DNA of 47,733 nt from a virus. The DNA is taken from the IMG/VR virus record IMGVR_UViG_3300037233_000016, positions 1-47,733 of that record. One strand, 5' to 3'. The notes below the pieces were generated by a model, which was not told the DNA's origin, searched no databases, and saw nothing but the letters and a program-made list of their open reading frames with translations. Both the position numbers and the translations under genes were made by a program. Below are positions 1-47,733 of the stretch, one piece after another. Every line of letters starts with the position of its first letter. Position 1 is the first letter of the stretch.

Positions 1-332
1 GAGCTTAACTACATCCTCACTCGGGTTTGTCATCTCTACTTGGAAGAGTGGGGGTGGTACTACAGGAGCATTAACTCGATAGTGGGGGCTCTGGAATGTT
101 GCAAGCTGGAGCTATACATCGAGGATAGTCAAATCCCATACATCAAGCCAGTAGATAGAGTTAAGTTCGATAGTGCCATTGAGAAGCTACAGAGCCAGGA
201 ACTCACTTCAGAGGGTGAGCTTAACTACATCCTCACTCGGGTTTGTCATCTCTACTTGGAAGAGTGGGGGTGGTACTACAGGAGCATTAACTCGATAGTG
301 GGGGCTCTGGAATGTTGCAAGCTGGAGCTATA
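1..332. repeat. 216-bp tandem duplication at the contig start
   Basis: Bases 1-116 are identical to 217-332, an offset of 216 bases, and 116-242 recur at the contig end (47607-47733). Closing the circle through the 26-base overlap (1-26 equals 47708-47733) gives two tandem copies of a 216-bp unit. The unit is exactly 72 codons, so the duplication keeps the overlapping reading frame open. It could be a true duplication or an assembly product at the junction. Confidence 0.85.
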
Positions 333-396
333 TCGTCGCATTGCTGCCCCATATGAGGATAACAAGATACAGGAGAATGGTGATGTGCCTAGCTGA
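1..396 (+). CDS. Small early phage protein (PYIK...ENGDV family), partial at contig edge, internally duplicated
   Basis: The frame is open at the contig edge and runs to TGA at 394-396. The recognisable core reads PYIKPVDR, then a helical stretch (GELNYILTRVCHLYLEEWG), then VGALECCKLELYRRIAAPYE and ENGDV near the C terminus. This resembles a small protein family common in T7-like phages, of unknown function, which I recall being annotated as DUF6899. The 216-bp tandem duplication repeats 72 residues of the core, so the protein as assembled has about 1.7 copies. The true start lies across the contig junction near 47598, where the frame is broken relative to the only ATG with a good ribosome site. 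A single-copy gene with an assembly fault is equally possible. Confidence 0.6.
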   Translation, partial: ELNYILTRVCHLYLEEWGWYYRSINSIVGALECCKLELYIEDSQIPYIKPVDRVKFDSAIEKLQSQELTSEGELNYILTRVCHLYLEEWGWYYRSINSIVGALECCKLELYRRIAAPYEDNKIQENGDVPS

Positions 397-478
397 TAGG
401 TGGGGCGTGGTCCTAGTACTCATTGCCTGGGTTCTCGGCTATATCTTTGGCCTGTTTCATGCAACGAGGTATAAATAA
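383..478 (+). CDS. 31-residue single-pass membrane peptide
   Basis: A short ORF starting MCLADRW with a hydrophobic stretch VVLVLIAWVLGYIFGLF and a basic C-terminal end (HATRYK). AGGAG lies at 371-375, seven bases before the ATG, and the TAA stop overlaps the next ATG as TAATG. It overlaps the end of the preceding gene in another frame. The layout matches the other tiny membrane proteins of the early region. Function unknown. Confidence 0.6.
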   Translation: MCLADRWGVVLVLIAWVLGYIFGLFHATRYK

Positions 479-675
479 TGACCCAGCCTAGAACTTTACG
501 GACTTCAGCCAATAGCTATTGGCACCCAGGACTGACCGAACAACAGCTTCGGAAGATAGACTCAGAGATTGTAGAGTCTGAGTTACGGCCTACAAATCGA
601 ACCCGCATTCTGCGTGGTTTTGACCATGACCCTGACTGGGCTTACTTCAATGCGCTAGACCAAAAGCCATTTTGA
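478..675 (+). CDS. Hypothetical early protein, 65 aa
   Basis: Begins at the TAATG overlap with the membrane peptide upstream. The protein is hydrophilic and charged, with an acidic and arginine-rich middle (QQLRKIDSEIVESELRP) and an aromatic C-terminal part (DPDWAYFNALDQKPF). No cysteine motif, signal peptide or membrane segment is visible. I do not recognise the family. Its place before the RNA polymerase gene suggests an early host-takeover role, by position only. Confidence 0.6.
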   Translation: MTQPRTLRTSANSYWHPGLTEQQLRKIDSEIVESELRPTNRTRILRGFDHDPDWAYFNALDQKPF

Positions 676-1209
676 CAGCGATGTGTGTAACGGGCATGAA
701 AATTGCTAGTTACAGACATGTCGGGGGTGAGCGGAGAGATGCTTAACGTTGGCGCAAGATAACATGGCGCTGGCCCATCTCGGCCAAACGGTGGCTCGTT
801 ACCACCCACTCCCATGTAGGGCGCGAAATAGCTTTCGATTGTGATGGTGAGACATGGCAGGCAAGCCGTCAGGTGACCGACGCTAAAGGCACACAAACCA
901 AACTGTCAACTCTGTTGCCAGCGTAGTTTCCGCGAAGCACGATTCTGTACTTCGCCAGATGTTCGGAGGGGGTAGCTGGCTTCCGAACTTTGAGGGTCCA
1001 ATGACTCTGGACAAGGTGCCTACGGCCTTGATGATCCAAGCGTAGGTGTAGGTGGGCGCTGTGTCCCTGACACAGATGGTGGAGGGCTGTAGTTCGGCCC
1101 CTGTAGTACCAGTCATGGGACAATGACACGCTTGTACCTTGTTGTGGGGATCTATTGCAACACGCCGGGGCAGTACCGGCCGCGTCCATAACATTTCCAG
1201 GGAGTGACA
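676..1209. other. 534-bp stretch without a confident gene
   Basis: No + strand ORF with a plausible ribosome site is seen. The long minus-strand frames here have poor protein-like composition, and every other gene is on the + strand. One + frame is open from 747 to 926 (59 codons, no start codon) and reads rather protein-like (for example REIAFDCDGETWQASRQV). In the same frame a 16-codon ATG ORF at 696-746 precedes it, separated by one TAA, and an overlapping open stretch in another frame ends at 1045. This may be a decayed gene. A hairpin with a 7-bp stem (CTGTGTC/GACACAG) sits at 1059-1075. Confidence 0.4.
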
Positions 1210-1599
1210 ATGCAGGTTAGAGAGAAAATATACATGCCCGCCGACATCTATGACTACCTCATGCTTTTGTCCGAAGTGTATGGGGGCATTGGTGCTGGGA
1301 AGTATCGGTCTGCCCATAGCCGCCTATCGGCCCCATATTGTGCATATGGGTATGCAAATGATATAGAAGATGTGATGTCACGCTCTGCCGTCTCAGCGGT
1401 ATTTGACTACAACCACATCACGATTCAAGACAATGACCAGTGGGTCGGGGCAGTTAATAAGCGCGCGAACAAGAGGCCTCATGCCCGCATCAGTTTCACT
1501 GATTGGGTGACTGAGGGGAATGTGGTCCGCAAGGATGAGTCTACCGATGAAGTAGATACTGTTCGTCTTATTCACAACTGCAGCGACTACGGGAGTTAA
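1210..1599 (+). CDS. Hypothetical early protein, 129 aa
   Basis: Start chosen at ATG 1210 because CAGGGAG lies five bases upstream. A GTG at 1204 in the same frame would overlap that ribosome site. The protein starts MQVREKIYMPADIYDYLML and contains a tyrosine-, glycine- and serine-rich centre, then a C-terminal part rich in aspartate and threonine. No membrane segment or known catalytic motif is seen. The next gene follows after four bases, so both probably share a transcript. Function unknown. Confidence 0.65.
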   Translation: MQVREKIYMPADIYDYLMLLSEVYGGIGAGKYRSAHSRLSAPYCAYGYANDIEDVMSRSAVSAVFDYNHITIQDNDQWVGAVNKRANKRPHARISFTDWVTEGNVVRKDESTDEVDTVRLIHNCSDYGS

Positions 1600-1603
1600 A
1601 TTA

Positions 1604-1795
1604 ATGAAAGTCACCTTTGGGCCGGTAGCTATTACGGACTTGACCCTTGAGGAGTTTGACACGATAGCCAATTCACTCTGGCTCGCATCCCGTACAAATG
1701 AGTCTAATTCGGAAGCATACGTATTTGTGGAACCCGACAAGCCGCACAGACTTTACACGGCACTCACAAACCCGATGAATCAGGAGAAGCGATGA
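1604..1795 (+). CDS. Hypothetical early protein, 63 aa
   Basis: Follows the preceding gene by four bases. Its TGA stop overlaps the next start as ATGA at 1792-1795, indicating coupled translation with the exported protein downstream. The sequence begins MKVTFGPVAITDLTLEEFD and looks like a small alpha/beta protein. Family not recognised. Confidence 0.6.
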   Translation: MKVTFGPVAITDLTLEEFDTIANSLWLASRTNESNSEAYVFVEPDKPHRLYTALTNPMNQEKR

Positions 1796-2106
1796 AAGCT
1801 CTTATCCTTGCAGCCTTGATAGCCTTTCAGCCGTCAACCTCGCTCGTCGGTGTCTGGAACAAGATTGAGGGGCACAGCAAAGTTATCATGGTCTTGCGTG
1901 CCAATCATGCTGCAGTCGGTGTAATGATCCCTGATATTAATATGCCGAAGGATGGCATCGTGACCTGGGAAAACTACTGGCGTATCAGTGACGATAATCA
2001 TTTGTGCTTTGATAGCCTTGATCGTGACATCTACACCTGCTATCTATACACGCAGCGCGGCGACACACTTAGTATGGGGAAGGGCACCTACATTCGGGAG
2101 AAGTGA
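1792..2106 (+). CDS. Exported beta-rich small protein, paralogue of the 43491 gene product
   Basis: The 104-residue product starts MKALILAALIAF, a short hydrophobic signal peptide, followed by LVGVW. After that come alternating strands with the pattern L-R-x-N-H-x-A (VLRANHAAVGV), a W-R-x-S segment, LCF, and YTCYLY before the C terminus. The same order of landmarks (LVGxW, LRxNHxA, LC, TC) occurs in the 116-residue product at 43491-43841, which also has a signal peptide, so I infer the two are paralogues. The LVGxW start followed by strands recalls lipocalin-like or copper-resistance-type barrels, but this is shape only. Likely periplasmic or outer-membrane-facing. Its start overlaps the preceding stop (ATGA). 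Confidence 0.65.
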   Translation: MKALILAALIAFQPSTSLVGVWNKIEGHSKVIMVLRANHAAVGVMIPDINMPKDGIVTWENYWRISDDNHLCFDSLDRDIYTCYLYTQRGDTLSMGKGTYIREK

Positions 2107-2112
2107 GCCTAT

Positions 2113-2166
2113 ATGACACGCGTGGACGATAGTGACGATTACGGAAGTAGTGAGGATTGCAGTTGA
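2113..2166 (+). CDS. 17-codon upstream mini-ORF coupled to RNA polymerase
   Basis: The mini-ORF MTRVDDSDDYGSSEDCS begins six bases after the previous gene and ends with TGA at 2164-2166. That stop overlaps the TTG start of the RNA polymerase gene as TTGA. The same arrangement precedes the primase-helicase and DNA polymerase genes, so the element probably delivers terminating ribosomes to the start codon. Whether the acidic peptide has a role of its own is unknown. Confidence 0.45.
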   Translation: MTRVDDSDDYGSSEDCS

Positions 2167-4616
2167 ACCTCTTTGAGGCACAAGAAGCCTCAGAAGCACG
2201 CGGACTGAGCGATGGAGAACGTCGCTACGTCCGACGTGTTGCGCGTGCATATGAGAGCAATGCGGCCACGGGTGCGCCGCCTGTGCGGCACTTCATGGAG
2301 TGCATTCTTGAGTGGCTCGCTGCGGATCTTCGGGTGAAGATTGGAGAACTGCTTGCACAGCCAGGACCGATGCCATTATGGGCTGAGTGGGTCCAGAAGA
2401 TAGGGCCAGATAAGACGGCCTACCTAACCTGCAAATCAGCCCTTAACGGTATCGCCCTACATACGGCGTCTGTCAATGCCGCACTCCTGACGCATGTGTG
2501 TCTTTCCCTCATGCGCGCGATGGCTGATGAGCAGCGGGCCGAAGTGTATCTGGAAGCGGACTCAGCGGGCCTTGCCAATGCCTTGCAACACCGTGCCCAC
2601 ACTAAGCTGGCCCGATCCTTGCGGGTTATCCACACAGCACGGTCGCGTGGTGTCGTGCTGCCCAAGTCTCCAGGGGCCAAAGAAGCTATCAACGTTGGCT
2701 CACATCTTCTGATGGCATTGTGTCAGAGTACGGGAGCCTTCACCATTGAGACGGTGCGCGACTACCACACACGCAAACATCGTTCACATCTTGTCCTAGT
2801 GCCACATGAGGCTACACTGCAATGGATAGCGACACGATCCGACCGCCTGAGACTGACGTACCCTTTACACCCCCCGTTGCTGATCCCCCCAAAGGACTGG
2901 GGCCAAGGTATTGCCGGTGGGTACCACAATTCCCTTGCTGGATGTTTACCGTTAGTTCGCAACGGTACCGCTTCCCAGTCGGCCAAGATTGCAGCGGAGC
3001 CTATGCCACTGGTATACGCCGCTCTCAATGCTTTACAGAGAACGAGTTGGCGAGTGAACGGGCGCGTGCTGGAAATTGTGAAGTTAGCCCTGGACGGCAA
3101 GATACCGGACCTTATCCCCTCCTCAAGTGATACACCGCTACCCCCGCGCCCACTTACTGAAGACCCTGCAATCCTCGCTGCATGGCGTCGGCAGACTGCC
3201 GATATCTATGACGCCAATGATCGCAGACGCACTAAGCGAGCAGATGCAGAGAGATCCGTCGTCGTGGCAGATCAAGTACGGACGGACGAACGATTCTATT
3301 ACCCGTATAGTCTTGACTTTCGAGGTCGTGCGTATCCCGCAGTAGAGTTTCTAAATCCTCATGGTCCCGATGTCGTGCGTGGGATGTTGGAGTTTGCAGA
3401 TGGAGTCGCAATATCAAAAGTGGGTGCAGGATGGCTTGCTGTTCACGGCGCAAACACCCTCGGCATCAGCGATGGCCGATCACTTACGAAACTTAGCTTC
3501 CAAGAGCGAGTTGATGTTGTGCGGGGTCTGTCTGACCGTATCAGCCAAGCAGCGGCTGACCCTATTGGAAGCAGTCATCTCTGGGCTACAGCGGACGACC
3601 CCTGGCAATTCCTCGCCTTCTGTTTCGAGTGGGCCGAATGGCTGAAGACTGGCGTGTTGGAGACCCATTTGCCCGTAGGTCTCGACGGCACGGCGAACGG
3701 ATTACAGCACTTCTCTGCGATGTTGAGAGACCCCGTAGCCGCTGCGGCTGTGAATATGACGAACACAAATCGCCCAGCGGATCTCTATGCGGTTGTTTCG
3801 GAAGCTGTGTTGGACATCCTGGGCCAGAACGCAGGCACGGACAAGATCGCCGCGCTGTGGTTAAGCAGCGGCCTAGTAAATCGCAGCCTTGTGAAGCGGC
3901 CCGTGATGACCCTGGCCTATGGGGCTACGCGGTATGGATTTGTCGATCAGATACTCTCCTATCTTCGGAATGAGGAGGACATATGGACTATAGCCCGCCG
4001 GATCTTTTCCCAGGCGCACATCCGCATTCGGGTTGGGGTCCAATATTTATCGTCCGTGCTATGGACCGTGTTAGGGTCGACTGTCGCTGGGGCGCTGCAA
4101 GCGATGGGATGGCTACAGGCTTCCGCTCTGTCTGTGGTTGCCGCGACTGGCGGGATTGTGCCGTGGTCGGTGCCAATGACCGGATTCCCCGCCCACATGG
4201 AGTATTGGAAATCGCGCCGCGCACAGATCCACACCCTGATGTCAGGGACTATCCTCGCCCCGACAGTGTGGACCGCGACGACGAACCCCGATATGCGGAG
4301 AGTACGCAACTCAATAAGCCCGAACGTTGTCCATAGTGCCGATGCGAGCGCAATGTGCGCCACAACCGTAGCTTGTGCTGCGCGTGGGGTGCCTTCTTTC
4401 AGCATGATACACGATTCCTATGCTGTTCATGCGGAGTTTGTGCCTACGCTGGCCGATGCTTTACGCACATCCTTCATTGACCTCTATCAAGACAGGGACT
4501 TTCTCATGGATCTTGCCACACAGTGGCGCGCGCTTGGTGCGGAAATTGCAGACCCGCCCCTTATGGGCAGTTTTAACATTGAAGACGTGCGGCAAAGCCA
4601 GTATTTCTTTAATTGA
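2163..4616 (+). CDS. Phage single-subunit DNA-directed RNA polymerase
   Basis: This T7 gp1-like polymerase should transcribe the middle and late genes from phage promoters. All core motifs are present: SLDFRGRAYP about residue 385; motif A in LDGTANGLQHFSAMLRDP about 508; motif B in KRPVMTLAYGATRYGF about 580, with the catalytic Lys and the sugar-selecting Tyr; and motif C in IHDSYAVHAEF about 750, with the second catalytic Asp. It is 817 residues, against 883 in T7. TTG 2163 is preferred: GAGG lies six bases upstream and it overlaps the stop of a mini-ORF. TTG 2157 in the same frame is the alternative. The promoter it recognises could not be identified with certainty in this window. Confidence 0.97.
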   Translation: MNLFEAQEASEARGLSDGERRYVRRVARAYESNAATGAPPVRHFMECILEWLAADLRVKIGELLAQPGPMPLWAEWVQKIGPDKTAYLTCKSALNGIALHTASVNAALLTHVCLSLMRAMADEQRAEVYLEADSAGLANALQHRAHTKLARSLRVIHTARSRGVVLPKSPGAKEAINVGSHLLMALCQSTGAFTIETVRDYHTRKHRSHLVLVPHEATLQWIATRSDRLRLTYPLHPPLLIPPKDWGQGIAGGYHNSLAGCLPLVRNGTASQSAKIAAEPMPLVYAALNALQRTSWRVNGRVLEIVKLALDGKIPDLIPSSSDTPLPPRPLTEDPAILAAWRRQTADIYDANDRRRTKRADAERSVVVADQVRTDERFYYPYSLDFRGRAYPAVEFLNPHGPDVVRGMLEFADGVAISKVGAGWLAVHGANTLGISDGRSLTKLSFQERVDVVRGLSDRISQAAADPIGSSHLWATADDPWQFLAFCFEWAEWLKTGVLETHLPVGLDGTANGLQHFSAMLRDPVAAAAVNMTNTNRPADLYAVVSEAVLDILGQNAGTDKIAALWLSSGLVNRSLVKRPVMTLAYGATRYGFVDQILSYLRNEEDIWTIARRIFSQAHIRIRVGVQYLSSVLWTVLGSTVAGALQAMGWLQASALSVVAATGGIVPWSVPMTGFPAHMEYWKSRRAQIHTLMSGTILAPTVWTATTNPDMRRVRNSISPNVVHSADASAMCATTVACAARGVPSFSMIHDSYAVHAEFVPTLADALRTSFIDLYQDRDFLMDLATQWRALGAEIADPPLMGSFNIEDVRQSQYFFN

Positions 4617-4617
4617 T

Positions 4618-5106
4618 ATGACAAAATCAAAGGGTGTGGGCCGTGGCAGCCATCCACGAATCTTAGACCGGGCACTTACTCGGGCAGAGATCGCCCGACG
4701 ATACAAACAGCGGCATCCTGAGAAAGTTCGAGCCCGGCTAAATGCTTGGCGGCGACGGAACCCTGAGAAGGTGAAAGTAATGCAGCAACACGGACATCGC
4801 ATGTCCGAATATGGGATGTCACGCTCTGAGTTTGATGCGCGGATGCTCGCACAAAATAACTGCTGCTCCCTTTGTGGGACAGCATTTTCAAGTGCGCCCT
4901 TAACGGTAGATCACGACCACATAACAGGCGAAATACGTTCTCTACTGTGTCAGAAATGTAACAGCATGTTGGGGCTGTCTGGCGACAACCCAGCCGTTTT
5001 ACGCCGGGCGGCGGAATATCTTGAAAGGCCAAAACGCATGTGCTCAGAAGTGCTTGACTGCTATCCAGGCTGCACGCCCTACTCATGTCAGGCATGGCGG
5101 CCATGA
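4618..5106 (+). CDS. Endonuclease VII-type HNH nuclease
   Basis: The 162-residue protein has a basic N-terminal half (repeated RHPEKV/RNPEKV motifs) and a C-terminal endonuclease VII domain: CSLCG, then LTVDHDHITGEIRSLLC, then CNSMLG and a final YLE helix. The two CxxC pairs bind structural zinc, and the DHDH segment supplies the beta-beta-alpha-metal catalytic residues. In T4 the family resolves branched DNA; free-standing copies often act as homing nucleases. Start ATG 4618 lies one base after the RNA polymerase stop (TGATATG) with no clear ribosome site, so expression probably depends on coupling. A second, diverged copy lies at 23318. Confidence 0.85.
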   Translation: MTKSKGVGRGSHPRILDRALTRAEIARRYKQRHPEKVRARLNAWRRRNPEKVKVMQQHGHRMSEYGMSRSEFDARMLAQNNCCSLCGTAFSSAPLTVDHDHITGEIRSLLCQKCNSMLGLSGDNPAVLRRAAEYLERPKRMCSEVLDCYPGCTPYSCQAWRP

Positions 5107-5336
5107 AACAACGCTCTAGCTCGCTACAATGCGCCCACATGGACATGGGCAAAGGTGCCTGTGACCGCTGTGCCCATCCCTTTCGAGCCCGTCCCGGCAT
5201 GGGATTTGCTCATACAATGCACTTAGATGGTTCGCTGGCACGGGAGATTCCTGATCCCTGGCAACATCAGTTAATCGTGCAGTACGCCCACTTTGCGGCC
5301 ATTGGCGCGGCCCCCACAATAGATTTGGAGATATGA
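5103..5336 (+). CDS. Cys/His-rich hypothetical protein, 77 aa
   Basis: Start chosen at ATG 5103 because it overlaps the preceding stop as ATGA, the usual linkage in this genome; in-frame ATGs at 5085 and 5094 are alternatives. The N-terminal part has Cys and His in a zinc-binding-like spacing (CAHMDMGKGACDRCAH), and the C-terminal half is helical. It lies immediately upstream of the ssDNA-binding protein gene. Family not recognised. Confidence 0.6.
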   Translation: MKQRSSSLQCAHMDMGKGACDRCAHPFRARPGMGFAHTMHLDGSLAREIPDPWQHQLIVQYAHFAAIGAAPTIDLEI

Positions 5337-5893
5337 TGACGCAGAAAAGCGAGCGTAGTGTTTTCCTCAAGAATCTACGCGGAAAATGGTTCACGCTGGA
5401 CAGTCCCGATTTCAAGTTTAAGAGCGATGGCAACTACGGCGTTGGCGTCGTGCTCGACGAAGCCAGCGCGGCTGAGTTGAACAAAGCCATTCGGGAAGTG
5501 GCCGAAGAGTCAGGTGAGCAGGGCAAGACGTACCAACCGGGCGAAGTTGCCAAGTGCAACATGGTCGGTGGCGGAGTGGTCAAGCACGGTCCCAAGAAGG
5601 GCGAGCGGTGGAAGAATACGCCCCTGGTGTACATGCCGGATCTCTCTCCCGCAGACCCCGAGACCGTCAAGGCTATTGACCGCAAGACGAAGTTTACCAT
5701 CAAGGCCCGTGTCGGCAGCTACACGGCTATTGGAAAGCAGAACGAAGACGGAACGTGGCCGAACGGCTGCCGTGCTGGTGGCGTATCTATCGGCTTCCAG
5801 GCTCTCCAGATTTTGGTGCTGGATGCCGGTGAGCCGACGCCACAAGAGCAGGGTTTCACAGAAGCCGTAGGTGATGGCAAGGAAGGGTTCTAA
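5336..5893 (+). CDS. Single-stranded DNA-binding protein (gp2.5-like)
   Basis: The 185-residue product has an OB-fold-like strand pattern (FLKNLRGKWFTLDSPDFKF, then YGVGVVLDE) and a C-terminal tail ending EAVGDGKEGF. A glycine-rich acidic tail closing on phenylalanine is typical of T7 gp2.5 and bacterial SSB, where the tail contacts the polymerase and helicase. Its position between RNA polymerase and the resolvase, endolysin and primase genes matches T7 gene 2.5. ATG 5336 has GGAG at a spacing of five; ATG 5333 directly before it is possible. The tail is less acidic than in T7, so the call rests on fold pattern, tail and order. Confidence 0.7.
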   Translation: MTQKSERSVFLKNLRGKWFTLDSPDFKFKSDGNYGVGVVLDEASAAELNKAIREVAEESGEQGKTYQPGEVAKCNMVGGGVVKHGPKKGERWKNTPLVYMPDLSPADPETVKAIDRKTKFTIKARVGSYTAIGKQNEDGTWPNGCRAGGVSIGFQALQILVLDAGEPTPQEQGFTEAVGDGKEGF

Positions 5894-5894
5894 C

Positions 5895-6053
5895 ATGAAG
5901 ATCATCCAGACAGAAGTGCCGATGATTTCTCTACTCCTGACGCTGGAGGAAGCACGCATCCTCTATCTCTCCATCCAGCCGGATGAGGTTTCGCCTGAGC
6001 TTGATAGAGAGACGGCGAAGCAGATTGAAACCGAATTGGGGGATTTGGTGTGA
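5895..6053 (+). CDS. Hypothetical protein, 52 aa
   Basis: Starts one base after the ssDNA-binding protein stop, with AAGGAAGG about ten bases upstream. The sequence is a short beta-strand region (MKIIQTEVPMISLLLTLEEA) followed by an acidic helix (EVSPELDRETAKQIETELGDL). The stop overlaps the GTG start of the resolvase gene (GTGTGA). Function unknown; possibly a partner of the neighbouring replication proteins. Confidence 0.6.
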   Translation: MKIIQTEVPMISLLLTLEEARILYLSIQPDEVSPELDRETAKQIETELGDLV

Positions 6054-6340
6054 CCCAGTACACACGTGGTCGTTCAAAAGAGTGGGCCGTGTGTAAGGAA
6101 CTACGGGCTCGGGGCTGGCAGGCCGTAAGGTCTGCTGGCTCGCACGGCCTGTGGGATGTGTCGGCACTCACCCTTGAGGGGAATGCCATCTACATTCAGG
6201 TGTGGTATACGAAGACGCGGGGGTATGAGAAAGATGAGAATGCGCGTCTGTTCCGTGCGTTGAAGGTCAAGCGGAACGTGAGCAAGGAAATGTGGATCTA
6301 TCGCTATGGTATCAAGACACCGGAGATCATCGAGTGCTAA
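6050..6340 (+). CDS. Hjc-like Holliday junction resolvase / PDDEXK nuclease
   Basis: This 96-residue protein stands where T7 places endonuclease I (gp3), the enzyme that resolves branched DNA before packaging. Its pattern is that of the archaeal Hjc-type PDDEXK nucleases: RGRSKEWAVCKELRARGW, then RSAGSHGLWDV with the metal-binding Asp, then IYIQVWYTK. In the family the last motif normally reads xxQVK; here tryptophan replaces the lysine and a Lys follows three residues later. Start is GTG 6050, overlapping the preceding stop. The family call is good; catalytic competence is uncertain because of the substituted residue. Confidence 0.75.
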   Translation: MTQYTRGRSKEWAVCKELRARGWQAVRSAGSHGLWDVSALTLEGNAIYIQVWYTKTRGYEKDENARLFRALKVKRNVSKEMWIYRYGIKTPEIIEC

Positions 6341-6744
6341 TCATTCCACTCCAGATTGTGCAGGGTCTACGTGGCACTTTTGTAGACATGTTGCACACTG
6401 CCATTGACCCCCTGCCCGATACATTCGTTGGCTATCCGCCAGCGTCGGCAGGGCGGCGAAACCTCGCGACGGAAGCGGCGCTGTATGCACAGGGGCGCAC
6501 GACTCCAGGGCAGATTGTGACGTGGGCCAAGCCTGGAGATTCCGCGCACCTGTTCGGCTGGGCACTGGACGTGGCGCTCAAGAGCCCGGCAGGGACGATG
6601 ACATGGGATTACACAGACCCCGCATGGCTGCGGCTCTGGACGGCGATCCGTGCGGCACCCTCCTTGCACTCTGGTCAAGACTTCCCGGCTGGTGAGGCGG
6701 ATGGTGCCCACATTGAACGGCTGAACTGGAGAGAGTATGAATGA
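6334..6744 (+). CDS. Endolysin, peptidase M15 (D-Ala-D-Ala / L-Ala-D-Glu type)
   Basis: The 136-residue protein carries the VanY/M15 zinc-peptidase signature: SAHLFGWALDV (Ser70, His72, Asp79) and DGAHIERLNW (Asp123, His126, with the catalytic Glu nearby). Such enzymes cut the peptide cross-links of peptidoglycan and serve as phage endolysins. It occupies the place of T7 gene 3.5 lysozyme, which is an amidase, so the chemistry has been swapped. Start GTG 6334 has GGAG eight bases upstream and overlaps the end of the resolvase gene. No signal peptide is seen, so release would need a holin. The 3' end overlaps the next gene by eight bases. Confidence 0.88.
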   Translation: MLIIPLQIVQGLRGTFVDMLHTAIDPLPDTFVGYPPASAGRRNLATEAALYAQGRTTPGQIVTWAKPGDSAHLFGWALDVALKSPAGTMTWDYTDPAWLRLWTAIRAAPSLHSGQDFPAGEADGAHIERLNWREYE

Positions 6745-7507
6745 CGCAGCGGTCCTATTTCGGTCCTGGGTCTTCTCTGGGACGCTCGGGCTACTCTGGG
6801 TTCTGCTTGTGCAATTCGGACCCCTGACGGCTCTGGAGCATTTGCTCCCTCCCGAAGACCGGCCAGTGAGCATCACCTTTATGCCCCCACCTGTAGAAAA
6901 CCTCATGCCCGTGAAGTCTGCAACTCTAGGCCATAGGCAGCAGAGGGCTATGGGTGGGGGCACAGCCTTTGGGGGTTCCGCCCCAGTCGGTGATGTGACC
7001 GGACTACTGCGCGGTATTGTAATGGCAACTAACGGCAACATTAATGCCATTGGTGGTAAGGCGGTCCTAGCCTATGGTGAAGGTGGGCAGGGATCTCGGA
7101 CCCCCGGTGTTGTCTCTATGGGTGATGGTACGGCTTCCTTGGGTACGGTGGACGGTGGGGGTGGCCTTGAGCACGCAGGCACGATAGTCGATGGCATCGG
7201 TATTCGCGAACAGCGAATGAGCGGCCCGAAGGGTGATGCAAGCGAGCTAGGGCGCTCGGTCAGAAGTCACGACTCACAGTTGCGCTTCTGCTATACGGAA
7301 GAGGGGCTGAAGGTCAACCCCTCACTGGCCGGAAGTGTCGTGCTGGTTCTGACCCTCGATAGTGGCATTGTCACACGGGCCACGATAGGCCATCGCACTT
7401 GGGTCGGAGCAGAAGAGGTTGAGGCGTGCATCTTGCAGAAGGTTCAAGCATGGCATATGCCGTCCGGTAGTGGGACGTTTGAGTTTTCCCTCAACTTCAC
7501 AAAATGA
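6737..7507 (+). CDS. TonB-like protein with AgmX/PglI-type C-terminal domain
   Basis: The 256-residue product has a short cytoplasmic start, one membrane span (about residues 11-30, WVFSGTLGLLWVLLVQFGPL), a proline then glycine-rich linker (about 45-150), and a C-terminal domain from about 165. That domain reads like the AgmX/PglI or TonB C-terminal fold: LRFCYTEEGLKVNPSLAGSV, then LTLDSGIVTRATI, then VEACILQKVQAWHMP, then TFEFSLNF. The paired Cys of FCY and ACI are typical of that family. Known relatives are cellular envelope-spanning proteins of gliding or TonB systems. Here it overlaps the endolysin gene by eight bases, suggesting a lysis or envelope role such as a spanin substitute. The domain call is firm; the role is inference. 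Confidence 0.78.
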   Translation: MNDAAVLFRSWVFSGTLGLLWVLLVQFGPLTALEHLLPPEDRPVSITFMPPPVENLMPVKSATLGHRQQRAMGGGTAFGGSAPVGDVTGLLRGIVMATNGNINAIGGKAVLAYGEGGQGSRTPGVVSMGDGTASLGTVDGGGGLEHAGTIVDGIGIREQRMSGPKGDASELGRSVRSHDSQLRFCYTEEGLKVNPSLAGSVVLVLTLDSGIVTRATIGHRTWVGAEEVEACILQKVQAWHMPSGSGTFEFSLNFTK

Positions 7508-7539
7508 AAGTAATCCCCCTGTGGGAGAAAATCTTGTGA
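7504..7539 (+). CDS. 11-codon mini-ORF coupling to primase-helicase
   Basis: MKVIPLWEKIL starts inside the stop of the TonB-like gene (ATGA at 7504-7507) and ends with TGA 7537-7539, which overlaps the GTG start of the primase-helicase gene (GTGA). The ribosome site GGAG at 7524-7527, which serves that GTG, lies inside the mini-ORF. It bridges the 28-base gap between two genes as a coupling element. Confidence 0.45.
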   Translation: MKVIPLWEKIL

Positions 7540-9146
7540 GCGAGTCTCAGCAGGTTGGTCCCAAGGGTCCGTGCCCTGATTGTGGTAGCTCAGATGGACT
7601 GGGCACCTATGACGATGGACATACTCACTGCTTCGCTTGTGGGGTAACAACGCAAGCGATGGGCGGCATGGGGAAACCATCCGCCACTAATCCTGATTTG
7701 ATTCCGTTTTCACGACTCACTATTGCACAGCTAGATGATCGTCGCCTATGGAATGAAAGCTGTGCCTTATTTCAGTACGGCTCATTACCAGACGGGACAC
7801 AGGTAGCAACCTACTTTGATAAGGCCGGTAAGCCGGTCGGACAAAAATTACGGAAACCTGGGAAGCAGTTTTCTGTGATTGGGGATGTAACTAAAGAGGC
7901 AGAGCCATATGGGGCGCATCTTTGGCCGCGCACCGGAAAAATGCTTACAGTTACAGAGGGGGAACTGGACTGTATATCAATGGCACAGGCTCAAGGGCTG
8001 AAATGGCCCACAGTCTCTATCTCTTGTGGGGCGGGGCCGCAACTTCGTAAGTATATCGCCACCCATCGTGATTACTTTGCGGGTTTTGAGTCCATCATCT
8101 TGATGTTTGATTCTGATAGCGTGGGCCGTGCCGCAGCAATTACAGCTTGTGAGGTTTTGGCGTTACCTTATGGGCGAGTTAAGATTGCCACGTTGCCGCT
8201 AAAAGATGCATCGGAGATGATCGTTGCACAAAGAGGGGAAGAACTGGTTAATGCGATGTGGAAGGCTAAGGCGTACAGACCTGCCACATTCGTAGACATC
8301 GCAGACATCTCAGCCGACATTCTCAAGGGACCAGCACAGGGGGCACCGTGGCCGTGGCAGAGCTTAACAAAAGCGACTTTTGGGCGAAGACCTGGGGAGA
8401 TTTACACGCTGGGCGCGGGGACGGGTATTGGGAAGACTTCGACATGGCTGCAAGTTGGTTCCGAAATCATACGTGCGGGGGAGAAGGTTGGGTTCATACT
8501 CTTCGAGAACTCCAACAAGGATGCTGGGTTACGTATTGCATCAGCCCTTGCTGGGACGCCCTTCTTCGTACCAGCTTCTTCGGAGAATCCCTGGACGGAA
8601 GCACAGTTGCAGACAGCACTCTCCACACTGGCGGGTAAATGCCTATTGTACGATACGGCCAATGCGGACTGGGAATCGTGTGAGTCGATAATCAGGTATT
8701 GGCACGGAGCAGAGGAAGTTAATCATATAGTGCTCGATCATCTGTCTGCCTTCAGTGCTGAAGAAGCCGATGATCGGAAGGCTCTGGACGCGATCATGTC
8801 CAAACTATCGAAGCTGGTCCAAGAGTTGCAGATCAACGTCTTTCTTATTACGCATCTAAGACGCCCACTCGGAGATAGCCATGAAGAGGGCGGACGGGTG
8901 CGTTTAGACCAATTTCGGGGTAGTAATGCCATTGCCATGTTTAGCAATTTCGCTTTTGGACTGGAGAGAAATCAACAGTCGGGAGATAAGGCGGAACAGT
9001 TGAGACTGACATGGCGTGTGTTGAAAGACCGGAATACCGGGAGATCAACGGGAGATACGTTTCATATGCGGTATGATCCAAATACCGCCCGTCTTGTAGA
9101 AGACGGGGGAACAGGATTTACTCCGGTAGTCAAGGAGAATTTCTAA
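7536..9146 (+). CDS. Bifunctional DNA primase-helicase (gp4-like)
   Basis: The 536-residue protein matches T7 gp4 in order of parts. The zinc-binding primase domain uses Cys13, Cys16, Cys32 and Cys35 (CPDCG...CFAC). A TOPRIM centre follows at 139-145 (VTEGELD) with the acidic LMFDSDSVG. The RecA-like helicase has Walker A GAGTGIGKT at 293-301, a Walker B-like IVLDHLSAF, an ITHLRRP segment and the DQFRGSNAIAMFSNF motif. It synthesises primers and unwinds DNA ahead of the polymerase encoded next. GTG 7536 has GGAG at a spacing of eight; TTG 7533 is the alternative. Length is close to T7 gp4 (566). Confidence 0.96.
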   Translation: MSESQQVGPKGPCPDCGSSDGLGTYDDGHTHCFACGVTTQAMGGMGKPSATNPDLIPFSRLTIAQLDDRRLWNESCALFQYGSLPDGTQVATYFDKAGKPVGQKLRKPGKQFSVIGDVTKEAEPYGAHLWPRTGKMLTVTEGELDCISMAQAQGLKWPTVSISCGAGPQLRKYIATHRDYFAGFESIILMFDSDSVGRAAAITACEVLALPYGRVKIATLPLKDASEMIVAQRGEELVNAMWKAKAYRPATFVDIADISADILKGPAQGAPWPWQSLTKATFGRRPGEIYTLGAGTGIGKTSTWLQVGSEIIRAGEKVGFILFENSNKDAGLRIASALAGTPFFVPASSENPWTEAQLQTALSTLAGKCLLYDTANADWESCESIIRYWHGAEEVNHIVLDHLSAFSAEEADDRKALDAIMSKLSKLVQELQINVFLITHLRRPLGDSHEEGGRVRLDQFRGSNAIAMFSNFAFGLERNQQSGDKAEQLRLTWRVLKDRNTGRSTGDTFHMRYDPNTARLVEDGGTGFTPVVKENF

Positions 9147-9163
9147 TGAAGTGGTCACTATGA
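9146..9163 (+). CDS. 5-codon mini-ORF coupling to DNA polymerase
   Basis: MKWSL begins at ATG 9146, overlapping the primase-helicase stop (TAATG), has AAGGAG eight bases upstream, and ends in TGA overlapping the DNA polymerase ATG at 9160 (ATGA). The strong ribosome site serves this mini-ORF rather than the polymerase start, which has none of its own. Confidence 0.4.
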   Translation: MKWSL

Positions 9164-11076
9164 AACGCATATACTTTGACTTAGAGACTGACGGACTTCT
9201 TGCGGATGTAACCAAAATCCATGTCATGGTCATTCGCGATCTTGATGATGAAACAAGTGTTTGCCAGTATTTTGACGCGCAAAAAATTGTGGCACTTTCC
9301 ATTTTGGAAAATGCTGAAGAAGCGTGGTGCCATAATGGACTAGCATATGACGTGCCGGTATTGCGAAAGGTGTGGGGCTGGACGGGCCAAGCCAAAGTCT
9401 TCGACTCGATGCTCGCCAGCCAGCTTGCCTTCCCGGACCTTATCACGCGAGACTATGCCACGCATGTCGCTTCGGGCGCGATGCCTAAGAACATGGCGGG
9501 CTCACATTCCATCGAAGCCTGGGGTCTAAGGCTTGGGGAGATCAAAGCAGGTGCAGACATTACGGACTTCAGTACGCTTACTCCTGATCTTCTTGCTCGC
9601 TGTATTGCTGACACATCTATTGGTGTTGATGTTGTGCGTCAGTGTAGTGAACGATTGCCTGCAATGGCTTGGAACATTGAGTGCGCGCTTGCTCCTTACC
9701 TTGTACAGCAAGAGGCAAACGGCATTGCTTTCGATGTTGAGAAGGCCCAAGCATTAACAGCCAAGCTCAGAGGCAAGCAGCTTGCATTGCGTGAAGACCT
9801 AGCAATATGGGGTGGATCATGGGTGGCAGAGAGCGGGAAGCCGTGGATACCGAAGCGCGACAATGTGAAGCTTGGCTATCTGAAGGGGGTGCCTGTCCAG
9901 AAGATGAAGACAGTGAGTTTCAACCCCAACTCACGACCGCAGATCGTGAAGCGATTGAAAGAAGTGTATGGATGGGAGCCAGAGGTATTCACGGACGCGA
10001 ACAACCCGAAGCTGGACGAAGCAGTCCTGCTCCCTCTGGGGGCGGCGACGCTACAGGATGGCACGCCCCGATATCCGATAGTGCAGCAGATGATAGAGCA
10101 CTTCGAGGTAGGGAAGCACCTGGGGTTTCTGAGCGACGGGAAAACATCATGGCTGAAATTAGCGCACACGCCCGATATCACTGGCAAAGATATCTCGACT
10201 GGCTTATGTGTGATCTCTATTCATCACCATGTCAATCAGTTGGGGACAGCATACGCACGGGCGAGCCACAGCCATCCGAACCTGTCCCAAGTCCCAGTGT
10301 TGAAGGACAAGACGACAGGGCAGGACTTACCTCCGACTCAACAGGTGTTCCGTGAACTCTTCTACGTGCCCGAACGCATATCCGACGTGGCATGGTCATT
10401 CTGTGGTGTTGATATGTCTGGGATCGAGTTGCGAATGCTTGCCCACTTTGCCTACCCGTACGACGGTGGAGAGTATGCTACCATTGTTCTCGACGGAGAC
10501 CCCCATGCAGCAAACGCCGAAGCCTGGGGAGTCAGTAGAACCATCGCCAAAACTGGCATCTATGCGTGGCTCTACGGCGCAGGCGATAAGAAACTGGGTA
10601 GGACTCTCCACCCCTATCTTATCACAGAACGTGACCAAATGGCAGCAGGACGCAAAGGCCGTGCTACAATCGCTGAACGATTCATTGGACTCGGTAGACT
10701 CGTTGAGCGAGTCCGAGACAAAGCAAGTGCTCAAGGATACCTTACGGGCCTTGATGGTAGAACTATCCCAATTCGCGCTGACTACTCGGCCCTCAACAAC
10801 GTCCTCCAAACCGGAGCCGCCGTCGCAGCCAAGGTCTGGATTAACAATGTTAATAGATCCCTCTTGGAATGGTTAGGTCCACAGGGATGGAACGGTAAGT
10901 GGGCTGCACAGCTATGGGTCCACGACGAACTACAGATTGCATGTGGCACGGGTATTGCAGAGTATGTCAAGGACGTAATGATCCAAGGCATAGAGGATGC
11001 CGGTCGCATGTTGAACCTTAGCGTGCCCCTCGCAGGGGCAGGGAGAATTGGGAGAACATGGGCCGACACACACTAG
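9160..11076 (+). CDS. Family A DNA polymerase with 3'-5' exonuclease (gp5-like)
   Basis: The 638-residue replicative polymerase keeps the proofreading domain: FDLETDGL with Asp7 and Glu9, and HNGLAYDVPVL. Polymerase motif A is DMSGIELRMLAHF (Asp418), motif B spans R460 to G473 (SRTIAKTGIYAWLYG) and motif C is VHDE (His588-Asp589). T7 gp5 is 704 residues. Whether it binds host thioredoxin as T7 gp5 does cannot be judged. ATG 9160 is coupled to a five-codon ORF; GTG 9151 is an alternative start. The last 19 bases overlap the phosphoesterase gene. Confidence 0.97.
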   Translation: MKRIYFDLETDGLLADVTKIHVMVIRDLDDETSVCQYFDAQKIVALSILENAEEAWCHNGLAYDVPVLRKVWGWTGQAKVFDSMLASQLAFPDLITRDYATHVASGAMPKNMAGSHSIEAWGLRLGEIKAGADITDFSTLTPDLLARCIADTSIGVDVVRQCSERLPAMAWNIECALAPYLVQQEANGIAFDVEKAQALTAKLRGKQLALREDLAIWGGSWVAESGKPWIPKRDNVKLGYLKGVPVQKMKTVSFNPNSRPQIVKRLKEVYGWEPEVFTDANNPKLDEAVLLPLGAATLQDGTPRYPIVQQMIEHFEVGKHLGFLSDGKTSWLKLAHTPDITGKDISTGLCVISIHHHVNQLGTAYARASHSHPNLSQVPVLKDKTTGQDLPPTQQVFRELFYVPERISDVAWSFCGVDMSGIELRMLAHFAYPYDGGEYATIVLDGDPHAANAEAWGVSRTIAKTGIYAWLYGAGDKKLGRTLHPYLITERDQMAAGRKGRATIAERFIGLGRLVERVRDKASAQGYLTGLDGRTIPIRADYSALNNVLQTGAAVAAKVWINNVNRSLLEWLGPQGWNGKWAAQLWVHDELQIACGTGIAEYVKDVMIQGIEDAGRMLNLSVPLAGAGRIGRTWADTH

Positions 11077-12113
11077 ATAGTGGGAACCTAGAACATATAG
11101 ATGGGATGCGAAGGGATGGTGGGACATGGCAGAATGTTGCAGACTACTATGGCTATGGGTCTGAGACCGCAGCCCGCCGTGCATATAAGCACGCGTGCAT
11201 CGTGAGGGATAGGGGTAGGACGTTTGACGTACTGTGGAAGCCAGAGGATGCCATCGAGAAGCCAGCCATTCCCCAGGTAACACACTGGGAAGGGAAGGAA
11301 CAGAGTTTTATTCCGCCTGTTAGTCGGGAAAGCCGTTTGGTTCAGGCCGGTGGAGAATTACAGCGTGTCTTGTTAGTTCCCGATGCCCATATTCCCTATG
11401 AAAACGTGCAGTCATGGGCACTAATGATGGCTGCGGCCAAGAACTTTGACCCCACGATCATCGTCATCATCGGAGACTTTGGAGACTTCAAGGCGGTGTC
11501 CCAATACCTGAAGCACCCAACCGATAAGACGAAGCTCAAGTGGGAAGTGGAACAGTGCAACAAGCGGCTGGATGAACTCGACGCTCTCGGTGCTAAGACT
11601 AAAATCTTCCTCGCAGGTAACCATGAAGATAGACTTGAACGATACCTCCAAGAGCGTGCTCCAGAGTTGTTCGACTTCATCTCCGTGCCCGCGCTGTACA
11701 AGCTGGGCGAAAGGGGATGGGAATATGTTGCTTATCGTGAACACACGACACTGGGCTCCCTCTACCTTACACACGATGTTGGCACTACAGGCATCGGCTG
11801 TGCCCGAAAAGCCCTTGACACTTTCATGCACTCCGTCGTTACTGGGCACTCCCATCGACTTCAATACGTTGTTGAAGGGGATGCTACTGGAGACTGCCGA
11901 GTCTCTGCCCTGTTCGGATGGATAGGTGACATCGAGCAAGTTGATTACCTCAGTCGTGCAAGAGCCGCAAGGGACTGGGCACAAGGGTTTGGCATAGGCT
12001 ATTTCAACTTCGCCAATGGCGTAGTGCATCTGGTACCCGTGCCCATTGTCCAAGGGACATGCGTCGTGGAAGGCCACCTTTATGAAGTGGGGAAGAAATG
12101 CGAGACTTGGTGA
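11058..12113 (+). CDS. Calcineurin-like metallophosphoesterase with N-terminal HTH-like part
   Basis: The 351-residue protein has the full metallophosphoesterase set in order: DAHIP (Asp109, His111), GDFGDF (Asp140), GNHED (188-191), a THD segment and GHSH. Residues about 10-45 (MRRDGGTWQNVADYYG) look like a helix-turn-helix, suggesting DNA contact. Phage members of this family are often placed among replication genes; substrates may be nucleotides, nucleic acid ends or cyclic dinucleotides, and the sequence does not decide. It starts inside the DNA polymerase gene and ends in a TGATG overlap with the next gene, so it is part of the replication operon. Confidence 0.85.
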   Translation: MGRHTLDSGNLEHIDGMRRDGGTWQNVADYYGYGSETAARRAYKHACIVRDRGRTFDVLWKPEDAIEKPAIPQVTHWEGKEQSFIPPVSRESRLVQAGGELQRVLLVPDAHIPYENVQSWALMMAAAKNFDPTIIVIIGDFGDFKAVSQYLKHPTDKTKLKWEVEQCNKRLDELDALGAKTKIFLAGNHEDRLERYLQERAPELFDFISVPALYKLGERGWEYVAYREHTTLGSLYLTHDVGTTGIGCARKALDTFMHSVVTGHSHRLQYVVEGDATGDCRVSALFGWIGDIEQVDYLSRARAARDWAQGFGIGYFNFANGVVHLVPVPIVQGTCVVEGHLYEVGKKCETW

Positions 12114-12448
12114 TGATAAAGTGGTTGGAGTTTCAGTTATGGTTCAAGCGTGAACTCAAGCATGGTGAGCTAATCCCACGCGGGTTTGGGTGGGCGGGTT
12201 TTGATGTGAAGACGGAGAGGGTGTATGCTATGCCACTGCCCTTCAACTTTATCTGGTCTCTATTGGTGTGGCTGTACACCGAAGTATGGGAGGGTGTCCA
12301 GTCCCAGCGGTCCAGATCCTACACCTACAAGGTTGGTCTGCAACTCGGACAGTTTAACGGATACAAGAATGGATACATGGCCGGGTACACGGACCATCGG
12401 AACGGTAAGCCAAACAAACTCTATCCCCAGGAAGATGCCAAACCGTAA
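12113..12448 (+). CDS. Hypothetical protein with a hydrophobic segment, 111 aa
   Basis: ATG 12113 overlaps the preceding stop (TGATG). An upstream in-frame ATG at 12098, with GGAAG close before it, would add five residues. The protein has an amphipathic start (MIKWLEFQLWFKRELKHGE), a hydrophobic stretch about residues 42-58 (PFNFIWSLLVWLYTEVW) and a polar C-terminal half with GYKNGYMAGY. It may be membrane-associated. Not recognised. The 3' end overlaps the exonuclease gene by 14 bases. Confidence 0.6.
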   Translation: MIKWLEFQLWFKRELKHGELIPRGFGWAGFDVKTERVYAMPLPFNFIWSLLVWLYTEVWEGVQSQRSRSYTYKVGLQLGQFNGYKNGYMAGYTDHRNGKPNKLYPQEDAKP

Positions 12449-13211
12449 ACTGCTGATAGATGGTGACGCCCTGGTATGGAAGCACGGTGAGGCCAATCAA
12501 GAAGAGTCGTGGTGGCCGGGCAGCAATGACACACGCACGGCAACCTGTAACGTGGAACATGCAACCTCAGACATTGTGGCTGCGGTCCATGCGCTTAGGG
12601 ATCTTGCTCATGCAGATAGTGTGTACATTGCTATGGCACCCTGGCACAAGGAGAACTTCAGGAACAAACTCTGGCCTGCATATAAGATGCATCGCCGCAG
12701 GCTGGACAGCCCCATTGGCATGGGCGTCATTCGTGTCATGCTTGCGGAGCAGATGGCGCATGATGTGGTGTTTGCGCCCAAAGAGTTAGAGGCTGATGAT
12801 CTGCTTGGCGTGGAGATGACACGGCCCTGGGCGACAGAAAATCAGGAGGTAGTGATGTGGTCTCCTGACAAAGACATGAAGCAGATACCCGGAATGCACT
12901 TGCTCACTGGGCCTGGGGATGATGACACGCGAATCATAACGATCAGTACCGATGAGGCTGACTACTGGCACCTGTATCAGACTCTAGTGGGTGATAGCTC
13001 GGACGGCTACCCTGGTTGCCCGAAGGTTGGGCCAGTTACGGCACAGAAGATCTTGTCCGATCAGCTTGATGTACATGACAACTGGTTGAACGTGGTTGAG
13101 GCTTTTGAGGATGCCAAGCTCACTGAAGAGGATGCCCTGATCCAGGCCCGTGTGGCACGAATACTGCGGTATGGAGAGATCCCTGGAGAATGGAGCCCAA
13201 GTGGATGCTGA
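12435..13211 (+). CDS. 5'-3' exonuclease, FEN/gp6-like
   Basis: The 258-residue protein shows the FEN-family metal ligands: LIDGDALVW (Asp9, Asp11), the paired acids in LEADDLLG, WSPDKDMKQI, and GDSSDGYPG before a helix-3-turn-helix (CPKVGPVTAQKIL). T7 gp6 removes RNA primers and degrades host DNA; the same role is expected here given its place after the polymerase. ATG 12435 was chosen because AGGA precedes it and the N-terminal catalytic strand follows directly; a longer upstream frame overlaps the previous gene and reads unlike protein. Confidence 0.92.
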   Translation: MPNRKLLIDGDALVWKHGEANQEESWWPGSNDTRTATCNVEHATSDIVAAVHALRDLAHADSVYIAMAPWHKENFRNKLWPAYKMHRRRLDSPIGMGVIRVMLAEQMAHDVVFAPKELEADDLLGVEMTRPWATENQEVVMWSPDKDMKQIPGMHLLTGPGDDDTRIITISTDEADYWHLYQTLVGDSSDGYPGCPKVGPVTAQKILSDQLDVHDNWLNVVEAFEDAKLTEEDALIQARVARILRYGEIPGEWSPSGC

Positions 13212-13581
13212 CTGCGGAGGATCATATAGTAGTGCGGACTTCATGGGTGCCGTAGATGGGGGTGGCATCAAGGCTGTCATGTTCAGCCCCAAGCCCCCTA
13301 TCGAACTCATCCCTTCACAATTTATCTTTGGGCTTGCGGGCATTCTACTCCACGGCAAGGTGAAGTATGCGGCCAACAACTGGATGCGTGGGATGAGTTG
13401 GAGCACGGTGTACGGTGGGGTGCAGCGTCACCTGAACGCATGGTACTTGGGTGAGGACACGGACCCAGATAGCAAACTGTCCCATCTCTTTCATGCAGCC
13501 TGTGGCATAATGTTCCTGACTTTTTACGCGAGTCGAACAGACTATAAGAAGTTCGATGATCGAACATACAAGGAGAGCTAA
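13201..13581 (+). CDS. dATP/dGTP diphosphohydrolase-like protein (DUF5664 type)
   Basis: The 126-residue product contains the pattern KYAANNWMRGMSWSTVYGG, then RHLNAWYLGED, then a KLSHLFHAACGIMFL helix, which is the layout of phage DUF5664 proteins annotated as dATP/dGTP diphosphohydrolase-like. The conserved His and acidic residues suggest an all-alpha metal-dependent nucleotide hydrolase that would adjust the dNTP pool. GTG 13201 is preferred because GGAG sits five bases before it; ATG 13171 and ATG 13243 are in frame. It overlaps the exonuclease stop and ends in TAATG with the next nucleotide-related gene. Confidence 0.72.
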   Translation: MDADCGGSYSSADFMGAVDGGGIKAVMFSPKPPIELIPSQFIFGLAGILLHGKVKYAANNWMRGMSWSTVYGGVQRHLNAWYLGEDTDPDSKLSHLFHAACGIMFLTFYASRTDYKKFDDRTYKES

Positions 13582-13901
13582 TGCGCGTTTATGTGGCGGG
13601 ACCCATGCGTGGCATCCCACTCTTCAACTTCCCAGCCTTTGACCATGCGGCCAAGGCGCTTCGGGACCAGGGACATGAAGTCTTTAGCCCTGCGGAACGG
13701 GACCGAGAGGATGGGTTTGATGAGACCATCGTGCGAGAAGTCACCAACGCGGAGTACCGTGCATTTCTGAAGAAGGATCTCCCAATAGTTCTTGACTGTG
13801 AGGCCATGTATATGTTACGTGGCTGGTCACAGTCTACGGGTGCGAGTCTGGAGAGACATACAGGCAGGGCCGTGGGCAATTCCCTGTGGTATCAACCATG
13901 A
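13581..13901 (+). CDS. DUF4406-type nucleoside 2-deoxyribosyltransferase-like protein
   Basis: The 106-residue protein starts RVYVAGPMRG and continues with FDHAAKALRDQGHEVFSPAE and a C-terminal MLRGWSQSTGASLE. This is the DUF4406 pattern, related to nucleoside 2-deoxyribosyltransferases and MTH538-type flavodoxin-like folds. Such proteins recur in phage nucleotide clusters. The pair with the preceding hydrolase-like gene suggests pool adjustment or base salvage. The start overlaps the previous stop (TAATG), and its stop overlaps the next ATG (ATGA). Reaction not proven for phage members. Confidence 0.78.
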   Translation: MRVYVAGPMRGIPLFNFPAFDHAAKALRDQGHEVFSPAERDREDGFDETIVREVTNAEYRAFLKKDLPIVLDCEAMYMLRGWSQSTGASLERHTGRAVGNSLWYQP

Positions 13902-14128
13902 GCCGCCGCCCGCTTCCCCCGCCCGTCTGGAGCAGTCCACCCTTCCTGCTCGGCATACTGATTGGCATAGCCTTCTGTTGGATTCTCTTTATGTTTACCA
14001 TCGTCCTCAACCACTCACCCACTGCCCCCCACCCCATACAATCGGACACAATGCCCGATACCTTGGGACTTCCACCCGCCCCACCTGGGTACCATTGGGT
14101 GCCCGTACCGCCGCCCACCCGCATCTAG
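13898..14128 (+). CDS. Proline-rich single-pass membrane protein, 76 aa
   Basis: Start ATG 13898 overlaps the preceding stop (ATGA). A basic, proline-rich N terminus (MSRRPLPPPVW) is followed by one membrane span about residues 19-40 (FLLGILIGIAFCWILFMFTIVL) and a proline-rich tail (PPAPPGYHWVPVPPP). It is the last gene of the middle region. Proline-rich tails beyond one span recall envelope-bridging or lysis-accessory proteins, but no family is recognised. Confidence 0.6.
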   Translation: MSRRPLPPPVWSSPPFLLGILIGIAFCWILFMFTIVLNHSPTAPHPIQSDTMPDTLGLPPAPPGYHWVPVPPPTRI

Positions 14129-14148
14129 GTGTATAGAAATAATACACC
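14128..14148 (+). promoter_or_regulatory. Hairpin between middle and late regions
   Basis: GGTGTAT (14128-14134) and ATACACC (14142-14148) form a perfect 7-bp stem with a 7-base loop. It starts at the end of the preceding gene and lies 24 bases before the first late ATG. There is no T-run, so an operator or processing site is as likely as a terminator. Confidence 0.45.
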
Positions 14149-14171
14149 ATACTATCCCCAAGGATACCAAT

Positions 14172-14375
14172 ATGTTAGACCCATTTGAGCGCCAGCCCTT
14201 GCTGGCCCCGATGATTGACGATGACTTCATTGCTTATTGCGCGCGGAAGTTTCCTAACCGCTTGCCCGATCAGTACGTAGATGACTTCCAACTGGGCAAA
14301 CTGCTTGGGGTGCAGGAGGTTATCCGGCACTTCGTCGGACTCAAGCTGCAACAGGATCGCGGTACCACCCACTAA
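14172..14375 (+). CDS. Hypothetical protein, 67 aa, first gene of late region
   Basis: The product is acidic at its N-terminal half (MIDDDFIAYCARKFP) and ends in a helical part (LGVQEVIRHFVGLKLQQD). CCAAGGA lies about ten bases before the ATG. It opens the late block ahead of the portal gene. Not recognised; possibly a virion or assembly factor by position. Confidence 0.6.
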   Translation: MLDPFERQPLLAPMIDDDFIAYCARKFPNRLPDQYVDDFQLGKLLGVQEVIRHFVGLKLQQDRGTTH

Positions 14376-14396
14376 CCCCTTGGAGGACAACGACTT

Positions 14397-14567
14397 ATGT
14401 GTGGCCCTTTCAATGCACCGAAGCCGCCTGTCCTCCCCCCAGTCCCCGCCACCCCTCCCCCTGCGGCTGTGTTCGGTCAGCCCCTAACTCTTTCTGGTGC
14501 AACAGGTTATGCTCCTGGCACAGCGGCTCACGCGACTTCGGCGGGGAACCTCTATGTTGGCCGCTAA
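14397..14567 (+). CDS. Proline/alanine-rich small protein, 56 aa
   Basis: ATG 14397 follows GGAGG (14382-14386). The sequence begins MCGPFNAPKPP, has a proline-rich first half (VLPPVPATPPPAAV) and a Gly/Ala/Thr second half ending GNLYVGR. The MCGP start resembles that of the internal virion protein B at 28501. Low complexity suggests a flexible virion or scaffold-associated peptide. Overlaps the next gene by 14 bases. Confidence 0.55.
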   Translation: MCGPFNAPKPPVLPPVPATPPPAAVFGQPLTLSGATGYAPGTAAHATSAGNLYVGR

Positions 14568-15144
14568 GTTGCCCTGGCAGCGCACTCGGCACCGCAGCTT
14601 CAATGAAAGTTCCGAAGACATCCTGTTCGACATCCGTAAAGACGTGGAACAGATCCTCCACGACCTTGAACCACCCTCAAATGTGAGGCTCACCATCACC
14701 ATAGGAGACGCAATGACCCCCACTTCTTCCTTCACCATTCCGGCCCCTGGCTCTGCCACCTTTGAGCTTCGCTACCTGAATCCCGATGGTAGCATGGGCG
14801 TTGCGCCTGCTGGTGCAGTTACGCCTAGCCTGTCGAACAGTTCGGTCGGGGGCTTCTCGTCTGCCTCTATTGCTCCGTCTGTTGACCCCACGAACGTCGG
14901 CGGGTACACCCTTACTGTCGCGGATGCGGTCCCGGCTGTTGCTGGTACGGATATGTATGTCGTGACCGATGGTATCAGTTCGCCCAGTATCAACATCATC
15001 GTGACCGTTGCGGTGGTTGCTCCGGTGGCTGTCCTGACCATCACGGGCGGAACGTTGGTTGCTCCTGCCACGCCGGTTGCGAGCGCGTCGGCTGTGAAGG
15101 TTGCGACGGCTCTGTCGGCCAAGCCGTTTACGACCATTCGCTAA
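14554..15144 (+). CDS. Putative head-associated protein with Ig-like part; possible internal start
   Basis: The 196-residue product has a charged helical N-terminal part (FNESSEDILFDIRKDVEQIL) and a strand-rich, threonine/alanine/valine-rich C-terminal part from about residue 54 that looks like an Ig-like or decoration fold (FTIPAPGSATFELRY). ATG 14713, in the same frame, has a strong AGGAG six bases upstream and would make only the strand-rich part (143 residues), so two products are possible. It lies directly upstream of the portal gene. The fold call is inference from strand pattern. Confidence 0.6.
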   Translation: MLAAKLPWQRTRHRSFNESSEDILFDIRKDVEQILHDLEPPSNVRLTITIGDAMTPTSSFTIPAPGSATFELRYLNPDGSMGVAPAGAVTPSLSNSSVGGFSSASIAPSVDPTNVGGYTLTVADAVPAVAGTDMYVVTDGISSPSINIIVTVAVVAPVAVLTITGGTLVAPATPVASASAVKVATALSAKPFTTIR

Positions 15145-15233
15145 AAGATTTGCTGGGATTCATAACCCTGGCAACCAGTTACGGGGCTCTGGACAAAATG
15201 CCCCTTCCCCCATCTTAGGAGCCCATACCCCCT

Positions 15234-17030
15234 GTGGCAAAGAAACAAGACGACTCGCCGCTAGAAAAGAGTGAGGCCGCACAGCGGTATGGCGTCCTAA
15301 GTGATGGTAAGCTGATCTTCATACAACGGGCACGGCGGGCTGCTAGAGTGACGTGCCCCATGCTGTTCCCGCCGCAGGGCCATAGTGCAGCCTCTCAATA
15401 TCCCACACCGTTTCAGTCCATCGGGGGCATCGGTGTCAACAACCTGACTGCCAAGATGGTGCTGGCCCTGTTCCCTCCTGGCGCACCCTTCTTTAAGTTC
15501 TCGCTGTCCCCGAAAGCCAAAGCCTCGATCAAGAAGTCTACAAATGACGAGGCCGATGGTAAGGATGTGCAGTCGAACCTCGAAGCGGGCCTGGGACTGG
15601 CAGAGAAGGAAGTTACCAACGAATTAGAGCAGCACGGGAGCCGCATCGGTAAGACTGAAGCGATTCAGCAGGCTATCGTGGGCGGTAACTGTCTTGTCCA
15701 AGTCACGGATGACAATCACTTGCTCGCGCACCACCTAGAAGACTATGTGTGCCGCAGAGATGTGGACGGCCATCCTATTGAGATCATCATACGGCAGACC
15801 TTGAAGCGCCAGTCGTTGCCCGATGAGGCGCAAGACTTCCTCTTCAAGATTGAGAAGCAGCCCCGCCTTGGGATGCAGACCAATGCGGAGAGCGCGGGCA
15901 TCAAGTCCACTGGCTCTGCCGATCAGGTCTCCCAGATGGAACCCGGCAGCATCGAGTTGTTCACGCACGCAATCATCAAAGGTAAGGGAAAGCAGCGGAA
16001 GTGGCACGTCTATCAAGAGCTATTGGGCCACCGTGTCCCCGGCACTGATGCCACTTGGCCCTTGGACACCCCAGCTTTCATTCCCTTGTGCTGGCGGCGC
16101 ATCCAGGGTGAGGACTATGGTCGTGGGTTTGTTGAGGGATACCAGGGCGATCTCAACTCGTTAGAGTCACTGTCGCAGACGCTTGTGGAGGGTGCAGCGA
16201 TCAGCGGGCAGGTGAAGATTATCGTCGATGAGACGGGTCTGACGAAGATGTCCGACATCACCGACACGCCAAATGGTGAAGCGATCCACGGTGAAGTGGT
16301 GGATGGGAAGCCGAAGAATGTAGGCGTGTTGCAGATTGACAAGCAGATGGACTTTCAATTCCTTCTGTCGTGTATCAACAAGATTGAGGAACGTCTCAAC
16401 ACAGCCTTCCTCAAGGTTGCACCGAGAGAGGCAGAGCGCGTCACAGCCGAAGAAATCCGGCAACTTGCCAAGGAGCTTGAAGCCGCCCTGGGTGGAGCAT
16501 ATGCCATCTTTGCACAGGAGTTTCAGCGTCCCCTGGTACGTCGTGTCGTGCTCAACATGCAGAAGAAGGGCGCACTGAAGCACTGGCCGAAGGATATGGT
16601 CCGCAGTGAAGTGGTCGCAGGGCTGGAAGGTTTGGGTCGCGAGCAGGAAGCACAGCGCATGACTCAGCTAATCAATGCACTTCAGCCCTTCGGTCCAGGT
16701 ATTATGAGTGCATTCAACGTCGGTACCTTCATCACACGTTTCGGTACTGCATTCGGTATCGACATGACTGGCCTTGCGAAGAGTGACCAGCAACAGCAGC
16801 AGGAAGCACAGGCTGCACAGATGGCCGATCAGCAGAAGTCCTTGGGACCGCATATGATTAAGGCCGCAGACTCACAGGCCAAGGACATGAGAGCCCATCC
16901 CGATAGCCCGGTAGATAAGCAGCCGGGTGGAGCGATGGGTGCAGTACAGGCTCAAGCACAAGGTCAAGTAGCACCACACGCTCTCGCAGGACAGGCGGGC
17001 GGTGGTTCACCCCCCGGAGCAGCGCAATAA
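15234..17030 (+). CDS. Portal / head-tail connector (gp8-like)
   Basis: The 598-residue protein resembles T7 gp8, the dodecameric ring through which DNA enters the head and on which the tail is built. Landmarks are the N-terminal RRAARVTCPMLFP, QSIGGIGVNNLTAKMVLAL and FPPGAPFFKF, which follow the T7 order (VNNLANKLMLALFP), and the middle PREAERVTAEEIRQLAKELE helix. The C-terminal tail is glutamine-, alanine- and glycine-rich (PHALAGQAGGGSPPGAAQ). Start is GTG 15234 with TAGGAG upstream. Slightly longer than T7 gp8 (536). Confidence 0.94.
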   Translation: MAKKQDDSPLEKSEAAQRYGVLSDGKLIFIQRARRAARVTCPMLFPPQGHSAASQYPTPFQSIGGIGVNNLTAKMVLALFPPGAPFFKFSLSPKAKASIKKSTNDEADGKDVQSNLEAGLGLAEKEVTNELEQHGSRIGKTEAIQQAIVGGNCLVQVTDDNHLLAHHLEDYVCRRDVDGHPIEIIIRQTLKRQSLPDEAQDFLFKIEKQPRLGMQTNAESAGIKSTGSADQVSQMEPGSIELFTHAIIKGKGKQRKWHVYQELLGHRVPGTDATWPLDTPAFIPLCWRRIQGEDYGRGFVEGYQGDLNSLESLSQTLVEGAAISGQVKIIVDETGLTKMSDITDTPNGEAIHGEVVDGKPKNVGVLQIDKQMDFQFLLSCINKIEERLNTAFLKVAPREAERVTAEEIRQLAKELEAALGGAYAIFAQEFQRPLVRRVVLNMQKKGALKHWPKDMVRSEVVAGLEGLGREQEAQRMTQLINALQPFGPGIMSAFNVGTFITRFGTAFGIDMTGLAKSDQQQQQEAQAAQMADQQKSLGPHMIKAADSQAKDMRAHPDSPVDKQPGGAMGAVQAQAQGQVAPHALAGQAGGGSPPGAAQ

Positions 17031-17101
17031 ATCCTGCATAGTCAGGTCGGCTCATATGGGAACCACCCCCTGCCACCCCACGCACCCTAACCAATAGGAC
17101 A

Positions 17102-17554
17102 ATGCCAACAAAAAATCCGAACCCCGAAGTTATCCCCGAAGGTCTTGAACCCGTCGAGTTTCAGAAGGGCGAAGAACTCGCTCCGAACGTTGCCCGCTTG
17201 GGCACGAAGGCTCCGAAGCTGCGGCCCCCGCAGAAGAAGATGCGCGACGTGTTCGTGCAGAACGACACCTTCGTCCGCAAGAACCTTGTCGCAGGTGATG
17301 AAACCTACGAAGTGCCACAGTACATCTGGGGCATGGATGACGACGGCAAGCAGGCTGTCGTAGTGAACCCCGAGTATGAAGGTATCCTCGATCCGAACGG
17401 AACGCTGAAGAAGCTCCCGCTGTCCAAGGGTCCGAAGGTCGGGTCCAATAGCCAGCTGCTCCCCTCGCGCTATCCGATCAGGGCGAAGGCCCCCATCGGC
17501 ACGCAGCAGAATCCTGCGGAGCACGTCAGCACGATGATTCGGCAGGATAACTAA
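17102..17554 (+). CDS. Hypothetical late protein, 150 aa
   Basis: Between portal and scaffold genes, preceded by AGGA. The product is lysine/proline-rich at the start (MPTKNPNPEVIPEGLEPVEF), has a central PQYIWGMDDDGKQAVVVNPE segment and a basic C terminus. No membrane or signal region. Probably a minor head component or assembly factor by position; family not recognised. Confidence 0.65.
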   Translation: MPTKNPNPEVIPEGLEPVEFQKGEELAPNVARLGTKAPKLRPPQKKMRDVFVQNDTFVRKNLVAGDETYEVPQYIWGMDDDGKQAVVVNPEYEGILDPNGTLKKLPLSKGPKVGSNSQLLPSRYPIRAKAPIGTQQNPAEHVSTMIRQDN

Positions 17555-17716
17555 ATGTGCAAAGACTGTTGCCAGTGCGCGTGCACGAAGTGTTGCCCAC
17601 ATCCGTATCCTCCGGCACCGCCAACCACCATCTATCCTGGGACCGTTCCATACATCCCTACTGTTACTCCCTGGTGGCCTCCCATTATGACCGGCTCCTA
17701 CGCCATCAATAACTAA
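17555..17716 (+). CDS. Cysteine-rich micro-protein, 53 aa
   Basis: The sequence begins MCKDCCQCACTKCCPHP: seven cysteines within the first 14 residues, then a proline-, threonine- and tyrosine-rich tail with no further cysteine. The density suggests metal binding (metallothionein-like cluster) or a disulphide or acylated knot. It starts immediately after the previous stop (TAAATG) and ends in TAATG with the next gene, so it is embedded in the late structural operon. I know of no matching T7 gene. Confidence 0.6.
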   Translation: MCKDCCQCACTKCCPHPYPPAPPTTIYPGTVPYIPTVTPWWPPIMTGSYAINN

Positions 17717-17976
17717 TGTACGATGACTGGGAGTTTGACCCGCCGCAAGACTGGCCCCCTGGTCCTATCGTCCCAGCCAATGATACCTACTATGGTATCA
17801 CAGGGCCGAAGGGTGCAGGTACAGCGGTGAAACCAACTCCCATCGGACTACAGATCAATCTGAGCCCTGCGGCTGCTACACAACCGCCCTTGAATCCCGC
17901 AGGCACAGCGGGCGGTGTCCCAACTACGGGGGCAGGTACCATAGTCATTCCCCCCACTCTCTTCCCCCCAGTTTAG
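17716..17976 (+). CDS. Proline/glycine-rich late protein, 86 aa
   Basis: Starts in a TAATG overlap with the cysteine-rich gene. It opens with an acidic aromatic part (MYDDWEFDPPQDWPPG) followed by GITGPKGAGTAV and an Ala/Pro/Thr-rich tail ending IPPTLFPPV. Short segments such as YYGITGPKGAGT recall the N-terminal region of the 18304 protein (FYGVASPGAGTGVVPT), so the two may share a domain. Unknown virion-related function. Confidence 0.6.
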   Translation: MYDDWEFDPPQDWPPGPIVPANDTYYGITGPKGAGTAVKPTPIGLQINLSPAAATQPPLNPAGTAGGVPTTGAGTIVIPPTLFPPV

Positions 17977-17987
17977 GAGCTAACTAC

Positions 17988-18221
17988 ATGGCCGTAAGAT
18001 CGTCGAACCCCTCGATCCAGACGACTCCAGTGGACCCGTGTGTGCATGGGACTACGGGCGGCTGGACCGCACTAAGCGGGGATGCAGTCCCGCCCGTGAA
18101 TAACTCCGGCACTGATACAGAAAGCTGGGGCTCATTCACAATGGCTGTTGACACCACCACTGGATTTCCTGTTGAGACCTTCGTGGTCAGTGGTGCAGGT
18201 ACCGTCCGCGTAGATCATTAA
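17988..18221 (+). CDS. Hypothetical late protein, 77 aa
   Basis: ATG 17988 follows TAGGAG at a good distance. The protein is serine/threonine/glycine-rich with a likely beta-strand C-terminal half (FVVSGAGTVRVDH). Placed between two repeat or low-complexity proteins of the head region; perhaps a small decoration protein. Not recognised. Confidence 0.6.
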   Translation: MAVRSSNPSIQTTPVDPCVHGTTGGWTALSGDAVPPVNNSGTDTESWGSFTMAVDTTTGFPVETFVVSGAGTVRVDH

Positions 18222-18222
18222 G

Positions 18223-18237
18223 CCAGCATCCTGCTGG
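18223..18237 (+). other. Small hairpin downstream of 77-aa gene
   Basis: CCAGCA and TGCTGG form a 6-bp stem around a TCC loop directly after the stop codon. No T-run follows. It may stabilise the mRNA 3' end or punctuate translation before the large repeat protein gene, whose start has CGGAGG. Confidence 0.35.
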
Positions 18238-18303
18238 GCTGACGCCCGCGTAAGCGGTCATGGAAGCGTCCTGTAATTCATCCTTTGCTCGGAGGCTATT
18301 GAT

Positions 18304-20088
18304 ATGACTCTGCAAGCTGTGTATCCCCTATACAATGCCGTCGAGAAGGCGCCGAATCCCCCGCCCCCCATCAAGTCAGGCCCCACGCCTGCTGAGACAT
18401 TCTACGGTGTGGCTTCGCCGGGTGCTGGCACAGGCGTCGTTCCGACCGCTGTTGCTACGGTGGTTGGTCCTGTTCCCCAGGATGACTACGCCACACTGGC
18501 TGCGGCGTCCTATCCTTCAACCTCGTACACCCCGCCCCCTGTTGACCCTGCCCGTGTGACCTATGCTGGTCAGGTAACGGGTGCGAACCGCGGTACGGTG
18601 CCGCTATGGCTGACGGGCACCACATATGCGATGGGCGACATCGTTGCGGGAGTGACGGCGGGAACGCAACCACTGTATCAGTCGATTGTTGCAAGCAACC
18701 TCGCGAACACGCCTGCTTCCAGTCCGACGAAATGGCGTCTTGTTGGTCCGACTGCGGTTGGTCCTGCCTTTGGCGCGGCCTTCTCGAATCCTGGCCTGCT
18801 CCCCCTGTGGACCTCGGCTGCCATCATCAAGGGTAAGGTGGTTGGATACGTCTCGATCAATGCAACGTACTACATCGGCCATTTGTATGTGGCCGGTACC
18901 ACGTATGCTGAAGGTACCTTTGTTATTGGCACGGACATGAATGTCTATATGTCCTTGCAGGGTAGCAACGTCGGGAACTCCCCGCTCATTGCAGCGAACT
19001 TGGGCGTGTACTGGGATCTCGTTAACACCACGTTCGACAAGGGTGCAAACTCTGGCGCGAGCTATGTAGTCGGACAGCTAGTGCTGCAAGATGGCGTGAC
19101 CTATGTTTGCGTTTCCACGGTTACGACTAACCGCCCCGACATTGACTCAACGGACTGGACGGCGACGACTGTTACCGCCAACCCGTGGTTGGTCGGCTCG
19201 GCGTATACCTCGGGCCAGATCGTCGTGTACAACAACACGTACTGGATCTCCAGTGCCGCAGGTAGCACCGGGAAGATCCCAGGCTCGGGTACCGGGACCA
19301 GCACGGGCGTTGGTTCGTGGACCCCGCTATATGCTCCGACGTGGAATAGCGACACGACCTATGTGTCTGGCACCACTGCTCTGACGTTTGCCTATGTTAC
19401 GTTGAATGGTGTTCTGTACAACGTGAAGACGGGGCAGACGATTGTTGGACAGAACCCGCGCATCAACAATCAGTTGCAGTTTGACTCAAGCGCGGCAGAC
19501 GACAACCTCCCGACAACCGTGCTGTGGAATGCGGTTGGCCGTGGACCTGTCGTTCCTTACCGGGCGATTGCCGCCACGACGAACAACCTTCCCGACGCGA
19601 ACAACAACGTCGTCGGTACGGGAACGTGGTGGACGTACCTGAATACGGCAGCCCTGGGCGTGGCTGGTGGAGCGCAGCTTGCGCGTACCGATCTCTCCTA
19701 TGGACCGCAGGTCTATGGGGATGGTACCACGGTCACAGACTGGATTACTGGTGGACTCTGGGGGCCTGCAAACGTTGACTCTCCGGTTTCACGTACAGAT
19801 TTCAATACCGTTGTCGCGAAGATTGTCATTACCGTACCCACCCTGACCTCTATTACAGCGGTTGTGGCTACTGCGGTCGTGACAGATAACAACGGAAACG
19901 CGTTGACCCCGGGGCGTTATGGTGTTGGCCCGATTGTCTGGACACAGAACAACACGACAGACTACACGATCTCGGCTAACATTGATGGTTCCGTCACTCT
20001 GACGGGTGCTTCTGCTGGTTCGGCTACCACACTGACTGCTACCATTGGTAGTCGGTCAGCCTCTATCACCCCCACCCTGGCGACCTAA
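18304..20088 (+). CDS. Large repeat protein with carbohydrate-binding-like modules and C-terminal Ig-like domain
   Basis: The 594-residue protein has, from about residue 100, five consecutive units with the pattern Y-x2-G-x2-V ... Y ... W, for example WLTGTTYAMGDIVAG, GASYVVGQLVLQDGVTYVC and VGSAYTSGQIVVYNNTYW. This resembles the chitin-binding CBM5/12 layout. The last ~90 residues look like a bacterial Ig-like domain (ITAVVATAVVTDNNGNALTP). Such modules bind cell-surface glycans, and on a phage head they would act as decoration or adhesion knobs. No signal peptide. It sits between portal and scaffold genes, where T7 has no equivalent, and is likely a virion surface protein. Confidence 0.68.
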   Translation: MTLQAVYPLYNAVEKAPNPPPPIKSGPTPAETFYGVASPGAGTGVVPTAVATVVGPVPQDDYATLAAASYPSTSYTPPPVDPARVTYAGQVTGANRGTVPLWLTGTTYAMGDIVAGVTAGTQPLYQSIVASNLANTPASSPTKWRLVGPTAVGPAFGAAFSNPGLLPLWTSAAIIKGKVVGYVSINATYYIGHLYVAGTTYAEGTFVIGTDMNVYMSLQGSNVGNSPLIAANLGVYWDLVNTTFDKGANSGASYVVGQLVLQDGVTYVCVSTVTTNRPDIDSTDWTATTVTANPWLVGSAYTSGQIVVYNNTYWISSAAGSTGKIPGSGTGTSTGVGSWTPLYAPTWNSDTTYVSGTTALTFAYVTLNGVLYNVKTGQTIVGQNPRINNQLQFDSSAADDNLPTTVLWNAVGRGPVVPYRAIAATTNNLPDANNNVVGTGTWWTYLNTAALGVAGGAQLARTDLSYGPQVYGDGTTVTDWITGGLWGPANVDSPVSRTDFNTVVAKIVITVPTLTSITAVVATAVVTDNNGNALTPGRYGVGPIVWTQNNTTDYTISANIDGSVTLTGASAGSATTLTATIGSRSASITPTLAT

Positions 20089-20090
20089 AG

Positions 20091-20201
20091 ATGCCCGAAG
20101 TGTGCGAAGTGTGTGGAGTGGCTGCTGTTGTTTCAGCAGGCCGCTGCAAGTATGTCTGTGGCAACTGCAAGACTGTCATCCAGACTTGCTCTGACCTGTA
20201 A
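20091..20201 (+). CDS. Zinc-ribbon micro-protein, 36 aa
   Basis: MPEVCEVCGVAAVV... has CxxC at residues 5-8 and a second CGNC pair at 23-26, with further Cys at 19 and 33: the spacing of a zinc ribbon. ATG 20091 lies two bases after the preceding stop. It is too short to have an enzyme domain, so it is probably a structural or regulatory zinc knuckle. It is the second Cys-rich micro-protein in this head block. Confidence 0.6.
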   Translation: MPEVCEVCGVAAVVSAGRCKYVCGNCKTVIQTCSDL

Positions 20202-20206
20202 CCTGC

Positions 20207-20234
20207 GGTCCTTGGGCCTGAAAACCCAAGGGCC
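20207..20234 (+). terminator. Strong hairpin before scaffold gene
   Basis: Bases 20207-20216 (GGTCCTTGGG) pair with 20225-20234 (CCCAAGGGCC) in a 10-bp stem with one G-T pair and an 8-base loop ending in AAAA. No T-run follows, so it is a weak terminator at best, or an mRNA processing or stability hairpin ahead of the scaffold gene. Confidence 0.45.
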
Positions 20235-20298
20235 ATATGTAGTAATGTTATCCTAGTTTAGTGAAATCCTGTAACATGCACCCTTTCCCCAAAGGACA

Positions 20299-21297
20299 AT
20301 GCCAGAAACCATTCCGACCGACATCACAGCCACATCTACCCCCAGTAGAACCATCACCCAAGACGGACACGGGAACACAAAGATTTCCGTTAAAGCAACC
20401 GAAGCCGCTGTCCAACGTGTGACCCCTCCCCCTCCAGCCCTCGGCACTGCCGAGAGGGACGCATGGCTACCGAAGGAGTTTCTGACACCCCAGGCCCTAG
20501 TGGCGAGCCAGAAGGAGGGACATGCTACGATTACACGGCTGTCCCAAGAATTAGCGGTCCTAAAGGCTGGTGCTCCGTCCACAACCGCTACCACGACTGC
20601 AACGCCCCCGTCTCCACAGATCCCAATTACCCCCGCGACGGTGGAAAACCTGACTTCAGTTGCGGCTGCCGCGTTAACGGGTACCGATGTGCCGCCCACC
20701 GCTTCGGTCGTTGTGCCCCCGGCTCCCTCGGCCCCAATCCCTGGGGTCCAAGACACCGTGGCCCAAACGTTAGACCTCCCAGCGATGTCAGCGGAGTGGG
20801 CCAAGAACGGGGGCAAGCTGACCCCGGCATCTCAGGCACGCCTGGACAAGCTCGGAGTGACGAAGGAGGTAGTGGAGCAGTACGTTCAAGCGCAGATGGC
20901 TTGGGCCGCAAACAACACCGCATCACTAGAGCAGGTCGTGGGGGGTAAGGACCGCCTCGGTCTGGTTTTACAATGGTATGGTGCAAATGAAAAGGAGACC
21001 GGGGATCTTTACAATGCTGCCCTTGCCAAGCTCGACTACAAGAGCGCACGGCTGATCCTTGCGGGCATGAATGCCACCTATGCTGATGCCGTGGGCCATG
21101 ATCCCCGACTCTCAATGAGTGGGGCTGAGTCCGCGCGTATGATTACCGAGAGCCCGTTCCTCTCGCAAGGCGAGTTGCAGACTGCGCTGAGTGACCCCCG
21201 CTACAAGGCGGGTACAGATGCTCAGTTCATTCGGAGCGTGGAGCGGAGAGCCCTACAGTTTGCTGCCATGCAGCGGACAGGGAGAGCGGGCCGCTAA
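20299..21297 (+). CDS. Capsid assembly scaffolding protein (gp9-like)
   Basis: The N-terminal ~160 residues are low-complexity proline/threonine/alanine (PPSPQIPITPATV). The C-terminal half is helical and follows T7 gp9: LTPASQARLDKLGVTKEVVE, QVVGGKDRLGLVLQW, LSQGELQTALSDPRYKAG, ending in a basic FAAMQRTGRAGR. Scaffolds guide capsid assembly and bind capsid through a basic C terminus, which fits. The gene is next-but-two to the capsid gene, as expected. AAAGGACA precedes the ATG, and the stop overlaps the next ATG (TAATG). Confidence 0.88.
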   Translation: MPETIPTDITATSTPSRTITQDGHGNTKISVKATEAAVQRVTPPPPALGTAERDAWLPKEFLTPQALVASQKEGHATITRLSQELAVLKAGAPSTTATTTATPPSPQIPITPATVENLTSVAAAALTGTDVPPTASVVVPPAPSAPIPGVQDTVAQTLDLPAMSAEWAKNGGKLTPASQARLDKLGVTKEVVEQYVQAQMAWAANNTASLEQVVGGKDRLGLVLQWYGANEKETGDLYNAALAKLDYKSARLILAGMNATYADAVGHDPRLSMSGAESARMITESPFLSQGELQTALSDPRYKAGTDAQFIRSVERRALQFAAMQRTGRAGR

Positions 21298-21737
21298 TGT
21301 GGAAGAAGGTAAAAGCATACCTGCTACGCTGTGCGCTTGGCCTGGATATGTTCGCCAACGTACTTACAGGCGGGCACCTTGATGAGACGATTAGTTCTCG
21401 CGTCCGTCGTGCATCTGACACACATCCACACACATCAGGTCTGCCCAGCGTGTGGATTGCTAAAGTGCTCAACAGTATGCTCAATGATATTCAAGCGGAT
21501 CATGGTCATCTGGCAGAGCAGGGCGACCTCACCCGTGCAGGGTATGTACAGACGATAGAACAGCAAGCACTCAAAGTCGTGGCCGTTGCGGCAGCACATG
21601 GGGTTGTCATCCCAGTTGCATCTGCCGTTGCTGCTGTAGTTTCCGCACTTCCAACCCAAGCAGAGGCCCCACATGAACCCTGTTCCGCAGCCCCTCCCGC
21701 TTCCAGTTCCAGTTCCGACTCCCACGCAGACCGTTAA
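21297..21737 (+). CDS. Small phage protein of LxLD...GG...ETISSR type, 146 aa
   Basis: The N-terminal part (LLRCALGLDMFANVLTGGHL, then DETISSRVRRA) matches a short motif that recurs in uncharacterised proteins of many tailed phages. A hydrophobic stretch about residues 92-116 (ALKVVAVAAAHGVVIPVASAV) could cross a membrane, and the tail is serine-rich and disordered. It starts in the scaffold stop codon and overlaps the next gene by 65 bases in another frame. The function of the family is unknown; a lysis accessory or minor virion role is possible. Confidence 0.6.
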   Translation: MWKKVKAYLLRCALGLDMFANVLTGGHLDETISSRVRRASDTHPHTSGLPSVWIAKVLNSMLNDIQADHGHLAEQGDLTRAGYVQTIEQQALKVVAVAAAHGVVIPVASAVAAVVSALPTQAEAPHEPCSAAPPASSSSSDSHADR

Positions 21738-22218
21738 TTCGGTTATTGCTGGCATTGATTCCTTGCTCGCTTCGGCGGGTCAGGCTGCATTGTCGGCCAG
21801 CGTTGTCGGTGAAATCGCTACCGTAATTAGTACGTTGCTGCCCTTCTTGGACGAAGTGTTCCCCGGCCTTGCGGCTGTGGGACGCGAGAGCCAGCGTGAG
21901 GATACGCTGTATACCGCGTACAACGCGGGCAACATGGCGGGCCTACTCGCTTACAAGAATGATGTCCCCGCACATCCGAAAGCTAGCCTTGCGATCTGTG
22001 ACCTCTTGATCGCGAAGCTCACGGCTTTGCAGGCCGTTGGTCTGGTCCCTGTTACGACTGTTTCTACAATACCCGCTCAGGTCTCCATTAACTCTCCCGC
22101 CGCCGTTGGCGTGCCGAGTCTCGTTAATGCAGGATCACTTGCGGCTGTGGCAGCAGTAGCCTCAGGACCAGAGAAAGGCCCGCTGAGTATTGGTGGGTCT
22201 CGTATTCTAAGTCATTAG
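21673..22218 (+). CDS. Alanine/valine-rich late protein, 181 aa
   Basis: ATG 21673 lies within the preceding gene's 3' end, where that gene's reading is low-complexity serine. The product opens with a proline-rich stretch (NPVPQPLPLPVPVPTP) and continues with hydrophobic Ala/Val/Leu helices (VNSVIAGIDSLLASAGQAAL; VIVST-like LLPFLDEVFPGLAAV) and a Ser/Ala-rich tail. Located immediately before the capsid leader; probably a capsid-associated protein. No family recognised. Confidence 0.6.
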   Translation: MNPVPQPLPLPVPVPTPTQTVNSVIAGIDSLLASAGQAALSASVVGEIATVISTLLPFLDEVFPGLAAVGRESQREDTLYTAYNAGNMAGLLAYKNDVPAHPKASLAICDLLIAKLTALQAVGLVPVTTVSTIPAQVSINSPAAVGVPSLVNAGSLAAVAAVASGPEKGPLSIGGSRILSH

Positions 22219-22355
22219 TACAAGTCGTCCGTGTTTGCTATGACCACGGATGCAGCCGACAGCACAACCGATCTCTGAGGCCCGAAAGGCTAACCTCGCT
22301 GAGTGAGGCGCGTGAGGATTCACGCTCGTAGCACGCTTCAACTGCTGAATATAAT
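22219..22355 (+). promoter_or_regulatory. Structured capsid leader without Shine-Dalgarno
   Basis: The 137-base gap before the capsid gene holds small hairpins, including GCGTGA-GGAT-TCACGC and CCTC-GCTGAGT-GAGG. The bases just before the ATG are A/T-rich (GAATATAAT) with no purine ribosome site, unlike most genes here. Such a leader could carry the late promoter and direct translation by an unstructured AT-rich entry region. No phage promoter consensus could be confirmed. Confidence 0.45.
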
Positions 22356-23294
22356 ATGGCAGACTCAGTAGTCACGTATGGTGGGCAGAGTAATTTATCT
22401 GGCGATACCCGTGCCGATTACCTGACTCTCTTCACTGGTGAAGTTCTCCAGGCTTTCATGGAGAAAAATATCTTCATCAAGCACAACGATGTGAAGACGA
22501 TTCAGTTTGGTAAACAGGCTCAGTGGATCGTCTCGTGGAAGGGTTCGGCCCGCTACCACACTCCGGGTACGGAGATCGTGGGCGACCAGACGGCATTCGC
22601 GCAGGCTCTTATCGCGTTGGATGACCTCCTGATCGCAGACCGTTTCGTCTCGAACTTCGACGAAGCGATGGCTCAGTTTGACATTCGTCAGCCGCTTGCC
22701 CGTGAAATGGGTATGGCCCTGGCGCGTGTGTACGACCAGCAGATCGCTCAGTTGTTCTGCTTGGCCGCGCGTGCGTCCGCTTTCGTTACGGGCGCTCCGG
22801 GTGGATCGCAGATCACCCTGAACAACACGACCTCGTACCTTGCGGATGACCTTGTTGCCGCGATTGCGAGCGCCGCTGTTGCGCTTGACCAGAAGTATGT
22901 TCCCGATGAGGGCCGGTTCATTGCTGTTCGCCCGGCTGACTTCTACAACCTCATCAACTCGTCTTCGCGCGCCATCACCACGCTCTATAACCAGAACGCG
23001 GGAAGCGGCTCGATTCAAGACGGTACCTTGAAGCAGTTGTTTGGCATGACGATTGAACGGAGCAACAACATTCCGTCCACGAACGTCACCACTGGTCCGA
23101 CCAACTACCAGGGGAACTTCAGTTCAACCATTGCTATCGTCGCGACCTCTGCGGCGGTTGGAACGGTCAAGCTGATGGAACTCAATATGGAAGCTGAGTA
23201 CGGCACCCGTTGGCAGGGTACGTTGATGGTTGCTCGGTATGCGGTTGGTCACGGAGTTTTGCGGCCCGAATGCGCCGTAGAAATTATCACGTAG
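22356..23294 (+). CDS. Major capsid protein (gp10-like)
   Basis: The 312-residue protein follows T7 gp10A: SGDTRADYLTLFTGEVLQAF, TIQFGKQAQW, HTPGTEIVG, ALDDLLIADRFVSNFDEAM, and the C-terminal MVARYAVGHGVLRPECAVEI. It has the HK97-type fold used by T7-like capsids and forms the icosahedral shell. No obvious frameshift-derived longer form is seen after the stop. The start has no ribosome site, although this should be the most abundant product; the leader is described separately. Confidence 0.95.
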   Translation: MADSVVTYGGQSNLSGDTRADYLTLFTGEVLQAFMEKNIFIKHNDVKTIQFGKQAQWIVSWKGSARYHTPGTEIVGDQTAFAQALIALDDLLIADRFVSNFDEAMAQFDIRQPLAREMGMALARVYDQQIAQLFCLAARASAFVTGAPGGSQITLNNTTSYLADDLVAAIASAAVALDQKYVPDEGRFIAVRPADFYNLINSSSRAITTLYNQNAGSGSIQDGTLKQLFGMTIERSNNIPSTNVTTGPTNYQGNFSSTIAIVATSAAVGTVKLMELNMEAEYGTRWQGTLMVARYAVGHGVLRPECAVEIIT

Positions 23295-23311
23295 CTCTAA
23301 CGAGCTAGGAG
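23292..23311 (+). promoter_or_regulatory. Hairpin overlapping capsid stop, next to HNH ribosome site
   Basis: TAGCTC (23292-23297) pairs with GAGCTA (23302-23307) around a TAAC loop. It begins with the capsid stop codon and its 3' arm ends where AGGAG (23307-23311) begins. It may limit translation of the nuclease gene or protect the capsid mRNA end. Confidence 0.45.
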
Positions 23312-23317
23312 AATGAA

Positions 23318-23707
23318 ATGGAAACTCGGACATGCAATACCTGTAAAGCAGGTAAGCCTCTATCCGAGTTCTCCACTCATTGGTGGCGCGGCATTGAGCA
23401 CCCCGGACGAAAGTGTAAGAAGTGCGCGTCCGACTATGCCCGAAATAAGAAGCTGGGTGTGACGACTACGCAAGTAGAAACTATGCGCGTAAAGCAAGAC
23501 AATCGTTGTGCAATCTGCGGCACGCATGCCGATGAGATTAAACACGGATCATACCGGCACAATCCTTTAGTTGTTGACCACGACCATAAGACAGGGAAGT
23601 TCCGAGGATTACTCTGTCCGACCTGTAACTTAGTGCTAGGACATGCACAAGATGACACATCCCTGTTATCTAACGCCATCACTTACCTGGAGTCTGGCAG
23701 CCAATGA
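23318..23707 (+). CDS. Endonuclease VII-type HNH nuclease with zinc-ribbon N terminus
   Basis: The 129-residue protein has an N-terminal CNTC...CKKC zinc ribbon (residues about 5-40) and a C-terminal endonuclease VII core: CAICG, LVVDHDHKTGKFRGLLC, CNLVLGHAQDD, ending in ITYLE. It is inserted between capsid and tail tubular A genes, which are adjacent in T7, the classical position of a free-standing homing nuclease. AGGAG is six bases before ATG 23318. The N-terminal part differs from the 4618 copy, so the two entered separately or diverged long ago. Confidence 0.87.
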   Translation: METRTCNTCKAGKPLSEFSTHWWRGIEHPGRKCKKCASDYARNKKLGVTTTQVETMRVKQDNRCAICGTHADEIKHGSYRHNPLVVDHDHKTGKFRGLLCPTCNLVLGHAQDDTSLLSNAITYLESGSQ

Positions 23708-24462
23708 GCAACCTGATTACTGGTGGGTATTTCACCGAGACTTCGGCACTGAACTATCTGCTGAGAGCTATAGGTGAAGCCCCCGTAGCATCTGCGGCCA
23801 CCGCGACACAGGCCGACTGTGTAATGGCCCTTGCCACCCTCAATGACGTGTTGACGGAAGTCTTATCAATGCAGTGGAAGTTCAATTCTGAAATTGGGTA
23901 TCAGCTTCAGCCCATCGGGCAGATCAACTGGACGCCCACCCTCGGCGGTACCGTGGAGGTACTCAATGTTTTCGCCATTCCAGCTAACCTCATGGCTTAC
24001 CGAACAACGTCAGCGCCGCAACAGGTTGGAGTCAACTACACTGACATCGGATGGCGGCGGGCAATCGTGTGGAACTCTGCCGGAGTGTACCCGCTTGTCT
24101 TTTACGATAGAAGCCATAATCGCGAAGGGTGGAACGCCGGAAGTTACCCTTTCCTCGCCATCGACCCTGTGTGGCTCATGCCCTTTGTCGATCTCCCTTA
24201 TGAAGCCCAACTATACGTCGTTGCCAAGTCGGCCCGCCAACTTGTCGAGCGAAGCGTAAACTCATCGGAGATCGCTAGCTTCATCAAGACTGATGAAGCA
24301 TGGTCCTACGCCCGCCTCATGCGGAAGTATGGAAAGTTGGATAGCTTCAACTTCTTGCGGACTGGCAATGCGATGCGTGCCCTGGGTATGCGTCCTGCTG
24401 TGAACGTGGGCTACATTGACATCCGTGGAGAGCCGCCAGCCTACGCTGAAGCGAAGGTCTAA
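23704..24462 (+). CDS. Tail tubular protein A / adaptor (gp11-like)
   Basis: The 252-residue protein contains the gp11 pattern: ETSALNYLLRAIGEAPV at the N terminus, ADCVMALATLNDVLTEVLS, and LPYEAQLYVVAKSARQL with the C-terminal helices. In T7, gp11 forms the ring between portal and nozzle and also contacts the fibres. Start overlaps the preceding stop (ATGA) and the stop overlaps the next ATG, so it is coupled to the nozzle gene. Confidence 0.92.
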   Translation: MSNLITGGYFTETSALNYLLRAIGEAPVASAATATQADCVMALATLNDVLTEVLSMQWKFNSEIGYQLQPIGQINWTPTLGGTVEVLNVFAIPANLMAYRTTSAPQQVGVNYTDIGWRRAIVWNSAGVYPLVFYDRSHNREGWNAGSYPFLAIDPVWLMPFVDLPYEAQLYVVAKSARQLVERSVNSSEIASFIKTDEAWSYARLMRKYGKLDSFNFLRTGNAMRALGMRPAVNVGYIDIRGEPPAYAEAKV

Positions 24463-27218
24463 TGCCCCTCATCGCACAAACCGTCCAGGCAATCTACGAT
24501 GGTGTGAGTCAGCAGCCTGACAAACTTCGTACCACTGGTCAGTCACAGACGCAGCTTAATGTGTTCGACAGCATGGTCTATGGGAAGATCAAACGTCCCC
24601 CAACTACGCATGTCGCAAAGCTCGGCAGCGGTACGTGGGTCAATCCATACATCTTCGCCGTTAATCGGGACTCGGTAACGAAGTATCACGTCGTAGTGGC
24701 TGGAGGTAGCTGCTACGTCTTTGATGGCATCACAGGCGCTTCGTATACTGTCCTGACCCCCAAGGGTTCGGCGTATCTCACTCTTGCGCCGACTAGCCCG
24801 CCAGCCATGCAGTCAGGGTTCCGGTTTGCACAGGTCCAAGATACCACGTTCATCGTCAACCAGACGATCAGTCCGAACCCCCTAGCCGGTCAGTTCACGC
24901 CGACCGCACAACCAGAGGCCCTTGTCACGGTAGCCTTGGGTGACTATGGTACCAACTATTACGTCACTCTCAATGGCATCACTGTCGGGTTCCAGGCCAC
25001 CACGCCGAACTCTCCCGTGTCGAGAGCACAGTTGTCCACGGACCAGATGGCTCAACAGTTGTTCGTCGCCTTCACAGAGAATGCAACGCTGAATGGGCAG
25101 TTCTATTTCACACTGCTTGGCATCATCGGGACGACTGAAGGCGCATCTACCATCTACATCACTCGGAAGGACGGAGCCGACTTCCAAATCTCGGCCAATG
25201 ACGGCTTGAATGATGGTGGAATTGTGGTCGTCAAGGGCACAGTCCAGAACATCGAAAACCTGCCAGCACGCGCGATGAATGGGCAAGTGGTTGAAGTCGC
25301 TCCCGATCCCGACAACAAGTTTGATGTGACATATTATGCGTATGACAATCTTGGCTCAGCGAATCTGGCTGGCGTGTGGCGTGAGTGTGCCGCCCCCGGC
25401 ATCCTGACCACGATTGACCCTGCTACTATGCCGTGGCAACTAACGAAGGGTGGGGATATCATTGCTGGGTTCAATGCTGATGGCACACCGCCAATGCCCA
25501 TTGTCGGACCCGGCAATGTTACAATATGGTATGAAGGTCTGTCAGGCTACACTGCCACACAAAGACAGTCCTTTGTGAATGATGGGGACCACTTTACCTA
25601 TACCTTGGCTCACTTGGCGGGTATCGCAGGTGAAGTTCTGACCTTCTACTATGATGTAGATGCGGGTAATCTTCCTGTTGGACAGTTCGTCTCGGTCAAC
25701 ATCCATGATGTCGGTCTTGGGATCAACTATCCTCAATACTTTGCGGGTGGCACGACCGTCCTCAACTTTTCGCAGGTCATACCCACCACAGGGTCAAGTG
25801 GTGACGGGTTCATCTGCACGCTGAACTACTCAAATGGCACACCGAAGGATTCACAGAAAGCAACTGTAACCTTCCACGCCTATAATGATTCGACTGGACT
25901 GAATACAGTTACAGAGTCTATCCCAGATGGTGTGCTGCTAACGTGGAATGCGGACTGGACGTATGCAATGGGTGTGGCGATTAATGTAACCATCGCAGGA
26001 TTTGGTACGGAGACTTATACACCCGCGACTGATGAGACGGCAGCCCAGGTTGCTGCGGGCGTGGCGGCGCTGACGGGCTGGTCTCATCTACTCACAGGGT
26101 CGGTGGTTAATGGGATCTCCACTCTCTTTGCACAGAATGGGCTCAATCCGATTCCGGCTGCGGCTAGTGTGACGTATGGATGGACACCCTCCCAGCAGTA
26201 TCACAATGCCAGTCTTGACATGGCGACCAATGAGCTTGTGGGCTACATCTTCCGAGACCTCACCGATGGATCAACCGCAACCATCACCAGCAACACGGCC
26301 ACAACCATCACCTTTACTGGTGGTCTCAGTGGCGGAACTACTAACACAGTACGAAAGAATGATGTGGTGGCTGTGGCTGGACCTGCAAATGTATTTGTGC
26401 TCCAGCCAGTCAACTGGTCCCCGCGAGAAGTCGGAGACGATACCACTAACCCCTTCCCCTCTCTGACCTATGACTTCATTACTGAAGTGGGATTCACGTC
26501 GGGACGGCTTGTTCTTCTCAGCGGTGAGAATGTCGTCTGCTCCGGCTCCAATGATATCTTCAACCTCTTTAGGACCACCGTTACTCAACTTCTGGACGGA
26601 GACCGGATTGATATATCCGCTAACTCCGGTACTGTTTCTGACTGGCACTCCCTAGTACACTGGGCTGAAGGGGCATGGTTATTTGCAGGCAATGTCCAAG
26701 CGCAGCTTCCAACAGATCCCGCGCTCGCAAATAGCTCTGTCTCCATCCAGTCCTTGACTATCTACCAGTCACAACCCACCATGCGGCCCTTGGGCATGGA
26801 CCGCCGTGTCTTCTTCACAAGGCTGCGGAGCCCTAATTCTGCGGTGCCAGTGACGGAAGTGATGCGGTACATGCGCGCAAGGTTCCCGTTGGCAGGCTTC
26901 TTTGCTGAGGGAATAACTAAACACATTCCAACGTATTTGGCAGGCATCCCCCTGCAATTAGTTGGAGACCCGCAATTAGAGATGGTGGTGTTACTGACCT
27001 CTGCCGTGCCAAACCAAGTCTATCCTTACATTTTCCATTACAATGCCGCACAAGATTTAGAGATGGAAAGTTGGAGCACATGGCAGTTTGATCCGGGTTG
27101 TGCCGTGCTGGCTATGGATATGCTCGATGGTGTGCTGGGACTGATTATCCAAAGATCGGACGGTGTTTATCTCGAATACTGCGACATGCAGTTGGCCCTG
27201 TACGAGAACCCGTCCTAA
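24462..27218 (+). CDS. Tail tubular protein B / nozzle, N-terminal and central part (gp12-like)
   Basis: The 918-residue protein opens with the gp12 signature (YDGVSQQPDKLR, then QLNVFDSMVYGKIKRPPTTH) and has the platform segments WTPLVHW-like LVHWAEGAWLFAGNVQ and RRVFFTRLR near its end. Its centre (about 350-600) contains extra strand-rich domains. The C-terminal domain that ends T7 gp12 is absent; it appears as the next ORF, starting in TAATG overlap. The nozzle closes the tail and guides DNA exit. With the next gene the total is about 1130 residues, against 794 in T7. Confidence 0.92.
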   Translation: MPLIAQTVQAIYDGVSQQPDKLRTTGQSQTQLNVFDSMVYGKIKRPPTTHVAKLGSGTWVNPYIFAVNRDSVTKYHVVVAGGSCYVFDGITGASYTVLTPKGSAYLTLAPTSPPAMQSGFRFAQVQDTTFIVNQTISPNPLAGQFTPTAQPEALVTVALGDYGTNYYVTLNGITVGFQATTPNSPVSRAQLSTDQMAQQLFVAFTENATLNGQFYFTLLGIIGTTEGASTIYITRKDGADFQISANDGLNDGGIVVVKGTVQNIENLPARAMNGQVVEVAPDPDNKFDVTYYAYDNLGSANLAGVWRECAAPGILTTIDPATMPWQLTKGGDIIAGFNADGTPPMPIVGPGNVTIWYEGLSGYTATQRQSFVNDGDHFTYTLAHLAGIAGEVLTFYYDVDAGNLPVGQFVSVNIHDVGLGINYPQYFAGGTTVLNFSQVIPTTGSSGDGFICTLNYSNGTPKDSQKATVTFHAYNDSTGLNTVTESIPDGVLLTWNADWTYAMGVAINVTIAGFGTETYTPATDETAAQVAAGVAALTGWSHLLTGSVVNGISTLFAQNGLNPIPAAASVTYGWTPSQQYHNASLDMATNELVGYIFRDLTDGSTATITSNTATTITFTGGLSGGTTNTVRKNDVVAVAGPANVFVLQPVNWSPREVGDDTTNPFPSLTYDFITEVGFTSGRLVLLSGENVVCSGSNDIFNLFRTTVTQLLDGDRIDISANSGTVSDWHSLVHWAEGAWLFAGNVQAQLPTDPALANSSVSIQSLTIYQSQPTMRPLGMDRRVFFTRLRSPNSAVPVTEVMRYMRARFPLAGFFAEGITKHIPTYLAGIPLQLVGDPQLEMVVLLTSAVPNQVYPYIFHYNAAQDLEMESWSTWQFDPGCAVLAMDMLDGVLGLIIQRSDGVYLEYCDMQLALYENPS

Positions 27219-27853
27219 TGGCAAACGCTCCGGCATCCTGCCAACACCTAGATCGACAGGTCACAAACTTGACAACCGGGGTGTCGTCAGCCTATAGTGC
27301 TCCCACGACAACATGGACTCTGCCCTATACCGTGACCACAGATCAGGTCACAATGGGGCACCTGACCATCTGCCGCATGGACACGAACGTATGGTTTGAG
27401 GATGCCGCTCAGGCGGTCAACGCTGGAGTTACCGTTACCCGACCCGCCAATAACAAAATCGCCGTCTCGGGAGCAGGGAACCTCACAGCCGTTCCGGTCC
27501 TGATCGGCGTCCTCTTCAATGCTTCATGGGAGCTTTCGACCATCTACGAGCGTGACCAGAATAAGCAGGCAGAGCAGCGCGGACGCTTGCGTTTGGGATA
27601 CTTCCACTTCTCCTACGAACCGATGACTAATTTGACAGCAACGGTGACGCCGCAGGGGCGCTCACCTTATGTCTATGTCTTCTATGATCCCACAGCCGGA
27701 GCAGGAATGGATGAAGTTAAGCCGTTTACTATACCTATCCAAGCGCGTAATGAAGACTCTACGATTGTCTTTTCCGATTCAACTCCTGGCTCTTTTAGAA
27801 TTGTGTCCTACGACTGGGAGGGCACGCTTACTATGCGTGCAAGGGGAGTATAA
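27218..27853 (+). CDS. C-terminal nozzle domain as a separate protein (gp12 C-terminus-like)
   Basis: The 211-residue product has the features that end T7 gp12: LDRQV near the start, strands with IYERDQNKQAEQRGRLRLGYF, an EPMTNLTATVTPQGRSPYVY region and YDWEGTLTMRARGV at the C terminus. ATG 27218 overlaps the stop of the 918-residue protein (TAATG), so equal amounts could be made by coupling. An upstream frame would extend it into the first gene but reads unlike protein. Probably a separate chain that completes the nozzle. Confidence 0.75.
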   Translation: MANAPASCQHLDRQVTNLTTGVSSAYSAPTTTWTLPYTVTTDQVTMGHLTICRMDTNVWFEDAAQAVNAGVTVTRPANNKIAVSGAGNLTAVPVLIGVLFNASWELSTIYERDQNKQAEQRGRLRLGYFHFSYEPMTNLTATVTPQGRSPYVYVFYDPTAGAGMDEVKPFTIPIQARNEDSTIVFSDSTPGSFRIVSYDWEGTLTMRARGV

Positions 27854-28008
27854 TGCCTAAACCCAACCATGAAGAGTTGGTCGTTGAGTATAAGAAGCAG
27901 TGCGGCCAATGGGTCGTTGACCTGTGGGATGCTGCCGACACAGCGTATGTCATCCACCACAACTCTCCCGAGAGGGAGGAAGAAGAGGACGATGAGCATA
28001 GAGATTAG
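27853..28008 (+). CDS. Acidic-tailed micro-protein, 51 aa
   Basis: Starts in TAATG overlap. MPKPNHEELVVEYKKQCGQW is followed by VVDLWDAADTAYVIHH and a strongly acidic tail (EREEEEDDEHRD). Part of the tail coding sequence also carries the ribosome site (GGAGGAAGAAGAGG) of the next gene, which starts inside it, so the acidic run may be partly a by-product of that site. Function unknown. Confidence 0.55.
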   Translation: MPKPNHEELVVEYKKQCGQWVVDLWDAADTAYVIHHNSPEREEEEDDEHRD

Positions 28009-28501
28009 GGAATCGGATGAGACTGCCGTGATGTGGGTTGCAGATCATCTCTGTGCCGCAGACGACTTAGAGATTACGACAGTCAGTGGTCTCCCGCCCA
28101 GAGAAAGTGTACAGTTTGGTGTTACTGTAGCCACCGACAGCTTTGCTGTACATCCAATTCTTAATGGAGTGGCTGGAGCACCAGTGGCTCTTTTCGGCGT
28201 TGTGGATGACGGTGAACGGAGTCCTGGGTGGGGGGTCATCTGGTTGGTTGGGACGGACATGCTGCTGAAGACCTCTATGGATATCTTCAAGGCTGCCCCC
28301 TTCTGGCTCGATGCATGGCTGGATCGCTTCCCCGCTGGTCTGCATAACCTCGTAGACATGCGAAATGAGCGGCACATTAAGTGGATCAAGCGTATGGGTG
28401 GCAAGTTCGATGGCACCGGCAAGATCCTCAATGGTCAAAAGTTCGCGTACTTCTCAATTCAGCGCCCGCCAATCACGGAAACCCAAGGAGAGATGTCATA
28501 G
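27992..28501 (+). CDS. Internal virion protein A-like (gp13-type, GNAT-like)
   Basis: The 169-residue protein has the acyltransferase-like pattern seen in T7 gp13: a central strand GWGVIWLVGTDML, helix LDAWLDRFPAGLHNLVDMRN, and HIKWIKRMGGKFDGT. Gp13-type proteins are needed for normal assembly of the internal core. ATG 27992 is chosen for the purine-rich ribosome site GGAGGAAGAAGAGG; the longer upstream frame overlaps the previous gene and reads unlike protein. Order after the nozzle gene matches T7. Confidence 0.72.
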   Translation: MSIEIRESDETAVMWVADHLCAADDLEITTVSGLPPRESVQFGVTVATDSFAVHPILNGVAGAPVALFGVVDDGERSPGWGVIWLVGTDMLLKTSMDIFKAAPFWLDAWLDRFPAGLHNLVDMRNERHIKWIKRMGGKFDGTGKILNGQKFAYFSIQRPPITETQGEMS

Positions 28502-29100
28502 TGTGTGGCCCGGCAGCGATCATGGCAGTGCAGATGGGGATAGGAGCGGCAGGCTCCATCGAAGGAGCTATAGCAAAGGACAAGGCTGCCCGACAAGCCT
28601 GGGGGAGTACCATAACAGATCTTGAAGGCCAGTATAGTGCAACCCAGCTTCGTGAGCAACAGGAGATGTCAAAGGCACAGATGGATGTCTTTCAGGCTCA
28701 ACGGTCTGGGCAGTCGCTTACCTCACGGGTTCGTGTCCAAAGTGCCAGCGGTGGAGTGGGTGGCGCAACGGCTGCTGAACGTGAGCAGACTGTGGGAAAT
28801 AATGTGGAGAACTATGCCTCGACTTCTAAAGTCAACCTTGCGAATGAACTCAGGCAGAATCAGCTGGATGCTAAGGGCTTCTTGGCGAAGGCACAGACCC
28901 AGATCAATGAGAATCAGCCGGAAACAGGTTTGTCACTTGGTCTTGATCTTGCCTCACAGGCTGCCTCTATGGGTCAGAAGGCTATGCCCCCTGCTGGTAC
29001 GTCTGCGGCTGGCTCCCTTGATACTAGCGGCTCCCTCGATGCTCTCAATAGTCCCGATGTATTGTCGGGTATCAGTAGTGCTTCCTCGGCCCTCGCCTAA
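28501..29100 (+). CDS. Internal virion protein B-like (gp14-type)
   Basis: GTG 28501 overlaps the preceding stop (TAGTG). The 199-residue product starts VCGPAAIMAVQMGIGAAGSI, a hydrophobic N terminus as in T7 gp14 (which starts MCWAAAIP), followed by long Ala/Gln-rich helices and a flexible Gly/Ser tail. In T7, gp14 is ejected first and forms the outer-membrane part of the DNA channel. Position between A- and C-like genes supports the call. Confidence 0.78.
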   Translation: MCGPAAIMAVQMGIGAAGSIEGAIAKDKAARQAWGSTITDLEGQYSATQLREQQEMSKAQMDVFQAQRSGQSLTSRVRVQSASGGVGGATAAEREQTVGNNVENYASTSKVNLANELRQNQLDAKGFLAKAQTQINENQPETGLSLGLDLASQAASMGQKAMPPAGTSAAGSLDTSGSLDALNSPDVLSGISSASSALA

Positions 29101-30773
29101 TGCCCGGCACAGCGATTGAGTCGGAATCCCCTATCAATGAGTCCCAGGGCATTCCAAAGCCATCTCTTGATGTTACTGCTCATGCCGTTGATACCTATGT
29201 GCGGCCTGTCTCCCCTGAGAAGTCAAGTCTTGGACAACTTGCTGGAGCACTGAAGGACTTGAACCCGGCCCTAGAGAAAATTGAGACACGCTTTCAGGAT
29301 CAGGCAGAGCAGCAAGGTGAGGCGGCAGGAACGGCAGCCTTCGCGAAGGATAGTGGGGATTGGGATAAGGCAATAGCCAATGGCGATGTGCCCTCCATCC
29401 TTAACCCTTGGGCACGGCAACGTGCGCGTGAGACATTTGGTAAGCTGTCTGGGGATAAGATGGGCAATGACATTCGGGCTAATCAAGACTATATCCGCGA
29501 GAATGCCAACGCCACCACTCTTCAGCAGCATGATGATGCATGGGCAAGAGCGCGTCAACAGTGGGAGAAGGAGAATCTTGGGCATACCAGCCACTCAGAC
29601 CCACTCTTTCAGCTTCACTATCAGGCAATGGCAGCCGTACAGACGCAGGAAGAGCGTAATCGTGCTGTGCCCGAGATTGAAAAGAACTTCGTGACACTGA
29701 ATGGAAAGCATCTGTCGGACCTAATGACAAACCACTTGCAGGATGGGATATCAAGTGGAGCCAGTGGTGAAGCTATACAGGCCGATCTCACAACCTTTGC
29801 CGCCCAGTCTCACTTGCCAGAGCTTGTACAGCGTACCGCAATCAACTCTGCGATTGATGCAATGGCTCACAAGTCAGGTAAAATCTCTGTCTATGGCCTG
29901 GCCGATGGTGTAACGGTCACAGGATCAGACGGCACGAAGTATAACATGGGCAATGATGTAGACTTCATCAAGCTCCGCACGGCTGGTCAGGCTGAAATTA
30001 CCCGCACTGCCTTTACTGGAGTGCGGTTGTACAATGCTGAGTTGCTACAGAAACAGACCCAGGTACGTGCGGATGCTGCATCGAACATCATAGATCAACT
30101 TATCAAGAACCCAAATGCAGTAATCGACGAGGCCCCACTTCGGGCGTCCTATACAGCAGCAGGGATTGGGGGGAAGATAAAGGAGATACCCGCACTTATT
30201 GAGGCAGGACGCCACCCGCCTATTGATGACGTTATCTCTGCGACTGATGCAGGTAGGTATAGTGCCCAGATTAGTGATCGTTCCTTGCAGAAGACGAACA
30301 GTACCTACGTTACCCAGGATACGCTGATTAAAGCATTGGCTGACCGGCAGCTTAACATGAATGATTATAACAAGCTTCAGTCCCGTGTTGCAGCGCGGGA
30401 CGGGCGTGCTGATAGGGGTGGCCGTACAGCAGCCGACCCGCAGACTGTGAAGGACATCTTTGATCGGTACCAGCAGCAGATTCGCATGTCGATCTCGCCC
30501 GCAGCCCTCGCCAACACACCCAAATACTTCAAGGGGAATATCTTTGATGCTCAAAACTCGGGTGTGGCCCAGCTATCAGACGCATTCTTCCAGTACAAAG
30601 AGGCACATCCCGAGATGGATGCGCAGCAATTGAATAAGCATCTCGCAGAATATACACAAATCCTCGTTGACTACTATCTTGAGCCGTCAATGACGAATGC
30701 TAAGGAAGTCAATGTCACGAATACTGGTAAGGGCGCAAAGGCCCCTCCCCCAATGAACAACGAGGATGAGTAA
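29100..30773 (+). CDS. Internal virion protein C-like (gp15-type)
   Basis: The 557-residue protein is soluble, highly helical and rich in Gln, Ala and Asp, with an N-terminal disordered part (MPGTAIESESPINESQGIP) and FQYKEAHPEMDAQQLNKHLA near the C terminus, similar in style to T7 gp15 (747 residues). In T7 it builds the periplasmic tunnel with gp16. Shorter than T7. Start and stop overlap neighbours (TAATG both sides). The call depends on order and composition more than motifs. Confidence 0.75.
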   Translation: MPGTAIESESPINESQGIPKPSLDVTAHAVDTYVRPVSPEKSSLGQLAGALKDLNPALEKIETRFQDQAEQQGEAAGTAAFAKDSGDWDKAIANGDVPSILNPWARQRARETFGKLSGDKMGNDIRANQDYIRENANATTLQQHDDAWARARQQWEKENLGHTSHSDPLFQLHYQAMAAVQTQEERNRAVPEIEKNFVTLNGKHLSDLMTNHLQDGISSGASGEAIQADLTTFAAQSHLPELVQRTAINSAIDAMAHKSGKISVYGLADGVTVTGSDGTKYNMGNDVDFIKLRTAGQAEITRTAFTGVRLYNAELLQKQTQVRADAASNIIDQLIKNPNAVIDEAPLRASYTAAGIGGKIKEIPALIEAGRHPPIDDVISATDAGRYSAQISDRSLQKTNSTYVTQDTLIKALADRQLNMNDYNKLQSRVAARDGRADRGGRTAADPQTVKDIFDRYQQQIRMSISPAALANTPKYFKGNIFDAQNSGVAQLSDAFFQYKEAHPEMDAQQLNKHLAEYTQILVDYYLEPSMTNAKEVNVTNTGKGAKAPPPMNNEDE

Positions 30774-33700
30774 TGGCTGACGATGCCCAGGCTGGTCCCC
30801 CGGCCCCTGTTCAAGCAGAGAGCACAGCTACACCGGCCCCACCCGCCGCTCCTCCGATACAGAAGCCCGGCACCGAACAGGCTGCATACAACCTAGCTCA
30901 ACAGATCAAGGGCTCTGCGGCTGGAACGGCTGAGACGGAGCAGAGTGCCCCCACTATAGGGCAGAAGGTAGCAAACATTGTTTCCGATCAGGTAGACAAT
31001 GCGAAGCACATGCACCCCCTCAATGATGCGGAAGCTGGCATCACAGGTGCGGGGAATATGCTTTCTAATCTTGCTGTTGCTGGGGCACGTAAGCTTCGCC
31101 CCGATGCAATGAATAACGCATTGGGCATTCTATCTGGACAGAAGGTCACATCAGACACCCCGACTGCACGAGTGAATCCATATCAGATTTCGCCTGACCA
31201 GATGAAGGTTGCCTTTGGTGAGCCCGCAAGCTGGATGGATAATGCTGCGCGCGGTGTGGCACAGTTTGGGACGCTTGCCCTGCTCACTAGTGGTGGTGGT
31301 CCTGGCCTCACTGCGGCGGCTGATGCATCTATTGGGCCGAGGGTAGGTATCGCGGCAGCTAAGTGGACACTCGGTACGGCGAAGGTGGGAACCCTGATGA
31401 CCATTGGGTCCGATCCTTCTACCCCCGAGTTTTTCACTAAGCAGCTACAACAGGCCCCACGCGGCTCTGTACGTGGATACTTTGGAAACTTGTTGGGAGC
31501 TAACCCACTTGATCCTGATTGGCTCGCCTATACTCGTGCAGAAGGGCGTAACCTCATCTCCGCTGGCACGATGGAGTTGGGTATTGGGGCTGCTGCCGGT
31601 GTATGGGCCGCAGTTCGTGGTGGTGGCCAGCCTGCATTAGAGACCTTCCTAGCCACTGCCAAACCGGCTGAAGAGGATGTGGCTGAGATGGCTCATCAGG
31701 TAGATGGGACAGTCAAGGTCTCTGACATACCGCCTGATGTACCGCCCGGTGAGCCTCTAGCCGCCCCAGAAGCCGAAGCCGCGCCTGCTACGCCATCTAC
31801 GGCTTGGGATCGTCGTCAGGCAGAGACCCACATGCTAGCCGATATTGAGAGACGGAGTGGTGTTGCAAATCGCCGTATGCAGGAGTTAAATACAGAACTT
31901 CAGGGGGAAAGTAGACGCCGTAGTTATGAGATGGCAGCGGCAGAGGGAGAGCCTAAATATGCTATACAGCAGGGAAACTCTGATGTCTTCTATGACAATA
32001 AGCCCCCTGCCCCTACGCCTGATGTTGTCATGCCTGACCACGGCTCCGCAGAGGTTGAAGTAGCCCAACGTAATGAGGCTGCTAGCCAGCGTGAGATTGC
32101 CGCTGCGGGTCCAGCCAAGTATGAAGCAGGGTGGCGAGAGCTATCAAAGGCCATGAAGGCGGGCGCACACCGCGCTGACATACAGCAGATCCTACGGGAC
32201 CATGACATCCGTGTTCCATATGGCATCCCCGCTGAAGACATCCAATCCTATGTCCACAGTCTAGGACAGATGATACGCGGCACGGGTACTGGTGAGGGCA
32301 CAGGTAAGACAGTTGAGCAGCTTGCTAAGGAGACAGCCGAGTCGTTGAATCCTGATGAGCCCTCGACTACTACGATGGGCAGGTTTCGTGACTGGTTCCG
32401 TTCTGGAGATGATCCTGAAGCGAAGGTAACGGGTGCGGGGCTTTATATACGTGCTCTCGGTCACCAGTCCAATGAGGTAGGGGAAGCCCTCGGTGCAGCC
32501 CCCATGTCTCCAACAGCACAGATGAACGTGCAGAAGATGTGGCAGACGCTTATGGAGTTGCATGTGCCGTGGCGTGGGAATGCCTCGCGCACGGGTTCCA
32601 TACTGCAAGCCTATGGTGGCGGTGCTGAAGATAATGCTGCCGAACTTGAGGGTGGCCGTGTTGAGGCTGCGGGCGCACAGGAAGGCGCACCGGCACCCCG
32701 TGAGGCGGCTGGTGAGCAGGCGACGGAGAAACTGGCCGCCACACAGTCAGCCATCACCCTTGATCCTGAAGGACTACGTGAGTTTGGGCAGAGTCTCCGC
32801 ATTGCGAATGGCGACCCTTCAGAGTTGCTAGAGGCTACACGGCAGTCCATGATTCGTGAGACGCTGCTTCGGAATACGAAGTGGCCCCCGATGCTGCCAC
32901 ACTCGCAGGCTTTCCGCGATGCGACGGGAATTGCGATGGAAGACCCACGCTTTCCTAAACAGGCTACGAGCTTCACGAATGCGACCGAGAATGCAGAAGC
33001 AGCCCCCCGCAGTGGGAAGCAGTTCCCACCATCCTCTCCTGCCTTTGCGAATGCGACGGATGCAGCCGCTACCCCACCGCCCCGCTTCCCGCCAGCTTCG
33101 ACTGGCTTCAAGAATGCGACCGAGAATGTAGAAGCTACGCCGCGAGAAGAACAGCAGTTTGGTCCTTCTTCTCCTGCCTTCATCTCTGCGACTGGAAAAG
33201 CAATGGCGAAGGATGAGCCACCCATGTCTTCTGCTATGTTCCGTGCTGCCACAAAAGCTTCACAGATGACAGAGTGGGATAAAGCCAAAGCATCCTTCTC
33301 TATGTACATGATTAACAACATGATTGGAGGTGTGCCCACCTATGAGAAGGTGGCTATGTCCCAAATGTTTCAGATGCTCCACTTGCCAATGGAGACCTTT
33401 GTTGGTGGTGGTCCCTATGGGATCAGGGCTGTGAAGAAGGCCATAGGTGGAGATTTCTCGGGAGCCCTCGCAGATACAAAGGCGGGAGCAGCTATGATGA
33501 CACAGGGACTCGATCAGTTTGCTGGTCTAGTGACGGAAGCCAATCAGGCAATGAGGGCAGCAGCGCGGTCTCTCCGTTCAGGCCAGTCTCATATAGATCC
33601 AGGCTCAGTCATCTTCCCTGGTGGCCGCATCTCACCAGAGTATTTCGATCTCGGACAGGCGAATTACCTGTACAATGTGGTGGGTGCTCCTGGCCGTATC

Positions 33701-35449
33701 CATACTACGATGACTGAGTTTACAAAGACACTCATCTATCGCTCATGGGTACGTTCACAGGCCCTTCGCTCTGCTACAGAGCAGAGTATGAATCCTGAAG
33801 AGACTAGCCAACTTGTTAGTAGCCAACTTAAGAATGCCTTTGATCCTGAAGGCAAGGCAATGGGGACAAACATCACGGCTACTGGCGGTCCCTTGCAAGA
33901 TGCTCTCTATCAGGCCCGCCGTGCCTCACTGACTCAGCCACTCGATGGTACACTGATGGGTAAGCGCGTACATGACCTGCTAGAGAAGTACCCACTCTCC
34001 CGTCTTTATGCGGCTCCCTTCCAAAAGATTGGCACGAATGCCTTTTCGGAAACGTGGTCAATGATGCCGGGCCTCGCTGCGGCAAAGGCTAGTGTGCAGC
34101 AGCAGTTTAAGAATGGTGGAGACGATTGGGCACGCGCCTACTCCAATCAGATGATCGGAGCGAGTGCCACGGCCACCCTGATGATGGCTGCGATGCGCGG
34201 ACATTTGACTGGTGCTCCACCCGCAGATAAGGACCTACGTGACCAGCAGGTAGCCAATGGGGTGAAGCCCTATAGCTTTACCTTTGGTGGGGTACGGGTT
34301 CCCCTTGATCGCATCCCCTTTGTTGGATCAATGGTGCAGGATACAAAGGATATTGGTGATGGGGTGTCTGCTCTCCGTGCGCGCCAAGACTCTCAGTTCA
34401 AGTATTGGCAAGAGGCACAGGGCAATAAGTATGCCTATATGGACAACCATCCTGTCTTCCAACATATGCGGCAAATTGCTGACTTTGTATCGGGTACCCG
34501 TGGCACGTTGTCGTCAGATGGTGCAAAAGCACTGTCAGGCATCACACTTAATCTGACAAAGAACTCAACTGATCCCACATGGTTCGGGTCTGTGTCGCAC
34601 CTGCTTGAGATCATAACGGGTGGGGATACTGAAGAGAATGGGGCCAAGCTGGCACAGTGGGCACTGACCGAAGCAAAGACCATGATTACTCCGGGTGCTG
34701 CCTTCTGGAAGAGTATCAACTCGGATGGGATTCATGGTGAAATACGCTCCCTCCTTACAGACCTCAAAATTAAGGCTCCAGGCTATGGCACTGTTGAGCC
34801 CAACTACAATATGTTTGGGTCAGAAGTTGAGGCTCCGCCTGCCTTTGCCGACTGGCAGCAGGATCATCATACCAATCCAGCGCAGAGTTGTATGCAGGGT
34901 GGTCCCGACTGGATACAGACAGCCCTGCTTGCTATGGGTAAGTCTATACCCGGCATCGCAAAGGCCACTCCAGGTCAGGATGGCTTGCCTGATGTGGACT
35001 GGACTGATCGCGGACAATGGGATCAGGAGAAGGGTGCAGAAGGTGTGTCTCCCTATGCGCGCGTTCATCAGCTACTTGCGAGCCCAATGTTCGGTGATAG
35101 AAGCTCAGAGGATGTGGTTCGGGAGATCATGGAGAGCGATGAATATAAGAAGCTTCCAGATACGAACCCACTCATGCCCGATGGTCCACGATACAATATT
35201 ATTGCTGAAGTGATGCAGCAGATGAATGAAGCAGCCATCGCCAAGATGGAGTCAGAACCCCGCTATCACAACTTTGCTTTACAGGTCGAGGCTGCTAAGG
35301 AGCAGAAGGAGACTGGCAAGGAAGCGGCAGATAGTATCACTCATGCAGTACGACACGCTATCCTCGGTGACTCAGCAGCAAAAGTGAATGCACCTACACC
35401 CTCTCAAGGAAGTATGATGCACTGGAATACAACCAGAGGTAAGAAATAA
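30773..35449 (+). CDS. Internal virion protein D-like (gp16-type), largest gene
   Basis: The 1558-residue protein stands where T7 has gp16 (1318), the ejected protein that spans the inner membrane and pulls in DNA. The N terminus is Ala/Pro-rich, with possible membrane-interacting segments (RGVAQFGTLALLTSGGGP; GTMELGIGAAAGVWAAV). I see no lytic transglycosylase motif, unlike T7 gp16. About residues 704-829 hold six imperfect copies of a 17-26 residue unit, F/P-P-x-S-x2-F-x2-AT (for example FPPSSPAFANATDAA). The C-terminal part is helical (RARQDSQFKYWQEAQGNKYA). Start overlaps the previous stop. Confidence 0.82.
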   Translation: MADDAQAGPPAPVQAESTATPAPPAAPPIQKPGTEQAAYNLAQQIKGSAAGTAETEQSAPTIGQKVANIVSDQVDNAKHMHPLNDAEAGITGAGNMLSNLAVAGARKLRPDAMNNALGILSGQKVTSDTPTARVNPYQISPDQMKVAFGEPASWMDNAARGVAQFGTLALLTSGGGPGLTAAADASIGPRVGIAAAKWTLGTAKVGTLMTIGSDPSTPEFFTKQLQQAPRGSVRGYFGNLLGANPLDPDWLAYTRAEGRNLISAGTMELGIGAAAGVWAAVRGGGQPALETFLATAKPAEEDVAEMAHQVDGTVKVSDIPPDVPPGEPLAAPEAEAAPATPSTAWDRRQAETHMLADIERRSGVANRRMQELNTELQGESRRRSYEMAAAEGEPKYAIQQGNSDVFYDNKPPAPTPDVVMPDHGSAEVEVAQRNEAASQREIAAAGPAKYEAGWRELSKAMKAGAHRADIQQILRDHDIRVPYGIPAEDIQSYVHSLGQMIRGTGTGEGTGKTVEQLAKETAESLNPDEPSTTTMGRFRDWFRSGDDPEAKVTGAGLYIRALGHQSNEVGEALGAAPMSPTAQMNVQKMWQTLMELHVPWRGNASRTGSILQAYGGGAEDNAAELEGGRVEAAGAQEGAPAPREAAGEQATEKLAATQSAITLDPEGLREFGQSLRIANGDPSELLEATRQSMIRETLLRNTKWPPMLPHSQAFRDATGIAMEDPRFPKQATSFTNATENAEAAPRSGKQFPPSSPAFANATDAAATPPPRFPPASTGFKNATENVEATPREEQQFGPSSPAFISATGKAMAKDEPPMSSAMFRAATKASQMTEWDKAKASFSMYMINNMIGGVPTYEKVAMSQMFQMLHLPMETFVGGGPYGIRAVKKAIGGDFSGALADTKAGAAMMTQGLDQFAGLVTEANQAMRAAARSLRSGQSHIDPGSVIFPGGRISPEYFDLGQANYLYNVVGAPGRIHTTMTEFTKTLIYRSWVRSQALRSATEQSMNPEETSQLVSSQLKNAFDPEGKAMGTNITATGGPLQDALYQARRASLTQPLDGTLMGKRVHDLLEKYPLSRLYAAPFQKIGTNAFSETWSMMPGLAAAKASVQQQFKNGGDDWARAYSNQMIGASATATLMMAAMRGHLTGAPPADKDLRDQQVANGVKPYSFTFGGVRVPLDRIPFVGSMVQDTKDIGDGVSALRARQDSQFKYWQEAQGNKYAYMDNHPVFQHMRQIADFVSGTRGTLSSDGAKALSGITLNLTKNSTDPTWFGSVSHLLEIITGGDTEENGAKLAQWALTEAKTMITPGAAFWKSINSDGIHGEIRSLLTDLKIKAPGYGTVEPNYNMFGSEVEAPPAFADWQQDHHTNPAQSCMQGGPDWIQTALLAMGKSIPGIAKATPGQDGLPDVDWTDRGQWDQEKGAEGVSPYARVHQLLASPMFGDRSSEDVVREIMESDEYKKLPDTNPLMPDGPRYNIIAEVMQQMNEAAIAKMESEPRYHNFALQVEAAKEQKETGKEAADSITHAVRHAILGDSAAKVNAPTPSQGSMMHWNTTRGKK

Positions 35450-35886
35450 TGCCAATAGGCCACAAGGAACATAAAATCCTTCAGGATCGGCTTGAACATG
35501 AAACGGAGATGCGGAAGTCACAGCAGAAATCTGTTCGCCGCGCTCTCAAACTAGCACTTCGGGAATTGAAACGTCGCCTCAGCGTTCTCAATGGAGAGCG
35601 TGCCCGACAGGATGAAGACCGCCTACTCATGGCAAGCAACACTCGTGTGGATGGTCTAATCAATCAGGCTGAGACTAAATATGAGGCCCTAAGTGCGCGG
35701 CTTCGGGTATTAGAGGATCTACGTCGGATTCAGGAAGGTAGTATAGCTGAGGGACGTGCGGCTATCGATAAGCGTGCAACCGATATGGCGCGTATGCAGT
35801 GGAAGGTTAGCCTTGTGATGACGGGTATCTTCCTGCTCATATCTATTTTAGTAAATGCTGTGTTTCACGTTGTAGTCCCCAAGTAA
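35449..35886 (+). CDS. Coiled-coil protein with C-terminal membrane span; lysis candidate
   Basis: The 145-residue protein is a long charged helix (about 1-115, rich in Arg, Glu, Gln, Leu heptads such as LRELKRRLSVLNGERAR) ending in one span about 121-142 (VSLVMTGIFLLISILVNAVF). T7 places holin 17.5 and i-spanin 18.5 around the small terminase gene, and this gene directly precedes the small terminase. The helix-then-span order resembles XhlA-type hemolysin/holin-associated proteins rather than Rz, which has its span first. Coupled to neighbours by TAATG and direct abutment. Confidence 0.6.
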   Translation: MPIGHKEHKILQDRLEHETEMRKSQQKSVRRALKLALRELKRRLSVLNGERARQDEDRLLMASNTRVDGLINQAETKYEALSARLRVLEDLRRIQEGSIAEGRAAIDKRATDMARMQWKVSLVMTGIFLLISILVNAVFHVVVPK

Positions 35887-36159
35887 ATGCCTGACATCAC
35901 TCCGGCCCAGCAGAAACTAGTCGAGCAGGCTGATCGCGTACAGGCTATGTTGCTCAATGACTTTGAGGCTATCCTGAAGCCAGACAAGAATGGGATGACC
36001 GCCGCCTCACCAACAGATCGTGCCACGATAGCCCGCTACCTGAAGGACAATAACTTCAGAGTAGATGCCAATAACCTTCCGCAGAATCTGGCCGAGATGG
36101 TTGCAGCCACTCGTGCTAAACGACCGATGCCTGACGCATCCAAACTCCCAGGTGAATAG
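35887..36159 (+). CDS. Terminase small subunit (gp18-like)
   Basis: The 90-residue protein matches T7 gp18 in size (89) and pattern: NDFEAILKPDKNGMTAASPT, then DRATIARYLKDNNFRVD, and a basic C-terminal RAKRPMPDASK. It recognises concatemeric DNA and recruits the large subunit. It directly abuts the preceding gene and its TAG overlaps the GTG of the large terminase gene (TAGTG). Confidence 0.82.
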   Translation: MPDITPAQQKLVEQADRVQAMLLNDFEAILKPDKNGMTAASPTDRATIARYLKDNNFRVDANNLPQNLAEMVAATRAKRPMPDASKLPGE

Positions 36160-37970
36160 TGGCTTGGACAAAGGACGAAATCCATGAAGCGGGACTTGAC
36201 GTATTTGCAAACTTTCTGTCCCTGGTGTGGGCACATCTTGGCTTGCCGGAACCTGATGCAGTCCAGCTTGAAATGGCCCACTTCCTCCAGTACGGAGATA
36301 AGCGGCTCGTACTGGAAGGCTTCCGTGGGGCGGGTAAGACATGGATTACTGGCGCGTTTGCTGTATGGAACCTGCTCATTGACCAACAGCTTAACGTTCT
36401 GGTTGTATCAGCATCTCAAGGGTACGCGGATAAAGTCGCCACATTCATATCACAGATCGTCCGAGACATGCCGATCCTCTCCTTCCTTCGTCCACGAGAC
36501 GATCAGCGATCAAGTGTTATCGCCTTCGACGTGGCAGGTGCGCGGCCCAACCCTGTTCCGTCTGTCTCTTCAGTAGGACTCGGCGGTCAGATGACGGGAA
36601 ACCGCTCTGACATCGTGATCGTAGATGACTCTGAGACACCAAAGAACTCCTTCACGGATCTTCTGCGTACCAAGTTAGCCGTAACTGTAAAGGAGTTTGA
36701 TGCCCTTCTCAAGCCGAAGAAGGACGCGCGCATCATCTACCTCGGGACGCCACATACTGAAGAGACATTGTATAACAAGTTGCGGGAGCTTGGTTATACT
36801 CTGGTCATATGGCCGTCTGAAGTCCCAGCGTTTCCCGACAAGTACAAGGACTGTCTCTCGCCGCTTGTCAAGCAGATGATAGCAAATGGTGTGCCCAGTG
36901 GGACACCTATTGAGCCGACACGCCACGGATTAGATGAACTCGCACAGCGTAAAGCTGCGCTTGGATTTACCCAGTACCAGATGCAGTATATGTTAGACCC
37001 GTCCCCGTCCGATCTTGACCGCTTACCGCTCCGTTGTGGAGACTTCATCGTCTATGACTTCGATATTAAAGACACACCCATACGGTTTGTCTGGACACGC
37101 GACCCTAGATATACCATCCCGAACTATCCCGCTGGAGGAATGGATGGCGATGTGTGGAGAAGTCCCCTCTTCACATCCACTGAGCGTTCTGACTATCAAG
37201 GGACAGTCATGGCTATTGATCCATCTGGAAAAGGAACCGATGAAACCGGATACTCCATCGTTCGATATGCACAAGGGCTTCTCTATTGGGTCGCCTGTGG
37301 AGGATATAAGGACGGACTCTCTGACGCTACCCAGCAATCTCTGGCTACTAAAGCAATCCTCCATCGCTGCACACACGTCATCCTTGAACCCAACTATGGA
37401 GGGGGAGCCTTCGGACAACTCCTCAAGCCTTGGCTGGTCAAAGTCTTTGAGGAAATGGCTACAGCAAATCCTGAACAGAAATATCTAATCCCAGCACTCG
37501 TAGAAGACTTCAAGTGGTCCCGTGGGCAGAAGGAACGCCGCATCCTTGACACTTTGGAGCCCTTGATCCAGTCTCACAAAGTTATCATCTCGCGGGCTCT
37601 CATCGACGAAGACATGAAGTGGCGTGGGGCTGATGATGAGAACCAAATGTATAGTGTTATCTACCAGATGACACGACTGACGCGGGACAAGGGCTCATTA
37701 GCACATGAGGATAGGATCGAGAGCCTAGCAATGGCGGGTGAGTATTGGGCACACCGCATGGCTCGTGACCAGCAGAAGATGGTGCAGCGCCACAATGATG
37801 ATGCCCGAGCCAAAGAGCTTAAGAAGATGATGCAGATTAGCCGCATGGGTGGGATAATGATTACTGATATGCGGATTGGCCGAGAGATGTCACAAATGCC
37901 CAAGCACACGATCCAGAAAGACTCTGGGAATACTCACACCGACTGGAGACGCGACCGTGGCAATTGGTAG
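36159..37970 (+). CDS. Terminase large subunit (gp19-like ATPase-nuclease)
   Basis: The 603-residue packaging motor has Walker A GFRGAGKT (54-61), Walker B VIVDDSE (Asp156-Asp157, Glu159) and a C-terminal RNase H-like nuclease opening with MAIDPSGKGTDETGYSI (Asp354). T7 gp19 has 586 residues. GTG 36159 overlaps the small-subunit stop. The gene comes before the fibre gene, the reverse of T7. A T7-like terminase implies linear DNA with direct terminal repeats, whose cut site I place in the 42.5-43.0 kb gap. Confidence 0.96.
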   Translation: MAWTKDEIHEAGLDVFANFLSLVWAHLGLPEPDAVQLEMAHFLQYGDKRLVLEGFRGAGKTWITGAFAVWNLLIDQQLNVLVVSASQGYADKVATFISQIVRDMPILSFLRPRDDQRSSVIAFDVAGARPNPVPSVSSVGLGGQMTGNRSDIVIVDDSETPKNSFTDLLRTKLAVTVKEFDALLKPKKDARIIYLGTPHTEETLYNKLRELGYTLVIWPSEVPAFPDKYKDCLSPLVKQMIANGVPSGTPIEPTRHGLDELAQRKAALGFTQYQMQYMLDPSPSDLDRLPLRCGDFIVYDFDIKDTPIRFVWTRDPRYTIPNYPAGGMDGDVWRSPLFTSTERSDYQGTVMAIDPSGKGTDETGYSIVRYAQGLLYWVACGGYKDGLSDATQQSLATKAILHRCTHVILEPNYGGGAFGQLLKPWLVKVFEEMATANPEQKYLIPALVEDFKWSRGQKERRILDTLEPLIQSHKVIISRALIDEDMKWRGADDENQMYSVIYQMTRLTRDKGSLAHEDRIESLAMAGEYWAHRMARDQQKMVQRHNDDARAKELKKMMQISRMGGIMITDMRIGREMSQMPKHTIQKDSGNTHTDWRRDRGNW

Positions 37971-39906
37971 GATTGCGAGCGCATCAAAGGCCAAGCATGG
38001 GAACAATCCAGAGCATCCCTATGCTCCAGGCATTCAGCCTGGGGGCCAGATCAATGCCGCAGACATTCCGGTTGATGTAGTCAGTACCATTGTTCAAGAG
38101 ACAGTGCAGAGTGGAGCTATCCCACCTACGATCCCTCTATCCCAGACTACGGGAGATGACGCCGACCTTCCATTAGGGATACCCACATCTGGTGCTGCCG
38201 CAGGCACTTACGGTGATTCGACGGATATCCCAGTTGTCACTGTTGACGCTTTGGGACGTATAACGAGCATCGCCACGACACCGACTGTGCCAGTGATTCC
38301 GCCTGTTGTAGTACCTCCCTCCAGCACCATGCCAGTATGGATGACTGTAGGGGATGATGGTGACCTGCTCACGCTGGCCCTACAGCAGACGCCACAGGCT
38401 GGTGCTCCGGGAAGTGCAGGAGCACAGGGGATTCCAGGGCCACAAGGCCCGATTAGCAATGGTCCGGTGTGGCAGGGGGCTGGTGATGATGGCGACCTCC
38501 TAATAAATGAGGTTCCCACATCTGGTGCTGCTGCTGGTACCTATGGTGATGCGACTGACATTCCTGTTGTCTCGGTAGATGCCCTTGGCCGGGTACTATC
38601 AATCACTACTACACCAGTAGTCTTTCCAACCGATGTGGATATACCACAGAATCCGGCCAACCTGATGCCTGTGTGGATGGGTGCAGGTGATGATGCTGAT
38701 TTGTTGCCATCGGCCAGTCCAGGCGCCCTGCCTCTCGCCGGAGGCTCGATGCAGGGTATCATCTGGTTGCAGGGTATACGGTACAACTGCGTATTTGTGA
38801 ATGATGCCAACTACTCAGTCAAACCGGGTGATAACATCATCATCTACACTGGGCTCTCAGCGAATCGGACTGTCACCTTTCCACTTGCTGCTGTGGCTCA
38901 AGGTCAATCAGTTCAGATTTGGGATGGAACAGGTAATGCCCCAGGCGCAGTGAATACTGTCAACATCTATGTAGCTATTACAGCCGGTGATACAGTCAAT
39001 GCTCAGACTCAACCATTGCTTGCTGTTGCTGTGGCGTTCGGTCAGGCCACAATGGTCCCCCTACTCACAGGTGGGTGGATCTTAGCTGCCTCAACCCTTG
39101 CGGTTGGTGGAATATCTGGATCAAGTTATGGTATTCCAAACGTTACTACACAGGCCAACTGGCAGGATGCCCAGGGCTTCTTTGGCTATTCGACTGCCCG
39201 TGCTGCTGCATACATTGCTGGTGCGCTCATGCTCGGTATCACGCAAACTACAGCCCTGTCAGGCACACTCGCTCTTACTGCAAACTCTGCACCTATTCAG
39301 TTAGTGACCTCAACAGCCGCAGAGGCCATCACAGTTGTTAATCTTGGCAGCTACTATGGAATTATCAAGAATACAGGGACGTACTTACTGACAGTGACCT
39401 CTACAGGCGGATCATCCATTCCACTTGTCCCTGGTGCAACCCTGGTCTATTGCACATCCGGCATCCCTGGTTCAATTATCATCGATGTTATCTCACTGAC
39501 AGGAACCATTGGTACAGGCGGGAGCGCCACTCCAATCCAGGTTGCCACAGTTGACCTTGCAGCGCAAACAGCAGCTATTGCAGCTACCACATTCTATACT
39601 GCACTTGTAGCTGGACGCTATCGTGTTGATTGGATTGCCGCTACAACGACAGCTGGATCAGTCTCATCGGCATTAGGTGGTACAAATGGCTTTCAAGTCA
39701 ACTACATTAGTCAAGATACAGCTTCAACGATGTATAGCCAGCCCGGTCCTATATCTGCCCTGAATACGACATCTAACGGGCTAACTGGCTCATTCACGAT
39801 AAATGCCGCAGTTGGAATTATGCAGTATCTCTTCGGCTATACCTCAGCAGCGGCTTCGACGATGAAGTTTTCCCTGCATATGCGTCTATACTACCTCGGA
39901 CCTTAA
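37957..39906 (+). CDS. Tail fibre protein with repeats and collagen-like stretch
   Basis: GTG 37957 is preferred: GGAG lies nine bases upstream, and the frame before it runs inside the terminase gene. The 649-residue product has four GDDxDL units; two are embedded in a ~48-residue duplicated block containing PTSGAAAGTYGD and VDALGR, typical of fibre shafts. It also has a short collagen-like GAPGSAGAQGIPGPQGP triplet run and a C-terminal beta-rich domain (YTSAAASTMKFSLHMRLYYL). The N-terminal part carries no clear gp17 tail-binding domain. Likely the receptor-binding fibre; the C-terminal tip would set host range. Confidence 0.82.
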   Translation: MAIGRIASASKAKHGNNPEHPYAPGIQPGGQINAADIPVDVVSTIVQETVQSGAIPPTIPLSQTTGDDADLPLGIPTSGAAAGTYGDSTDIPVVTVDALGRITSIATTPTVPVIPPVVVPPSSTMPVWMTVGDDGDLLTLALQQTPQAGAPGSAGAQGIPGPQGPISNGPVWQGAGDDGDLLINEVPTSGAAAGTYGDATDIPVVSVDALGRVLSITTTPVVFPTDVDIPQNPANLMPVWMGAGDDADLLPSASPGALPLAGGSMQGIIWLQGIRYNCVFVNDANYSVKPGDNIIIYTGLSANRTVTFPLAAVAQGQSVQIWDGTGNAPGAVNTVNIYVAITAGDTVNAQTQPLLAVAVAFGQATMVPLLTGGWILAASTLAVGGISGSSYGIPNVTTQANWQDAQGFFGYSTARAAAYIAGALMLGITQTTALSGTLALTANSAPIQLVTSTAAEAITVVNLGSYYGIIKNTGTYLLTVTSTGGSSIPLVPGATLVYCTSGIPGSIIIDVISLTGTIGTGGSATPIQVATVDLAAQTAAIAATTFYTALVAGRYRVDWIAATTTAGSVSSALGGTNGFQVNYISQDTASTMYSQPGPISALNTTSNGLTGSFTINAAVGIMQYLFGYTSAAASTMKFSLHMRLYYLGP

Positions 39907-39917
39907 TAGGAGACACA

Positions 39918-40262
39918 ATGGCTTACGGATCAATCAAGAGGGTCGGGCCACTAGCCATGATCCTGACCACGCCCACCAACATCTATCAGGGTGGGAATGG
40001 ATCAGCCCTCATCTATGACAAGATCGCCCAGATCCACATTGTCAACAAAACATCCTCTCCTGCTACCTTCACCATGTATCTCGGCGCTACAGGTGCATCG
40101 GCAGCTGGTACAGAACTCTTTGTTGGTGTCAATATCCCTGCCAATGGATACTTCGACTGGTTCACACCAACGAAACTTGTGTCAACTGAATTTCTCGTAG
40201 GGTTCGCCAGTGTCACTTTGGCACTTACCATCACCATTATGACGGAGCAATTCGTCGTCTAA
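39918..40262 (+). CDS. Small virion protein, 114 aa, downstream of fibre
   Basis: TAGGAG precedes ATG 39918. MAYGSIKRVGPLAMILTTPT then NIYQGGNG, IHIVNKTSSPATFTMYLGAT: a beta-sandwich-like small protein with the look of phage adaptor or decoration proteins found near fibre genes. No catalytic motif. Probably a fibre cap, knob or head-decoration protein. Family only loosely recognised. Confidence 0.65.
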   Translation: MAYGSIKRVGPLAMILTTPTNIYQGGNGSALIYDKIAQIHIVNKTSSPATFTMYLGATGASAAGTELFVGVNIPANGYFDWFTPTKLVSTEFLVGFASVTLALTITIMTEQFVV

Positions 40263-40270
40263 GGAGCGGT

Positions 40271-40570
40271 ATGAAGTTCCCGGCTGGTATTCCGAAGTCA
40301 ATGCCTTCACACATGGGTTCGATTCCTGTTCATTTCGTTGATCGGCTCAAGCTCAAAGATGACACAAAGCTCATGGGATGCTATCGTCCCAAGCATCGTG
40401 AGATCCAACTGCGTGCAGGGAATCTACACCCAATGGCAGTGCGTCAAACACTGTGGCATGAATGGGTTCATGCTATTCTCATAGATGCAAATGCAGTGCC
40501 GAAAGACCACGACCAAGAAGAAGCAGTTTGTGATGCAATGGGTATGGCCCTCGCTGTACTCTTCACCTAA
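40271..40570 (+). CDS. Minimal zinc metalloprotease-like protein (HEWVH)
   Basis: The 99-residue protein has HEWVH at residues 63-67, a zincin HExxH site, and EEAVCD (83-88) about 16 residues later as a third-ligand candidate, the layout of ImmA/IrrE and SprT-like gluzincins. Upstream strands (HREIQLRAG) fit the edge strand of the active site. AAGGAG lies before ATG 40271. It sits among fibre and lysis genes, so it might process virion or envelope proteins. The metal site is seen; substrate unknown. Confidence 0.7.
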   Translation: MKFPAGIPKSMPSHMGSIPVHFVDRLKLKDDTKLMGCYRPKHREIQLRAGNLHPMAVRQTLWHEWVHAILIDANAVPKDHDQEEAVCDAMGMALAVLFT

Positions 40571-40582
40571 CCGGAGCCTATA

Positions 40583-40801
40583 ATGCCTGGACCAACACCG
40601 CCTACCAGTACCCATGACTACGGTGGACACATGAAGGGTGGCTTCCATGAAGGAACCCGGCGTGATGCGCCGACCGAACGCGGGTCCAGAGAGACCCGAG
40701 AGAAACGGAGTGATAGCACACGGGCATCAGGGAACCTCGGCCCGACTGGTCCCGATGATCCGGCAAACGTTAGTCCCTCAAATCAAGGAGCCGCTGCATA
40801 A
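40583..40801 (+). CDS. Disordered hydrophilic late protein, 72 aa
   Basis: The product is rich in Gly, Arg, Thr, Glu and Pro with no hydrophobic core (TERGSRETREKRSDSTRAS). CGGAGCC precedes the ATG and the stop overlaps the next ATG (TAATG). Similar style to the 42278 product. Possibly a virion-bound linker peptide; unknown. Confidence 0.55.
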   Translation: MPGPTPPTSTHDYGGHMKGGFHEGTRRDAPTERGSRETREKRSDSTRASGNLGPTGPDDPANVSPSNQGAAA

Positions 40802-40986
40802 TGATCTCCCTTATCATCACCCTGGTCATTGTCGGGGTTCTGCTGTACTGTTTCAATGACTTCGTGCCGATGGACCCAAAGTTCAAGAAGCTCATCAATG
40901 TCCTTGTCTGCCTTGCGGCTGCCCTCTATGTCCTTCATGGCTTCGGCTATGGGTCGGACTTCGGGCATCATCACTGGAGAGACTAA
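40801..40986 (+). CDS. Two-span membrane protein, Thivi_2564-like; holin candidate
   Basis: The 61-residue protein has a first span at about 2-18 (ISLIITLVIVGVLLYCF), a loop PMDPKFKKLI, and a second at about 31-48 (NVLVCLAAALYVLHGFGYG). This matches the small membrane proteins annotated as Thivi_2564 family (LIITLIxxGxILYxxNxxIPMDxKxKKxxN). Size and two spans fit a class II holin, and no better holin is seen, so it could release the M15 endolysin. Coupled on both sides by TAATG. Confidence 0.65.
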   Translation: MISLIITLVIVGVLLYCFNDFVPMDPKFKKLINVLVCLAAALYVLHGFGYGSDFGHHHWRD

Positions 40987-42164
40987 TGCGAAAGTGGTTT
41001 ATTGCAGCCCTCGTAGCCCTGGCTAGTGTCTGCACAGCCCAGGCTCAGACCCTTACCCTTACGGGTGTCCCCCAGATCGCAGTAGTCGGGGATACCATCC
41101 ACCCCACCGCCGTCTATACGCCAGCGGGTGGGGTTGCTGGGTACTGTAAGACGTGCTGGTTCGCCACCACGAACACGGTAGCCTCACGGACTACTACAAC
41201 CATGAGTAACTATGGTACATGGTCAAAGGCTCCAGGGTCAACAGTGCCGATAGTGGCCCTTATACCGGGCACTACGGTCATCTACGGTACCGTATATGGT
41301 ACTACGATCCGTGCCATAGCGACCATGCTGGTGACAGCCCAGGTCATCAATCTACCCCCTCCGGTGGGTACACCAAACATGCCAGCGGGCATGACGGTAG
41401 TCTGTCAGACCGGGCAGGTGACAGCAATGACTGTCACAGGCTCCAGTGTAGCCTTTGGTGGCCCAAAGCCTTGTACGTGGCAGGATAACGGCCCAGGGAC
41501 AGGTTCTATTGGGCTTGCGACGGGTGCCAAGAATCCTGATGGCAGTGTGAACACAGATATCCAGAAGACGGGCTACCGTGTCATGTTTCCAGCCGGAAAG
41601 GTCAATGATCCGGCATGGGGAATGTATACGCCTCATGCAGGTGGCACTGGGACGTACTACATCAGTTGGTTAGAGCGTCAGGAGGTTCATGGTGCCTATC
41701 CCGCCATCCAGAAGGTGATGAATAGTCTGGACAGTAAGGCATGGGCTCCCAAGGGTCCGAATGGAGACCTGACCATCATGTCTTGGATGGACTTCAGCTA
41801 TTTCACTCCAACTGCTATCATTGGCTTGAACTTCCAGGGGGAAGATAACGCCAACATCCCTGACAATAACCTGACTGGTAAGTCTGGCACTGTGGCCGCA
41901 GCGGCTACCATGTCCCTGCCTGGAGTGCAGAAGGGTGATGGGTCATGGGATCAGGAAGAAGTGCTGATTGTAGGATCAGGGAACGTGGGTACAAGTTCTG
42001 TGACGTTCTTTGTCAATGGAAAGCAGGTTGCGAAGGCAACAGGTGTGACCAATGCCTCAGTCTGGAATGAAACAGACCAGTATGTCTCTCGGTCTGTGTA
42101 TAGTGGGACTCAAGCGATTACAACTCACATGGACTTCGATCAGGTAACGATTGCTGTCAAGTAA
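40986..42164 (+). CDS. Sec-exported protein with LamG/concanavalin-like C-terminal domain
   Basis: MRKWFIAALVALASVCTAQA is a clear signal peptide. After it comes an Ig-like part (about 22-120: VGDTIHPTAVYTPAGGVAGY) and from about 150 a strand-rich domain (TGYRVMFPAGKVNDPAW, YYISWLERQEVHG, TFFVNGKQVAKATG, ending HMDFDQVTIAVK) in the style of LamG/concanavalin A-like lectins. Exported glycan-binding proteins are unusual in T7-like phages. It could coat the host surface, block reinfection, or bind the envelope at lysis. Start overlaps the holin-candidate stop. Confidence 0.7.
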   Translation: MRKWFIAALVALASVCTAQAQTLTLTGVPQIAVVGDTIHPTAVYTPAGGVAGYCKTCWFATTNTVASRTTTTMSNYGTWSKAPGSTVPIVALIPGTTVIYGTVYGTTIRAIATMLVTAQVINLPPPVGTPNMPAGMTVVCQTGQVTAMTVTGSSVAFGGPKPCTWQDNGPGTGSIGLATGAKNPDGSVNTDIQKTGYRVMFPAGKVNDPAWGMYTPHAGGTGTYYISWLERQEVHGAYPAIQKVMNSLDSKAWAPKGPNGDLTIMSWMDFSYFTPTAIIGLNFQGEDNANIPDNNLTGKSGTVAAAATMSLPGVQKGDGSWDQEEVLIVGSGNVGTSSVTFFVNGKQVAKATGVTNASVWNETDQYVSRSVYSGTQAITTHMDFDQVTIAVK

Positions 42165-42205
42165 GGGGAGGGTAACGATCAATGTCAACTAACTCGGAGG
42201 TCCGT

Positions 42206-42277
42206 ATGTATATCGGTGGCGGGTTCATTCTGTTCTGTATCATCCTGTGGCTCATCTTCGGTCGGAGCGGTAAGTAA
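42206..42277 (+). CDS. 23-residue membrane peptide
   Basis: MYIGGGFILFCIILWLIFGRSGK is almost entirely one hydrophobic span with a basic tail. CGGAGG lies five bases before ATG 42206, which favours it over the in-frame ATG 42182. Directly abuts the next gene. Might assist lysis. Confidence 0.55.
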   Translation: MYIGGGFILFCIILWLIFGRSGK

Positions 42278-42490
42278 ATGGCTGATCTGAAGAGTGAGCT
42301 AGAGCGCGAAGGAACGATGACTCAGGTCTCCGTGAAGGAGCACCTTGGAGACCGTCCGTCGCACGGTGTCAGTGACTCTGGGCCCATGAGCTTTCCGCTT
42401 TGGGGCACGGGCGAAGAGGCATGTTTGCACTCAAGCCGCGATCCAAGGGTGACGGAAGGTGGATTCATTGGACAGGAGTTGGATAAGTAG
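42278..42490 (+). CDS. Last late gene, hydrophilic protein, 70 aa
   Basis: Acidic helical N terminus (MADLKSELEREGTMTQVSVK) then Gly/Pro/Ser-rich region (HGVSDSGPMSFPLWGTGEE). It ends nine bases before a strong hairpin. Unknown function; its style resembles the 40583 product. Confidence 0.6.
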   Translation: MADLKSELEREGTMTQVSVKEHLGDRPSHGVSDSGPMSFPLWGTGEEACLHSSRDPRVTEGGFIGQELDK

Positions 42491-42499
42491 TAACATCTG

Positions 42500-42539
42500 A
42501 TATATTGTGCGTTATGTGTGGCTCTAACGCACAGTATAT
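42500..42539 (+). terminator. Terminator hairpin at the end of the late region
   Basis: ATATATTGTGCGTTA (42500-42514) pairs over its whole 15 bases (one G-T pair) with TAACGCACAGTATAT (42525-42539) around a 10-base loop. It lies just after the last late gene. There is no long T-run, so it may work as a phage-polymerase terminator or also in the reverse direction. Confidence 0.7.
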
Positions 42540-42684
42540 TAGGCTTTCGTACATAGTGTCTTTACGTAATACTGCATAGCCGCAATACTATCGCTCATAG
42601 CATTGAAGGTATGCAAGATATGGGTATTTTGGCACAAATTTTCGTGTCCACATACGCATCGTGACGGGCCTCCATTTACCCCCA

Positions 42685-42771
42685 TGCTACCGTCACGCGT
42701 GCTACCATACCGCGCCCCCATAGCACGGCAGCACGCATGACAGCGACACGTATGCACGCGTGACGGTAGCA
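42685..42771. repeat. 18-bp perfect inverted repeat with palindromic cores
   Basis: TGCTACCGTCACGCGTGC (42685-42702) is repeated as its exact reverse complement at 42754-42771, with 51 bases between. Each arm holds the palindrome CACGCGTG. A nested GTGCTA/TAGCAC pair (42699-42704 and 42721-42726) lies in the spacer. The structure could be a terminase or origin site, or a cruciform. Confidence 0.8.
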
Positions 42772-42811
42772 CACTGATTGCAGGCATATGGGGGGCTAGG
42801 TGGCTAGTGGT

Positions 42812-42904
42812 CAGTGTCAAAGGGCTAAGTGTGTTTGCGTAAGGTAACTAAAAGTGTTACTTTAGGCGAATGAAACCGGCAGCAGTGTCAAAGGGCTAAG
42901 TGTG
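42812..42904. repeat. Two copies of a 22-bp direct repeat
   Basis: Bases 42812-42833 are identical to 42883-42904 (core GTCAAAGGGCTAAGTGTG), 71 bases apart. The unit length is close to that of phage RNA polymerase promoters and both copies face the early genes. They could be paired promoters or protein-binding sites; no further copies were found by eye. Confidence 0.75.
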
Positions 42905-42975
42905 GCGGGCGCACAATTTTCAATCGTTACAATTCTTCTCTTGCGTATCGAGCCGAATAGGTTTACGATAGCTAC

Positions 42976-43089
42976 ATGAAATCACAGCCTACCTTACTCG
43001 ACACCGCATTAGTCCTGCTCGCATTAGCCGTGACCATAGGCTTAGGCGGATGGGCGATTGCTGGCTTCCCAATCCCGAGGGGTTTCTAA
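42976..43089 (+). CDS. 37-residue single-span membrane peptide, first early gene
   Basis: MKSQPTLLDTALVLLALAVT continues as IGLGGWAIAGFPIPRGF, giving one span about residues 8-31. Only a weak ribosome site is seen. The stop overlaps the next ATG (TAATG). First of the early series of micro-membrane genes. Confidence 0.5.
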   Translation: MKSQPTLLDTALVLLALAVTIGLGGWAIAGFPIPRGF

Positions 43090-43259
43090 TGTCATCGCGA
43101 TTCAGCAAGGTTATCCACTTGCGGTCCGAGAACGACGCGGCCAAGGCCGTCTGCGGTCGCAAGCTCAAGAGTAATGAGTTTGCATTTACCGATGCGGACA
43201 CATTCGGTGGCAACGGTATGGAATGCTTGCGTTGCATGTCCACAAAACAGGACGCCTAA
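43089..43259 (+). CDS. Small cysteine-containing protein, 56 aa
   Basis: Starts in TAATG overlap. It contains HLRSENDAAKAVCGRKLKS and, near the end, ECLRCM: one Cys plus a CxxC and a His give a possible zinc site. Basic and soluble. Similar small Cys proteins occur in actinophage and other early regions. Function unknown. Confidence 0.55.
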   Translation: MSSRFSKVIHLRSENDAAKAVCGRKLKSNEFAFTDADTFGGNGMECLRCMSTKQDA

Positions 43260-43321
43260 TGACTCGCAAACAGATCAAAGCGGCACTTAATTACGCGCGC
43301 CATGACAATGGCGAAGCTTGA
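43259..43321 (+). CDS. Tentative 20-codon ORF
   Basis: MTRKQIKAALNYARHDNGEA starts in TAATG overlap with the preceding gene. It is helical and basic. It overlaps the next tentative ORF; together they might be one gene with a frame break, or a coupling element. Confidence 0.3.
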   Translation: MTRKQIKAALNYARHDNGEA

Positions 43322-43391
43322 ACAGTGGCTTGCGTCGCACGGTCCGATGATTGCTTGCGTCACTATCGAGGGGATAGCCGAGGATCGCTGA
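43302..43391 (+). CDS. Tentative 29-codon ORF
   Basis: MTMAKLEQWLASHGPMIACV, then TIEGIAEDR. Protein-like composition, but no clear ribosome site and overlaps the preceding 20-codon ORF by 20 bases in another frame. Confidence 0.3.
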   Translation: MTMAKLEQWLASHGPMIACVTIEGIAEDR

Positions 43392-43407
43392 CATCAAGGG
43401 GAAACAA

Positions 43408-43494
43408 ATGCGAACGGCAAGCAATATCGCCATTTGGCTTTTTGTCCTATTTACTATGTATGGCATTCTACTCGCGGCTCGGATCGTCAAATGA
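43408..43494 (+). CDS. 28-residue single-span membrane peptide
   Basis: MRTASNIAIWLFVLFTMYGI continues LLAARIVK: one span with a basic residue at each end. AAGGGGAAACAA precedes the ATG. The stop overlaps the next ATG (ATGA), coupling it to the exported protein gene. Confidence 0.55.
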   Translation: MRTASNIAIWLFVLFTMYGILLAARIVK

Positions 43495-43841
43495 CTAGAC
43501 TATATCGCATAGCCTATATCCTTGCCATGCTTGTCGCGTCGGCAGTCAGTGTGCGTGCTCAGGCACCTAGCGCCTTAGTCGGCAAATGGCAATGGCGCTC
43601 GGCAGACACAGCTACGTGTGGTGCGTGCGTCTGGACTATTGACCTGAGAACCAACCACAAAGCTACGGCAGTCTTTCACGGTAATGGGTACGAACGGGCC
43701 TACTACGTCGGCAAGTGGACCACTCATTACGACCTACTATGCTTAGTGGAATATGGGCGTCATACGTGTTGGACGTATGGACTAGTACAGGGTAGTGGTA
43801 ACCTTCAGCTTGATTATCACACATACTATCCGTTGAGGTAG
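43491..43841 (+). CDS. Exported beta-rich small protein, paralogue of the 1792 gene product
   Basis: The 116-residue product starts MTRLYRIAYILAMLVASAVS followed by VRAQA, a signal peptide with an AxA site. The mature part has LVGKW, a CxxC (CGAC), IDLRTNHKATAVF, a GKW strand, LLCLVEYG and HTCWTYG, in the same order as LVGVW, LRANHAAVGV, LCF and YTCYLY in the 1792 product. Likely a periplasmic beta-barrel-like fold held by disulphides. ATG 43491 is chosen for the ATGA overlap; a longer frame upstream would hide the signal peptide. Role unknown. Confidence 0.65.
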   Translation: MTRLYRIAYILAMLVASAVSVRAQAPSALVGKWQWRSADTATCGACVWTIDLRTNHKATAVFHGNGYERAYYVGKWTTHYDLLCLVEYGRHTCWTYGLVQGSGNLQLDYHTYYPLR

Positions 43842-43846
43842 TCACA

Positions 43847-44389
43847 ATGAATACGCGACCGCTTGCCCTAATCGCACTGCTCACAGTTCTGTGCAGTGCT
43901 CCGCTCAGTGGGCAGTCTTCATATACGGAAGACCCCGCCATCACCGAAGAGAAAGCATTCTTTGACGCGGGGATTCAAGATGCTTGCGCGAGTGCTGAGT
44001 ATCCTGAGTTTCGGGCCGAGCATGCCGCAATGTGTGCATTTGAGGATGCAAAGAGTGGCGAGCACACCGACGCACACACCGACGCACAGCTAAACGATGA
44101 GATACGGTTGGCCAAACTGCAAAACGTCATCGACGCAAAGTCGGTGCTCGACCGCGATTTGGTTGTGGCCGATTCGCTTAGCCGCGTGGTCCAGATTGAT
44201 CGTTCTATTCTAGTCCGTGATTTGACGGCTTTGGCCATCCCCCAGATTATTGCGATTGATCGCTCTATTATCGTCCGCGACGTGGCGTCCGCGACTCACC
44301 ATATGGCACAGATGGCGACTGATCGTCGGTCCCTACGTACCGCGTGTCATAGAGCGTACGTTACTAGCGCCGTGAATGGATGCAAATGA
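43847..44389 (+). CDS. Exported helical protein with internal repeat, 180 aa
   Basis: MNTRPLALIALLTVLCSAPL SG-Q is a signal peptide, with cleavage probably near residue 23. The mature protein is helical and charged, with EHTDAHTDAQ and then a duplicated unit (QIDRSILVRDLTAL and AIDRSIIVRDVASA, about residues 116-150), and ends with two Cys. Probably periplasmic. It follows the exported paralogue after five bases and ends in ATGA overlap, so the two exported proteins are co-expressed. Confidence 0.65.
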   Translation: MNTRPLALIALLTVLCSAPLSGQSSYTEDPAITEEKAFFDAGIQDACASAEYPEFRAEHAAMCAFEDAKSGEHTDAHTDAQLNDEIRLAKLQNVIDAKSVLDRDLVVADSLSRVVQIDRSILVRDLTALAIPQIIAIDRSIIVRDVASATHHMAQMATDRRSLRTACHRAYVTSAVNGCK

Positions 44390-44466
44390 TACGCGCACTG
44401 TTAGTATCCTTCATCACACGTAACCGCACTAAGGGGGCAATATGGCAGAAGCTCAGACAGTTATGA
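44386..44466 (+). CDS. Tentative 26-residue basic peptide
   Basis: MIRALLVSFITRNRTKGAIW, then QKLRQL. Starts in ATGA overlap with the exported protein gene and overlaps the next gene, whose ribosome site (AAGGGGGC) lies within it. Could be a peptide or simply a coupling ORF. Confidence 0.35.
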   Translation: MIRALLVSFITRNRTKGAIWQKLRQL

Positions 44467-44618
44467 GTGTCACCAAATATCTCCGGCAAGAATTACACTT
44501 CACAGTACCGGAGTATACAAAGCTCTCCACAAAAGACAAAGACGACCTGAAACGTTACGCAGTCGAGGAAATGACGTTGCTTGGCATTGCTTTTGAACCC
44601 TTGCCGGTCACGCAATGA
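44442..44618 (+). CDS. Hypothetical early protein, 58 aa
   Basis: ATG 44442 has AAGGGGGC upstream. The product is soluble: TKYLRQELHFTVPEYTKLST, then KDKDDLKRYAVEEMTLLGI, and ends PLPVTQ. It looks like a small helical protein. Its stop overlaps the next ATG (ATGA). Family not recognised. Confidence 0.6.
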   Translation: MAEAQTVMSVTKYLRQELHFTVPEYTKLSTKDKDDLKRYAVEEMTLLGIAFEPLPVTQ

Positions 44619-44704
44619 GAAAGGTTACTTGGCAGCAATGGGGTATGATCGCATTTGTCACCGTCTTGACGGTGTGGGGCCTCTACCTGGCGCTGACGAC
44701 ATGA
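44615..44704 (+). CDS. 29-residue single-span membrane peptide
   Basis: MRKVTWQQWGMIAFVTVLTV continues WGLYLALTT: basic N terminus then one span. ATGA overlaps at both ends chain it to its neighbours. Confidence 0.55.
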   Translation: MRKVTWQQWGMIAFVTVLTVWGLYLALTT

Positions 44705-44868
44705 AGCCGACTACTCCATTTATCTGGCCGGTGTCAATTCCCAGCCACGCGTCACGCCATGCCAAGCGTCGTATAGCGTCACGCGTCCTGTCCAGCCTCA
44801 TTGTGGCTAATGTCGTCATATGGGGCTATAACCTCTATATGTACCTCACAATATGGGGGGTCAAATGA
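44701..44868 (+). CDS. 55-residue membrane protein
   Basis: A basic N-terminal half (SHASRHAKRRIASRV) precedes a span about residues 29-48 (LSSLIVANVVIWGYNLYMYL). ATG 44701 is in ATGA overlap with the previous stop and its own stop overlaps the next ATG. Function unknown; orientation likely N-in. Confidence 0.55.
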   Translation: MKPTTPFIWPVSIPSHASRHAKRRIASRVLSSLIVANVVIWGYNLYMYLTIWGVK

Positions 44869-45038
44869 GATGCTATCACTATGCTATTGATCGTGTGGAG
44901 AGGGGCACTTGGCGCATGGAAGGCACTTGGCGCATAGTCGCATGGACCAAAGGATCAGACGTTACGAGCGAGCGTCCGATTGCCTATTTCCTGACGGAGA
45001 CTGACGCACGCAAGTATCTTCTCCAAAGGTGCGTCTAA
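44865..45038 (+). CDS. Hypothetical early protein, 57 aa
   Basis: MRCYHYAIDRVERGTWRMEG, then TWRIVAWTKGSD and a C-terminal helix TETDARKYLLQRCV: a small alpha/beta protein with the repeated turn RGTWRMEGTWR. Start in ATGA overlap, stop in TAATG overlap. No membrane segment. Not recognised. Confidence 0.58.
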   Translation: MRCYHYAIDRVERGTWRMEGTWRIVAWTKGSDVTSERPIAYFLTETDARKYLLQRCV

Positions 45039-45142
45039 TGTTCTACATAGAAGCATTGCTGACAGTGTGGGCGGGAGTGCTAGTCGGCTTAGGGGGCATT
45101 GCCATAGCCCACCTATACGGAATCATGCGAGGACCAAAATAA
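45038..45142 (+). CDS. 34-residue single-span membrane peptide
   Basis: MFYIEALLTVWAGVLVGLGG continues IAIAHLYGIMRGPK: one glycine-containing span and a basic C terminus. Starts in TAATG overlap. Glycine spacing in the span (GVLVGLGG) suggests helix packing or oligomerisation. Confidence 0.52.
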   Translation: MFYIEALLTVWAGVLVGLGGIAIAHLYGIMRGPK

Positions 45143-45143
45143 C

Positions 45144-45440
45144 ATGCTATATCGCATATACACTGAGGACATTAACCGGGCCGCTACGCTTGCCGTCGTC
45201 GCAAAGGCATATGACAGTTTTACAGCCATAGAAGCACTCGGTTATTTCAAGGGTACGGCGGAACCTTCCCTCGTGATTGAATTGCTGACGGAAGATAGTT
45301 GGAGAGATCGAAGTAAGGTTACCACACTTGCTGACGCAATACGACAGCTTAACAATCAGCAAGCTGTGGTAGTCTCGTGCTGTGCCGAATGGCATTTTAG
45401 CGCAATAGCGCCACGCGAGCCGCGCGGATCGTGCGTATGA
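45144..45440 (+). CDS. Hypothetical early protein, 98 aa
   Basis: MLYRIYTEDINRAATLAVVA, a strand-helix start, followed by FTAIEALGYFKGTAEPSLVI, a helix (LADAIRQLNNQQ) and VVVSCCAEWHF. The alternating strand-helix pattern resembles small ferredoxin-like folds. It starts one base after the membrane peptide and ends in ATGA overlap. Not recognised. Confidence 0.6.
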   Translation: MLYRIYTEDINRAATLAVVAKAYDSFTAIEALGYFKGTAEPSLVIELLTEDSWRDRSKVTTLADAIRQLNNQQAVVVSCCAEWHFSAIAPREPRGSCV

Positions 45441-45535
45441 CTGACACCACTATGACGATCTGTGCATATGTTGGCGTCGCAATTGGCATAGGCTTACTGA
45501 TCTATTGCTGCTATCTCATTCGTACGGGCAAATGA
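45437..45535 (+). CDS. 32-residue single-span membrane peptide
   Basis: MTDTTMTICAYVGVAIGIGL continues LIYCCYLIRTGK: one span with glycines and a CC pair near its end. ATGA overlaps at both ends. Confidence 0.52.
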   Translation: MTDTTMTICAYVGVAIGIGLLIYCCYLIRTGK

Positions 45536-45690
45536 AGCGCCTAATCATACAAATCATATTCGTATGTGGGGCACTTATCACGCTACTTGCGTATGACTGC
45601 GCGACGACACCACCCGCACCTTGTCCCAACCATATGAGGTCTAAAACTTGTGTCAAAATTGATAGTGTGGGGGTTACAGGTACTCATTAG
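45532..45690 (+). CDS. 52-residue exported or membrane-anchored peptide
   Basis: MKRLIIQIIFVCGALITLLA is a signal peptide or anchor; the rest has three Cys (YDCATTPPAPCPN, TCVKID). The Cys after LLAYD is not a good lipobox, so lipoprotein modification is uncertain. Starts in ATGA overlap. Last of the chained micro-genes before an 87-base gap. Confidence 0.55.
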   Translation: MKRLIIQIIFVCGALITLLAYDCATTPPAPCPNHMRSKTCVKIDSVGVTGTH

Positions 45691-45694
45691 TCGA

Positions 45695-45713
45695 CCGCTA
45701 ATGTCAGTAGCGG
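45695..45713 (+). terminator. Small hairpin after the micro-gene chain
   Basis: CCGCTA and TAGCGG form a 6-bp stem with a 7-base loop four bases after the preceding stop codon. No T-run, so termination is uncertain. Confidence 0.35.
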
Positions 45714-45777
45714 CCTATTGCTGGAGATTAGGCGAACGGATTCATGCACGTACATATAACCGAAAATAGGGGGGACC

Positions 45778-46449
45778 ATGAGACAAGATAGTGACGACAA
45801 CGTGAACGACACACTAGACTTTGCGGCTATCCTCCGGGATAACGCTGGCTTAGCGCGTATGGTCGCACACTACGTCAAGACGCAATTAGATTTAAATTGG
45901 GCGACAAAAGACGATGTACCGGACGACGTTCGCCAAGAGATCCTAGCGGATATGGACGAAGGCGACATCCCGGACCGTCTCCGAGAACAGTTTTACGACG
46001 AAGGATACGAGCATGGCCAGCACGCGGCGGACTGTGATAAGGAACACGTCGAGGATATGCCCCGTTGCTTGCGTCCTAGTCTTGACGGATTAATGATTGA
46101 GGTCGTCGGATCGGACCAGATCGCACCCGCAAGACAGGTACATGCAATGTATACGAAATGGAAAAATGGTACACTTTCCACCGAAGAAAAGCAGATCGGA
46201 TTGGGCGAGAGGACGAACCCAGTGGACCGCATTGCGTCCTATCCTATCTATCGGGCAGACGACGAAACGATCAGCGTAGGCTGTATGAAGTTTAACGTGG
46301 CGGAAATCGAGTATCTTGCGAAAGCAATGGGGTGGGTGACCGTCTCAAATGCGGTAGCGGTAGACATACACAAAAATGGAACCCTAACCGTTAGCGTGGT
46401 GCGAGACGGTAAGACGTTGCACCACTATAACCTTGACACCCCAGAATAG
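45778..46449 (+). CDS. Acidic early protein, 223 aa
   Basis: The largest gene of this early block. ATAGGGGGGACC precedes the ATG. The N-terminal half is very acidic (DDVPDDVRQEILADMDEGDI), the middle has a CD...HVEDMPRC segment, and the C-terminal half forms strands (VAVDIHKNGTLTVSVVRDGK). High acidity recalls DNA-mimic or host-enzyme-binding early proteins such as T7 Ocr, but no sequence match is evident. Function unknown. Confidence 0.65.
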   Translation: MRQDSDDNVNDTLDFAAILRDNAGLARMVAHYVKTQLDLNWATKDDVPDDVRQEILADMDEGDIPDRLREQFYDEGYEHGQHAADCDKEHVEDMPRCLRPSLDGLMIEVVGSDQIAPARQVHAMYTKWKNGTLSTEEKQIGLGERTNPVDRIASYPIYRADDETISVGCMKFNVAEIEYLAKAMGWVTVSNAVAVDIHKNGTLTVSVVRDGKTLHHYNLDTPE

Positions 46450-46457
46450 GTGCCCAC

Positions 46458-46664
46458 ATGCCGAGACCAAAGATCCTTTATACCGCATGCAAGTGTGGCG
46501 GAAGGTGGCAGACCGCCAGCCCCCTGTCACACCGGAACCATATGAACAGTGACGAACATTATAACGCCTCGGTAGCGCGTCTAGAGGATCTAGTGGTCCC
46601 AAGGGTAGGGCGGGCCATACAGATTCCGAATCCACCCGGAGTAGCGCCAGAGGGGCGGCTATAA
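46458..46664 (+). CDS. Small zinc-finger-like protein, 68 aa
   Basis: YTACKCGGRWQTASPLSHRN continues HMNSDEHY: CxCG followed by His residues at spacing like a C2H2 or degenerate finger, then a helix and a proline-rich tail. Possibly nucleic-acid binding. No clear ribosome site; starts eight bases after the preceding stop. A terminator follows at 46723. Confidence 0.55.
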   Translation: MPRPKILYTACKCGGRWQTASPLSHRNHMNSDEHYNASVARLEDLVVPRVGRAIQIPNPPGVAPEGRL

Positions 46665-46722
46665 TCAATTTGTAGGGGGCTAGCTTCGCGTGTGCGGCCC
46701 GTGAGGACGAGAGTAGGGGGAT

Positions 46723-46755
46723 AGGGCGGGGCCGAAAGGTTCCGCCCTTTCTTTT
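46723..46755 (+). terminator. Intrinsic terminator with GAAA tetraloop
   Basis: AGGGCGGGGCC (46723-46733) pairs with GGTTCCGCCCT (46738-46748) in an 11-bp stem (two G-T pairs) capped by GAAA, followed by a T-rich run TTTCTTTT. This is a textbook rho-independent terminator for host RNA polymerase, which implies that the upstream early block is host-transcribed. Confidence 0.88.
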
Positions 46756-46785
46756 GTCCACTATCCTTAGCCCCTAACGTCAAGA

Positions 46786-46804
46786 GCCCCTAAGACTTAG
46801 GGGC
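46786..46804. repeat. 19-bp near-perfect palindrome
   Basis: GCCCCTAAG and CTTAGGGGC flank a single A: a 9-bp perfect inverted repeat 30 bases after the terminator. With a one-base centre it is more likely a protein-binding operator than an RNA hairpin, though a 7-bp stem with a 5-base loop is possible. Confidence 0.6.
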
Positions 46805-47109
46805 ACTCTAGGCTAGAATATGGCCGGTCCTATGTCCGGCATGCTATCCGACTGCCCAGGCGTAGAGAGCACAAATGGCGAGAACGCACACGAGACGCCA
46901 GGGTGCCCACCGAGAAATTAGAGGCCGCCGCGCCTTATAGGCTATGTATGCTTGTCGGTTCATACCCCCTACACTTGCAACACTTGTGCCCGGGTTCCTT
47001 ACGCCGATATAGCCCCTAACTCTGGCGTAACCCTTGCGTATAAGTGGTTATATGTCACGAACATGCGAGCAAAACGGTAAGCAAACAACCACAGTCACAT
47101 TTCTGTACA

Positions 47110-47124
47110 GTGTCATAATGACAC
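47110..47124. promoter_or_regulatory. 15-bp palindrome over a start codon
   Basis: GTGTCAT and ATGACAC flank a central A, with the 47118 ATG in the right arm. A protein bound here would block initiation or transcription; as RNA it would hide the start codon only weakly. Putative operator. Confidence 0.45.
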
Positions 47125-47354
47125 AGGGGGAGAAATTGAAAAAATCCAAGATCGGTCGGGTTAGCCACCGGGGAAAGTCTGGGGATGAGTCCGCGAAATC
47201 TAGCCCAGCAAGTCTAACCGAACAAAGACCGAATGAGTCTACGCCCCAGTATGAGGCCCGAAGGGCCGACCAGAAGTCAATGGCTTGGATCGCACACTAC
47301 ATTCCAATCATTCAGACTTCTGAGCCGGATAAGCGTGGTAAGTCCTTATTATAG
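47118..47354 (+). CDS. Basic early protein, 78 aa
   Basis: MTQGEKLKKSKIGRVSHRGK is basic; the middle is Ser/Glu/Pro-rich, and RRADQKSMAWIAHYIPIIQT is the only hydrophobic part. The ATG lies in the centre of a palindrome (GTGTCATAATGACAC) and no ribosome site is visible, so the true start may be elsewhere (the frame is open from 47034). Not recognised. Confidence 0.5.
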   Translation: MTQGEKLKKSKIGRVSHRGKSGDESAKSSPASLTEQRPNESTPQYEARRADQKSMAWIAHYIPIIQTSEPDKRGKSLL

Positions 47355-47597
47355 AAGAGCTTACAACACTGTTGCATTTGTGCAACACCTGTGGCATAAC
47401 AATTACACATCCTATCCCTGAGAGCACTATAGTATTAGTATAGCGAGTCTCGCAGAGACGAGCGGCAATAGCTGGGGAGGAGAGGGCGGAGTGCGAGAGC
47501 AGAAAGACTGTAATACTTCAGTGGGTATGTATAGTAGCTATAGAGCTTAGTGACAGAATGTATATACTTTGGCACAATTAGTGCATAAGGAGTGGGT
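47355..47597. other. 243-bp upstream region with hairpins, no gene
   Basis: Contains a 7-bp hairpin TGTTGCA-TTTG-TGCAACA (47370-47387), GTCTC-GCA-GAGAC near 47446-47458, and a purine-rich run (GGGGAGGAGAGGGCGGAGTG). AT-rich boxes such as ACTATAGTATTAGTATAG and TATATACTTTGG could belong to host-type promoters for the gene starting at 47598, but no pair with proper spacing stands out. AAGGAG at 47587-47592 is a good ribosome site for ATG 47598. Confidence 0.45.
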
Positions 47598-47733
47598 ATG
47601 CCTACAACATCGAGGATAGTCAAATCCCATACATCAAGCCAGTAGATAGAGTTAAGTTCGATAGTGCCATTGAGAAGCTACAGAGCCAGGAACTCACTTC
47701 AGAGGGTGAGCTTAACTACATCCTCACTCGGGT
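47598..47733 (+). pseudogene. 5' end of the contig-spanning early gene, frame broken after the start codon
   Basis: ATG 47598 has AAGGAG at a spacing of five, but its frame closes after 15 codons (MPTTSRIVKSHTSSQ). The frame of the conserved protein (IEDSQIPYIKPVDR...) begins at 47609, in another frame, with no ATG, GTG or TTG after its preceding stop at 47579-47581. One extra base, or two fewer, between 47601 and 47608 would join the two. This is either a one-base sequencing fault or a true inactivation. The gene continues across the junction to base 396. Confidence 0.5.
47607..47733. repeat. Contig-end repeat of bases 116-242
   Basis: All 127 bases are identical to 116-242, and the last 26 also equal 1-26. 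This marks the contig as a circular assembly opened inside a tandem duplication rather than at the phage's physical ends. Confidence 0.9.

Follow-up and report, generated by a model that had tools for sequence, protein, structure and literature searches.

Results

Organization of the locus

The window, by which we mean the whole stretch of viral DNA analyzed here (47,733 nt; IMG/VR record IMGVR_UViG_3300037233_000016), carries on its forward strand a gene that runs from an ATG at 6737 to a TGA ending at 7507 and encodes a 256-residue homologue of TonB/TolA/AgmX-like force transducers. A GGAGAG element lies directly 5' of this ATG, which falls within the final codons of an endolysin gene whose stop ends at 6744, producing an overlap of 8 nt. 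An earlier note on this DNA had described the gene as fused by overlap to the endolysin gene; the genes do overlap, but the two proteins are not fused. The endolysin (6334-6744, +) occupies the gp3.5 position and is of the M15 type (L-Ala-D-Glu / D,D-peptidase-like), as indicated by a match to phrog_15351 (E=1e-13) and by the metal-site motifs that can be read in its ORF, the SxHxxGxAxD-like SAHLFGWALD and DGAHIE. GTG 6334 is more plausibly its start than 6292; from this GTG the endolysin would overlap the stop codon of the small gene before it, and this overlap, together with the 8-nt overlap, makes the three genes a tightly packed block. Directly 3' of the transducer gene lies a T7-gp4-like primase/helicase (7470-9146, +; matches to DnaB_C, Toprim and Helic-prim_T7_N), the true start of which is probably near 7539.

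The window represents a T7-like phage, in which a gp2.5-like single-stranded DNA-binding protein (SSB), the gp4-like primase/helicase, a DNA polymerase, an exonuclease and a terminase were recognized by search, and the RNA polymerase, portal and capsid were named from sequence and position. Annotated relatives (Bordetella BB8 and Pelagibacter HTVC031P) show the standard order SSB - endonuclease - lysozyme/amidase - primase, indicating that the new gene is inserted at the gp3.5-gp4 junction. Its adjacency to the endolysin therefore reflects the ordinary T7 gp3.5-gp4 slot and is no evidence of a lysis cassette. The promoter set of the phage RNA polymerase was not recovered by exact k-mers in the window, so that the transcription class is assigned from synteny only.

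A 26-bp repeat is found at 1-26, 217-242 and 47708-47733, and the left end contains a block of ∼216 bp that is partly duplicated; the presence of the repeat at both genome ends suggests a complete, end-to-end assembly with end repeats. A 37-kb sister contig (IMGVR_UViG_3300050138_000058; L002/G001) encodes an identical terminase protein and apparently comes from the same phage population. Its span starts at ∼8.4 kb of the window and includes neither the lysis region nor the transducer gene.

Several other ORFs of the window were recorded. Two putative exported proteins encoded at opposite genome ends (1792-2106 and 43434-43841) are alike by eye (LVGxW...LRxNHxA...) and are possibly paralogues, which would be unusual for a T7-like phage. 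Holin candidates include a 61-residue ORF with two spans (40801-40986) and a 145-residue ORF with a C-terminal span (35449-35886), which precedes the small gene before TerL in a T7 gp17.5-like position. An 80-residue ORF (13886-14128) that overlaps the last part of a DUF4406 gene and has one strong TM span and a Pro-rich tail is a candidate holin or small spanin. A short ORF at 45505-45690, which begins like a signal sequence and continues into a Cys/Pro-rich tail, LAYDCATTPPAPC, has no consensus lipobox and is a weak o-spanin candidate. Three hydropathy spans made the ORF at 21673-22218 a possible ExbB, but it has no Pfam or PHROGs match and was discarded as a candidate.

Protein architecture and predicted fold

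The protein had been read in the earlier note as TonB/AgmX-like and envelope-spanning, with one N-terminal span, and both parts of this reading are borne out. A single membrane span is indicated by hydropathy (aa 6-24) and by the AlphaFold2 model of the full protein, in which aa 3-27 form one helix; the alignment places the TM helix at aa 10-29 (6764-6823, +). Homology suggests an N-in/C-out orientation. With respect to the SHLS motor-binding motif of TonB and TolA, Ser10 is invariant, but the position of the His is occupied by Ser in the phage protein, and by Ser/Ala or other residues in most bacterial orthologues.

The TM helix is followed by a putative strand that resembles the TonB D-box, or motor box (aa 42-53; 6860-6895, +). 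The comparison of the phage segment, RPVSITFMPPPV, with the E. coli TonB D-box peptide, QPISVTMVTPAD, and with the corresponding segment of the closest bacterial homologue, L005, RPINVTFEPPPP, aligns RPVSITFMPPP to QPISVTMVTP with hydrophobic residues at the buried alternate positions, a likeness of sequence pattern only. In E. coli TonB, the proline-flanked D-box is captured by ExbD via strand recruitment (PMC10907165); the same element, named the "motor box" by others, is present in 93% of validated TolAs and has been suggested in all TonBs (PMC12204202).

The remainder of the protein consists of a linker (aa ∼54-164; 6896-7228, +) and a C-terminal domain (aa 165-256; 7229-7504, +). The linker contains a conserved GKAVLAYGxGGQGxRTPG block and is mainly Gly-rich in composition, rather than Gly/Pro as had been noted earlier; in the full-length model, aa 41-164 are disordered (pLDDT <50). 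The C-terminal domain contains two invariant Cys residues (C185 and C231) and is matched at aa 168-247 by the NCBIfam model of the AgmX/PglI C-terminal domain, NF033768, with 48.3 bits (50.7 bits in the genome search; curated cut-off, 40 bits). No family match for the 256-residue protein was found in Pfam (E<=0.1) or PHROGs.

Modeled alone from 13 sequences, the C-terminal domain is predicted with a pLDDT of 85.7 and a pTM of 0.75, and has a helix-helix-strand-strand-helix-strand topology. The structure check proposed in the earlier note supports the TonB likeness: in a Foldseek search of the PDB with this model, the top matches are the TonB C-terminal domains 6sly/5lw8 and the TolA C-terminal domain 2x9a, and the nine best matches are all TonB, TolA or close homologues, with probability up to 1.00 and TM up to ∼0.6, albeit with E-values of just 2e-3 and weaker. 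The full-length model retrieved the same leading families, and a PDB sequence search gave no meaningful match. By prediction, then, the domain has a TonB/TolA-type fold and would be expected to engage a partner in the outer membrane through strand addition.

Bacterial relatives and motor operon

The homologues of the phage protein are chromosomal proteins of Gemmatimonadota. The best of them, L005, shares 46% identity over 284 aa (BLASTP, full length, E=7e-65), a likeness far beyond chance that spans the TM helix, the post-TM segment, the linker blocks and the C-terminal domain; overall identity to the known full-length bacterial proteins is ∼33-46%. Of the 298 Gemmatimonadota genomes sampled, 14 contained a match (E<=1e-8). 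Maximum-likelihood analysis puts the phage protein on a long branch inside the bacterial orthologue clade, with support of 100/100 for the split from the paralogues; the tree does not fix its exact place within the orthologue group.

The L005 orthologue is encoded directly 3' of MotA/TolQ/ExbB, ExbD and ExbD genes (Pfam matches); farther 5' lie genes for a TPR protein and a small exported protein. The order ExbB-ExbD-ExbD-transducer was recovered by tblastn in almost every Gemmatimonadota locus whose flank was long enough, and the TPR gene is present upstream wherever the locus reaches that far. The bacterial orthologue is thus encoded with ExbB and ExbD, as TonB and TolA transducers are with ExbB/ExbD (TolQ/TolR), whereas the phage gene is not: no ExbB or ExbD was recognizable among the phage proteins scanned, a set smaller than the full complement of ORFs.

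The phage protein and the Gemmatimonadota transducers (L005, L006 and L009-L012) are homologous over their full length and share conserved blocks and the same layout of TM helix, D-box-like strand, Gly-rich linker and C-terminal domain. Of the columns that are invariant among 18 bacterial sequences, the phage protein keeps 3 of 3 in the TM helix, 12 of 13 in the linker and 23 of 25 in the C-terminal domain. It differs from these transducers in that its linker is shorter, its gene is orphaned from ExbB/ExbD and placed beside an endolysin gene, and it has no counterpart to the cytoplasmic N-terminus, ∼40 residues long, that its closest relatives carry; another bacterial clade has naturally short N-termini too. 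The codon usage of the gene is closer to the phage (distance 6.8) than to the bacterial locus (13.1), and its GC3 is 0.59, compared with 0.66-0.88 in the bacterial genes. The gene looks resident and maintained in the phage, the intact motifs and the ameliorated codon usage pointing to a maintained function. From the transducer gene alone, we tentatively infer that the phage infects Gemmatimonadota soil bacteria.

Related force transducers provide a framework for this comparison. Like TonB and TolA, the phage protein has a single N-terminal TM helix, a candidate motor-box strand, a disordered linker and a C-terminal domain of the same predicted fold; unlike them, it has no SHLS histidine and no Pfam family match, and its linker is Gly-rich rather than Pro- or Ala-rich. 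It shares the AgmX/PglI (TonBC-like) C-terminal domain with GltG/PglI and GltJ/AgmX of the Agl-Glt gliding machine of Myxococcus xanthus, but it is viral, much shorter, and without an FHA or other cytoplasmic domain. In M. xanthus, GltG is viewed as an arm of the TolA/TonB kind and binds the TolQ/ExbB homologue AglR (PMC5349195), and the AglRQS motor contains two ExbD-like subunits (PMC3169522, PMC5349195). The make-up of the Gemmatimonadota operon is that of the AglRQS plus GltD/E/G core, with one ExbB, two ExbD, a TPR protein and an AgmX/PglI-type arm (PMC3169522).

Search for viral relatives

In the collections searched, the transducer gene is known from one virus only. IMG/VR scans with the single sequence, with a synthetic alignment (A1, which contained rows composed after the family consensus and served just to make search patterns) and with real homologues identified no viral relative of the protein, and neither the exact junction pattern nor the endolysin query returned anything there. 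In INPHARED, tblastn gave chance matches only, over tRNA genes of Caulobacter phages, and a bacterial orthologue used as query gave no match. A plasmid search found no homologue, and no convincing match was seen among the predicted viral structures of BFVD, a weak negative, since lambdoid proteins with a TonB C-terminal domain (CTD) are also absent among the matches listed. The earlier note had looked to homologues beside endolysins in other podoviruses, and none was found in any other T7-like phage examined: no homologue was found in 85 related viral loci, and a comparable protein, with an N-terminal span and a large domain, occupies the last slot before gp4 in 0 of the 54 loci examined for upstream genes.

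A distinct group of phage proteins does carry a TonB-type domain. With an E. coli TonB sequence serving solely as a PHROGs probe, the TonB C-terminal domain was matched by phrog_1267, which PHROGs labels "Rz-like spanin". The members seen are small TonB-CTD lipoproteins encoded 3' of the lysis cassette in phage 21, JLK-2012, PhiR47_2 and a Klebsiella phage (4902-5228 in both L141 and L142, 4869-5237 in L140 and 3902-4228 in L144). In phage 21, the order is pinholin, SAR endolysin, i-spanin, o-spanin, bor and then the TonB-CTD gene. This gene accompanies true spanins, indicating that phage TonB-type domains can adjoin lysis genes without being spanins, and the "Rz-like spanin" label of phrog_1267 looks wrong. 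These lambdoid proteins (phage 21 CPT_21_73, JLK-2012 PP_50 and Klebsiella ST13-OXA48phi12.4) resemble the protein studied here in being phage-borne, with a TonB-type CTD and a location near lysis genes. They differ in coming from enterobacterial phages, in their size (∼108-122 aa), in a lipoprotein signal (LAVGCSQQ, LVMGCTQH) that replaces the inner-membrane helix, and in lacking a D-box and linker. Separately, phrog_34172 matches full-length E. coli TonB (E=2e-164) and may represent bacterial DNA included in a phage record; the att80 site is next to tonB.

Discussion

We have described a phage gene that most likely came from the chromosome of a Gemmatimonadota bacterium and encodes an orphan force transducer, which would be the output arm of a proton motor of the TolQR/ExbBD/AglRQS type. 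What would such an arm do in a phage? On balance, and with modest confidence, we favor the view that the captured arm competes with or hijacks the ExbB-ExbD-ExbD motor of the host; a decoy for the TonB or gliding machinery was among the options raised in the earlier note, and it is the one that our results favor. One helix would anchor the phage arm in the inner membrane, where this helix and the D-box-like strand just outside the membrane would engage the host motor or compete for it; the Gly-rich linker would carry the arm across the periplasm and wall, and the C-terminal domain would occupy the outer-membrane partner of the host transducer. The host motor might thereby be uncoupled, interfered with or redirected during infection, and the phage could benefit if a receptor that depends on the motor were closed to superinfecting phages, or if the envelope were weakened ahead of the endolysin.

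This proposal is supported by the bacterial homology, the position within the orthologue clade, the operon context, the predicted fold, the kept residues, the D-box-like strand and the phage-like codon usage, as well as by the parallel of GltG/GltJ and AglRQS in M. xanthus and by the independent retention of TonB-CTD proteins in phage 21 and its relatives. Exported C-terminal fragments of TonB inhibit TonB function in E. coli. Several observations count against it: the TM helix has no SHLS histidine, though most bacterial orthologues are likewise without it; the D-box match is one of pattern; and a second phage with the gene was not found. The missing ∼40-residue cytoplasmic N-terminus could be needed for motor binding, which would also weigh against the proposal, yet one bacterial clade does without it.

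The preservation of all domains with no obvious inactivation fits a functional transducer no less than a decoy. The gene might accordingly be an auxiliary one that keeps the host motor in operation: with extra transducer supplied after host gene shut-off, nutrient uptake or the integrity of the outer membrane would last until lysis. We consider this unlikely: such a protein must rely on ExbB and ExbD already present in the host, and the loss of the N-terminal cytoplasmic segment of its nearest relatives is hard to square with a faithful substitute.

The tight coupling to the endolysin gene and the envelope-spanning topology raise the question of whether the protein acts in lysis, as a unimolecular spanin-like or outer-membrane-disrupting factor that follows the M15 endolysin and pulls or fuses membranes; the earlier note had suggested a new kind of spanin. 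Spanins such as Rz/Rz1 and T1 gp11 likewise span the periplasm, and the i-spanin likewise has an N-in, C-out inner-membrane helix. The defining spanin features examined are nevertheless absent here, and the protein is built like a force transducer, ending in a folded domain of the TonB type. In place of the helical or coiled-coil periplasmic domain of an i-spanin, the periplasmic part is disordered and Gly-rich and ends in that domain, although some known i-spanins also have no predicted coiled coils (PMC6139136). Nor does the protein resemble a unimolecular spanin, its N-terminal TM helix being without a lipobox and its C-terminus being a folded domain rather than a TM anchor. As had been noted earlier, no standard spanin pair is visible: a pattern scan, which can miss unusual lipoboxes, found no lipobox-like ORF of at least 40 aa on either strand that could encode an o-spanin partner. 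This absence would fit a lysis role, but it is weak evidence, since spanins were not found in 91 of the 677 phages of one survey (PMC6139136). The order of endolysin then primase is normal for T7-like phages, phage 21 has its TonB-domain protein on top of true i- and o-spanins, and the residues conserved in the phage protein are those of the bacterial transducer family. We know of no lysis role for that family. The spanin reading is thus not supported, and a lysis function appears improbable to us.

That the gene is a functionless host fragment, carried as cargo or created by assembly, is suggested by its occurrence in one virus only in the collections searched but is very improbable, as the intact frame, the 8-nt overlap with a phage gene, the phage-like codon usage and the conserved residues kept despite ∼33-46% overall identity argue against both artefact and decay.

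To return to the favored reading of a captured motor arm, a bolder form of it can be entertained as a speculative possibility: a lytic phage may seize the proton-driven ExbB-ExbD motor of its host and turn it against the outer membrane, by energized weakening or receptor shut-off. If true, this would be a form of phage interference driven by the proton motive force, distinct both from spanins and from passive receptor-blocking lipoproteins.

The present gene tentatively links a T7-like phage to Gemmatimonadota, a phylum common in soil about whose phages little is known. Some "spanin" annotations may be wrong, and the phage protein, together with the lambdoid TonB-domain lipoproteins, indicates that TonB-type domains have been acquired by phages more than once. 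Our results suggest that the output arm of the TolA/TonB/Glt motor class can be encoded by a virus that lacks the motor itself. They hint that the envelope motors of the host may be a phage target, for which the phage arm would be a natural, minimal probe of coupling to ExbB/ExbD.
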